From the NCBI GenBank assembly GCA_002401445.1, contig NVTD01000004.1, forward strand, positions 5,605 through 44,953: a stretch of DNA of 39,349 nucleotides, given 5' to 3'. Positions 1 through 39,349 of this stretch are shown here, piece by piece. Source of the stretch: Candidatus Wolfebacteria bacterium (GTDB taxonomy: Bacteria; Patescibacteriota; Minisyncoccia; Phycocordibacterales; GCA-2401445). How positions within the stretch are numbered: the first letter of the stretch is position 1; every line of letters starts with the position of its first letter. The notes under the pieces were generated by a model. It saw only the letters and a program-made list of their open reading frames with translations. It did no database searches and was not told the DNA's origin. The position numbers were made by a program, and so were the translations under genes.

Positions 1-1806
1 GGCCCACGACGCCAAACAGGAAGCCGCACAACACGTAGCGGACAACTGTCTCGTCGTGGTCCAGAGAAGCGTGGTAAAGCCCCAGAGAAGACAACAGCGA
101 CCACTCACAAGAAGAAACTAACACTCCCTCCTCCAGGAGATGCTGTTCGTATTATTCCGATTGGCGGAGTTGAAGAAGTGGGACGAAACATGACTGCGAT
201 TGAATACAAGGATGACATTATTGTTATCGATGCTGGTTTCCAATTCAAAGAAGAAGAAACACCTGGAATCGATTACATCCTCCCAAACACGCAATACCTT
301 GAAGAAAACAAGGACAAAATTCGTGGCCTACTTGTCTCACACGGACACTTGGACCACATCGGGGGTATTCCATTTCTTATGGATAGAATTGGTAATCCAA
401 AGATTCACACACGAAATCTAACCGCAATAATGATCCAGAAACGTCAGACAGAATTTCCTCACTTGGAACCTCTCGATATAGATGTTGTAGAAGGAAACGA
501 AACAGTAATGCTTGGGAAATTAAAAGTACGGTTTTTCGCAGTGACTCATACGATACCCGATTCAATGGGAATAATTATTGAAACACCATACGGAAGTATT
601 GTGACACCAGGAGACTTTAAACTAACTCACACTGACGGGGTACCTCACCCTGAAGAGGAAAAGAGTTACAAGGTATTTGAAAAGGAAAAAGTTCTTCTCA
701 TGCTTTCTGACTCTACCAGCGTAGACAAACCTGGATTCTCAACTCCAGAACATGTGGTAAATAAAAACCTCGACGAAATAATTCGTACGACTAAAGGACG
801 TTTAATCATTGGAACTTTTGCATCACAACTTGAACGCCTCATCAAACTAATAGAATCCGCAGAACGCTACAAGAAGAAAGTGGTTCTTGAGGGTCGTAGT
901 ATGAAGGTAAATATCGAGATCGCACAGATTGCAGGTCTATTTACCCCTAAAAAGGACACTATAATTGCTTCTCAGGATATTGATAATTACCCACCGTCTA
1001 AAATTTTAATCCTTTCAACTGGTGCTCAAGGTGAGGAATTTGCCGCACTAATGAGAATCGCAACAAAGACACATAAATACATTCGTCTTACAAAGATGGA
1101 TACAGTCATTCTTTCTTCCTCAGTTATTCCAGGAAATGAAAAGACTATTCAAAAGCTTAAAGACAATCTTGCTCGCAACCAAGCACATATAATCACCTAT
1201 CAAACAAGTGCTGTTCAGATTCACTCATCAGGTCACGGAAGCCAAGAAGAAATAAAATGGCTACACAAAAAGGTACAGCCAAAATTCTTTATTCCGATTC
1301 ATGGAACACACTATATGTTGCGACAACATGCACGGCTGGCTGAATCACTCGGCATGGACCCAAAGAACATCGTGGTACCCGATAACAATATGGTGATCGA
1401 TGTCACAGACAAAGGCATGAAGGTACACAAGGAGAGTGCCGGTGAAGGCATGGTACTTGTGGATGGATTCGCTATTGGAAATATTCAAGAAGTAGTACTT
1501 CGAGATCGCCATATGCTGGCACAGGACGGTATGTTCGTGATTATCGCTACCGTTAATTCAAAGACTGGTAAATTGCGAAAGTCTCCAGATATTATTTCTC
1601 GAGGATTTGTATATCTACGTGAATCTCAAGACTTACTTCATCAAGCGAGAATAATAACAAAGAAAACAGTTGAAGAAGCAACTCGCGGAATGAATCCAAT
1701 TAACTTTGACGATATTAAAACAAAAGTAACGGATGAGGTTGCCAAATTCCTATTCCAAAAAACAGCAAAACGACCGATTGTTATACCCGTACTGCTTGGG
1801 ATATAA
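1..1806 (+). CDS. rnj: Ribonuclease J (5' end outside window)
   Basis: Metallo-beta-lactamase/beta-CASP ribonuclease that processes and degrades mRNA and rRNA in the cytoplasm. The reading frame is open from base 1, so the gene starts upstream. The first ~45 visible codons are a basic, low-complexity Arg/Lys/Gly/Thr-rich extension, followed by the family's usual start of the fold (VRIIPIGGVEEVGRNMT), which lies upstream of the ATG at 178. A start at 178 would therefore cut off the first beta strand. The Zn-binding HxHxDH motif (SHGHLDH) lies at about residues 55-60 counted from 178, and the later beta-CASP histidines appear in SSGHGS and PIHGTHYML. The C-terminal domain ends in VIPVLLGI. A rho-independent terminator follows directly. 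The family assignment is firm; the true start cannot be seen. Confidence 0.95.
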   Translation, partial: GPRRQTGSRTTRSGQLSRRGPEKRGKAPEKTTATTHKKKLTLPPPGDAVRIIPIGGVEEVGRNMTAIEYKDDIIVIDAGFQFKEEETPGIDYILPNTQYLEENKDKIRGLLVSHGHLDHIGGIPFLMDRIGNPKIHTRNLTAIMIQKRQTEFPHLEPLDIDVVEGNETVMLGKLKVRFFAVTHTIPDSMGIIIETPYGSIVTPGDFKLTHTDGVPHPEEEKSYKVFEKEKVLLMLSDSTSVDKPGFSTPEHVVNKNLDEIIRTTKGRLIIGTFASQLERLIKLIESAERYKKKVVLEGRSMKVNIEIAQIAGLFTPKKDTIIASQDIDNYPPSKILILSTGAQGEEFAALMRIATKTHKYIRLTKMDTVILSSSVIPGNEKTIQKLKDNLARNQAHIITYQTSAVQIHSSGHGSQEEIKWLHKKVQPKFFIPIHGTHYMLRQHARLAESLGMDPKNIVVPDNNMVIDVTDKGMKVHKESAGEGMVLVDGFAIGNIQEVVLRDRHMLAQDGMFVIIATVNSKTGKLRKSPDIISRGFVYLRESQDLLHQARIITKKTVEEATRGMNPINFDDIKTKVTDEVAKFLFQKTAKRPIVIPVLLGI

Positions 1807-1820
1807 ATAACAGGCTCCAA

Positions 1821-1850
1821 AAAGCCATTCCCCATTCGGAATGGTTTTTT
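1821..1850 (+). terminator. Rho-independent terminator after RNase J
   Basis: Stem CCATTCC (1825-1831) / GGAATGG (1838-1844) with a 6-nt loop, followed by six T. It lies 15 nt after the RNase J stop codon. Confidence 0.9.
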
Positions 1851-1875
1851 GTTGTATGCACGATACAATACAAGA

Positions 1876-3045
1876 ATGCTAAAAACTCATGTAATAAAAA
1901 AAAGTAAATTGCTCGGAATATCCCTGCTTGGTTTTTTATTTACAATACAATATAGTTTGCCAATATACATAAACTCCTCTTTCCTAGCATCACTTACTAC
2001 TGAATGGTTCTTTGGTTTTATATATCCACTCGCGTCTATACTTTCGATATTACTGTTTATAAACGCCCCTCACCTACTACAAAAATTCGGAAATTACCGA
2101 ATCGGAATTGCGATGTTTTTGATAAACATGGCAACTCTTTTAGTTATGGCCTTTTCAAATACAAGTAGTGTAATTATTGCTGCGTTTATAGTCAACTTTG
2201 CGTCAGTTGCATTCACCTATCTAACATTTGACGTAATCATAGAGCACAGCTCGTTAAATGCATCTACAGGAACTGTACGTGGTCTGTTCTTCACTGGTCT
2301 AAATATCGCTTGGCTTTTCGGCCCACTACTCGGAGCTTTTGTTCTAGCACATGGTGATTATTGGCATGTATATACTCTATCTGCACTCATGATGATTCCA
2401 TTCATATTTTTATTCCGTATCCATTCCAAAGAATTCACCGACCCACCCTACATAAAAAGTTCACTTTGGAAAACATTCCGTAAAATATCAAAAGACAGAA
2501 ATGTATACAAAATTTTTATGGCAAAGTTTTTGCTACATTTTTTCTTTGCACTTATGGTTATCTATATGCCTATATACCTAAGTAGCCACATAGGACTTTC
2601 TTGGGAAACTATTGGTATTATATTTGCAATTATACTTCTACCATTTGCTCTACTAGAGGCACCTCTCGGTAGACTTGCTGATACACTTTGGGGGGAGAAA
2701 GAAATACTTTCTGTAGGATTTATCATCACCGCCTTAAGCACAATATTGATTTCATTCACTGTAACGACGTCTGCGATTATTTGGACCCTAGTACTTTTTG
2801 CCACGCGTATCGGAGCAAGTATGATAGAGATAATGACAGAAACATACCTCTTCAAAAAAATAAGCGACGTGAATATAAATATAATGAGTCTTTTTAGAAC
2901 TATGCGTCCATGGGCGTATATTAGTTGTCCGTTAGTAGTTACACTACTACTCACAATGATCGACTTGCGCTATGTATTTGGAGTTATTGGAATACTGCTT
3001 CTTTATGGGTTGCGATATAGTCTTACCCTCAAGGATACTAGATAA
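1876..3045 (+). CDS. MFS-type membrane transporter
   Basis: About 389 residues, almost entirely hydrophobic, with roughly 12 predicted membrane helices in two halves separated by a polar loop around residues 185-210. This is the plan of the Major Facilitator Superfamily. A basic loop with GRLADTLWGEKE near the middle of the second half matches the MFS loop 8-9 type motif. The substrate cannot be inferred. The frame can be extended to a TTG at 1849, but that codon overlaps the T tract of the preceding terminator. The ATG at 1876 is preferred because a -10-like TACAAT (1864-1869) lies only 6 nt upstream, which suggests a leaderless transcript. The gene stands alone between the RNase J terminator and the promoter at 3048. 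Confidence 0.8.
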   Translation: MLKTHVIKKSKLLGISLLGFLFTIQYSLPIYINSSFLASLTTEWFFGFIYPLASILSILLFINAPHLLQKFGNYRIGIAMFLINMATLLVMAFSNTSSVIIAAFIVNFASVAFTYLTFDVIIEHSSLNASTGTVRGLFFTGLNIAWLFGPLLGAFVLAHGDYWHVYTLSALMMIPFIFLFRIHSKEFTDPPYIKSSLWKTFRKISKDRNVYKIFMAKFLLHFFFALMVIYMPIYLSSHIGLSWETIGIIFAIILLPFALLEAPLGRLADTLWGEKEILSVGFIITALSTILISFTVTTSAIIWTLVLFATRIGASMIEIMTETYLFKKISDVNINIMSLFRTMRPWAYISCPLVVTLLLTMIDLRYVFGVIGILLLYGLRYSLTLKDTR

Positions 3046-3047
3046 TA

Positions 3048-3109
3048 TTGCCAACATAACTTTCTCGTGTTATTGTCTACCAAGAAAAAATCCCTGCATC
3101 GACGTGGGG
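3048..3109 (+). promoter_or_regulatory. Promoter plus conserved leader hairpin (copy 1)
   Basis: TTGCCA (3048-3053), a 17-nt spacer, then TATTGT (3071-3076). Fifteen nt after the -10 box comes a hairpin: CCCTGC (3092-3097), loop ATCGAC (3098-3103), GTGGGG (3104-3109). An AAGGAG Shine-Dalgarno sequence (3115-3120) and the HAD gene ATG at 3131 follow. The hairpin and its position relative to the promoter and start codon are repeated at 4716-4733. The one stem difference (T at 3095, C at 4719) keeps pairing as a G-U wobble. Confidence 0.6.
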
Positions 3110-3130
3110 TATAAAAGGAGATCTTGAACA

Positions 3131-3790
3131 ATGACCAACAAATTAGGAGTAATTAAAATCGCAATTGATTTTGATGGTACCATTGCGTATTCTCGTGATT
3201 ACAAAGACGGCGAATATCTAAAGCTCAATGCAATTTTTGAAGCATATGGTATTCCTTACGCCACAGTTCGTCAGGCATATAAAGATGTCAGAGATCGTGG
3301 TTTTTCGCCCAATCGTTTTGTCACAACATTGCATGACGCGGGTTATGACTTTAGCACTGATGATGCTTTAGGGGCGATTCAACGATGGATTGGCGAAAAT
3401 CTAGTTATTTATGACGACGCCAAAAAAGCACTGCCGATCTGGATGAACAAAGGCATCAACGTTATCATTGTCACAACAGGTGAGGCGGATTGGCAAGTGC
3501 AAAAGATTACAGCATTAAACATTAATCCCTCTGAGGTTATTGTCACGAGCTCGGATGAGGAGAAGATGTTTGTGATAAAAAAGCTTGCAGAATCCTCAAA
3601 AATTATTGCCATTGATGACAAAGCGACAATGTTGGATATGCTTCGCGACATTGATTCTGACGGTGAACTTTTTGTAACCACAAGAATTCTTCGACAAGAG
3701 AGCAAATACATAACGCAAAAACCACGCCATGATCACATCAGTGTCATATCACTACTTGATTCAAGAATAGATGAGATACTTGGTTTCTGA
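3131..3790 (+). CDS. HAD superfamily hydrolase-like protein
   Basis: 219 residues. HAD motif I is IAIDFDGT with Asp13 and Asp15. Motif II is the Thr pair in IIVTTGEADW, a candidate motif III Lys is in EEKMFVIKKL, and motif IV is IIAIDDKA. Together these give the phosphoaspartate chemistry of a cytoplasmic phosphatase. A helical cap seems to be inserted after motif I (about residues 25-90). The substrate is unknown. A strong AAGGAG Shine-Dalgarno sequence 10 nt upstream supports the ATG. The gene is monocistronic, with its own promoter and leader hairpin upstream and a terminator at 3835. It ends in TGA, which argues that UGA is a stop codon here. Confidence 0.8.
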   Translation: MTNKLGVIKIAIDFDGTIAYSRDYKDGEYLKLNAIFEAYGIPYATVRQAYKDVRDRGFSPNRFVTTLHDAGYDFSTDDALGAIQRWIGENLVIYDDAKKALPIWMNKGINVIIVTTGEADWQVQKITALNINPSEVIVTSSDEEKMFVIKKLAESSKIIAIDDKATMLDMLRDIDSDGELFVTTRILRQESKYITQKPRHDHISVISLLDSRIDEILGF

Positions 3791-3834
3791 CATTATTGAT
3801 TAAAAAGAGATTTATAGACTCTATATGAGTCTCC

Positions 3835-3870
3835 AAGAAGCGCTAACCCACAAAGTATGCGCTTCTTTTT
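3835..3870 (+). terminator. Rho-independent terminator after HAD gene
   Basis: Stem AAGAAGCGC (3835-3843) / GCGCTTCTT (3859-3867) with a 15-nt loop and a T run overlapping the stem end. Confidence 0.85.
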
Positions 3871-3977
3871 ATTAGCGACGTAGAGCTTAGAAAAAAGAGG
3901 GGGTCAGACCCCACCTTTCGCCCATGCTTTTTATAGAAATCGTAGACTGTTTTCTGAAAAGCCTCTATTTTGATCAT
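3843..3977 (-). pseudogene. mutY (adenine glycosylase) 5' remnant
   Basis: From an ATG at 3977 the minus strand reads MIKIEAFQKTVYDFYKKHGRK. This matches the usual N-terminus of MutY-type A/G-specific adenine glycosylases (FQKTV-W/Y-D-F/Y-YKKHGR, then normally LPWR). After about 21 codons the similarity stops exactly at the palindrome at 3900-3912. The frame then continues through unrelated sequence, including the preceding terminator, to a stop at 3843-3845. The catalytic helix-hairpin-helix and Fe-S regions are absent, so this is a non-functional fragment. The similarity is from recall of the family, not a search. Confidence 0.6.
3900..3912. repeat. GGGGTC-A-GACCCC palindrome (REP-like)
   Basis: A perfect 6-bp inverted repeat around a single A, embedded in AAAAAAGAGG...CCACC. 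Palindromes of this form are often found beside REP-associated or IS200-like Y1 transposases and as solitary relics. No transposase gene is visible here. It marks the breakpoint of the mutY remnant. Confidence 0.55.
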
Positions 3978-4010
3978 TTCTCTATTATACGCATGTGTAT
4001 GACAAAAAAC

Positions 4011-4038
4011 TTGACATTTGTATATAGTGTGATATAGT
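4011..4038 (+). promoter_or_regulatory. Sigma70-type promoter
   Basis: TTGACA (4011-4016), a 16-nt spacer, TATAGT (4033-4038). The predicted start point lies about 40 nt before the ATG at 4087. The leader contains a small inverted repeat, TTGCA-TCC-TGCAA (about 4053-4065), but not the hairpin found at 3092 and 4716. Confidence 0.75.
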
Positions 4039-4086
4039 ACTGTAGAACTTCATTGCATCCTGCAAGAAGAAACTTGGAACGTTCTT

Positions 4087-4587
4087 ATGAAAATAACATC
4101 GACACACATCTATTCTGCCAATACGGTATTCGCAATATTCTTGGGAATGCTTTTTGCGTTTTGGTCCAAAGGAAATACTGACACATTGGAGATGCTTCTA
4201 CATTCCGGAATTGGAATTGGAATCATTATTGTACTTGCCAAATTACACGCTAATCGAGTAACCGAACTTGAACGTGGTTATGGAAACCCACTTGATGCAG
4301 AACGAGTGCTCACATTTGGTCAGATCTACTGGTGTGCCCGTCTCACCAGTGACACAAGAATTGATACTCGCATCGATAAACAGAATGTCATGGTTGAATT
4401 TCCCCAAGACATGTCCGACGATTTTGAGTCAGCATCTCCCAGCAATCCTGTGGCGTTCGTCCTTCTTGAACACGAAGACTACACATACAATTGTCCTGAA
4501 GGAGTAACCTGTGTCAAAAAAATTGTACTCAAAGGATTCAAACAGAGATCTCCAGGAGCATCGAGAAAAGAGCCCCAGTTCACATAA
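4087..4587 (+). CDS. Small two-helix membrane protein, unknown function
   Basis: 166 residues, not recognised. Two hydrophobic helices (about residues 11-27 and 36-52) form an N-terminal hairpin. A soluble domain of about 110 residues follows, rich in charged and aromatic residues, with Cys residues in IYWCARL and NCPEGVTCVKK. With two short-loop helices the soluble part most likely faces the cytoplasm, on the same side as the N-terminus. The overall design (helix hairpin plus soluble tail) resembles the next gene at 4752, although I see no clear sequence identity. The Shine-Dalgarno sequence is weak. The gene has its own promoter (4011) and terminator (4617), so it is a self-contained cassette. 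Confidence 0.75.
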   Translation: MKITSTHIYSANTVFAIFLGMLFAFWSKGNTDTLEMLLHSGIGIGIIIVLAKLHANRVTELERGYGNPLDAERVLTFGQIYWCARLTSDTRIDTRIDKQNVMVEFPQDMSDDFESASPSNPVAFVLLEHEDYTYNCPEGVTCVKKIVLKGFKQRSPGASRKEPQFT

Positions 4588-4616
4588 GTAAAATCCTTTA
4601 CTTTCGTAAAGACATT

Positions 4617-4649
4617 CAACCCAAGCCAGTTTGCTTGGGTTGTTTTTTT
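4617..4649 (+). terminator. Rho-independent terminator
   Basis: Ten-bp perfect stem CAACCCAAGC (4617-4626) / GCTTGGGTTG (4633-4642), 6-nt loop, then seven T. Confidence 0.93.
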
Positions 4650-4670
4650 ATATAGACTATTTAACAAATG

Positions 4671-4734
4671 TTGACTAAGGCTATGTACTGAAGTATAGTC
4701 ACTTCAGATTAGAATCCCCGCATCGACGTGGGGG
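4671..4734 (+). promoter_or_regulatory. Promoter plus conserved leader hairpin (copy 2)
   Basis: TTGACT (4671-4676), a 17-nt spacer, TATAGT (4694-4699). Sixteen nt later comes the hairpin CCCCGC (4716-4721), loop ATCGAC (4722-4727), GTGGGG (4728-4733). A TGGAG Shine-Dalgarno sequence and the ATG at 4752 follow. The core GCATCGACGTGGGG is identical to copy 1 at 3096-3109, and so is the arrangement promoter, hairpin, Shine-Dalgarno, start. Confidence 0.65.
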
Positions 4735-4751
4735 AAAATGGAGTTTGAAAA

Positions 4752-5309
4752 ATGATCAAAGAAAATCAAATGGCAATACTCGCCGTTGCATGTGTAGTAT
4801 TAGTATTTACACTTGGAATAAGTGGCACTAATCTATTCTCCCCACAGGGGGATGCTTATATGGGTAGTTTCTCACTTCTACTTTTCGCGGGTGCAATACT
4901 TATCGCACTTGCAATAGTAAGTATGTTATTTGGGCAAAAGATAACAGATCTCATCAATCGCCAAGGTACGGCTTTGCATGCAGATGCGGCGCTCATTAAA
5001 GGTAAGTTATACCATTGCTTCAGAGTGTATGACGATTATACGATTAGTGTACACTTATACGGCGAGTACAGAACAGTTGGGTTTGCACACAAAGTAGAGG
5101 GTCTTAGTAAGAATCCTCCAGCTGGAGGTGAACCATTCGCATATATTGAAAAAGATGGCGACCAACACTCTACTGGTTATGGTTCATCATTTGTACTACT
5201 AGTACGTGAACAACTCATCAACAGAAATCATACCGGAAGAACTGACCCAACAATGTCTGCTACAAATACATCCTTCGCAAAATCGAAGCTAGAAATAGCC
5301 TCTACATAG
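4752..5309 (+). CDS. Small two-helix membrane protein, unknown function
   Basis: 185 residues, not recognised. Hydrophobic helices lie at about residues 7-25 and 38-60. A soluble tail of about 120 residues follows, probably cytoplasmic, with a likely beta-rich stretch (GKLYHCFRVYDDYTISVHLYG) and a Ser/Thr/Asn-rich end. A TGGAG sequence upstream supports this ATG. It shares its leader hairpin with the unrelated HAD gene at 3131 and its overall design with the protein at 4087. A terminator at 5332 makes it monocistronic. Confidence 0.75.
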   Translation: MIKENQMAILAVACVVLVFTLGISGTNLFSPQGDAYMGSFSLLLFAGAILIALAIVSMLFGQKITDLINRQGTALHADAALIKGKLYHCFRVYDDYTISVHLYGEYRTVGFAHKVEGLSKNPPAGGEPFAYIEKDGDQHSTGYGSSFVLLVREQLINRNHTGRTDPTMSATNTSFAKSKLEIAST

Positions 5310-5331
5310 TCCATTCCAATCCTTGTAATCG

Positions 5332-5361
5332 ACCCGAGACACTTTGTCTCGGGTTTGTTTT
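5332..5361 (+). terminator. Rho-independent terminator
   Basis: Ten-bp stem ACCCGAGACA (5332-5341) / TGTCTCGGGT (5345-5354), 3-nt loop CTT, then TTG and a run of T. The T run is only on the plus strand, so it mainly serves the gene at 4752. Confidence 0.92.
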
Positions 5362-5362
5362 T

Positions 5363-6022
5363 TTATAATCCAGCCAGTTTCTCACACCGATCATGATCAT
5401 GCTTGCGTGCAGGACAATATGCACGACCGAAATCGATAAGTAAATACGTAAGGTGGAACCACTGCTTTTTCGGAAACAATTTCATTAAATCCTGCTCGAT
5501 TTTTATCGGATCAGTATTCTTGGTTAATCCAAATTTGTATGCAATACGTTTTACATGCGTATCAACGGCAATACCTTCTACAACACCGTATGCGTTACCT
5601 AATACAACATTTGCGGTCTTACGTGCTACTCCAGGGAGTGTCAGCATATCACTCATGGTGTGTGGTACTTCCCCATCAAAAGTATCCCTCACAATTCTTG
5701 CTGACTCTTTAATGCGTTTTGCTTTTTGTTTATAAAAACCTGTTGGCAATACATCCTTTTCTAGGACTGACAACTTTGCATTCGCATAGTCATCTAGTGT
5801 CTTATATTTTTTGAAAAGTGTTTTAGTAACTTTGTTTACTTGTTTATCAGTACATTGAGCAGAAAGCATGACAGACACCAATAACTCCCAATCATTGGAG
5901 TACTCCAAAATCATCCCCGCTGTGGGAAATAGTTTTTGTAGTTTCTTATATATATGTCCTGCCCGACTGAGCGACCTCAGTCGTTCGGGCGGGCCTGCCC
6001 GTTTTTTCTCCACCTCATTCAT
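5363..6022 (-). CDS. nth: Endonuclease III (base-excision DNA glycosylase/AP lyase)
   Basis: 219 residues. The helix-hairpin-helix LPGVARKTANVVLG carries the lysine nucleophile at about residue 135, and VDTHVKR carries the catalytic Asp at about 154. These are the Nth signatures for removal of oxidised pyrimidines with AP-lyase activity. Two things are odd. First, the C-terminal Fe-S motif is incomplete: at the four positions of the usual C-x6-C-x2-C-x5-C pattern it has Cys203, His210, Cys213 and Leu219 (last residue). Second, residues ~8-22 (RAGPPERLRSLSRAG) come from a palindromic repeat (5958-5993) inserted in frame before the conserved core at HIYKKLQKLFP. The function should survive because both active-site residues are intact. 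Confidence 0.9.
   Translation of the reverse strand: MNEVEKKRAGPPERLRSLSRAGHIYKKLQKLFPTAGMILEYSNDWELLVSVMLSAQCTDKQVNKVTKTLFKKYKTLDDYANAKLSVLEKDVLPTGFYKQKAKRIKESARIVRDTFDGEVPHTMSDMLTLPGVARKTANVVLGNAYGVVEGIAVDTHVKRIAYKFGLTKNTDPIKIEQDLMKLFPKKQWFHLTYLLIDFGRAYCPARKHDHDRCEKLAGL
5958..5993. repeat. 36-bp palindromic repeat inside nth
   Basis: Plus strand: CCTGCCCGACTGAG, a CGAC loop, then CTCAGTCGTTCGGGCGGG. This is an imperfect long hairpin with CCTGCCCG at one end and GGCGGG at the other. Its length is a multiple of three and it is read through in the nth frame. CCTGCCCG is repeated directly after it (5994-6001). A second element with the same ends but a different core lies at 33054-33084. Confidence 0.7.
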
Positions 6023-6039
6023 GAGGCCAATATTAACAC

Positions 6040-6062
6040 AAAAGCCCGCGACCGCGGGCTCC
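6040..6062. terminator. Bidirectional terminator hairpin
   Basis: AGCCCGCG (6043-6050), AC, CGCGGGCT (6053-6060), flanked by AAAA on the left and CCTTTTT on the right. On the minus strand it separates the small Cys-rich gene from nth. Confidence 0.8.
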
Positions 6063-6088
6063 TTTTTATTTATCCAAAATCATTCAAC

Positions 6089-6262
6089 CTATTCGTCCCC
6101 ATCATTACTCTCTTCAGATTCTTTTGGAGCATTATGTCCTGCGACACCACCATCACAATTACATACAACCAATTCATTTCCCTTGCTATTGCACCCCTCC
6201 GTTGAACATGTACCTGGTACGTCGTTCGCTCCTCCACATGTCTCGCATATATGATGTTCCAT
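6089..6262 (-). CDS. 57-residue Cys-rich (zinc-binding-like) small protein
   Basis: Short minus-strand frame reading MEHHICETCGGANDVPGTC at the start. Cysteines fall at about residues 6, 9, 19, 24, 34 and 36, as CxxC, C-x4-C and CxC groups, with histidines at 3, 4 and 42. The spacing suggests one or two small zinc sites. The C-terminus is acidic (KESEESNDGDE). No strong Shine-Dalgarno sequence is seen; a GAGGAA lies about 30 nt upstream. The terminator at 6040-6062 follows it, which supports a real transcription unit. The function is unknown. Confidence 0.6.
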   Translation of the reverse strand: MEHHICETCGGANDVPGTCSTEGCNSKGNELVVCNCDGGVAGHNAPKESEESNDGDE

Positions 6263-6303
6263 ACTAATTAAGTTAAATAATAATTGTTCCTCAATTATAT
6301 ACT

Positions 6304-6329
6304 AAAAAATCCCCATGCAAATGAGGATT
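6304..6329 (-). terminator. Terminator after Lys-tailed membrane protein gene
   Basis: On the minus strand AATCC (6325-6329 complement), an inner TCAT/ATGG part, GGATT (6308-6312 complement), then a T run (A run 6304-6309 on plus). Confidence 0.75.
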
Positions 6330-6351
6330 CGGCAATCACAAGCACATAAAC

Positions 6352-6759
6352 CTATTTTTTCTTCTCCTTGGCCTTCTTCTTAGCTACTTTTCTAATTACT
6401 TTCCTAACTACTTTCTTAACTATTTTTTTAATAATTTTCTTTGCAGGCGCTTTTGACGCATTAACGGTTAGCTTTTTAACCCCTTTGACACGTGGAGTGA
6501 TATGCTTGGTATGCATAATACTCTGGACAATACCTACAATGTTTACCAAACGAAACATATCATGAGCAATCTCGCCCATAATATCTCGTACTTCATGAAC
6601 AAGAGCGCTACCTTCTATCTTAGCTCTATGTGATACATGTCTTACATCTGAAAGAATTCGCAATATATACACTAAAACGGACACCACTAAAGCAGAAATT
6701 AAAATTGTTGCTCCTGTTGCAACGTAATAAAAAGCGTCTGAAAGAAGTACTGCGGCCAT
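6352..6759 (-). CDS. Membrane protein with Lys-rich tail, unknown function
   Basis: 135 residues. One transmembrane helix lies at about residues 11-34. An amphipathic middle part of about 60 residues contains HEVRDIMGEIAHDMFRLVNIVG. The C-terminus (from about residue 92) is almost all Lys/Ala/Val/Ile/Arg, like histone H1-type tails (KKIVKKVVRKVIRKVAKKK). Such a tail could bind nucleic acid or acidic surface polymers; this is inference. It is transcribed divergently from arsR and has its own terminator. Confidence 0.7.
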   Translation of the reverse strand: MAAVLLSDAFYYVATGATILISALVVSVLVYILRILSDVRHVSHRAKIEGSALVHEVRDIMGEIAHDMFRLVNIVGIVQSIMHTKHITPRVKGVKKLTVNASKAPAKKIIKKIVKKVVRKVIRKVAKKKAKEKKK

Positions 6760-6880
6760 GTCAAGATTATAGCAGAATTAAAGCATAACTATTTTGACAC
6801 CCTGTGGAAAAAATTACATCTTCGTATTCACCGTATCCGTAACATCTGCTTATATAGAATGGTTATACCCTATATACAAG

Positions 6881-6924
6881 TTGACACGCATGGTACTTAC
6901 ATTAAAATATGAATATATGTTCAT
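6881..6924 (+). promoter_or_regulatory. arsR promoter with overlapping operator palindrome
   Basis: TTGACA (6881-6886), a 16-nt spacer, TAAAAT (6903-6908). Directly after the -10 box, over the predicted start point, lies ATGAATATATGTTCAT (6909-6924). This 16-bp inverted repeat has a single mismatched pair and resembles operators of the ArsR/SmtB family (ATGAA-N6-TTCAT). It implies autorepression of the whole redox operon. Confidence 0.65.
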
Positions 6925-6938
6925 ACATTAATATATCT

Positions 6939-7223
6939 ATGACAACACTTACATCAACCAAACAAATAACATCTATAGGTAAACTTTTATCTGACGAGAC
7001 ACGTGTCAATATTCTGACACTGCTGTTAGAGAGCACCGCTGATTTATGTGTTATGGAGATATCAGATGCAATAGCCATGTCTCACTCTGCGACATCACAT
7101 CAATTATCCAAGCTAGAAAATGCAGGTGTCGTATCCTCATTTCGTGATGGTCAAACTGTCTGTTATCACTTAACCGATAAACAAGTAACAGTCTCGATTA
7201 GAAATATTATTAATAATCTATAA
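6939..7223 (+). CDS. ArsR/SmtB-family transcriptional repressor
   Basis: 94 residues from the ATG at 6939. An earlier in-frame ATG at 6909 lies inside the operator and upstream of the predicted transcription start, so it is rejected. The winged-helix fold is clear: GKLLSDETRVNILTLLLE, then DLCVMEISDAIAMSHSATSHQLSKLENAGVV (recognition helix) and a beta-hairpin FRDGQTVCYHLTD. The metal-sensing ELCVCDL box of classical family members is reduced to DLCVMEI, with only one of its two cysteines; another Cys sits in TVCYHL. The signal may therefore be redox or a non-classical ligand rather than a thiolate metal. It is the first gene of the operon 6939-10589. Confidence 0.88.
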   Translation: MTTLTSTKQITSIGKLLSDETRVNILTLLLESTADLCVMEISDAIAMSHSATSHQLSKLENAGVVSSFRDGQTVCYHLTDKQVTVSIRNIINNL

Positions 7224-7224
7224 T

Positions 7225-8343
7225 ATGCGATCTACAACAACAATTATACTCGTACTAATTTTGGTAATCGCAGGAATTATTGTATTCAAAAATAGTAGAC
7301 AGTTTGCACTACCCGATGGAGAAACAATAAAACTAACCGAGGGTGAGGGTTCCCAAAACCACTCAGAGGAAATTATTAAACCAACAAAGACCCGGCCTAA
7401 TACACAAACCACTTCTAGTAATACAAACAACACAGACAATTCTAAAGTAACAGAGCCAACAACCCTTTCATCAACAAGAGAGTTACTTGTAACAGATGGT
7501 GTCAATCATTCAATACCACTTAACGAGATACTTTCTGGAGGTCCAGGAAAGGATGGCATACCCTCTATTGATGATCCAAAATTCACATCCGTTCAAAGCG
7601 CCAAAGAATTCCTTAATGATACTGATGTTGGATTAGGATTTATATGGAAAGGAGAAGCCCGATTTTATCCATATCAAATACTCGTGTGGCACGAAATAGT
7701 TAATGACACTATTGCAGGAGATCGAGTTCTCGTCACATACTGTCCTCTTTGTGCAACTGGCGTTGTATTTGACCCTACAGTAAATGGCATCGAGCGCGAA
7801 TTCGGAGTTTCCGGAAAACTTTGGCAATCAAATCTTTTGATGTACGACCGCACAGGAGACGGTGACACTGAGTCACTCTGGAGCCAGGTTCTTGGAGAGG
7901 GAGTGCTTGGCCCCGAAACTGGAACTCGACTAAAAGTATTGCGAGCAGACACAGTTCAATTTGGATCTTGGATAAAAGACCACCCGGACACAACAGTTTT
8001 GTCCGTGGACACAGGAGAGTCACGGCGTTATGGTTCAGACCCATATGGCGACTACTACACAAATGAATCCGTTTCGTTTGGAGCAACATTTAATGATGAT
8101 CGATTGCATCCCAAAAGGTTTGTTCTCGGAATAGAGATTGATGGCAAATTTAAGGCATACGATAAAGATGCACTACCAATCGGAGAGACAACAGACACAT
8201 TTAATGGAAACACAATAACTATTCAAAAAACTTCAAGTGGTGAAGTTTTGATGACGACAGGTAAAGGCGAAGTATCATTTATTGGAGGCTTCTGGTTCTC
8301 ATGGCTTGCCGTACATCCAGACACAGAACTTTGGAAAAATTAA
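7225..8343 (+). CDS. DUF3179 extracytoplasmic protein
   Basis: 372 residues. An N-terminal signal anchor (residues ~5-22) is followed by a Ser/Thr/Asn-rich linker to about residue 85, then the DUF3179 domain. Conserved blocks are GIPSIDDPKF (111-120), VWHEIVNDT (154-162) and VTYCPLC (170-176, a CxxC pair). The domain's biochemical role is not established. It starts 1 nt after arsR and precedes four thiol-redox genes, so the Cys173/Cys176 pair is a likely target of that relay on the outer face of the membrane (inference). Length and blocks fit the family. Confidence 0.88.
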   Translation: MRSTTTIILVLILVIAGIIVFKNSRQFALPDGETIKLTEGEGSQNHSEEIIKPTKTRPNTQTTSSNTNNTDNSKVTEPTTLSSTRELLVTDGVNHSIPLNEILSGGPGKDGIPSIDDPKFTSVQSAKEFLNDTDVGLGFIWKGEARFYPYQILVWHEIVNDTIAGDRVLVTYCPLCATGVVFDPTVNGIEREFGVSGKLWQSNLLMYDRTGDGDTESLWSQVLGEGVLGPETGTRLKVLRADTVQFGSWIKDHPDTTVLSVDTGESRRYGSDPYGDYYTNESVSFGATFNDDRLHPKRFVLGIEIDGKFKAYDKDALPIGETTDTFNGNTITIQKTSSGEVLMTTGKGEVSFIGGFWFSWLAVHPDTELWKN

Positions 8344-8361
8344 TTAAACAGAAATAACTAT

Positions 8362-8598
8362 ATGAAAAAAGTAACAATGTATTCAACACCGACATGTCAT
8401 TTCTGTCACATTGCAAAGGATTTCTTTAATAAAAATGATGTTGCATTCGAAGAACACGACGTATCAAGTGACGTAGAAAAAAGAACAGAGATGATGGACC
8501 TATCGGACCAAATGGGAGTACCAGTGATACATATAGGAACGGACGTTATTGTTGGTTTCAATGAACCCATGATTCGCGAATTACTAGATATAAAATAA
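8362..8598 (+). CDS. Glutaredoxin-like protein
   Basis: 78 residues, a single thioredoxin fold with active site CHFC (residues 12-15) in MYSTPTCHFC, a cis-Pro in GVPVIHIG and GFNEP near the end. This matches the small NrdH/Grx-type thiol-disulfide oxidoreductases. There is no signal sequence, so it acts in the cytoplasm, unlike its membrane-anchored neighbours. It probably supplies or mirrors electrons for the CcdA/TlpA relay encoded downstream. Confidence 0.9.
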   Translation: MKKVTMYSTPTCHFCHIAKDFFNKNDVAFEEHDVSSDVEKRTEMMDLSDQMGVPVIHIGTDVIVGFNEPMIRELLDIK

Positions 8599-8601
8599 AG
8601 T

Positions 8602-9297
8602 ATGTTCAACAAAGGACTCAGTGTTCCAAATGCAATAATACTTTCTGCTGTTATAGTTGCAGGTTCACTACTAATGGTAGGACGTGACAAAAACAGCGCA
8701 GGATTCCAAGCACCAGCAGTCGCCCACCAATCAGCAGCCGGAACACAAAACATTGAGCTCCGCCCAGTAGATGCAACTGATCATATTTTTGGTGATCCAA
8801 ACGCACCAATAACAATTATTGAATATTCTGATTTTGAATGTCCGTTTTGTGGTCGATTCCATCCAACACTTGAACAAGTAGTCCGCGAGCGCCCGAACGA
8901 GGTTCGATGGGTTTATCGTAACTTCCCTCTTACTTCTATACACTCTCGAGCGCGTGGTGCAGCTATTGCTTCTGAATGTGTTGCAAAGCTTGGTGGGAAT
9001 GACGCCTTCTGGCAATTTAGCGACACACTATTTAAGAACCATAGGCAACTTGGCACAAAGCTATATGAAAGCAGACTTGAACAATTCGGAATTACAAAGG
9101 AAGAATTTTCTACTTGTGTAAAAGATCCTGAAATCGCACGCGCCGTTGATGAAGACACTCGTGAAGCAGCTGGGCTTGGAGGTACTGGGACACCATTTTC
9201 TGTTATTATTAATGCAAAGGGTGAAGCAACACCGTTTAGTGGTGCACTCCCACTCGCACACGTTAACAGTCTAGTAGATAAAGCACTAACTAATTAA
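8602..9297 (+). CDS. DsbA-family membrane-anchored thiol oxidoreductase
   Basis: 231 residues. An N-terminal anchor helix (about 10-25) and a flexible linker precede a DsbA-like thioredoxin domain from about residue 60. The active site is CPFC (80-83) in YSDFECPFCGRFHP. A helical insertion follows (residues ~105-180), and the cis-Pro loop is GTGTPFSVI. It catalyses disulfide exchange in exported proteins. It is 3 nt downstream of the glutaredoxin gene and 1 nt upstream of the TlpA-like gene. Confidence 0.92.
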   Translation: MFNKGLSVPNAIILSAVIVAGSLLMVGRDKNSAGFQAPAVAHQSAAGTQNIELRPVDATDHIFGDPNAPITIIEYSDFECPFCGRFHPTLEQVVRERPNEVRWVYRNFPLTSIHSRARGAAIASECVAKLGGNDAFWQFSDTLFKNHRQLGTKLYESRLEQFGITKEEFSTCVKDPEIARAVDEDTREAAGLGGTGTPFSVIINAKGEATPFSGALPLAHVNSLVDKALTN

Positions 9298-9298
9298 T

Positions 9299-9829
9299 AT
9301 GAAAGCATCAATTACATTCCTAATAATCCTTATACTCGTAGGTGGATTTATTGTTATCAATAAAGAACAAACACCCATCGAGAATGAGCCTACTTCAGTA
9401 GAAACAGAAAGTAAAAAAGATCGTGCTCCAGATTTTACTCTTAATGATTACGACGGAAACTCACAAACATTCTCTGAGATAAGTGAAGGAAAGATTGCTG
9501 TCGTGAATGCGTGGGCTGTATGGTGTCCCTTCTGTAAAAAGGAGCTGGAAGACTTTGCACAATTGCAGAACAATTTTGGAGACGAGATTGTTGTAATTGC
9601 AATTGACCGTGCAGAATCACTTAAGAAAGCAAAAGGTTTTACAGATTCAATAAACGTAACAGACAAAATGACTTTTCTTCTTGACCCTTCTGACTCTTTC
9701 TATCGATCTATTGGCGGATTCAGTATGCCGGAAACAATATTCGTAAATGCAAAAGGAGAAATTGTACTACACAAACGTGGTCCGATAGACTTAGCCGAAA
9801 TGACCGAGATAATTAATTCGATCAAGTAA
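9299..9829 (+). CDS. TlpA/ResA-like membrane-anchored thioredoxin
   Basis: 176 residues. Signal anchor at residues ~5-20, linker, then an AhpC/TSA-like thioredoxin domain. It starts with APDFTLNDYDG and has active site WCPFC (Cys76, Cys79), VIAIDRAE, and the cis-Pro loop SMPETIFV. Such proteins carry reducing equivalents delivered by CcdA to extracytoplasmic targets. One nt separates it from the genes on each side. Confidence 0.92.
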   Translation: MKASITFLIILILVGGFIVINKEQTPIENEPTSVETESKKDRAPDFTLNDYDGNSQTFSEISEGKIAVVNAWAVWCPFCKKELEDFAQLQNNFGDEIVVIAIDRAESLKKAKGFTDSINVTDKMTFLLDPSDSFYRSIGGFSMPETIFVNAKGEIVLHKRGPIDLAEMTEIINSIK

Positions 9830-9830
9830 T

Positions 9831-10589
9831 ATGGAAATAAGTCTCGCATTTACATTTTCAGCACTTGTCGCAGGTCTCTTTACATTTCTTGCACCTTGCA
9901 CACTACCACTCGTCCCTGCATACCTAGGGTTTATTAGTGGTGTTCCTGAAAAGGATTTAAGTAATCCCGCAACAGCACGTATCGCACGACGAAAGATAAT
10001 GCTCAATGGAATCTTCTTTGTATTGGGATTCTCTGCTGTATTCATCATATTTGGGACACTGGCAGGACTCCTCGGGCAAGCTCTCGTTCCCTATCGCCTG
10101 TGGCTCACACGTATTGGTGGAGCATTTGTGATTATCTTTGGGCTCTATATGTTGGATATTCTAAAGCTCCCAATATTTAAAGGTAAGAATCTGGCTGTTC
10201 CGAAATGGTTAGAACTAGGTAAGCCATCAAGTTCATTTGTTATTGGTTCAACCTTTGCATTTGGATGGACGCCGTGTGTCGGGCCGATCCTTGCATCAAT
10301 CCTATTACTTGCGTCTACTTCAACAACCGCATTCCAAGGAGCATTTCTACTCGCAGTATTTTCTCTCGGTCTTGCGATACCTTTTCTACTTGTTGCATTC
10401 GCATTTGGGAAAGCAACGCAATATATAAAAAATATTGAAAAGTATTTAAATGCAATTAATATCATCGGCGGAATATTCCTTGTCATACTTGGAATACTTC
10501 TCGTCACCGGACAATTCAACCTACTAATCATCTATGGATTTGAATTATTACGATTCTTCAATTACGAAGCGATTTACGAATTTTTGTAG
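9831..10589 (+). CDS. ccdA: CcdA/DsbD-type transmembrane electron carrier
   Basis: 252 residues with about six membrane helices. The two membrane-embedded redox cysteines are in APCTLPLVPAYLGFISG (Cys23) and FGWTPCVGPILA (Cys149), the hallmark of the CcdA/DsbD core that moves electrons from cytoplasmic thioredoxin to the outside. It is the last gene of the operon, followed by a terminator. Together with the TlpA- and DsbA-like proteins it forms a complete relay. Confidence 0.94.
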   Translation: MEISLAFTFSALVAGLFTFLAPCTLPLVPAYLGFISGVPEKDLSNPATARIARRKIMLNGIFFVLGFSAVFIIFGTLAGLLGQALVPYRLWLTRIGGAFVIIFGLYMLDILKLPIFKGKNLAVPKWLELGKPSSSFVIGSTFAFGWTPCVGPILASILLLASTSTTAFQGAFLLAVFSLGLAIPFLLVAFAFGKATQYIKNIEKYLNAINIIGGIFLVILGILLVTGQFNLLIIYGFELLRFFNYEAIYEFL

Positions 10590-10590
10590 T

Positions 10591-10630
10591 AAAAAAAGCC
10601 CCGAGGCATTTGGCCGCGGGGCTTTTTTTG
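10591..10630. terminator. Bidirectional terminator between ccdA and DUF1761 genes
   Basis: AGCCCCG (10597-10603) / CGGGGCT (10617-10623), with seven A before the stem and a run of T after it. It serves the redox operon on plus and the convergent minus-strand gene at 10637. Confidence 0.93.
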
Positions 10631-10636
10631 TTTGTT

Positions 10637-11050
10637 TTACCAACTAGCCAAAATCCCTCCCATGACTGCAACAGAAATGAGCTGGTATGAATTGTTAATA
10701 ATCCACAACTTCCATGGCTTTCCTTCCCACAAAACAATACCTAAGCTTGTTGTTGCAATAAATCCTAGCCATACCCAGAATCCAAGTTCCGCTCCCGCAG
10801 CGAATGAATTTGCCCCTGTGAGCGCAATACCTGCTACCAACACATAGCCCATTACAATAGACGCAACTAGAGCTGTGATCAATGTCCGCCCCATTCCTTT
10901 TCTCTTTATTTTTGCAAGAGCCTCTGACGAGAGACCTGCAGCCTTTGCCCAAGAACTTCCAAAGAGTGCTTGAGAATACCATGCCATACCAATTACCATT
11001 GATGCAACAGCGGCAACAATCAAGGCAATAAAATTAACTTCAACATTCAT
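10637..11050 (-). CDS. DUF1761 membrane protein
   Basis: 137 residues with four likely helices. The features fit the DUF1761 family: an opening helix ending in MVIGMAWYSQALFGSSWAKAAGLS, a basic segment KIKRKGMGR, and a final part with WEGKPWKLWIINNSYQLI. The function of the family is unknown. It may be the last gene of the minus-strand run, since the bidirectional terminator follows. Confidence 0.8.
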   Translation of the reverse strand: MNVEVNFIALIVAAVASMVIGMAWYSQALFGSSWAKAAGLSSEALAKIKRKGMGRTLITALVASIVMGYVLVAGIALTGANSFAAGAELGFWVWLGFIATTSLGIVLWEGKPWKLWIINNSYQLISVAVMGGILASW

Positions 11051-11087
11051 ATATAAATAACTTACTAGTAACTTTGTATATATTCTA

Positions 11088-11690
11088 TCACCCTAGAGAA
11101 GTTAAAACGAACTTCGTAAATAGCAATAATCCGCTAAAACCTACATATACTAAAATGTTTAAGACCAGATTTCCTAGCAGAATTACTGGAAATATATTTC
11201 TATATCGACACCCTATAATACCAAGAGGTATTATGACCAACTCGTTTGGAGCCGGGACAAACGCAACATACGCAAATAGAATCATCATTCCAATCTTTCT
11301 GTTTTTTTCCGAGAACCTTTTGTATAGTGACTGAATTTTTTTAACAAATCTGGAATCTATTCCACCTCCAAACCTTCCTACGAAAAACCCGATGCTATCC
11401 CCTATCGTCATACCGATCGCAATCAATCCCACAGCGATCCACGGATCAAGTCCTGCCGACACAAACACAGGTATAAAAGCAGCAATAGGAACTGGAACAA
11501 ATATATTAAACCCACTTACAATCGCAAGAAAAAATATTCCAACATATCCGTACGAATAAACTATTCCTTGAACAGCTTCGTTTCCACTAACCAACCCTTC
11601 CAACCAAAGAGCAAAGACTACCAGAAAGAGCAGCAATACAGCGAAAGATACACCTCTATAAAATGTTACTTTATTTTTTGAGTAATTCAT
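11088..11690 (-). CDS. DedA/VTT-domain-like membrane protein
   Basis: 200 residues from the ATG at 11690. The longer frame to 11801 lies fully inside the upstream coding sequence and is rejected. The protein has five or six helices. YSYGYVGIFFLAIVSGFNIFVPVP, GMTIGDSIGFFVGRFGG and the Pro-containing FAYVAFVPAPNELVIIPLGIIG correspond to the conserved blocks of DedA/SNARE-associated (VTT) proteins, which are linked to lipid flipping and membrane homeostasis. The ATG overlaps the last 20 nt of the upstream gene, which suggests translational coupling. Confidence 0.75.
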   Translation of the reverse strand: MNYSKNKVTFYRGVSFAVLLLFLVVFALWLEGLVSGNEAVQGIVYSYGYVGIFFLAIVSGFNIFVPVPIAAFIPVFVSAGLDPWIAVGLIAIGMTIGDSIGFFVGRFGGGIDSRFVKKIQSLYKRFSEKNRKIGMMILFAYVAFVPAPNELVIIPLGIIGCRYRNIFPVILLGNLVLNILVYVGFSGLLLFTKFVLTSLG

Positions 11691-12498
11691 GAACTTCCCT
11701 ATAAATACTTCTCGCTTCTTGTACTGACAAACCAAACCCTTGGATCTGCTCCTCTGTATACGGCAATATGTCTTGTGCAAGCAACATACCCTTCTCAACA
11801 AAAACCTTTCGTCCAGCTCTTGAAAGTGATGGCAACACCGTTACAGGATAAGCCTTTTTCTTTCTAATTAAATCCTGCAGATTATCCTCTTTTGGATAAT
11901 TCCAACCAGTTAACAATAGATCTCTACATTCTGCATACTGTATAGATTTTCTAGTAAATTTTGTATTTGTGATCAACCACATGATATGTCTAGCTTTTTC
12001 TTTCTCATTTTTTTCCTGGTATGGTGCAATATCATTACGACGAGCGTCAGCATACATAACAACATCAATATGTGTTTTGATTCCAGGGGAATTTCTGTAT
12101 TTCGCTTCAATTAAATAGTGTATGTGATCCTTTTTTGCAAGAACGTCTATCTCATGATCTACACACATTCCTTGCATGATTACATTACGTTCTGTTTTAT
12201 ACCCATATGCACGTAACAATGCTTCTACGTATTGTTCAAATATAAAACCCTCTGGACCAAGAGAATTAACTGCACGACGAAGTCCATAGGACACAGCCGT
12301 ATCTAAATCCTCCTTTACCAAATGTCTCAAAGCCGAACGGAAAATATCCGTACTCGTTATTCCTGGCTCTAATCCTCTCTCGATAGCACTAGAGACTTGT
12401 TCTACTTGATGTCCGGGAACACCTGCACGACGTAGAGACGCAGAAAGTTTCGCATGACTAAATGCTTCATGTCTACCTGTAGCTTTTTTAATATCCAT
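11671..12498 (-). CDS. ATP-cone plus PD-(D/E)XK nuclease-like fusion
   Basis: 275 residues. The N-terminal ~90 residues form an ATP-cone (KKATGRHEAFSHAKLSASLRRAGV...), the nucleotide-sensing module of ribonucleotide reductases and NrdR. Next comes a restriction-endonuclease-like fold with EIDVLAKKDHIHYLIEAKYR, where Asp118, Glu131 and Lys133 form the PD-(D/E)XK triad. The C-terminal ~60 residues are helical (YTEEQIQGFGLSVQEARSIYREVHELLKK). The arrangement suggests a nuclease gated by (d)ATP. Its target is unknown; a role in DNA repair or defence is inference. It overlaps the DedA-like gene by 20 nt. Confidence 0.8.
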   Translation of the reverse strand: MDIKKATGRHEAFSHAKLSASLRRAGVPGHQVEQVSSAIERGLEPGITSTDIFRSALRHLVKEDLDTAVSYGLRRAVNSLGPEGFIFEQYVEALLRAYGYKTERNVIMQGMCVDHEIDVLAKKDHIHYLIEAKYRNSPGIKTHIDVVMYADARRNDIAPYQEKNEKEKARHIMWLITNTKFTRKSIQYAECRDLLLTGWNYPKEDNLQDLIRKKKAYPVTVLPSLSRAGRKVFVEKGMLLAQDILPYTEEQIQGFGLSVQEARSIYREVHELLKK

Positions 12499-12544
12499 AC
12501 AACCAGTATATCAAAAAATAGTATGCGATTCTAAATATTTTATT

Positions 12545-13666
12545 CTAAATTTTCTCTTTCAATTTTAAAATTCTACCAACGCTTTCATTTATTCTTGTCT
12601 CACTAATTATTCCAGAATTAACAGTCTTTACAATTTCAGCATGCACATCAATTATATGTTGTTTTTCTCCAACATAGAGCAAGATATCATTCCCTGCTCG
12701 CAGTGCAGATACTGCTGCTTGCGCGCGTCCATACTTTTTAGTTATTGCACCCATATTCATATCGTCGGTTATTATCACTCCAGTATAATCAATATTTCTA
12801 CGCAAAATATCAGTAACAAATGTTCTTGAGATACTACTTGGATTTTTACTATCAATTTGAGGATACAGAACATGTGCCATCATCACCATTCCGGGATTAC
12901 TTCTCTTTATTGCGTCCTCAAACACAGAAACATGCTGATTGAAGTCTTCTCTTGATATATCTACGACAGGAAGATTCCCATGCGAATCAACTGAATCATT
13001 CGCATGTCCTGGGAAATGTTTAATAGTCGCAATGACTCCATTGTCTTGATAGCCATCAACCATTGTCACACCGAGATCGACGACCCGCTGTTTGTCTCCA
13101 CGAAATACTCGATCAAAGAGGAAAGAGTTCTTATTTGTGATGTACTCCATAACAGGAGAAAAGTTTACATTTATACCGAGTTCGCGGAGATCATTAGCAC
13201 GCGCCACTGCGATTGCACGGGCATGTCCTGCTGTTTCTATGTCGGGTTGCCCTGTAGTCTCATAATCGTCCCCCTTCAAACGTGTAACAATTCCACCTTC
13301 TTGATCTACGCTAATAAACAGCGGTATGTCATTCAACACTGCCCCTTGCAATGATGAAATCATTTCTCGAATACTTGCGGTTGAGGTACCTAGGTTATTA
13401 CCCATTAAAATAACTGATCCTATTTTTCCTTCTGCAATTAACTCTTTCAATTCTAGAACTCCGCTTTCTCTGGGAATACCGAGCAACAACATCTGCCCTA
13501 TCTTTTCCTCTAATGTCATCGCAGAAATTTTCTCCTCTATCGCGCTACTAAAAATCTTTGGGTCCTCATATATTGCAGAAGAATCTATAACACCTCCGGC
13601 ATTCAATCGAACAAGTAAAAACAAAACGAGTATAGATCCAACTAAAATAATAATTTTCTTTTTCAT
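12545..13666 (-). CDS. Glycoside hydrolase family 3, NagZ-like beta-N-acetylhexosaminidase
   Basis: 373 residues from the ATG at 13666, 1 nt after the msrA stop; the longer frame to 13726 runs back into msrA. An N-terminal anchor helix (residues 4-18) puts the enzyme on the outer face of the membrane. The TIM barrel carries SVDQEGGIVTRL, KHFPGHANDSVDSH (the NagZ Asp/His dyad loop, about 216-229) and VIITDDMNMGAI (nucleophile Asp about 301). NagZ enzymes release N-acetylglucosamine from peptidoglycan fragments. The surface anchor suggests wall turnover or scavenging outside the cell rather than cytoplasmic recycling. Confidence 0.9.
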   Translation of the reverse strand: MKKKIIILVGSILVLFLLVRLNAGGVIDSSAIYEDPKIFSSAIEEKISAMTLEEKIGQMLLLGIPRESGVLELKELIAEGKIGSVILMGNNLGTSTASIREMISSLQGAVLNDIPLFISVDQEGGIVTRLKGDDYETTGQPDIETAGHARAIAVARANDLRELGINVNFSPVMEYITNKNSFLFDRVFRGDKQRVVDLGVTMVDGYQDNGVIATIKHFPGHANDSVDSHGNLPVVDISREDFNQHVSVFEDAIKRSNPGMVMMAHVLYPQIDSKNPSSISRTFVTDILRRNIDYTGVIITDDMNMGAITKKYGRAQAAVSALRAGNDILLYVGEKQHIIDVHAEIVKTVNSGIISETRINESVGRILKLKEKI

Positions 13667-13667
13667 A

Positions 13668-14138
13668 TTATATCTTGCAATGTCTACCATTTTTTCTATT
13701 AAAATCTTGATGATATTCTTCGGCACGACAAAAATGTCCTGCTGGTTCTATCGCAGTCACAATTGGATCATCAAACTTTCCTGATTCATCTTTTTCTTTA
13801 AAAGACTTCTCTGCAATTTCTTTTTGATCATCGGTATGATAAAAAATTATTGATCTATACTGACTACCGATATCTGGTCCTTGTTTATTTAATTGTGTTG
13901 GATCATGCATTTTCCAAAATTCCTCCAGTAACTCCTCATATGTAATAATGTCGGGATTGTACGTAATATGAACTACTTCGGCATGACCTGTTCCTCCGGT
14001 ACAAACTTGTTCATATGTCACATGCCCATCAGGACCCCCAGCATAACCGACTTCTGTTTCTACAACACCTTTCAATAAAGAAAACCTCTCCTCAACACTC
14101 CAAAAACATCCCGCCCCAAATGTAGCTTTCTTATTCAT
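13668..14138 (-). CDS. msrA: Peptide methionine sulfoxide reductase A
   Basis: 156 residues. The active site is GAGCFWSVEERF (Cys11). GYAGGPDGHVTYEQVCTGGTGHAEVV and FWKMHDPTQLNKQGPDIGSQYRS are the standard MsrA blocks, and a C-terminal Cys154 (GRHCKI) can act as resolving cysteine. The enzyme reduces methionine-S-sulfoxide with thioredoxin. Gap to nagZ 1 nt, gap to the ABC-F gene 17 nt. Confidence 0.95.
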   Translation of the reverse strand: MNKKATFGAGCFWSVEERFSLLKGVVETEVGYAGGPDGHVTYEQVCTGGTGHAEVVHITYNPDIITYEELLEEFWKMHDPTQLNKQGPDIGSQYRSIIFYHTDDQKEIAEKSFKEKDESGKFDDPIVTAIEPAGHFCRAEEYHQDFNRKNGRHCKI

Positions 14139-14155
14139 TATTCTATTATAGCGAC

Positions 14156-15607
14156 TTATTTGTTCAAATCCAGTATCTCGTCTATACGTATTTGAGCGAT
14201 AAATTCAGGTACGTGACTAACCAATATCATGGCTCCATCATATGCGCTTAATGCCTCTGCAATGATTGGAAGGTGTCTAAAGTTTATGTGGTTAGTTGGC
14301 TCATCCAAAATAAGAAGTCCTGGCTTTTGTAATACCAAACGTGCAAAAGACACAAGTCCCTTCTGACCTTCAGATAAAGTCTCAATCTTTTTGTAAATCA
14401 AATCACCGTCAATGAGGAATGATGAGGCTGTTGAACGAAGTGTTTGTTCATCTTTGTCTTTCATTACTGATTCTAGAGATTCATACACAGTGTCATTAAA
14501 ATCTAGAGTTGAAAAATCCTGTCGATAATACCCAATCCGAATATCATCCCCAATCGTAATTCCCTTTGCAGTATTGTTTGCGATATGCTCGAGCAGAGTA
14601 CTTTTACCAATACCGTTTGGCCCTGTAAGCAATAGGTGTTGATTTTTCTTTAGTACAATCTTTGCTTTCTTTGTTTTTTCCTTTTGATCTTTAAAAATAG
14701 TAAAACTAGAAATACTCAAACGATCTCCAATATAATCCCCTTGTGAATTGATACGAAATTTTCTAATTTCTTTATCGTCTTGTCGCACTTCCACCTTTGC
14801 ATCTTCCATTTCTGCTGCTTTCTCGCGCATTCTCTTTGCTACAACACGCATCTGCCCACCCTTATGACCAAAGAAATTGGCTTTGTCTTTCTTTGCTTGA
14901 ATCTCTTTCTCAAACTGTGCATTTTTTCTTCGTTCTTTTTCAACACGTGCGGTGATTTCTTTTACTACATCAGAATAGTCTCCATCGTATTGTTCTACTT
15001 TTCTCGTACGTACATCCAAATACAAAACACCGTGTGTAAACGCATTTAGGAACTTGGAATCATGGGAAATCACCATACATGTTTTCTTGTATTCCTTAAG
15101 GAACTTTGTAAGATGTTCTATTCCTTCTTTATCTAGATTGTTTGTAGGTTCATCCAGTAACAGAAGATCTGGATTCTGTATCAAAGCCGAAGCAAGCAAT
15201 AACCGTGCTTGTTGTCCCCCAGAAAACTCTCTGATTATTTTGTCATAGGGAGCATGTACATTAACAACAGCAAGTATCTTGTCGATACGTGGATCAATAT
15301 CATATACTTTCTCATCAAAGCGTTTCTCAAAAAAGGCTCGCACGGTCAATTCCAATTCATCTCTTGGGATTACCTGAGGAGCTGTTGCGATAGACATTTT
15401 TTGACCCATATGCATTTCACCGTCTTCAGGTTGAAATGCACCTGTAATCAATTTAAATATAGTACTTTTACCAGCTCCATTCTGCCCCATCAAAGTAACC
15501 TTTGTTCCACGACGCAAAGAAAAATTCACCTCATCTAATATAGGGTGATTATGTCCGAATTCAAACGATAAATCGCTGAACCTAAGTATTGCTTCGCCTT
15601 TGCTCAT
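14156..15607 (-). CDS. ABC-F family ATPase (ribosome-associated type)
   Basis: 483 residues from the ATG at 15607 (MSKGEAIL); an in-frame upstream ATG would add six residues. Two ABC domains occur in one chain with no membrane part. Domain 1 has Walker A GQNGAGKST (~41-49), signature FSGGQQARL and Walker B LLLLDEPTNNLD. Domain 2 has GPNGIGKST, a variant signature LSEGQKGL and LLILDEPTNHIN. A charged linker of ~80 residues (RKNAQFEKEIQAKKDKANFF...) separates them, as expected for the P-site tRNA interaction motif. ABC-F proteins relieve stalled ribosomes or confer antibiotic resistance; which applies here is not visible. Confidence 0.9.
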   Translation of the reverse strand: MSKGEAILRFSDLSFEFGHNHPILDEVNFSLRRGTKVTLMGQNGAGKSTIFKLITGAFQPEDGEMHMGQKMSIATAPQVIPRDELELTVRAFFEKRFDEKVYDIDPRIDKILAVVNVHAPYDKIIREFSGGQQARLLLASALIQNPDLLLLDEPTNNLDKEGIEHLTKFLKEYKKTCMVISHDSKFLNAFTHGVLYLDVRTRKVEQYDGDYSDVVKEITARVEKERRKNAQFEKEIQAKKDKANFFGHKGGQMRVVAKRMREKAAEMEDAKVEVRQDDKEIRKFRINSQGDYIGDRLSISSFTIFKDQKEKTKKAKIVLKKNQHLLLTGPNGIGKSTLLEHIANNTAKGITIGDDIRIGYYRQDFSTLDFNDTVYESLESVMKDKDEQTLRSTASSFLIDGDLIYKKIETLSEGQKGLVSFARLVLQKPGLLILDEPTNHINFRHLPIIAEALSAYDGAMILVSHVPEFIAQIRIDEILDLNK

Positions 15608-15650
15608 AAGGCCAGATAGTAACACAAATAGAGGCTTGTGGATAGCTATT

Positions 15651-15893
15651 CTATTTAATAAGTTCCAGTTTCCCTTTACGTGTGAGCCTCTTTATTTCAG
15701 CTTCTCTTTTTGTGGCATCACTGCGAGAGTCAAAGGATTCATAATAAACGAGTTTAACCGGCCTACGTGCCTTCGTATACTTTGCTCCCTTAATGTCCTC
15801 GTTATGCTCAATCACTCGTCTTTCAATATCAGTCGTATATCCTGTATACAACGTATCGTCAGCGCATTTCAAAATATAGACAAAGTGACTCAT
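15651..15893 (-). CDS. GIY-YIG domain endonuclease-like protein
   Basis: 80 residues from the ATG at 15893 (MSHFVYILKC); an in-frame ATG at 15902 is a possible alternative. It is a bare GIY-YIG domain of the UPF0213/YhbQ type. VYILKC and TLYTGYT carry the paired tyrosines, IERRVIEHN the Arg, and SDATKREAEIKRLTR the conserved Glu region. Small proteins of this type nick or cut DNA in repair or mobile contexts; the role of stand-alone members is not settled. A 6-bp hairpin (GCTAGT-CTG-ACTAGC, about 15909-15923) sits between it and the helicase gene upstream. Confidence 0.9.
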   Translation of the reverse strand: MSHFVYILKCADDTLYTGYTTDIERRVIEHNEDIKGAKYTKARRPVKLVYYESFDSRSDATKREAEIKRLTRKGKLELIK

Positions 15894-15940
15894 ATATTTC
15901 ATAGTCCAGCTAGTCTGACTAGCGGAACTATTTATCATTA

Positions 15941-17605
15941 TTAATCAATAAACACCCGCGCAAGTCGCAGTTGATCAAAGGTATATTTACCCTTTAGTTT
16001 TTTGTGGACAGGTGAAAGCTTTAAATCTTCCTCCGCTTTAAATGCTTTGCTAATTACTTTTATATCTTTCACATCTGGCATATACGGTTCGAGATCAATA
16101 TCATATGTTCCGTCCTTTATTTTTTCCAAGTGAGAGATAATTGTTCCAAATGTCATCGCCCGTGCTTTTGCCGCTTCTTTTAGACTTTTTCCCTCTCGCA
16201 AAATGGCAAGAGTCTTTTCGTGCGTTGGAATCTTTGCAACAAACCCTTTCTTCTCTGTTTCTTTATTTTTCTTTATCTCTTTGGGATCATTTGTTCCACC
16301 CACCAACAACACAAACTCGTCATGCATTTTATTAAAATCTTTCTCACTAAATCTCTCAATGACTTTTGCCCACTTTTTTGATTCCTTTAAAAGACGCTTG
16401 TTTAATTCCAAAACATAAGGATCAACAGCAAGAGCAGTACTGTTTAATCCAAGCAGTGTTAATCCTTCCAAATTCCTCACACGCGAAAGTGCTACGTACC
16501 CTTGTCCTGGAACAAACGATTTTGAAAGATCCATATGTGCAGCGTCCAAACTCATCCCCTGACTTTTATGAACAGTGATAGCCCACGCGAGACGAAGTGG
16601 CAATTGCTCGGCATACGCAAGCACCTTTCCATCATCCTCTACTTCCCATTTCTCTGAAGTAACGTATATCTTTTTTCCATCGTGCGTTTTCACAACTGGC
16701 ATATTCTCTTCAAAACTGACAACCTTTCCGAGAGTTCCATTTACATATCCTGCTTCGAAATTGTTCTTTACAAACATTACAATCGCATCTTTTTTGAGTC
16801 GCAATGTCTCTGGAGCCAATATGCTTTTACATAACCCTGCAACTAAGTTTGCCTTACCTCGTGTATTCATCTCATATTCCTCAACGTCTCCATGCAATTT
16901 ATCAAGCTCTTTATCGTTTACAGAGTCCACATCCATATTGTGTGTATACAAACGTGTTGGAATTTTCTTTAATTCATTCTTTTCCTTAAGCATCTCTTCG
17001 AACTTTTCAATAGTTGCATCCGATACTTCTCCATCTCGAATCTCATCTAGTATACGTCGAAGAGAAACGTCATCCTGCCTATATTGTTCTTCTAAATAAC
17101 AAACACGAACATCCATCTCATTCCATGCCGTGGAACTGTCTACATATCCTGTTTCTCCACCATTGCGAACAATAGGAGGTAATTGGAAAAAGTCTCCAGA
17201 TAGCACAACTTGCATACCACCGAATGGCTTAGAACTTCCTTTCATAGACTGTGCGAGCCTATTCAACGCATCAAACATCCTCGGATGAATCATGGAGATC
17301 TCATCAATCACTAACACTTTTGTTTTGTCGTAGCGTTTCCACAGATGCTCTTTCTGTACAAGTAATTCAATGTCATATTCTGACAAATCGTCTTTAATTC
17401 CAATTCCACTCCACGAGTGAATGGTCATTCCTCCGAGGTGGGTGGCTGCTATACCAGTCGACGCTGTAACCGCAACAACAACACCTCGTTCTTTAAGGTG
17501 TTTTACATACTGATTAAGCACATATGTCTTACCACTTCCTGCAGCTCCAGTGAGGTAGATATTCCTCCCTGCTTTCATTATATTGAGTGCCTCTGTTTGT
17601 AGCAT
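15941..17605 (-). CDS. Pif1/RecD-like SF1 DNA helicase
   Basis: 554 residues. Walker A is TGAAGSGKT (~19-27), followed by VTASTGIAATHLGGMTIHSWSGIG, the typical Pif1 motif Ia. Walker B is VLVIDEISM (~98-105), motif III is VVLSGDFFQLPP, and the C-terminal RecA-like part has AWAITVHKSQGMSLD and GYVALSRVRNLEGL. The last ~110 residues (THEKTLAILREGKSLKEAAKARAMTFGTIISHLEKI) look like the helix-turn-helix module found at the C-terminus of RecQ and Pif1 proteins. It is a 5'-3' helicase for G-quadruplex, replication or recombination intermediates by family knowledge. Confidence 0.92.
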   Translation of the reverse strand: MLQTEALNIMKAGRNIYLTGAAGSGKTYVLNQYVKHLKERGVVVAVTASTGIAATHLGGMTIHSWSGIGIKDDLSEYDIELLVQKEHLWKRYDKTKVLVIDEISMIHPRMFDALNRLAQSMKGSSKPFGGMQVVLSGDFFQLPPIVRNGGETGYVDSSTAWNEMDVRVCYLEEQYRQDDVSLRRILDEIRDGEVSDATIEKFEEMLKEKNELKKIPTRLYTHNMDVDSVNDKELDKLHGDVEEYEMNTRGKANLVAGLCKSILAPETLRLKKDAIVMFVKNNFEAGYVNGTLGKVVSFEENMPVVKTHDGKKIYVTSEKWEVEDDGKVLAYAEQLPLRLAWAITVHKSQGMSLDAAHMDLSKSFVPGQGYVALSRVRNLEGLTLLGLNSTALAVDPYVLELNKRLLKESKKWAKVIERFSEKDFNKMHDEFVLLVGGTNDPKEIKKNKETEKKGFVAKIPTHEKTLAILREGKSLKEAAKARAMTFGTIISHLEKIKDGTYDIDLEPYMPDVKDIKVISKAFKAEEDLKLSPVHKKLKGKYTFDQLRLARVFID

Positions 17606-17640
17606 AGAGGTATTTTACCACAATACATCTCTCGCAATAT

Positions 17641-17805
17641 TTACCCGCTCATACGGAACCCAATCCAAATACCAACAATCGCCCCTACACCACTAAAAAA
17701 CACTGAGGATAGCGAAAAGAGTCCTGATCCCCACAAACTAGGAATGTAACTTCCAATAAATGAGCCAGTAAACATTCCAATCCAAACTAATTTTCTAGAA
17801 TTCAT
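17641..17805 (-). CDS. 54-residue membrane protein, unknown function
   Basis: Short minus-strand frame starting MNSRKLVWIGMFTGSFIGSY and ending IWIGFRMSG. Two Gly-rich hydrophobic helices (about 7-22 and 35-50) with small-xxx-small motifs suggest tight helix packing or oligomers. It lies 16 nt downstream of the YiiX-like gene and 35 nt upstream of the helicase gene on the same strand, so it is probably co-transcribed. The even hydrophobic pattern and clean start/stop support a real gene. Confidence 0.6.
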   Translation of the reverse strand: MNSRKLVWIGMFTGSFIGSYIPSLWGSGLFSLSSVFFSGVGAIVGIWIGFRMSG

Positions 17806-17821
17806 ATATTACGTATCATTC

Positions 17822-19630
17822 TTACTCCTGCAAAAAACTAAACTTGCTCCATAAAATTGAGTCAATAAACACAGCTTCGGTTGAAATACTTGCAGACTGT
17901 GTCTCTTCACTTCCACGAAGAAAATAAACAAGTTTAAGTTCTGAATCACTCGTACCGTACTCTTGCTTGTATTTCATTCCCATATCAAGAGGTGTTACAA
18001 TCTTTCGTCCATTAACGAGTGAAGTATCAAAATGAAGTCCTTTTTTTGTTGGAAGTTTTTCAAAGTACGCATCATAAATCAATTCTGAACATATCAATGC
18101 ATCACGTGTATCAAAATCAAAATTATAATCGTACGGTTTCCCAAAATGTCCAAACGACTTAAATAGAGCATACATCTTGTCTGCGTTGCCGAGCTGTGGC
18201 CGTAGCACAACTACAAAATCAGCGTGCGCCGACACTTCAAGTGATTGTAATACTACACCCGGTTCAATCGCTTCAATCACTGAATATTCAAATCCTCCTT
18301 CATCACGACTTTTATATTGTGCATATACATCTGGGAATTTATCTGCAACGTACTCGGAAAAACTATTCAATCCCTCGAGTGGAAATTGCGACTCAAAGTA
18401 TTCATTCATTTCAGAAAGTGTCCCTGTATACATTGCCGAATGAGTCCAGAAACCTGGGATACCCACATTGCTCACATGCCAATTCCTGCGTTGGAACATA
18501 ATGTCTCCGGGCGCAAGCGATTGTTGCATCGTCTGTATTTGTTCCTCTGTAATAAAGTACTCCTTACCGCGTGTTGAAATAATGGCATGTCCCATCGAGT
18601 TGGCAATTCCCCTTTGTATTGGAAACCACACATCAAACATTCTTTTTGTTGTTTTATCTACAAGTACTTCTCCTGTTGAAGCTATCGTTCGGTCAAAATT
18701 AGTCAACAAATATTTATAACTTCCTTCGGCCTTTTCCCGCAACAATGTATATATTCCCGCATATGCATTTTCTCTTGGCCCATTAAACACATACATATAC
18801 ATTTTTCCTCCGGTGATACGTAAGTGTGTTTTTGGTTCATAAAATCTACCTACCATTTCATTAAATATATCGCCACGGTCAAAAAACTCGACGTGTTGAT
18901 TTAATACCTTCTTTTTGTACTCACTGCCAGATACTTCGGTCATTAAACGATGTACAATTTCATATTTCTTAACATACAAACTATATGAGATTAAAAACGA
19001 AGCAGTCCTTTCCTCTGATAGTCGATATGGAATATTACCAAAATATCTATGCGTGTCAGTCAACGCTTCTGACAACAACACCGCAGTTAGAAAATCAGTA
19101 AACTGCGCGGTAAGAATTTCAGTATGATTTGCGTCCTCTCTTTCACTCGAAAGAGTACGTAGAAGTGTATTACCTGATGTCTCCAAATAATCAATCGAGG
19201 TTACTGATCGGTACATATCATCACTGATCACTTGCTCTATTTCGTTATCACTCATGTCTTTGAATACATTCGAATCAAGTGGCCGTAGTACCAAAAATGA
19301 CAGAGTAGAAACAATGAATAGTACGCCTAAAAGCAATTTCCATTTCTCTCCAATAATAAACTGCTTTGTAGATTTGTATGCTTTATATTTTCTCCAAGTT
19401 GCCCTTGAAATATAAATTTTGCGAAAAAACGGTATGAACGAAACTACATAAATACCAACACCAATCACAATATGGAATGGGTATAAAAGTTGTAGTCCTA
19501 CAATAGCTAGACTCACAAAGGTCAACAAAACAGACACTATCGTTGTTTTTAGTATTTGCTTTCGTACTTTTTCAAATTGCTCTAATGGAGATAGAGTTTG
19601 TTTTGTTTTCCCCCGCTTTTTCTTTTGCAT
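17822..19630 (-). CDS. Membrane-anchored YiiX/NlpC-P60-like protein
   Basis: About 602 residues from the ATG at 19630 (MQKKKRGKTK); an earlier in-frame ATG at 19657 is possible. Hydrophobic segments lie at about 30-50, 55-71 and 98-116, after which most of the chain should be extracytoplasmic. The C-terminal third holds a permuted papain fold: APGDIMFQRRNW...GFWTHSAMYTG with His397 and DALICSELIYDAY with Cys514. This order, His before Cys, is that of the YiiX/YaeF C92-like family. The region of ~250 residues in between is not recognised. It may cut or modify lipids or peptidoglycan peptides; the substrate is unknown. Confidence 0.8.
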   Translation of the reverse strand: MQKKKRGKTKQTLSPLEQFEKVRKQILKTTIVSVLLTFVSLAIVGLQLLYPFHIVIGVGIYVVSFIPFFRKIYISRATWRKYKAYKSTKQFIIGEKWKLLLGVLFIVSTLSFLVLRPLDSNVFKDMSDNEIEQVISDDMYRSVTSIDYLETSGNTLLRTLSSEREDANHTEILTAQFTDFLTAVLLSEALTDTHRYFGNIPYRLSEERTASFLISYSLYVKKYEIVHRLMTEVSGSEYKKKVLNQHVEFFDRGDIFNEMVGRFYEPKTHLRITGGKMYMYVFNGPRENAYAGIYTLLREKAEGSYKYLLTNFDRTIASTGEVLVDKTTKRMFDVWFPIQRGIANSMGHAIISTRGKEYFITEEQIQTMQQSLAPGDIMFQRRNWHVSNVGIPGFWTHSAMYTGTLSEMNEYFESQFPLEGLNSFSEYVADKFPDVYAQYKSRDEGGFEYSVIEAIEPGVVLQSLEVSAHADFVVVLRPQLGNADKMYALFKSFGHFGKPYDYNFDFDTRDALICSELIYDAYFEKLPTKKGLHFDTSLVNGRKIVTPLDMGMKYKQEYGTSDSELKLVYFLRGSEETQSASISTEAVFIDSILWSKFSFLQE

Positions 19631-19688
19631 AACTGTGTTGAGTATAACATGAGACAACTTTTGAAATGAAGTCAGCCTAATTTACAAA

Positions 19689-20252
19689 CTAGACCCCCTT
19701 GTACCTAAAACACGTCACCTCGTGATCATTCACCATTCCTGTTGCTTGCATGAATGCATAGCAAATAGTTGAACCGACAAAACGAAAACCTCGTTTCTTC
19801 ATATCTTTACTCATTGCGTCCGACTCTGGGGTCGTTGCGGGCATTTGTTTAATACTTTTGAATTTATTCTTCTTGGGCTCACTATCAACAAACTGCCAAA
19901 TATATGTATCAAACGAGCCAAACTCCATTTGTATTTCAATAATCGCTTTTGCATTAGTAATGGTTGAAGAAACTTTTAGACGATTTCGGATTATCCCCGC
20001 GTCTTTCAATAGCCGAGCCTCATCTCGCGCAGTCATGCGTGCGACTTTTTTAATATCAAATTTTTTGAATACTTCTACATATCGCGCTCGCTTCTTTAAA
20101 ACCGTATCCCACGACAGTCCAGCTTGAGCACCCTCAAGAGTAATCATTTCAAAAAGTTTATTGTCATCGTGTTCTGGAACACCCCACTCTTCATCGTGGT
20201 ATTTGAGCATCAAATCATGTGTTGGCCAACTACATCTCTTTTTTACTTTCAT
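19689..20252 (-). CDS. tag: DNA-3-methyladenine glycosylase I
   Basis: 187 residues. It opens with KKRCSWPTHDLMLKYHDEEWGVPEHDD, the Tag signature. The zinc ligands Cys7, His19, His177 and Cys181 (VNDHEVTCFRY) are all present, as are LEGAQAGLSWDTVLKKRARY and KRGFRFVGSTICYAFMQA. The enzyme removes 3-methyladenine from alkylated DNA. A second copy of only its first ~15 codons lies 1 kb away at 21240-21302. Confidence 0.95.
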   Translation of the reverse strand: MKVKKRCSWPTHDLMLKYHDEEWGVPEHDDNKLFEMITLEGAQAGLSWDTVLKKRARYVEVFKKFDIKKVARMTARDEARLLKDAGIIRNRLKVSSTITNAKAIIEIQMEFGSFDTYIWQFVDSEPKKNKFKSIKQMPATTPESDAMSKDMKKRGFRFVGSTICYAFMQATGMVNDHEVTCFRYKGV

Positions 20253-20270
20253 ATATATGATTATACAACC

Positions 20271-20302
20271 AAAAAACCACTCACCAAATATGAGTGGTTT
20301 TT
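20271..20302. terminator. Bidirectional terminator
   Basis: Eleven-bp perfect stem AAAAACCACTC (20272-20282) / GAGTGGTTTTT (20292-20302), 9-nt loop. On minus it ends the metallopeptidase-like gene before tag. Confidence 0.9.
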
Positions 20303-20319
20303 AAATACTTATGGATATA

Positions 20320-21159
20320 TTAATTAATCCACGTTACGTGAGTAACAACAACGCGCCCGTTACCCAAGTTTTTCTCAAACAAAGAGTCTTTGCCGCTCGC
20401 ATCTTGTGCTATAGCACGTCCCCACGAAGAAGGATCGTCAAAATCTATATGAGATCCAACATCTGCTGGTTTACCTTTTCCTCCACCGTTTCCACCACCA
20501 TTTCCCTTATCTGGTTTGCCGCCTCCACCTCCACCATCTGTTGAATTAAGATGTGAATGCATCTCTGTCATCATGTCGTAATCATGCTGATTTGGATGTT
20601 GATTATCTAGTTGTCCAAGAATAGTACCATCTGGATCATTTGTGTAATCCATACATGTACCTAGATTTGCATTGTTAAATGCTTCATCCTGATGATCTAA
20701 TCCAAATGTATGACCTATTTCCTGACACATAACCAAATTTCTCCATGCGTCTGTATTGTAAGAAGGGGTGTTAAAATATGTATCATTCACCTTCACAACT
20801 CCTTGTACTATGTGATTGCTCTTACCACGTGTCGCCCAAACTGATGCAATACCAAGCCATCCATTGTCTCCGTACTCACCGTTACATATCTCAACTCGTC
20901 CGCTCGTTGGATCACAGTCTGCGTTACTTGCTCCTGCAGATATTTGATTCTTCAAAACCGAAAGATTCCAATCAATTGAAGCTCCTGTTAAACTACTACC
21001 CCAAACCGTTGAGAGATTATCTCCTAACTCAAGAGGGCTTATTGTTGAATCTGCTGTCGAAATATCCCAGTGATATTTACCCCAAGCATGATTAGCACTC
21101 ACTGTTCCCGCCACAAACAAAGCAATTAGCGGCAATATTATATAAAGTTTTTTTGACAT
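20320..21159 (-). CDS. Secreted metallopeptidase-like protein with QExxH
   Basis: 279 residues from the ATG at 21159 (MSKKLYIILPLIALFVAGTVSA: signal peptide, cleavage near residue 22). The middle resembles M10-type (metzincin) peptidases: NLVMCQEIGHTFGLDHQDE (about 141-159) followed by the Met-turn-like GTCMDYTNDP. The usual HExxHxxGxxH reads QExxHxxGxxH: Gln146 replaces the first zinc histidine, while Glu147, His150 and His156 remain. A Gly/Lys-rich linker (about 208-232) leads to a short C-terminal segment ending VVVTHVTWIN. It may be an inactive binding protein or use altered metal binding. It starts the surface-protein island on its downstream side. Confidence 0.75.
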   Translation of the reverse strand: MSKKLYIILPLIALFVAGTVSANHAWGKYHWDISTADSTISPLELGDNLSTVWGSSLTGASIDWNLSVLKNQISAGASNADCDPTSGRVEICNGEYGDNGWLGIASVWATRGKSNHIVQGVVKVNDTYFNTPSYNTDAWRNLVMCQEIGHTFGLDHQDEAFNNANLGTCMDYTNDPDGTILGQLDNQHPNQHDYDMMTEMHSHLNSTDGGGGGGKPDKGNGGGNGGGKGKPADVGSHIDFDDPSSWGRAIAQDASGKDSLFEKNLGNGRVVVTHVTWIN

Positions 21160-21239
21160 AAATCTTATTCGAATTAGTAATGATGTAAATTGACGACCAT
21201 TCACACCCTTGTGTATAGGATTAATTATACATGATTATG

Positions 21240-21302
21240 TTATTTGATATATACGACCATCAAATCATGAGTCGGCCATGAACAGCGTTTGAGTGTTTTC
21301 AT
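21240..21302 (-). pseudogene. Fragment of a second tag gene (N-terminal codons)
   Basis: The minus strand from ATG at 21302 reads MKTLKRCSWPTHDLM, then VVYIK and stop. The first 15 codons match the start of the complete tag gene (MKVKKRCSWPTHDLM), with several silent and conservative changes. The remainder of the gene is missing. It is therefore a relic of an old duplicate, or of a tag gene replaced by the intact copy at 19689-20252. Confidence 0.75.
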
Positions 21303-21317
21303 GCACTTACTATAGCA

Positions 21318-21341
21318 AAATACCCCTTTAAAGGGGTATTT
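21318..21341. terminator. Terminator-like perfect palindrome
   Basis: Twelve-bp perfect inverted repeat with centre between 21329 and 21330 (left arm AAATACCCCTTT). It lies 24 nt past the stop codon of the minus-strand cohesin gene. The T runs at its edges are short, so efficiency is uncertain. Confidence 0.65.
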
Positions 21342-21364
21342 ATACTTACAAACACTATTTATAT

Positions 21365-22129
21365 TTACCTTCGTCTACTTCGCCGTACACCCACCCCAAC
21401 CCCGAGATAGAATACTACAACAAGAATCAATATCACAACCAACATACCGATACCCATATTCCCTGTTCCTAGAGTAACAGCACTGGCACCAACAGCCGCC
21501 ACAAGTGCTTGTGCACCGACTGATTGTGTTGAAGTTGCTACTTCTTCCTCTGCATCAACAACAACAGTTTCCTGCTCAACAACACTATCTACTTTCTCTA
21601 CCTTCTTTGTCACAACTGGCTCAGCTTTCACTGGAGCGGGAGTAGAAACATTTACCGTAGTACTCACAGCCCCACTTCCAATAAGATTATTGTTGTTCGC
21701 ATCAAGAGTAAGAGAATCTCCTGATAGCACAATTGATCCATTACCATCCTTTTTTGCTACAAATGAGACCGTACCAAATGTCGCTTGCGTACTTAATCCT
21801 CCAGGATAACCTGCGGTTTTAATAAGAGAACCACTAGCATTATCAATGAGATCATACCCAGGTTGAGCAACTGCCATCCATCCACTAGTAAACGTAAACG
21901 ACTTTACCTCCAAAAGATCCGAAGGATAATTCAACTCTGTCTTAACAGTATAATTCTTTACTCCTTTTGGATTAACTCCAATAGTAAGAGTAAACGTTTG
22001 TCCTTTTTTAACACTAACGCTAGTTGGACTAAATGACACATCAGTACTTGCAAGCACAGAAGAAGTCGGGACCATCGCAATCAACGCAGTAAGTAAAATA
22101 GCAAATCCAGTTTTTTTCATAGTATTCAT
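21365..22129 (-). CDS. Membrane-anchored cohesin-domain protein
   Basis: 254 residues from the ATG at 22129; ATG at 22120 is an alternative. A signal peptide (MKKTGFAILLTALIAMVPTS) leads to a cohesin-like beta domain of ~125 residues. It opens with DVSFSPTSVSVKKGQTFTLTIGVNP and continues with YTVKTELNYPSDLLEVKSFTF and TFGTVSFVAKKDGNGSIVLSGDSLTLDANNNNLI, all typical of cohesins. A Val/Glu/Thr-rich linker, a C-terminal helix (LVVILILVVVFYLGVGVGV) and a basic stop (RRSRRR) hold it on the cell surface. The gene directly upstream, 8 nt away, encodes a dockerin, the natural partner of a cohesin. Confidence 0.8.
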   Translation of the reverse strand: MNTMKKTGFAILLTALIAMVPTSSVLASTDVSFSPTSVSVKKGQTFTLTIGVNPKGVKNYTVKTELNYPSDLLEVKSFTFTSGWMAVAQPGYDLIDNASGSLIKTAGYPGGLSTQATFGTVSFVAKKDGNGSIVLSGDSLTLDANNNNLIGSGAVSTTVNVSTPAPVKAEPVVTKKVEKVDSVVEQETVVVDAEEEVATSTQSVGAQALVAAVGASAVTLGTGNMGIGMLVVILILVVVFYLGVGVGVRRSRRR

Positions 22130-22137
22130 AATTATTA

Positions 22138-23178
22138 TTATTGTGCCCAACTAACCATCAATAAGTTGAAATCGAATATATCAACCTTCCCGTTACCGTC
22201 CAAATCGGCATAAGCATTGGTGGGGCTACCTCCCCAATTCACCATAATGATGTTGAAGTCAAATATATCAACTTTAAAATTTTGGTCTATATCTCCACGT
22301 ATTGTAGTAGTAGCAGCTATTGTATCTGCTACGATCCCACCTCCACCACTTGGTGCTACTACAGTGGCCTGTACGACAACCGATGCAGAACCACCAAACA
22401 AGACATATGGTGTTTGTGCAGAAGACACACTAAACGTAAGAGTGTTCGCACTTGTATCTATGGTAAATGGATCAATAGCTACCCATGATGTTCCATCGTG
22501 TCGATACGGCTTAATCGTGCTTTCATCGATCCCTGAATCATCGTATGTAATCGTTACAGAAATAGTTAAATTATCTCCTGTAATGTTTATCTCAAATCCT
22601 TTTAACAAATTATTGCCACTCAAAATACCAGTAGCACCTGAAAAGAAGCTACTTGAGAGTTCCTCTACAGTAGTAATCGTTGCACTTGTATTTTGATCAG
22701 ACGAAATTGTAATAGCTAAATCGCTACCAACACTCACCTGCGTTGGACTAGACGAAGTTACCACCACAACCTGATTACTGATAGAACCTCCATCCGCAAC
22801 AGTCAAACTACCCACAGAACCACTCAATGTAAGAGCTAGTTCTGCATATCCTCCTCTTTCGAGAGAAGCTGTCTGACTAGCAGTGACGCCTCCGACAGTA
22901 AATACTGCAGTCTCACCAGACCAGTCAGAAGTTTCATTAATCGCAAACAACAAATCAGGACTATAGCCGTATTTCCCATCTGTAGTAGAAGAAGTGCCCA
23001 CAGTCTCTCCATCCACACTAACCTTCACAACCAATCCATCAGGAGCAGAATCTCCCGAGAAAGTAACCGTTCCATAAAATTGATGCGGAATACCTGGGGC
23101 AGCAGAGGCAACCGCTGGCAAAACTGCAAACAGCGCTATCACCAAAGATATTTTAATTAACCCGTGAAATATTTTCAT
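22138..23178 (-). CDS. Secreted dockerin-domain protein
   Basis: 346 residues. Signal peptide ending near AVASAAPG (residue ~27). A beta-sandwich domain of about 85 residues follows (QFYGTVTFSGDSAPDGLVVKVSVDGETVG...), then an Ig-like stretch and a Gly-rich linker. The last ~53 residues form a type I dockerin-like module with two Ca-binding repeats: GDIDQNFKVDIFDFNIIMVNW and ADLDGNGKVDIFDFNLLMVSW, each with the D-x-D-x-N-x-K-V-D EF-hand loop. There is no membrane anchor at the C-terminus, so retention on the surface would depend on a cohesin such as that of the next gene. Start chosen at the ATG before the signal peptide. Confidence 0.85.
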   Translation of the reverse strand: MKIFHGLIKISLVIALFAVLPAVASAAPGIPHQFYGTVTFSGDSAPDGLVVKVSVDGETVGTSSTTDGKYGYSPDLLFAINETSDWSGETAVFTVGGVTASQTASLERGGYAELALTLSGSVGSLTVADGGSISNQVVVVTSSSPTQVSVGSDLAITISSDQNTSATITTVEELSSSFFSGATGILSGNNLLKGFEINITGDNLTISVTITYDDSGIDESTIKPYRHDGTSWVAIDPFTIDTSANTLTFSVSSAQTPYVLFGGSASVVVQATVVAPSGGGGIVADTIAATTTIRGDIDQNFKVDIFDFNIIMVNWGGSPTNAYADLDGNGKVDIFDFNLLMVSWAQ

Positions 23179-23252
23179 ATCTTTTCTTTTCTAAACGTTA
23201 ATCCATTAACTTACTTACTCAATCCGATCTATAAATCTTCTATTTGTACTAC

Positions 23253-26200
23253 TTAGTCCGACGGCTGCTCAACACCTGGACCGTATACCTTGCCTGAATT
23301 CATGAATATCCAGAATGCCTCTCCGGGATCAACATTATCACTAAAGCCTGTAGCTGGTTCAAATGACTTCCCTACATTATCGTATCCACGCAATTGTGTC
23401 CACAATTTGTTTGTTTCGCTGTTTGCTCCATCAAATAGAGATGCTAGTGCATATCGAGACTGAACACTTGTTACATTTTCTAATTGATAGTATCCAATCA
23501 AGTTCCAACCACTCGCAAGTGTACGTTGTGGTGGTACACTGTTTCCTTCGACAAACAAATCTCCTATACCCTCAATACTAGCTGACTGATTTGCTGTGTA
23601 ATCAATCCAATATCCATATCCAGCAGTCATAGTGCTTAGATCACTTGTCTGTGGACTTCCTGGGTGGTAAACAGTCCACGTTGAAGTTACAGCGTCATAT
23701 GCATAAACAGAAGCTATCTTTGCAGAATCATCTAGATCACCAAGTACAGTCGCGACGGCAGTTGCATCAGGTACTACAGGCAATGCAACAAGGTTCCAAC
23801 CTGTTGTTAATGACAAAGAGTAACTTGCTGATGTTGTAAATACCCATTGTTCATCCGGAACTACGTTTCCGGCAGCATCTACTACTCCAGAGAATGTAAT
23901 TGTGTAGGTTGTGTTATCAGCCAAACCAGAAGTTGGTACAATCGTTACTGTATCTGTACCAGAATTTTGAACGCTAAAGCTTACAGACGGACTAAACGAA
24001 ACCTCTCCTGTTGTCACAAGAACAGCTTCATCAAAAATGATTACTATATTACTTGAAGGGTCAACTGAAACTTCACTCGATGTTGGTGTATGAGATGTAA
24101 CAGTTGGAGTCACTATGTCTTGTGTTACTGCAGGATCTGTTGTTGCTGAACTTGTGTTTCCTGCTGCGTCCATTGCTGTAACAGACACTGTTATACTTCC
24201 ATCTACAAGTGCGGATGGAGAAGCAGCTGTTCCATCAAGTGTAATTGAAGATTCAGTTGCCCCACCTGACAATTGTTCTGTTCCTGTTATTGAATTTACC
24301 CCGTCACTAAGAGTAATACTCACAAATGCATCCGCCTCAACTGTACTTGTAGCGATTATTGCCGCTTTTTCTGAATTATTTATTGTGTCATCTGTAGCAA
24401 CAAGAACACTTACCGGTGCAACTGGTGCAGCTGTATCAATATCAAGCGCCTCATCCTCGGTAAACGTTGGAATCGCATTTCCTACCAAATCTTCAGCCAG
24501 AGTAACTACGACATCAATATGTTCTACCTCTACATTTGCATCCACAATAGTGTATGTTGCAATGTATTCTGTCCCGTTTGTCCATGATCCAGCGCCAGAC
24601 GTCATTGTACTTCCTATAGTTGGATCAAATGCAACAGTTGGAGCAAGACTTTGATTCATCTCCTCATCAAATGTAATTGTAATGCTCAAAGTGTTACCTG
24701 CATCACTCTCAGAAATATCTTCATCTGAAAGAGTTACACCAGAAACAGCTGGTGCGTCTACATCTTTTGTCGCAGTATCATCTCCAGCAGAGCTTTCGTT
24801 ACCTGCTGCGTCTGTGATTGTTACACTTACAGTTAAAGTTCCATCTCCGAGGGTTGATACATCTATACTAGTGATATTGATAGCTCCTCCACCACTCACT
24901 GTGCTTGTAGCAACAACAGGTGATCCTCCTCCACTCGATGTTATTGTGTAATCAATATCTCCACTTATTTCCCCTGTTCCTGTAATAGTTACTGCTGCCT
25001 TGTTCGAATCGTTTACTGGATCAAGAATAGTAACGACTGGTGTGTTTGGAGTGTTTGCATCAATTGTTTTTACAACATCACTTCCAGATCCTCCTCCCGC
25101 ACTGTCATTTTCATTTTCATCAGTAATAACTACATTTGAAATCTGTAGGGCTGATGATCGATCAACGTCTCCTTCTAGAACGGTGTAGGTCGCTGTATAC
25201 GTAACACCATCGTTTGCAGTACTCCATGTTAGAGCTGTAACATTGTATGAACCCACAACTGACGCGTTTGCTTCAGTAGAGTCTGGTGTAAGCGTGAATG
25301 TAATAGTATCCCCTACCATTAAGATACCTGATCCTGTTGCATCAGACTCTATTGAAGTAATAACTGGTGCATCTACATCTTTTGTTGCTGTGTCTTCTCC
25401 TGCAGAACTTGTGTTGCCGAATGCATCTGTGATTGTGACACTTGCAGTTAGAATTCCATCTGTAAGACCAGACGTATTAATGTTTGAAATAGAGATTATT
25501 CCTGCCCCACTTACTGTTCCGTCACCAGTAACATCTGCTCCTCCACCACTAGATGATACGGTATAAGCGATTACTCCATTTGCTTCTCCATTTCCTGCAA
25601 TCGCCAAGGAAGATACATTTGCAAGGTTTACTGGATCTGGAATTGAGATACTTGGAGTTGCTGGGGCGATTGTATCAACATCAATCAAATTGTCTGTTTG
25701 TGTACTCGCTATAACATTCCCTGCAACGTCTTCTGCAATAGTTACGGTTACATCTACTCCGGTAACCTCTTCATTTGTATCAGCTATATCATATGTAGCC
25801 GTGTAAACAGTATCGCTCACACTCCATGCTCCTGAAGAGAAGGCCAATGTACCAGAACTAACAATATTTGAATCAAAAGCGATTATTGGTGTTGTTCCTG
25901 TTGCCATTGTTTCGTCAAAAGTCACCACGATATCAAGAGTTCCTCCACCATCATCTTCTGAAATAGCACTATCTGTTGAGGTTACAGAAACAATAGAAGG
26001 TGTGTTTGCATCAACTGCCAGAGTATTAGAATCGAAAGAACTAACAGTCACTGTGTTTCCAGATGGTTCATCAAACACGCAAGAAATTGCAACACTTCCA
26101 GCACTTTGATCAGAATCTGCTTCCGCAATGGTATATGTCAATGTATATGATCCTCCGGTATCATTTGAAAATGTACTAACTACATCAACGCTGTTCGCAG

Positions 26201-29200
26201 TACAAGCTCCACCTAGAACTAGGTCTGCTTGTGAACTACCGGCGGTAACTGTAATAGTTACATCCTCTCCTACATGAGAAGTCCCAGTACTTGGAGTTAC
26301 AGCTGCTGTTGCTGTTGGAGCAACAGTATCAATATCAAGTACAGCGCTTTCAGTAAACTCTGGAATTACGTTACCAACTACGTCTTCCGCCGTGTTCACT
26401 ATTACATCAATAGCTGCAATTTCTTCATCTGAGTCTACAATTGTATATGTAGCAACATATGCAGTATTGTTTGCCCAAGATCCTCCTGGAGAAGTCAGCG
26501 CGCTGGAAACTGTCTCACTGAACGTAATAACTGGTGCTGTTTCTGTGTCCATATTCTCATCAAAAGTGATTGTAATACTTAACGTATTAGAGTCATCACT
26601 CTCAGAAATGTCTGTATCTGAAAGAGTTACACCAGAAACAGCTGGTGCGTCTACATCTTTTGTTGCTGTGTCAGTATCTGCAGAGCTTTCGTTACCTCCT
26701 GCATCTGTGATTGTTACGCTTAAACTTAGAGTTCCGTCTCCAAGAGTTGATAAGTCAATTCCTGTAATATTTATAGCTCCTCCACCACTTACTGTTCCTG
26801 TAGAAACAACAGGTGATCCTCCACCACTCGATGTTATTGTGTAATCAATATCTCCACTTGCTTCACCTGTTCCAATAATAGTAACGGCTGCCTTGTTTGA
26901 ATCATTTACTGGATCAAGAATAGTAACGGATGGTGCATTTGGAGTATTTGCATCAATTGTCTTTACAATATCACTTCCAGATCCTCCTCCCACGCTGTCA
27001 TTTCCGTTTTCATCAGTAATCACGACGCTTGTTATCTGTACTGCTGATACTTGATCAGCATCTCCTTCTAGAATTGTGTATGTCGCTGTATATGTTGCTC
27101 CACCGTTTGATGAACTCCATGTGAGAGCTGTAACATTGTATGCACCTACTACTGTTGCATTTGCTTCAGTAGAATCTGGTGTAAGTGTGAATGTAATAAT
27201 ATCCCCCACTTTTAAGATTCCTGCTCCTGTTGCATCAGATGTTATTGAAGAAATAACCGGTGCATCAGTATCTTTTGTTACTATATCTGTCCCTGCGACA
27301 CTCGTGTTTTCCGCAGAATCAGTAACAGTAACGCTTAGAGTTAGATCTCCATCATCTAGAGTTGAAGTATTTATACTAGAAATGCTGATTGTGCCTCCCT
27401 CGCTTACTGTGCTTATTCCTGTTACCTCATGTGCGTCACCAACGTCGCTAATAGTGTAAGCAACTACTCCATTTGCTTCACCTGTTCCTGTAATAGAAAT
27501 CGAAGAAACGTTTGCAATATTAACTGGATCTGGGATTGATACTGTTGGAGTAGCAGGAGTAATAGTGTCAACATCAAATGTTCCTGCAGCAGTATTGTCG
27601 CTCATTACATTAGTTGGTATATCTTGTCCTGCAGTGATCGATATTGTTGCCTCCACTTCCTCATTATTGTCAGCAAGAGTAAATGTTCCAATCCATGTAT
27701 CAGTAACATATGAAGACTCTGCAACCGAAGCAGGTGCACCGGTGATTCCTGTGATAGTTACCGCAGGAGTAGTTCCTGTATCCATATTCTCACTAAATAC
27801 CACTGTAACAGTGATAACTCCGTCTTTTGCAGGGTCAGAACTTGAAGTTGCACTTGTTACGGTTGGTGCAATCTCATCTGTAGGAGTTGAATTCACAGCC
27901 CCTTGAATTACATTAATATTGCTTGAATTATCTTTTGTATTTGCTGGACTAGATATTGTACTTACTTGTGGAGTGTCCCCTGTACCAATAGGTGTACCCA
28001 GATTAAATGTAGCTGTTGTATTGCCTGCGCTAAATGTAACCGATGATATGGAGTTACTTGCTACTGTAAAGTCATCCTTATCAACTGCACTCATTGCTTC
28101 ACTCAAAGTAACAAGAATTGCTGTTGTTGAAGTTGTTTTAGATGAAGAGATTGTTGGTACTACACCGTCATTTGGAGTAGTTGGTCCAACACCTGGAGCC
28201 GTATTAGCAGATACGGCAAGATCCTTTACTCCATTAGAAGCACTATCACTATATGTCACTGCTGGAGTATCTCCTGTTCCAAATGGAGATGTAACTGTAA
28301 GTCTTACTACTCCATCTTCTGTCTCAGATGCATCATTATCTCCATCTAGAGTATGTCCGTCAACACTAAAATCAGCATTGGTAACTGTTGTTCCATCCAA
28401 ATCCTCACTGAATGTAAGGTCTATTGTAGTAGTACTCACTGTTTCCATAGATAGAAGAACTGGATTAGCAGCATCTACCTCTGTAATAGTACCGTTTGAT
28501 ATCGCTGCTAGTAGATTTCCCACCAAATCAGCTCCAGTTCCTTGTGTATAGGTAACTTCTTTTACTTCTGTTCCAGAAACACCGCCAGAAACAAGGATAT
28601 CAAAGGTATCGTCATCTGGTGTGCCTGTGACAATCGAGGTCACTGTATCACCGCCAAGGGTGAAATCCCCTGCAGAAAACGTCGAATCATCAATATTTTC
28701 ACTAAATACAATAGTTGCAGTGTCTACTGATCCGTCACCGTTAGAGTCTTTGGTGGTAATTGATGCAATACTTGGTGCAGTCGCGTCAACAGTTATAGCT
28801 GGAGTACTCACCTGATGAGCAAAGGCATTGTCTTTGGTATCTACACTCCAAGGATTCGTACTGTCAGAGCTTGGTGCTGTTGCACTAATAGTCATCGTAT
28901 TTGCTGCTCCCGCCAAAATTCTCAAATCAGCTCCAGGATCTGCATCTCCGTTACACGTTGCCGTGCTCGAAGTGTTTTCCGCCAGCCAACCACTCGGACA
29001 TGTTGGAGAACCTGTAATAGAAAATCCAGCCGGTGCGGTTATAACAATTTCGTATATAAAGTTTGCTGAACCACCGTCGTTAGTAACTGTGAATGTGTAA
29101 TCATCTGTATCTCCACCTTTCACAAAATCTAAATCAACACCGACAACTACGTCATGCGCAGCTAACGCGATTGTTGGTACAAAAAAACCGCTCATTAAAA

Positions 29201-29294
29201 ATACTGCGGTGCTAGCCATAAAAAATGATACTACTTTGGTTTTCTTTAAACCAAATAGAAATGTTCCACTAGATCTCTTACTTAAAAAACTCAT
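23253..29294 (-). CDS. Giant secreted Ig-like repeat protein (adhesin-like)
   Basis: 2013 residues. A signal peptide lies at about 20-46 (ends ALAAHD). Then come about 17 beta-sandwich domains of 85-120 residues, most starting near D-x-x-x-P. They resemble bacterial Ig-like/SwmB-type repeats with Ca-friendly Asp-rich turns. Four consecutive domains are nearly duplicated with a period of 631 residues. The penultimate part is a Big_5-like domain (TPTSSEVSVDPSSNIVIIFDEAV). The last ~200 residues hold two related modules starting GWNLVALP and GWNLIGYY, each ending in a G-Y/E-x-F/Y-W-I motif. No LPxTG, dockerin or transmembrane helix is visible at the C-terminus, so the mode of attachment is unknown. 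A role in adhesion to host or neighbour cells is inference. Confidence 0.85.
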   Translation of the reverse strand: MSFLSKRSSGTFLFGLKKTKVVSFFMASTAVFLMSGFFVPTIALAAHDVVVGVDLDFVKGGDTDDYTFTVTNDGGSANFIYEIVITAPAGFSITGSPTCPSGWLAENTSSTATCNGDADPGADLRILAGAANTMTISATAPSSDSTNPWSVDTKDNAFAHQVSTPAITVDATAPSIASITTKDSNGDGSVDTATIVFSENIDDSTFSAGDFTLGGDTVTSIVTGTPDDDTFDILVSGGVSGTEVKEVTYTQGTGADLVGNLLAAISNGTITEVDAANPVLLSMETVSTTTIDLTFSEDLDGTTVTNADFSVDGHTLDGDNDASETEDGVVRLTVTSPFGTGDTPAVTYSDSASNGVKDLAVSANTAPGVGPTTPNDGVVPTISSSKTTSTTAILVTLSEAMSAVDKDDFTVASNSISSVTFSAGNTTATFNLGTPIGTGDTPQVSTISSPANTKDNSSNINVIQGAVNSTPTDEIAPTVTSATSSSDPAKDGVITVTVVFSENMDTGTTPAVTITGITGAPASVAESSYVTDTWIGTFTLADNNEEVEATISITAGQDIPTNVMSDNTAAGTFDVDTITPATPTVSIPDPVNIANVSSISITGTGEANGVVAYTISDVGDAHEVTGISTVSEGGTISISSINTSTLDDGDLTLSVTVTDSAENTSVAGTDIVTKDTDAPVISSITSDATGAGILKVGDIITFTLTPDSTEANATVVGAYNVTALTWSSSNGGATYTATYTILEGDADQVSAVQITSVVITDENGNDSVGGGSGSDIVKTIDANTPNAPSVTILDPVNDSNKAAVTIIGTGEASGDIDYTITSSGGGSPVVSTGTVSGGGAINITGIDLSTLGDGTLSLSVTITDAGGNESSADTDTATKDVDAPAVSGVTLSDTDISESDDSNTLSITITFDENMDTETAPVITFSETVSSALTSPGGSWANNTAYVATYTIVDSDEEIAAIDVIVNTAEDVVGNVIPEFTESAVLDIDTVAPTATAAVTPSTGTSHVGEDVTITVTAGSSQADLVLGGACTANSVDVVSTFSNDTGGSYTLTYTIAEADSDQSAGSVAISCVFDEPSGNTVTVSSFDSNTLAVDANTPSIVSVTSTDSAISEDDGGGTLDIVVTFDETMATGTTPIIAFDSNIVSSGTLAFSSGAWSVSDTVYTATYDIADTNEEVTGVDVTVTIAEDVAGNVIASTQTDNLIDVDTIAPATPSISIPDPVNLANVSSLAIAGNGEANGVIAYTVSSSGGGADVTGDGTVSGAGIISISNINTSGLTDGILTASVTITDAFGNTSSAGEDTATKDVDAPVITSIESDATGSGILMVGDTITFTLTPDSTEANASVVGSYNVTALTWSTANDGVTYTATYTVLEGDVDRSSALQISNVVITDENENDSAGGGSGSDVVKTIDANTPNTPVVTILDPVNDSNKAAVTITGTGEISGDIDYTITSSGGGSPVVATSTVSGGGAINITSIDVSTLGDGTLTVSVTITDAAGNESSAGDDTATKDVDAPAVSGVTLSDEDISESDAGNTLSITITFDEEMNQSLAPTVAFDPTIGSTMTSGAGSWTNGTEYIATYTIVDANVEVEHIDVVVTLAEDLVGNAIPTFTEDEALDIDTAAPVAPVSVLVATDDTINNSEKAAIIATSTVEADAFVSITLSDGVNSITGTEQLSGGATESSITLDGTAASPSALVDGSITVSVTAMDAAGNTSSATTDPAVTQDIVTPTVTSHTPTSSEVSVDPSSNIVIIFDEAVLVTTGEVSFSPSVSFSVQNSGTDTVTIVPTSGLADNTTYTITFSGVVDAAGNVVPDEQWVFTTSASYSLSLTTGWNLVALPVVPDATAVATVLGDLDDSAKIASVYAYDAVTSTWTVYHPGSPQTSDLSTMTAGYGYWIDYTANQSASIEGIGDLFVEGNSVPPQRTLASGWNLIGYYQLENVTSVQSRYALASLFDGANSETNKLWTQLRGYDNVGKSFEPATGFSDNVDPGEAFWIFMNSGKVYGPGVEQPSD
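24640..25640. repeat. Internal long repeat of the giant gene, copy B
   Basis: Part of the giant gene that repeats the stretch at about 26530-27535 with a constant offset of 1893 nt. For example, the block starting GAGTTACACCAGAAACAGCT is at 24731 here and at 26624 in the other copy. The edges are approximate and similarity fades towards both ends. Confidence 0.75.
26530..27535. repeat. Internal long repeat of the giant gene, copy A
   Basis: Partner of the repeat at about 24640-25640. It encodes four Ig-like domains in the same order, with many silent differences between the copies. The duplication is therefore real and not very recent. Confidence 0.75.
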
Positions 29295-29397
29295 ACATTA
29301 TATAGATAACTGATAAATTAATTTCTCCCACGTCAATAATTCTGCTTTGGTTGTGTGAATTACAAAACAAGACACTGCTCTGTGCAACTTATCCATA

Positions 29398-29425
29398 ATA
29401 TTATTATAGAAAGAATCAAAGTCAA
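29398..29425 (-). promoter_or_regulatory. Candidate promoter of the giant gene
   Basis: On the minus strand TTGACT (29425-29420), 16-nt spacer, TAATAT (29403-29398). This gives a leader of about 95 nt before the ATG at 29294. The rest of the 242-nt intergenic region shows no other clear element, and no terminator is seen after the gene at 29537. Confidence 0.5.
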
Positions 29426-29536
29426 TAAATTATTGTGTTGTGGTTATATAATGGACTTTAATCCCCTTTTTAGTTTTCTGGCGTACAAGGGTAGCGATTC
29501 TCATAATTAAGCCTATTTTTTTATACACTTCACGAA

Positions 29537-30709
29537 TTATATAGAACAATACGGGATCGAAGTCATGCTTCCTCCTATATTTACTTGAAACAAATTTCTA
29601 TATGCAGACCTTTTGTCTATAGAAAAATAGTCATACCCACAATCAGCGCGCTTATCAATCTCCTCTAGGTTTGACACGCCATTAGTAACAGGATTGGGTG
29701 AAATCGTCGTATTATATACTCCAAAATCCCAATTATGTGCATCATCAGTACCTGATGTGTAAGCAATAATGTCTCCCGCCTTGAATGACACAGGGATGCT
29801 TGGTGCCTGCGTACGAGAATCATCCACTGCAGGATTCGTAGGAATAACAGCGAGCAATGCCTCGACAGGCTCTAGAATATGATCAAATTTAATTTCTACC
29901 TCACAACTAACTTCAAAAAATAAAAGGAACTGTGGGACTGAACTGTGTTGTGGAGTAATATAGTGTGAAGCAGAGGACAATGTCATATCTACGGGTGCAT
30001 AGACTGGAACCTTCTTTCCATCCTGAATCCACAAATACGAATGTGACTTTACTACTCCCCCGTCAAAAATCGTTCCAGGTGGAGTGATTTTTGCCAATCG
30101 AGAAACATCTGTAATGTCATTGGTGAAGATTGGACTAGGATTACTCTCACAAGTAGATTGTGTGCCTAAAACGAAGTTTTCCGAGTGATTATTCGAGCCC
30201 ACGGTTAAACTGGTAAGAATTGTACGCAATCGCTCAATTTCGTCTTTGTTATAGTCATTATTCTCTAGATCTAAAAGATCACCTGTGATTCTCTCTGAAT
30301 GACCGGATGATAAATAGAGACCACTACCTTGCGCACCCACAAGTTCTTGCTCCAAAGCAATAAATTGGTCATTTATTGATTGTGTAGATCCCACCCCCTC
30401 GAAAACGGTGTTTGTATCACTGTTAATAATATTACTCTCATGCTGAACAATCATGTTTTCCTCCACCCCTGCAATCACAGAAGAGTCATTGTTCTGTACG
30501 GTACCTAACACTGCTTCATCTGGTTGATCAATTTGAGTAGTTTTAACATGTCTTTCCCCCCTCTTATCATCAATAATGGCTTTGTTCACATCGATACTCT
30601 CAGACAAACCATTAGATGTCTCAGGCACATCAAAACGCATAGAAATATTTGCGTACACAACGAAAATAAGTGTTACAAAAATAGCGATTATTATAATAAT
30701 CTTCTGCAT
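29537..30709 (-). CDS. Secreted protein with degenerate LytM/M23-like domain
   Basis: 390 residues. An N-terminal signal anchor (residues 2-20) is followed by a long polar, Asn/Ser-rich region to about 165. The C-terminal ~200 residues look like the beta-sandwich of M23/LytM peptidases: ARLAKITPPGTIFDGGVV, VPVYAPVDMTLSSASHYI, LLFFEVSCEVEIKFDHI, VSFKAGDIIAYTSGT and HNWDFGVYN. The classic HxxxD and HxH zinc motifs are not intact, so it may bind rather than cut peptidoglycan. Four Cys residues in the C-terminal part could form disulfides. Identification by pattern only. Confidence 0.6.
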   Translation of the reverse strand: MQKIIIIIAIFVTLIFVVYANISMRFDVPETSNGLSESIDVNKAIIDDKRGERHVKTTQIDQPDEAVLGTVQNNDSSVIAGVEENMIVQHESNIINSDTNTVFEGVGSTQSINDQFIALEQELVGAQGSGLYLSSGHSERITGDLLDLENNDYNKDEIERLRTILTSLTVGSNNHSENFVLGTQSTCESNPSPIFTNDITDVSRLAKITPPGTIFDGGVVKSHSYLWIQDGKKVPVYAPVDMTLSSASHYITPQHSSVPQFLLFFEVSCEVEIKFDHILEPVEALLAVIPTNPAVDDSRTQAPSIPVSFKAGDIIAYTSGTDDAHNWDFGVYNTTISPNPVTNGVSNLEEIDKRADCGYDYFSIDKRSAYRNLFQVNIGGSMTSIPYCSI

Positions 30710-30747
30710 ATCTGTTTATTGTAGCAAATAAATGTATGGTGTATGTG

Positions 30748-30780
30748 CTATTTACTGCGATTATTAGACGACGTCAGCAC
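30748..30780 (-). other. Repeated tail sequence, copy 1 (VLTSSNNRSK-stop)
   Basis: Directly after the TGA of the VOC gene and in the same frame, the minus strand reads VLTSSNNRSK then TAG. A second copy at 31813-31845 reads VLMSSNNRQK then TAA. The 15-nt core CGATTATTAGACGAC (plus strand) is identical. Several differences are silent (GTG/GTT, CTG/CTA, CGC/CGG), as expected for sequence once under protein-level selection. Confidence 0.5.
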
Positions 30781-31122
30781 TCATTTGTCTGACCAAACAG
30801 CTAATTCATTATTACTTGGATCAGTAAAATGAAAACGCTTTCCACCTGGAAATGAGAAAATATCTTTAGAAATAGTTCCTCCACCTGTAATTATATTTTC
30901 CTTCGCCAGCTCCAAGTTTGCGTGATAAAGAACCACCAGAGGCCCTCCGCGAGTAATTTTCTCAACTTTTTCAAATCCGCCTTCAACCCCACTATTTGTG
31001 AACGCTGTGTAGTTTTCACCATAATCTGTAAACTCCCAACCAAAGACTGTGAAGTAAAATTGTTTTACCTCTTTCAGGTCTAGGGCGTATAGTTCTATGT
31101 ATTGAATGTGATTGTCTTTCAT
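30781..31122 (-). CDS. VOC (glyoxalase/dioxygenase-like) protein
   Basis: 113 residues from the ATG at 31122 (MKDNHIQYIELYALDL); an earlier in-frame ATG at 31137 is possible. Two beta-alpha-beta-beta-beta units are present: IQYIELYALDLKEVKQFYFTVFGWEF...YTAFTNSGVEGGFEKV and PLVVLYHANLELAKENIITGGGTISKDIFSFPGGKRFHFTDPSNNELAVW. This is the vicinal-oxygen-chelate fold seen in many small metal enzymes. The substrate is unknown. It ends in TGA, followed in frame by the repeated tail at 30748-30780. Confidence 0.88.
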   Translation of the reverse strand: MKDNHIQYIELYALDLKEVKQFYFTVFGWEFTDYGENYTAFTNSGVEGGFEKVEKITRGGPLVVLYHANLELAKENIITGGGTISKDIFSFPGGKRFHFTDPSNNELAVWSDK

Positions 31123-31191
31123 ATTTTGTGATAACAATACTTGCGATATGACAACTAAAAAAGGCTCATTTACACACTGGTATACCCAACT

Positions 31192-31800
31192 CTATATCTT
31201 ACTCATTGTTCCTTCGAGAATGTGTTCAGCGGGAGCCGGATTTCCATCATCAGGCTCGATTGTAAGCACATAGAAATCATGGTCGATAAGATCGTCATTT
31301 GATACGTACATATTTATATATACTCCATCGACTTTCTCGAGCTTTCCAGTACTCACGACACTAAATGAAAGCCCTTTGCGCACCACCCACCCCTCATAAA
31401 AATCAGTTCCTTGTGGATCGGGTAAATCTTTCGAGGAAACAAGCAGAGTATATTTACCGTCCTTAATAGTTGATTGTGCTAATCCCGAACTCGTGCCCTT
31501 TGTATCTAAACCACGTATAACTTCTCCCTTTGTTACATCTAGCAATTGTCCTGCATATTGATATGGCATTTTGGTAATACTATCCATCATTACGTCGTCT
31601 ATCTTTTCCATCTCCACAGCATCAGTAAGATCAGCTTTCATCATCATTTCTTTTGTCTCTACGTCTACCTTTTCTGCTACATCTGATTGTTTTTTATTAT
31701 ATACAACTCCTGCAATTATTATTAAAACAAGTACAAAAAGTACTAAAGGTGTACTCAAACCTGTATGTGTATTATTTTTATCATAGGTAAAGTATAACAA
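31192..31800 (-). CDS. Membrane-anchored protein with RskA-like domain
   Basis: 202 residues. The only start that keeps the whole anchor is a TTG at 31800; a second TTG at 31758 is possible, and a TATACT just inside the frame could be a -10 box. One helix (STPLVLFVLVLIIIAGVVY), a Met/Glu/Asp-rich linker, then a domain resembling the extracytoplasmic C-terminus of anti-sigma-K factors (KYTLLVSSKDLPDPQGTDFYEGWVV...GKLEKVDGVYINMYVS). There is no sigma-binding N-terminus, so a role as anti-sigma factor is doubtful; the domain also occurs alone in surface proteins. Confidence 0.65.
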   Translation of the reverse strand: MLYFTYDKNNTHTGLSTPLVLFVLVLIIIAGVVYNKKQSDVAEKVDVETKEMMMKADLTDAVEMEKIDDVMMDSITKMPYQYAGQLLDVTKGEVIRGLDTKGTSSGLAQSTIKDGKYTLLVSSKDLPDPQGTDFYEGWVVRKGLSFSVVSTGKLEKVDGVYINMYVSNDDLIDHDFYVLTIEPDDGNPAPAEHILEGTMSKI

Positions 31801-31812
31801 AATCAGATTACT

Positions 31813-31893
31813 TTATTTCTGCCGATTATTAGACGACATTAGAACTTTCTTATTAATACAGCCAAAATCTTCTTTATGTATGAATTTAGTCAA
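31813..31893 (-). other. Short frame ending in repeated tail, copy 2
   Basis: A 26-codon frame that could start at a TTG (31893) and ends VLMSSNNRQK, TAA. It matches the sequence after the VOC gene. It could be a very small gene, or the 3' end of a lost gene. It sits 13 nt upstream of the RskA-like gene. Confidence 0.4.
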
Positions 31894-32033
31894 TTAAATC
31901 TTGCTCTTTGAGCCAATCAAATACTAAATTGTCTACAGGGGAACTCTTGTCTTTATCGGCATGTACAAACCAAACTATTTTCTCTATCTACTCCACATTT
32001 TCTGGAGGTATGTTGTATTTTTTCTTAACTTTT
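31886..32033 (-). pseudogene. Gene remnant with internal stop
   Basis: The minus strand encodes EKVKKKYNIPPENVE, an in-frame TAG, then IEKIVWFVHADKDK and LVFDWLKEQDLID with a final TAA (31888-31886). Both parts read as normal protein sequence, so this looks like the C-terminal part of a decayed gene whose Trp-like codon became a stop. Its family is not recognised. Confidence 0.5.
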
Positions 32034-32060
32034 TCTCATTTACTAAAATAAGATAATTAT

Positions 32061-32522
32061 CTAGATCCCAATAGAATCAGTAGCAATTATTCCAAACATT
32101 ACAATAATCAAAATACCTAACAAAACAGCCATGATAAGATAATCTCTCCTATTATTTCTCTCTGCTTTCTCTGCTGAGGCAAAAGTAATTAGTATCACCA
32201 AATGAAAAATAATTACAAAAAAGTAAGCTAGTGGTACTAAGTACCCAAATCTTTCAGAAAAAAAGCCGACCGCAGTATACAAAGCAAAGATAAACAAATG
32301 CTTAATAAATACATTCCAACTTTTAGCTGGTGTCGCTTGAACGACCACACTTGGATAATTAGGGGGCGGAACACTATTTTGACTTTTTTCAAAAAATTCC
32401 ATGTGTGCTTGTACATTCTCAAGAGCCCATCCAGCCTGCGTTAATGCACCAACAACATTCTCATGAGAAATACCTTTTGCGATTTCAGTTTTAATATACG
32501 TAATAATTTTTTGATCAATCAT
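32061..32522 (-). CDS. Membrane protein with UBA-like N-terminus
   Basis: 153 residues from the ATG at 32522. The N-terminal ~45 residues (QKIITYIKTEIAKGISHENVVGALTQAGWALENVQAHMEFF) fit a UBA-like three-helix pattern found at the N-terminus of many CPR membrane proteins. A short Pro-rich linker and three membrane helices (about 70-88, 92-112, 128-150) follow. The function is unknown; the soluble module may bind a protein partner. Confidence 0.7.
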   Translation of the reverse strand: MIDQKIITYIKTEIAKGISHENVVGALTQAGWALENVQAHMEFFEKSQNSVPPPNYPSVVVQATPAKSWNVFIKHLFIFALYTAVGFFSERFGYLVPLAYFFVIIFHLVILITFASAEKAERNNRRDYLIMAVLLGILIIVMFGIIATDSIGI

Positions 32523-32626
32523 TATAGAAGAATTATACTGCCTTGCGTATACATAGTCCATAATTCAAAAGTAAAGAGAGCTGTATAAATAGGCAAGGTA
32601 ATTTTTTATTGAAATAATCTATGTAT

Positions 32627-32794
32627 GCTGCCGGGCAGGGAGTATCGATCCTTACAGGATCTGTACAGGTTTTACTACCAGAGCACTTCTTGTTTGATAA
32701 ATCAAACAATGTCGCCCATTCGCCTAACCGGCGAATATGGGAGAACCTCTTCGATTCCCTACGCGAGCCAAGCAGTTGGCTCGCTGTCTCGGCA
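32627..32794 (-). other. Hairpin-rich segment with tRNA-Gln-like 3' end (pseudo-tRNA or structured RNA)
   Basis: The 3' end on minus is identical over 15 nt to the 3' end of the intact tRNA-Gln (plus 32627-32641 = 32841-32855). TGCCGAG at 32794-32788 could pair with the CCCGGCA end as an acceptor-like stem with one mismatch. Between them lie four perfect hairpins: 32647-32661 (5 bp), 32690-32709 (9 bp), 32718-32736 (7 bp) and 32763-32784 (9 bp). There is no normal anticodon arm. It may be a tRNA pseudogene, an attachment-site scar, or a structured RNA with a tRNA-like cap. Confidence 0.4.
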
Positions 32795-32841
32795 CAATAT
32801 ACGCAGTTTTAAATAACTGAAGTTATGAAAACTTCGTATTG

Positions 32842-32912
32842 CTGCCGGGCAGGGAATCGAACCCCGATTTACGGTACCAGAAACCGCTGTCCTACCGTTA
32901 GACGATCCGGCA
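32842..32912 (-). tRNA. tRNA-Gln (anticodon CTG)
   Basis: 71 nt on minus, starting TGCCGGATCGTCTAACGG. D arm GTCT/AGGAC, anticodon arm GCGGT-TTCTGGT-ACCGT with anticodon CTG (reads CAG), T arm CGGGG-TTCGATT-CCCTG, acceptor TGCCGGA/CCCGGCA with an A-C mismatch at pair 7-66, discriminator G. CCA is not encoded. Confidence 0.88.
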
Positions 32913-33043
32913 AGGGATCTATATCATTGTATTTGTTCTATACTACATCATCCTTAAATAGACTGTGTTGCGGACTGCGACTCATTTCATTCGCATGCAC
33001 TAGTGTTTGTATTCAATCGCAAAGCTCTTGAACAAACACTGAG

Positions 33044-33096
33044 CCTACCGTTACCTGCCCGTTCCGTAACGAAGTGCAGGCGGGGACGATCCGGCA
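33044..33096 (-). pseudogene. tRNA-Gln 5' fragment split by a palindromic repeat
   Basis: Plus 33044-33053 plus 33085-33096 together equal 32891-32912 of the intact tRNA-Gln gene base for base (22 nt: acceptor strand, D stem and loop). Between them a 31-nt palindromic element is inserted. After the D loop the similarity ends, so the rest of the tRNA is missing. Confidence 0.75.
33054..33084. repeat. 31-bp palindromic repeat inside tRNA-Gln fragment
   Basis: Plus strand CCTGCCCGTTCCGTAACG then AAGTGCAGGCGGG. It has the same ends as the element in nth (CCTGCCCG ... GGCGGG) with a different palindromic core (TTC-CGTAAC-GAA). The interrupted tRNA sequence shows the insertion was exact and without an obvious target duplication. 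Confidence 0.75.
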
Positions 33097-33162
33097 AGGA
33101 ATCCTCTATAACATACGTTAAAATAGCCTTTATTTCAAGGATGTTTAGTATATAATACTCCC

Positions 33163-33759
33163 ATGAACTCAGATCTCACAAAAATCCTCTCCTTCACCGA
33201 CATGATTCACAAATTCCGTGCGGTCGAAAGAGTTATACTCGTGCAAGGACAAGATCGAGATGAAAACGACAGTGAGCATTCTTATACTCTCGCAATGCTT
33301 TCGTGGTATATCAACAGTACTTATAAAGCAGGTCTAGACATAGACAAGCTTATTAAATACGCACTAGTACACGATTTAGTCGAAGTACATGCAGGCGACA
33401 CCTATTTCTATCAAAAAGATCCAAAAGTGCTACAGGACAAACATGAGCGTGAAGAAAAAGCAGCCAAACAGTTAAATGAGGAGCATCCTGAATTCCCCGA
33501 ACTACATGAAATGATTGCAGCATATGAAAAACGTGAAGATCAAGAGAGTAAGTTTATATACGCACTCGACAAAGTTGAACCTATGTTTAGTATCTATTTA
33601 GACAATGGACGAACATGGAATAAACTTAAGATTACTCTAGAAATGCTAATCGGCATGAAAAAAGACAAAGTAGCACTGGATCCAACAATTGAAAAGATAT
33701 TCAACGACATGGTCTCACACCTAAATGACAACCACGACGAATTGTTTGATACTAAATAA
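33163..33759 (+). CDS. HD-domain phosphohydrolase (YfbR/HDDC2-like)
   Basis: 198 residues. The HD metal site is visible: His39 in ENDSEHSYTLAML, His70-Asp71 in ALVHDLVEVHAGD, and Asp136 in YALDKVEPMF. Pattern and length fit the YfbR/HDDC2 group of 5'-deoxynucleotidases, which act on dNMPs. TATAAT at 33151-33156 is only 6 nt before the ATG, so the mRNA is probably leaderless. Confidence 0.88.
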   Translation: MNSDLTKILSFTDMIHKFRAVERVILVQGQDRDENDSEHSYTLAMLSWYINSTYKAGLDIDKLIKYALVHDLVEVHAGDTYFYQKDPKVLQDKHEREEKAAKQLNEEHPEFPELHEMIAAYEKREDQESKFIYALDKVEPMFSIYLDNGRTWNKLKITLEMLIGMKKDKVALDPTIEKIFNDMVSHLNDNHDELFDTK

Positions 33760-33836
33760 ACATCCACTCCACTTGTTTCTTTACGAATTCTGCGTAGTAT
33801 ATAAACAGAATCAATCAGCAGGAAAGTAGGTAAAAA

Positions 33837-34037
33837 ATGAGTAAAAAAAGTAACCGCCCAAAAGAGACCTGCCCATCTTGTGGACAACAAATCCAACTAA
33901 ACGGTTCAGGACTTATCAAGTCACACGCATGTAGTGCGAATGAATTGCGCCAAGGTTATAGTAAGCATTGTCCCGGATCTCTCAAAAAACCGGGAGAAAA
34001 AATGGTAATACAGTTTAACTCTCCACAACCTTTTTAA
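33837..34037 (+). CDS. 66-residue zinc-ribbon-like protein
   Basis: Basic small protein with ETCPSCGQQIQ (Cys12, Cys15), SHACS (His30, Cys32) and KHCPGS (His44, Cys45), a plausible zinc site. A GTAGGT Shine-Dalgarno-like sequence precedes the ATG and a terminator at 34063 follows, which supports expression. It may bind nucleic acid; not recognised as a named family. Confidence 0.65.
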   Translation: MSKKSNRPKETCPSCGQQIQLNGSGLIKSHACSANELRQGYSKHCPGSLKKPGEKMVIQFNSPQPF

Positions 34038-34062
34038 TAGTCACCGTGATACAAAAAACGAG

Positions 34063-34091
34063 CGAGATGGAATTTCCCATCTCGTTTTTTT
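34063..34091 (+). terminator. Rho-independent terminator
   Basis: CGAGATGG (34063-34070) / CCATCTCG (34077-34084), 6-nt loop, then seven T. Confidence 0.93.
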
Positions 34092-34117
34092 GTGCCCAAA
34101 TATAGTAAAATATTTAT

Positions 34118-34450
34118 ATGTCCGCATCAAAAGAATTTGTTGAATATATTCTCGACTTACTTTCCCCTATTGATGATGTCACCACAGCGCGTATGTTTGG
34201 TGGTGCATTATTAAAAGTACATGGTAAACAACTCGGCGTACTCTTTGGAGAAACAGTATATTTCAAAGTAACTGACGAAACATTACAGAAACATTATGCG
34301 AGCGAAGGGTCAAAACAATTCACCTATACTCGCAAAGATAAAAAAGACCCTGTAATAATCAAAAACTGGTGGTCAGTTCCTGAATACGCAATGGATAATA
34401 GTGAAGAAATGGTGCGATTGGCAGAAGAAGTTTTGGGTCAAGAGAAGTAA
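34118..34450 (+). CDS. TfoX N-terminal domain protein
   Basis: 110 residues. ARMFGGALLKVHGKQLGVLFGETVYFKV, FTYTRKDKKDPVIIKNWWSVPEYAMDNSEEMVRLAEEVL follow the TfoX-N pattern (MFGG...G..F......L.LK....E....F.Y........YW..P). In Gammaproteobacteria TfoX/Sxy promotes competence gene expression together with a second domain that is missing here. Stand-alone TfoX-N proteins have no settled function. A TATAGT (34101-34106) 11 nt before the ATG suggests a very short leader. Confidence 0.88.
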   Translation: MSASKEFVEYILDLLSPIDDVTTARMFGGALLKVHGKQLGVLFGETVYFKVTDETLQKHYASEGSKQFTYTRKDKKDPVIIKNWWSVPEYAMDNSEEMVRLAEEVLGQEK

Positions 34451-34523
34451 TCAATATAAAAAATATTAATTTACATACTAGCTTTTTCGTTACAACAAAT
34501 ACACATGATTTTATTAAATTTGG

Positions 34524-34628
34524 TACAATATAGACATTAGAGACGGAAGGGGTTTATGGGTTGAGTTAGTATGTTGACCTTTCTGTTTCAGCCTTGGCGG
34601 TTACATTTTCCGCCAAGGCCCTTTTTTT
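34524..34628 (+). ncRNA. Candidate small RNA with strong terminator
   Basis: An extended -10 box (TGG TACAAT, 34521-34529) is followed by about 90 nt without a credible reading frame. The segment contains GGAAGGGG and ends in the hairpin GCCTTGGCGG (34591-34600) / CCGCCAAGGC (34610-34619) plus seven T. No -35 box is seen. The hairpin may alternatively just be the terminator of tfoX. Confidence 0.35.
34591..34628 (+). terminator. Strong rho-independent terminator
   Basis: Ten-bp perfect GC-rich stem, 9-nt loop, CC then seven T. It is oriented for plus-strand transcription, just before the convergent pyrG stop. Confidence 0.93.
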
Positions 34629-36276
34629 ACCTCTTCTTATTCCTCGCAATCGCTGCTTTTATAAAGGCCGTAAACAATGGATGCGGACGGAAAGGTCTCG
34701 CTTGGAATTCTGGATGGAATTGAGTGCCTAACATAAACGGATGTTCCTTTTTAGAAATCTCTGCTATCTCCATTAGTTTCTTGTCTGGAGATGTTCCAGA
34801 GAACACCAACCCTGCTTCTTCTAATTTCTCAATATATTCTGGATTTACTTCGAAACGATGGCGATGTCTCTCGCTTATCTTTTTCTCGCCGTATGATTTC
34901 TGCGCAATCGTACCTTCTTTCAAAACACACGGATAAGCACCTAAACGCATTGTTCCTCCATAGTCCCCATCTTCCATCAATTGTTTCTGCTCTGGCATGA
35001 TGTCGATAATAGGATGTTTTGCGTCTGGTTTTATCTCCACAGTATGTGCATCCTTTAACTTCAAAACATTCCGTGCGTATTCAATAACAAGCAATTGCAT
35101 ACCGTAACACAGTCCAAAATATGGAATCTGATTCTCGCGTGCATATTTGATAACCGCTAGCTTCCCTTCTATTCCTGTCTCACCAAATCCTCCCGGGACC
35201 AGAATGCCATCATATTTCTTCAGAGTGGCCAGCTTCTTTTTATCTTTTTCAAACTGCGCTGACCCAATATAATCAATTTGTACTTTACGATTCTGACTAA
35301 AAGCAGAAAACTTGATTGCTTCAAGAATTGAAATATACACATCTGAAAGGACAAAATTCCCTGAATCAAAATACTTACCAACAACAGCAATAGTTACCCC
35401 ATTCTTTGAACGCTTAGATTTATCAACCAAATTCTTCCACTTTGTCATATTAGATGGTGGACATTTCTCGATATTCAAAACATCACACAGTATTTTCCCT
35501 AATCCATCTTTTTCAAAATTAAGAGGAACATCGTAAATACTCTCTACATCTGGAGCAGAAACAACATGATCTGTTTTTATATTACAAAAAGTGGCAATCT
35601 TTTCTTTACGTTTTTTATCAAGAGCAACCTCACTACGGGCAATAATGATATCTGCCTGAACACCCACACTGTTTAATGTGCGCGCTGCATACTGTGTTGG
35701 TTTTGTCTTCATCTCCCCCACTTTTGCTGGTATTGGCAAATATGACACCATCACAAAAGCAACATCATCAGGATGCTTTGTCTTCATCATTCGAGCTGCC
35801 TCAAGGAAAATAATGTTCTGATATTCACCGATAGTCCCCCCAACCTCTACAATTGTCACATCTGCATCAGCGACCTTTGCAGCTCGCTCAATGCGACGAA
35901 TTACCTCAAGAGGTATATCTGGGACAACCTCCACGTTCTTGCCCTTATACTCGAGGTTTCGCTCTTTGCGAATGACTTCTTGGTAGATTCTACCGGTGGT
36001 CATATAGTTGGTTTTAGAAAGATCTACATCAAGAAATCGCTCATAGTTTCCCATATCTTGATCACACTCATCTCCATCTTTTAAAACAAACACCTCACCG
36101 TGTTCGGTGGGGTTCATAGTTCCTGCATCAACGTTTATATATGGATCAATTTTAAGTGCTGTGACACTAAAACCTTTCGCTTTTAAAATAGTACCTAGAG
36201 ATGACGCTGCGACGCCTTTTCCGACGCCTGACATAACACCTCCTACAACAAATATATACTTACGTTCTTTTTTCAT
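34627..36276 (-). CDS. pyrG: CTP synthase
   Basis: 549 residues, full length. The amidoligase domain opens with KYIFVVGGVMSGVGKGVAASSLGTILKAKG and contains KIDPYINVDAGTMNPTEHGEVFVL and EVGGTIGEYQNIIFLEAARMM. The C-terminal glutaminase domain has PYFGLCYGMQ with the nucleophile Cys and GTQFHPEF with the His/Glu of the triad. It converts UTP to CTP using glutamine and ATP. It follows ftsX by 24 nt and is the last gene of the operon. Confidence 0.98.
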   Translation of the reverse strand: MKKERKYIFVVGGVMSGVGKGVAASSLGTILKAKGFSVTALKIDPYINVDAGTMNPTEHGEVFVLKDGDECDQDMGNYERFLDVDLSKTNYMTTGRIYQEVIRKERNLEYKGKNVEVVPDIPLEVIRRIERAAKVADADVTIVEVGGTIGEYQNIIFLEAARMMKTKHPDDVAFVMVSYLPIPAKVGEMKTKPTQYAARTLNSVGVQADIIIARSEVALDKKRKEKIATFCNIKTDHVVSAPDVESIYDVPLNFEKDGLGKILCDVLNIEKCPPSNMTKWKNLVDKSKRSKNGVTIAVVGKYFDSGNFVLSDVYISILEAIKFSAFSQNRKVQIDYIGSAQFEKDKKKLATLKKYDGILVPGGFGETGIEGKLAVIKYARENQIPYFGLCYGMQLLVIEYARNVLKLKDAHTVEIKPDAKHPIIDIMPEQKQLMEDGDYGGTMRLGAYPCVLKEGTIAQKSYGEKKISERHRHRFEVNPEYIEKLEEAGLVFSGTSPDKKLMEIAEISKKEHPFMLGTQFHPEFQARPFRPHPLFTAFIKAAIARNKKR

Positions 36277-36300
36277 TTATATGGTGATTCTTGCCTACCA

Positions 36301-37227
36301 CTATACCTTAAGATATCGTCTCACTGCAAGGTAACTTGAGACGGAACCGAGTGCTATACCTGAAACCATAATAATCAGGAATATTTCGCCAAAATTACTT
36401 ACGTAATAATTAAAGACGTTAACATCTATAAACAACCTAGCACTTTTGGGACCAAGCCAATAGGTTAGAGGATACAAAATAACAAGAGTTAAAATACCTG
36501 CTACAAATCCATACATAATACCGCTCACAACAAATGGCCCACGTACATACGAATTACTTGCACCAACCAATTGCATAACTGATATTTCCTCACGTGATAT
36601 GTATATAGCCAATCTAATAGTATTAAACGTAATCAAAACAGACATAACAAGAAAGATAGCGGAAACAATAAGTCCAAGAATTTCTATTGTATCTATGATA
36701 TGAGATAGTCTATCAATAACTATTTTTGTCTCGGCATACGTGACGCTCTCAATAATAACAGTGTCATTCTGCGCTATAGCACTATTGGATTCTAGAAATG
36801 TCGCAATTCCTTCGTATTGAGATGGGTCTTGCGCTCGAATATTAAATCGCCCGCCAAATGGATTGTCATCGAGCAAATCAAGTGCTTGTATTTTGGTCTC
36901 ATCGTCCTTGAACTTTTCTCTAAAAGCTAATTCTGCTTGGTCGCGTGTTACATATTCAACCGTAAGAACTTCTGGGAGAGTCTCAAGGGCTGAACGCAAA
37001 GCAAAAATATCGGGCGTAGGAGCATCGGGTAAAAAATATACATTAATATCTACTTTTTCCTTGATTTGGTTCAAGGTTGTATTAAGAAATGTATTTGTAA
37101 ATATAAGCCCTGCAATCACAAGAAGTGTTGTTGTCATTACCAAAACACTTGCAAGGGACACAAATCCACTTCTCCAAAAATTTACAAACCCCGATTTTAT
37201 TATTCTCTGTGCAGTAAGCCAATTCAT
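36301..37227 (-). CDS. ftsX: Cell division permease FtsX
   Basis: 308 residues with four helices. One (about 17-45) is N-terminal. An extracytoplasmic domain of ~120 residues follows (KVDINVYFLPDAPTPDIFALRSALETLPEVLTVEYVTRDQAELAFREKF). Three C-terminal helices form the FtsX/MacB core with ISREEISVMQLVGASNSYVRGPFVVSG. With FtsE it controls peptidoglycan hydrolases during division. 2 nt from ftsE. Confidence 0.95.
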   Translation of the reverse strand: MNWLTAQRIIKSGFVNFWRSGFVSLASVLVMTTTLLVIAGLIFTNTFLNTTLNQIKEKVDINVYFLPDAPTPDIFALRSALETLPEVLTVEYVTRDQAELAFREKFKDDETKIQALDLLDDNPFGGRFNIRAQDPSQYEGIATFLESNSAIAQNDTVIIESVTYAETKIVIDRLSHIIDTIEILGLIVSAIFLVMSVLITFNTIRLAIYISREEISVMQLVGASNSYVRGPFVVSGIMYGFVAGILTLVILYPLTYWLGPKSARLFIDVNVFNYYVSNFGEIFLIIMVSGIALGSVSSYLAVRRYLKV

Positions 37228-37229
37228 AA

Positions 37230-37910
37230 TTATAAAATATATTTTCCTTGTGGATCATCACGGATAATACGTCCACGATCCATAGTAATAACCCGCTGCT
37301 TCAGTGAATCAATAACACCCTTGTTATGTGTAGTAAGAATCACAGTAGTTCCTAAATCATTGATTTTCTTAAAAATCTGCACTATTTCGTATGTATTGAT
37401 TGGGTCCAAGTTCCCTGTTGGCTCATCTGCAATAATAATATCTGGTTGATTAACAATCGCCCGAGCAATCGCAACACGCTGTCTTTCTCCACCAGAAAGT
37501 TCACCGGGGAAATTCCACATCTTGTCTCCAAGATCAACAAGTTCTAAGACATGTGGTACATCTGATTCTATATCCTCTTCACTCCGTCCTGACACCTCCA
37601 TTGCAAAAGCTATATTCTCGTACACGGTTTTGTTTGGGAGCAAACGAAAATCCTGAAAAACAGTACCGACGCGCTGTCGGAACTTGTTCATTTCATCGCG
37701 GCCTAACTTGTGTATATTAAGAGACTCAAAAAAAACCTCCCCTTCACTGGGCTTCTCTTCGGCCAAAATCATTTTTAAGAGTGTTGTTTTACCAGCACCA
37801 GAGTGTCCAACAATAGAGACAAACTCTTTTGGTTCTATGGAAAAACTTATGTCCTCGATTGCTACCGAGTCATCTGCATACTTTTTTGAAACTTTATCGA
37901 AATACAACAT
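37230..37910 (-). CDS. ftsE: Cell division ATPase FtsE
   Basis: 226 residues. Walker A GHSGAGKTT (35-43), signature LSGGERQRVAIARA, Walker B IIIADEPTGNLD, and the His switch TTHNKGVID. The length and VFQDFRLLPNKTVYENIAFAMEV are typical of FtsE. It energises the FtsX complex on the cytoplasmic side. 14 nt after prfB. Confidence 0.96.
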   Translation of the reverse strand: MLYFDKVSKKYADDSVAIEDISFSIEPKEFVSIVGHSGAGKTTLLKMILAEEKPSEGEVFFESLNIHKLGRDEMNKFRQRVGTVFQDFRLLPNKTVYENIAFAMEVSGRSEEDIESDVPHVLELVDLGDKMWNFPGELSGGERQRVAIARAIVNQPDIIIADEPTGNLDPINTYEIVQIFKKINDLGTTVILTTHNKGVIDSLKQRVITMDRGRIIRDDPQGKYIL

Positions 37911-37924
37911 ATCGTTTTATATAT

Positions 37925-38809
37925 CTATTCTACCAAATTTTTCTCCGCAGTAATAAATTCCTCAAGATCACCGTCAAATATACGTGTCACATCGTGAACT
38001 TCAACATCTGTTCTATGGTCTTTTACCATCTTATATGGATGAGTTACATAGGAACGTATCTGACTCCCCCATTCTATCTGTGTCGTAGAACTAATTGAAA
38101 GTCCCTTCTTTTCTTTCTTTCTTTGCTCTTCTTCAAACGTATATATCTTACCACGAAGTATCTCCATAGCTTTATCTTTATTTTGCATTTGACTTCTCTC
38201 TGAATCTGCGTGAACAGAGATATTTGTGGGTATATGCACTATACGCACAGCTGTTTCTCTTTTGTTTACATTCTGTCCACCAGGACCTCCTGATTTTGAA
38301 AGCTCAATATTAAGATCCTCACTGCGAAGCTCTACCGCTCCTGTCTTAGGCAATTGCGGTATTACCTCTACCATAGAAAACGATGTATGACGTTTTTTAT
38401 TGGCATTAAAAGGTGAGATACGAACAAGTCGATGTACACCTGATTCGTTCTTTAATTTACCGTACACCCCTTTCCCGGTAATCTCGATAGTAATATTACG
38501 GAATCCACCCTGAGTATTTTCATTCTTGTGGATTAATGACGCACTCCATCCTTGCTTGTCTATATATTTGTTATACATTTCAAAAAGGATCCGAGAAAAA
38601 TCTTCTGCGTCGTCTCCGCCTGCACCAGCAAATATAGTCATAACGGCATTACCTGCGTCATAACCCTTCTTGCCAGCAATCTCTTGTTTTAGATCATTGA
38701 GGCGCTTCATGTACTCTTGTGCGCGCACTTTGTCCTCCCAAAAATGAGGATCTGTCATTGTTTTTTCTATGTCTTTTATTTCTTCTGACGGAGTCTTTTC
38801 CTCTTTCAT
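37925..38809 (-). CDS. prfB: Peptide chain release factor 2 (short domain 1)
   Basis: 294 residues. The codon-recognition tripeptide SPF (132-134) identifies RF2, which reads UGA and UAA. The catalytic GGQ (177-179) sits in SGGPGGQNVNKRETAVRI. Compared with the usual ~365 residues, domain 1 lacks the opening helix and most of its helical hairpin: MTDPHFWEDKVRAQEYMKRLNDLKQEIAGKKG runs almost directly into AVMTIFAGAGGDDAEDF. No in-frame UGA or CTTTGA shift site precedes the GGQ region, so the common programmed frameshift is absent. Confidence 0.95.
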   Translation of the reverse strand: MKEEKTPSEEIKDIEKTMTDPHFWEDKVRAQEYMKRLNDLKQEIAGKKGYDAGNAVMTIFAGAGGDDAEDFSRILFEMYNKYIDKQGWSASLIHKNENTQGGFRNITIEITGKGVYGKLKNESGVHRLVRISPFNANKKRHTSFSMVEVIPQLPKTGAVELRSEDLNIELSKSGGPGGQNVNKRETAVRIVHIPTNISVHADSERSQMQNKDKAMEILRGKIYTFEEEQRKKEKKGLSISSTTQIEWGSQIRSYVTHPYKMVKDHRTDVEVHDVTRIFDGDLEEFITAEKNLVE

Positions 38810-38832
38810 AAGGGTCAGTATAGCATGAGGAC

Positions 38833-39246
38833 TTATTCCGCTTGTATAAATACTGACATGTGCCTTCTAATTAAAGTAGCAATCGCTACAATACAACTCA
38901 AGGCAAGAATCAACGGTAATATAATTAAAAAGGGAAACAAAACCATACATCCAGCCCCACCGTCACACGCCCAATATAAAAATACAAACACTAGAAATAC
39001 CAATAGATTTACAACGGAAGATGCAGCAAAGAATCTTTCACTCAAAATATATTTTGGTGATCGATACGTCTTAAGGTGTGTATATGAAAGAAATCCCATT
39101 ATTAATGTAAGCACAACTGCAATAATCCACCTCTCTGGTGTAGCTAAACCACCCCCATAATTTATGTACACATGTAAGACATACGGGAGTGGCCAGATAG
39201 CGGCAAGCAAGTACAAAACAAAAAATATCTTATGCATTATATTCAT
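38833..39246 (-). CDS. Four-helix membrane protein, unknown function
   Basis: 137 residues (134 from an alternative ATG at 39237). Four hydrophobic helices (about 5-27, 39-56, 72-92, 100-125), with Cys residues in WACDGGAGCMV at the outer end of helix 3. Not recognised. It is the first gene of the run leading into prfB (23-nt gap) and is divergent from the partial gene at the right edge. Confidence 0.7.
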   Translation of the reverse strand: MNIMHKIFFVLYLLAAIWPLPYVLHVYINYGGGLATPERWIIAVVLTLIMGFLSYTHLKTYRSPKYILSERFFAASSVVNLLVFLVFVFLYWACDGGAGCMVLFPFLIILPLILALSCIVAIATLIRRHMSVFIQAE

Positions 39247-39349
39247 ATGAATATTATTTCATATTTCAAAATATTTATAAAGATGATTGTTATAGGCCTC
39301 CTTATTTCTTTGTGCTTCATTTCTGAAATAATTATTTTCAGATTCTATT
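39247..39349 (+). CDS. Partial hydrophobic protein at window edge
   Basis: From ATG at 39247 the plus strand is open to the end of the window for 34 codons (MNIISYFKIFIKMIVIGLLI...). It encodes a likely signal anchor or membrane helix. It directly abuts the divergent gene at 39246. Too short for an assignment. Confidence 0.35.
   Translation, partial: MNIISYFKIFIKMIVIGLLISLCFISEIIIFRFY

Follow-up and report, generated by a model that had tools for sequence, protein, structure and literature searches.

The analysis supports the presence, in a bacterium of a Parcubacteria-type CPR lineage, of adjacent genes that encode a true dockerin and a true cohesin, both of them exported, with the cohesin anchored in the membrane. 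We consider it likely that the pair holds secreted surface proteins on the membrane by a non-covalent socket that depends on calcium and is unconnected to the digestion of cellulose. Here, binding, its dependence on calcium, the contact of a giant protein with its adaptor, and adhesion are what we infer. This reading draws on domains that score over their cut-offs, on an operon that is conserved, on classes of dockerin and cohesin that agree with one another, on the variety of the cargo, on the matching of modules between neighboring proteins, and on a docked model of a homolog. Confidence in the biological role as a surface socket is moderate.

The window is the whole stretch of DNA that was analyzed, 39,349 nucleotides from Candidatus Wolfebacteria, whose genome is 1.12 Mb in 62 contigs. 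A preliminary description, made from the sequence alone, had placed the gene pair at 21365-23178. Both the position and the pair proved right, as did the spacing given there, which from the dockerin stop to the cohesin ATG at 22129 is exactly 8 nt. The features of the locus are collected in Table 1. The gene for a giant Ig-repeat protein has its end 74 nt upstream of the dockerin gene, and past the cohesin gene a hairpin with a T run marks the end of the operon. The giant protein, also recognized in that description, is genuine (Big_5, 53 bits), and carries neither a dockerin nor a C-terminal anchor.

Table 1. Features of the dockerin-cohesin locus, in window coordinates.
Feature	Position	Strand	Basis and remarks
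Giant secreted Ig-repeat protein, 2013 aa	23253..29294	(-)	Big_5/Big_12/Big_13; C-terminal double GWNL module
Secreted dockerin protein, 346 aa	22138..23178	(-)	Signal peptide, HQFYG-type beta module, second Ig-like region, Gly-rich linker, C-terminal dockerin
N-terminal HQFYG-type module of dockerin protein	22813..23112	(-)	phmmer matches: L119, L122, L129, L137, L125
Dockerin domain, residues 295-346	22141..22296	(-)	Pfam Dockerin_1 26.4 bits, ligand check, alignment; class motif DIFDFN-x-LMV-x-W
Membrane-anchored cohesin protein	21365..22129	(-)	Start ATG 22129 or 22120
Cohesin domain	21635..22051	(-)	Pfam Cohesin 29.4 bits, AlphaFold2, Foldseek to solved cohesins
C-terminal transmembrane helix, then positively charged tail	21383..21457	(-)	Hydropathy, predicted helix 222-250, kept in relatives
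Terminator-like hairpin, 10-bp stem with following T run	21314..21346	(-)	z -3.07; just 3' of cohesin gene

Three further genes of the window deserve mention. Directly upstream of the giant Ig gene, 29537-30709(-) encodes a secreted protein of 390 aa. The LytM-like character originally assigned to it holds insofar as a degenerate LytM/M23-like domain can be recognized by eye, but no Pfam family matches it at E<=0.001. The neighbor described as metallopeptidase-like (20320-21204(-)) contains CQEIGHTFGLDHQDE, a metzincin-like motif with Gln replacing the first His, and its Pfam matches to reprolysin are all sub-threshold, leaving the assignment weak. Near the surface-protein operon, 17822-19657(-) encodes a membrane protein whose amidase domain is of the permuted papain-like C92 kind (YaeF/YiiX family).

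The last 52 residues of the dockerin protein contain two repeats, DIDQNFKVDIFDF and DLDGNGKVDIFDF. Each places D/D/N/D/D at calcium positions 1, 3, 5, 9 and 12, so that all ten ligands are present, and together they make up the duplicated calcium loop-helix of Dockerin type I (PF00404). No second repeat pair of this kind appears in six frames of the window. Against a Pfam cut-off of 22.9 bits for Dockerin_1, the domain scores 26.4 bits alone and 24.5 bits in a six-frame search; the 21.7 bits of the full-length scan fall just under. The two dockerin repeats of the preliminary description are thus borne out.

So is its cohesin-like domain with a membrane anchor. The cohesin protein consists of a signal peptide, the cohesin domain, a disordered linker, a hydrophobic helix, and a terminal RRSRRR. 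The Pfam Cohesin family (PF00963) has a curated cut-off of 24.1 bits; the domain scores 29.4 bits alone and 28.6 bits in the six-frame search. A full-length hmmscan of the protein missed it, and it was recovered by rescanning the domain alone. In the AlphaFold2 model, the 10-residue blocks from about 31 to 160 mostly have pLDDT >90, the linker (180-219) is disordered, and the terminal helix spans 222-250. When the model is compared to the PDB with Foldseek, ranks 1-21 are all cohesins (clostridial, ruminococcal, and from C. perfringens), with a TM-score to the target of up to 0.79, and the fold is the nine-strand jelly roll of cohesins. The first non-cohesin, a fibrillar adhesin domain (9ifr), comes at rank 22, with integrins near rank 48. 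Thus, a better alignment with some unrelated Ig fold, which would have spoken against the assignment, did not occur. Identity to the best-matching solved cohesins is only about 11-17%, and a PDB sequence search with the protein or its profile returned no cohesin; the solved cohesins are recognized by structure only. An alignment made by eye suggests, as a lead only, that position 58 in the cohesin of the window corresponds to Asn37 of the cohesin of C. thermocellum. Asn37 is a specificity hot spot of that cohesin (PMC12484212).

Adjacent genes might, of course, be adjacent by accident. That this is not so here follows from the conservation of the pair, both across the order and in named genomes. 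Across the 297 genomes of the window's order, the cohesin profile matches 97 and Dockerin_1 matches 120, with both present in 84 (Fisher p 6e-31, uncorrected for phylogeny). The order yields 139 cohesin matches. For 72 of them a dockerin is listed within 3 kb upstream, on the same strand; for one it is downstream, and for one on the opposite strand. For the cohesin class closest to that of the window, here called type A, a dockerin ORF lies directly upstream in 16 of 16 genomes of the order. Type A loci in named genomes, scanned with a profile from a 5-row alignment (a 16-row alignment was too diverse), give the same picture. At 19 of 22 loci the dockerin gene is directly upstream, nearly always at -13 to +18 nt; the other three are a contig edge, a fragment, and locus L140. 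The hosts belong mostly to Parcubacteria groups, Berkelbacteria and Omnitrophota contributing one record each, and type A cohesins are present in further orders and classes of the phylum. The C-terminal membrane helix is conserved in the relatives. Each protein has a single cohesin, both in the window and throughout the close relatives, and none is a scaffoldin. Some upstream dockerins (L102, L104-L106) are degenerate in their calcium loops, and calcium binding is therefore not kept everywhere.

Two observations were made along the way. In one Parcubacterium (L137, 7301-8765 and 11141-14913), about 2.4 kb separates two dockerin/cohesin pairs that differ in class. At three loci (L058 3699-9526, L134 7899-12413, and L105 170-6910), the cohesin gene is followed by genes for a membrane protein whose cytoplasmic domain is conserved, for a response regulator, and for a histidine kinase, and in L105 the cohesin is fused to that membrane domain. 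This arrangement suggests that some cohesin sockets may report to a two-component system.

The plugs and sockets fall into classes. Type A dockerins have DFN after the calcium loop, or DFV/DFI in one clade, and type B dockerins have DFS; DFN, DFV and DFS dockerins are each paired with their own cohesin class. In the type B arrangement, two genes usually come after that for the dockerin; their products are cohesin-like membrane proteins, one of about 300 and the other of about 570 residues. The genome studied here contains a single cohesin and a single dockerin of type A, with its type B cohesins on contig C57. Such concordance of classes is what matched specificities would look like. We give it modest weight, because the tree shows just one switch between DFN and DFV (97/95 support) and the correlation of partner distances is weak (Mantel r 0.18, p 0.025). 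An apparent covariation of dockerin position 14 with cohesin residues 58-59 was set aside, as it comes from one clade and counts once.

Ahead of the type B cohesin pair on contig C57 (L011, about 11120-11190) stands no more than the final portion of a dockerin, KVNSIDFSILLYQWKK, beyond which the sequence is different; a truncated gene or a misjoin in the assembly is the probable cause. The dockerin of L119 (4036-5328), NKYDFALMMANW, belongs to a third class and has a cohesin of its own adjoining. The N-terminal HQFYG module of its dockerin protein is 50% identical to that of the window, a likeness that would reflect module swapping between dockerin classes.

What the dockerins carry differs from lineage to lineage. 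A type A dockerin is found on a subtilase (Peptidase_S8) in L124, to which L128 and L135 are 50-58% identical over their length, on a polysaccharide deacetylase (Polysacc_deac_1) with Ig domains in L062, on a LamG protein (Laminin_G_3) in L131, and on an Ig protein in L127. PG_binding_1 and Ig domains occur on the dockerin proteins found elsewhere in the genome. On the dockerin proteins scanned, these included, no glycoside hydrolase or carbohydrate-binding family was found, in keeping with the non-cellulolytic setting proposed at the outset. Such variable cargo suggests a general anchoring socket, for which adhesion may be one use. The dockerin protein of the window has no sortase-type LPXTG anchor, its C-terminus being the dockerin; the genome encodes one sortase elsewhere.

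At other loci a small dockerin protein, of about 130-440 residues, is accompanied by a large secreted protein without a dockerin, encoded directly upstream. In amino acids, these large proteins measure 2013 in the window, 1926 in L137, 1664 in L133, 1489 in L132, 1456 in L102, 951+ in L138, 869+ in L123, 754+ in L139, 705 in L105, 610 in L122, and 607 in both L107 and L108. The modules of the two partners match. Upstream proteins with LGVT modules pair with small dockerin proteins that have GTYxxxQSV modules (L102, L107, L132, L133, and L108, where the GTYxxxQSV module is on a separate ORF), and those with C-terminal GWNL modules pair with the HQFYG module (the window, L129, L137 and, by eye, L122). 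The HQFYG-type N-terminal module of the window's dockerin protein is, by phmmer, common to other small dockerin proteins. From gene order and this matching, the giant Ig-repeat protein of the window is likely to be the cargo, for which the small dockerin protein may act as an adaptor. An adaptor role fits the matching of modules, because in other lineages the large protein itself bears the dockerin as a direct fusion.

Prediction of the pair as a complex, which the preliminary description had called for, was made with a homolog. The dockerin and cohesin genes of the window are out of frame, and the close homolog L122 was therefore used for the joined model. Its two genes are in frame, so that a read-through of the stop codon yields one chain of natural sequence; its cohesin is 62% identical to that of the window over 135 columns. 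The AlphaFold2 alignment held seven further read-through chains together with single-domain rows. The model has a mean pLDDT of 88.7 and a pTM of 0.83, with pLDDT <50 only in the linker (62-83). Were the dockerin unplaced, a pTM of about 0.61 would be expected by our own estimate; the single-domain model of the window cohesin, with its ends unplaced, has 0.61. The difference means that the placement of the dockerin on the cohesin is predicted with confidence, as is the interface, within a model whose tether could favor docking. Confidence is high that the dockerin would bind the cohesin of the same operon.

Three other readings must be weighed against that of a surface socket. Cohesins and dockerins define cellulosomes, and the expressed cohesin and dockerin genes of Shapirobacterales have been read in that way (PMC9123182). 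The operon might then be a minimal cellulosome, in which the cohesin and its dockerin cargo organize enzymes that degrade polysaccharides; a GH3-type gene about 8 kb away and the deacetylase cargo of L062 would fit. However, each protein has one cohesin, a scaffoldin is absent, and the scanned dockerin proteins lack glycoside hydrolases and carbohydrate-binding families, which makes a cellulosome very improbable. It might be supposed instead that the pair shares an operon without binding, the dockerin being an internal, calcium-clamped end cap and the cohesin-fold domain a separate adhesin or sugar-binding module. The degenerate calcium loops of some upstream dockerins, and the related fold in 9ifr, lend themselves to this. 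Such independence is hard to square with a gene order fixed over many families, with classes of dockerin and cohesin that are concordant, and with a docked model that is predicted confidently, and we hold it to be unlikely.

A third reading accepts that the two bind and makes the socket more general, so that the window cohesin would also take dockerins encoded elsewhere, such as those of the multi-dockerin, peptidoglycan-binding proteins of contig C41. Cellulosomal sockets do serve many dockerins, and the search of the genome for further dockerins, which had been proposed earlier, found six matches over the cut-off, all on C41. These dockerins, however, lack the DxFDFN/LM..W motif of the type A class, and the type A profile gives them poor scores (E of 0.05 or worse). 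The genome sets its one type A cohesin beside its one type A dockerin, and its type B cohesins form a set apart, on C57. We think it unlikely that the window cohesin accepts the C41 dockerins as well and that its neighbor is just one cargo among several. The C41 proteins themselves (L010, 2334-5399, 5505-7949 and 8079-10064) are secreted, encoded in tandem, and built of PG_binding_1 and Kre9/Ig-type domains; two of the three carry two to four dockerins each, of a different class, and no cohesin was recognized nearby.

The mechanism that we favor, the membrane socket, would work as follows. The cohesin protein would be exported and held in the membrane by its C-terminal helix, exposing one cohesin domain on a disordered, flexible stalk. 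The C-terminal dockerin of a secreted partner would fold around two calcium ions and bind the cohesin, and the partner would thereby be kept on the cell surface non-covalently. Cargo would either be fused to the dockerin, as in the subtilase, polysaccharide deacetylase, LamG, and Ig proteins, or be held through an adaptor. In the window, the giant anchorless Ig-repeat protein would probably be the cargo and the small dockerin protein the adaptor. For Ig-repeat cargo, adhesion to a host cell or a surface is plausible. A further elaboration, in which the giant Ig adhesin, the N-module of the dockerin adaptor, and the membrane cohesin form a three-part relay on the CPR surface, with calcium controlling the hold on a host or neighbor cell and lineages swapping cargo while keeping the socket, is rather speculative, and we think it more doubtful than probable.

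Adjacent pairs outside cellulosomes have a precedent. The closest is that of Archaeoglobus fulgidus, whose dockerin ORF2375 and cohesin ORF2376, encoded side by side and non-cellulosomal, show strong and specific binding (PMC9705933). The A. fulgidus cohesin (PDB 2xdh) is among the structural matches of the fold. The window resembles this system in having one dockerin and one cohesin in adjacent genes, both exported, with no cellulolytic domain. However, the A. fulgidus pair is archaeal, whereas the CPR pair keeps its dockerin-then-cohesin order over many CPR families, with exchangeable cargo and at least two cohesin classes. Clostridial and ruminococcal cellulosomes (Coh-OlpC/OlpA, ScaE) share the cohesin fold, the two-repeat dockerin and a surface-anchored cohesin; unlike them, the CPR locus has no scaffoldin and, among the dockerin proteins scanned, no dockerin-bearing cellulase. 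Where cellulosomes anchor by SLH domains or sortase, the CPR system uses a single cohesin on a C-terminal membrane helix. Sortase anchoring would have an effect similar to that of the proposed socket, though the genome has a sortase as well.

ANME archaea have many dockerin and cohesin proteins, whose role is unclear (PMC9012536). These too are non-cellulolytic surface proteins of partner-dependent microbes, but they include scaffoldin-like proteins with multiple cohesins and ABC-transporter cargo, in contrast to the compact operons and single cohesins of CPR bacteria. A giant protein with nine dockerins is known from Omnitrophota (PMC10066038). Within the CPR radiation, the same domain families appear in an essential dockerin protein of a Saccharibacterium, SEML1_0315 (PMC10633639), and in the Shapirobacterales genes already cited; pairing, operon and cargo were not seen analyzed there. 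Thus, the preliminary description was too generous in supposing the arrangement new, although the conserved operon and its exchangeable cargo were not found described in the literature searched, which was limited to open-licence papers, so that absence is weak evidence. As a whole, its interpretation is partly supported.

The expression of cohesins and dockerins in CPR bacteria should not, on this view of the operon as a socket, be equated with the degradation of cellulose. To our knowledge, how CPR bacteria hold their surface proteins and attach to their partners is largely unknown, few of them being culturable. The operon offers a concrete and testable anchoring system present in many CPR genomes, a new collection of non-cellulosomal cohesin-dockerin pairs whose partners would be specific for each other, and, in the dockerin tag, a way to list the cargo that these bacteria would display at their surface.
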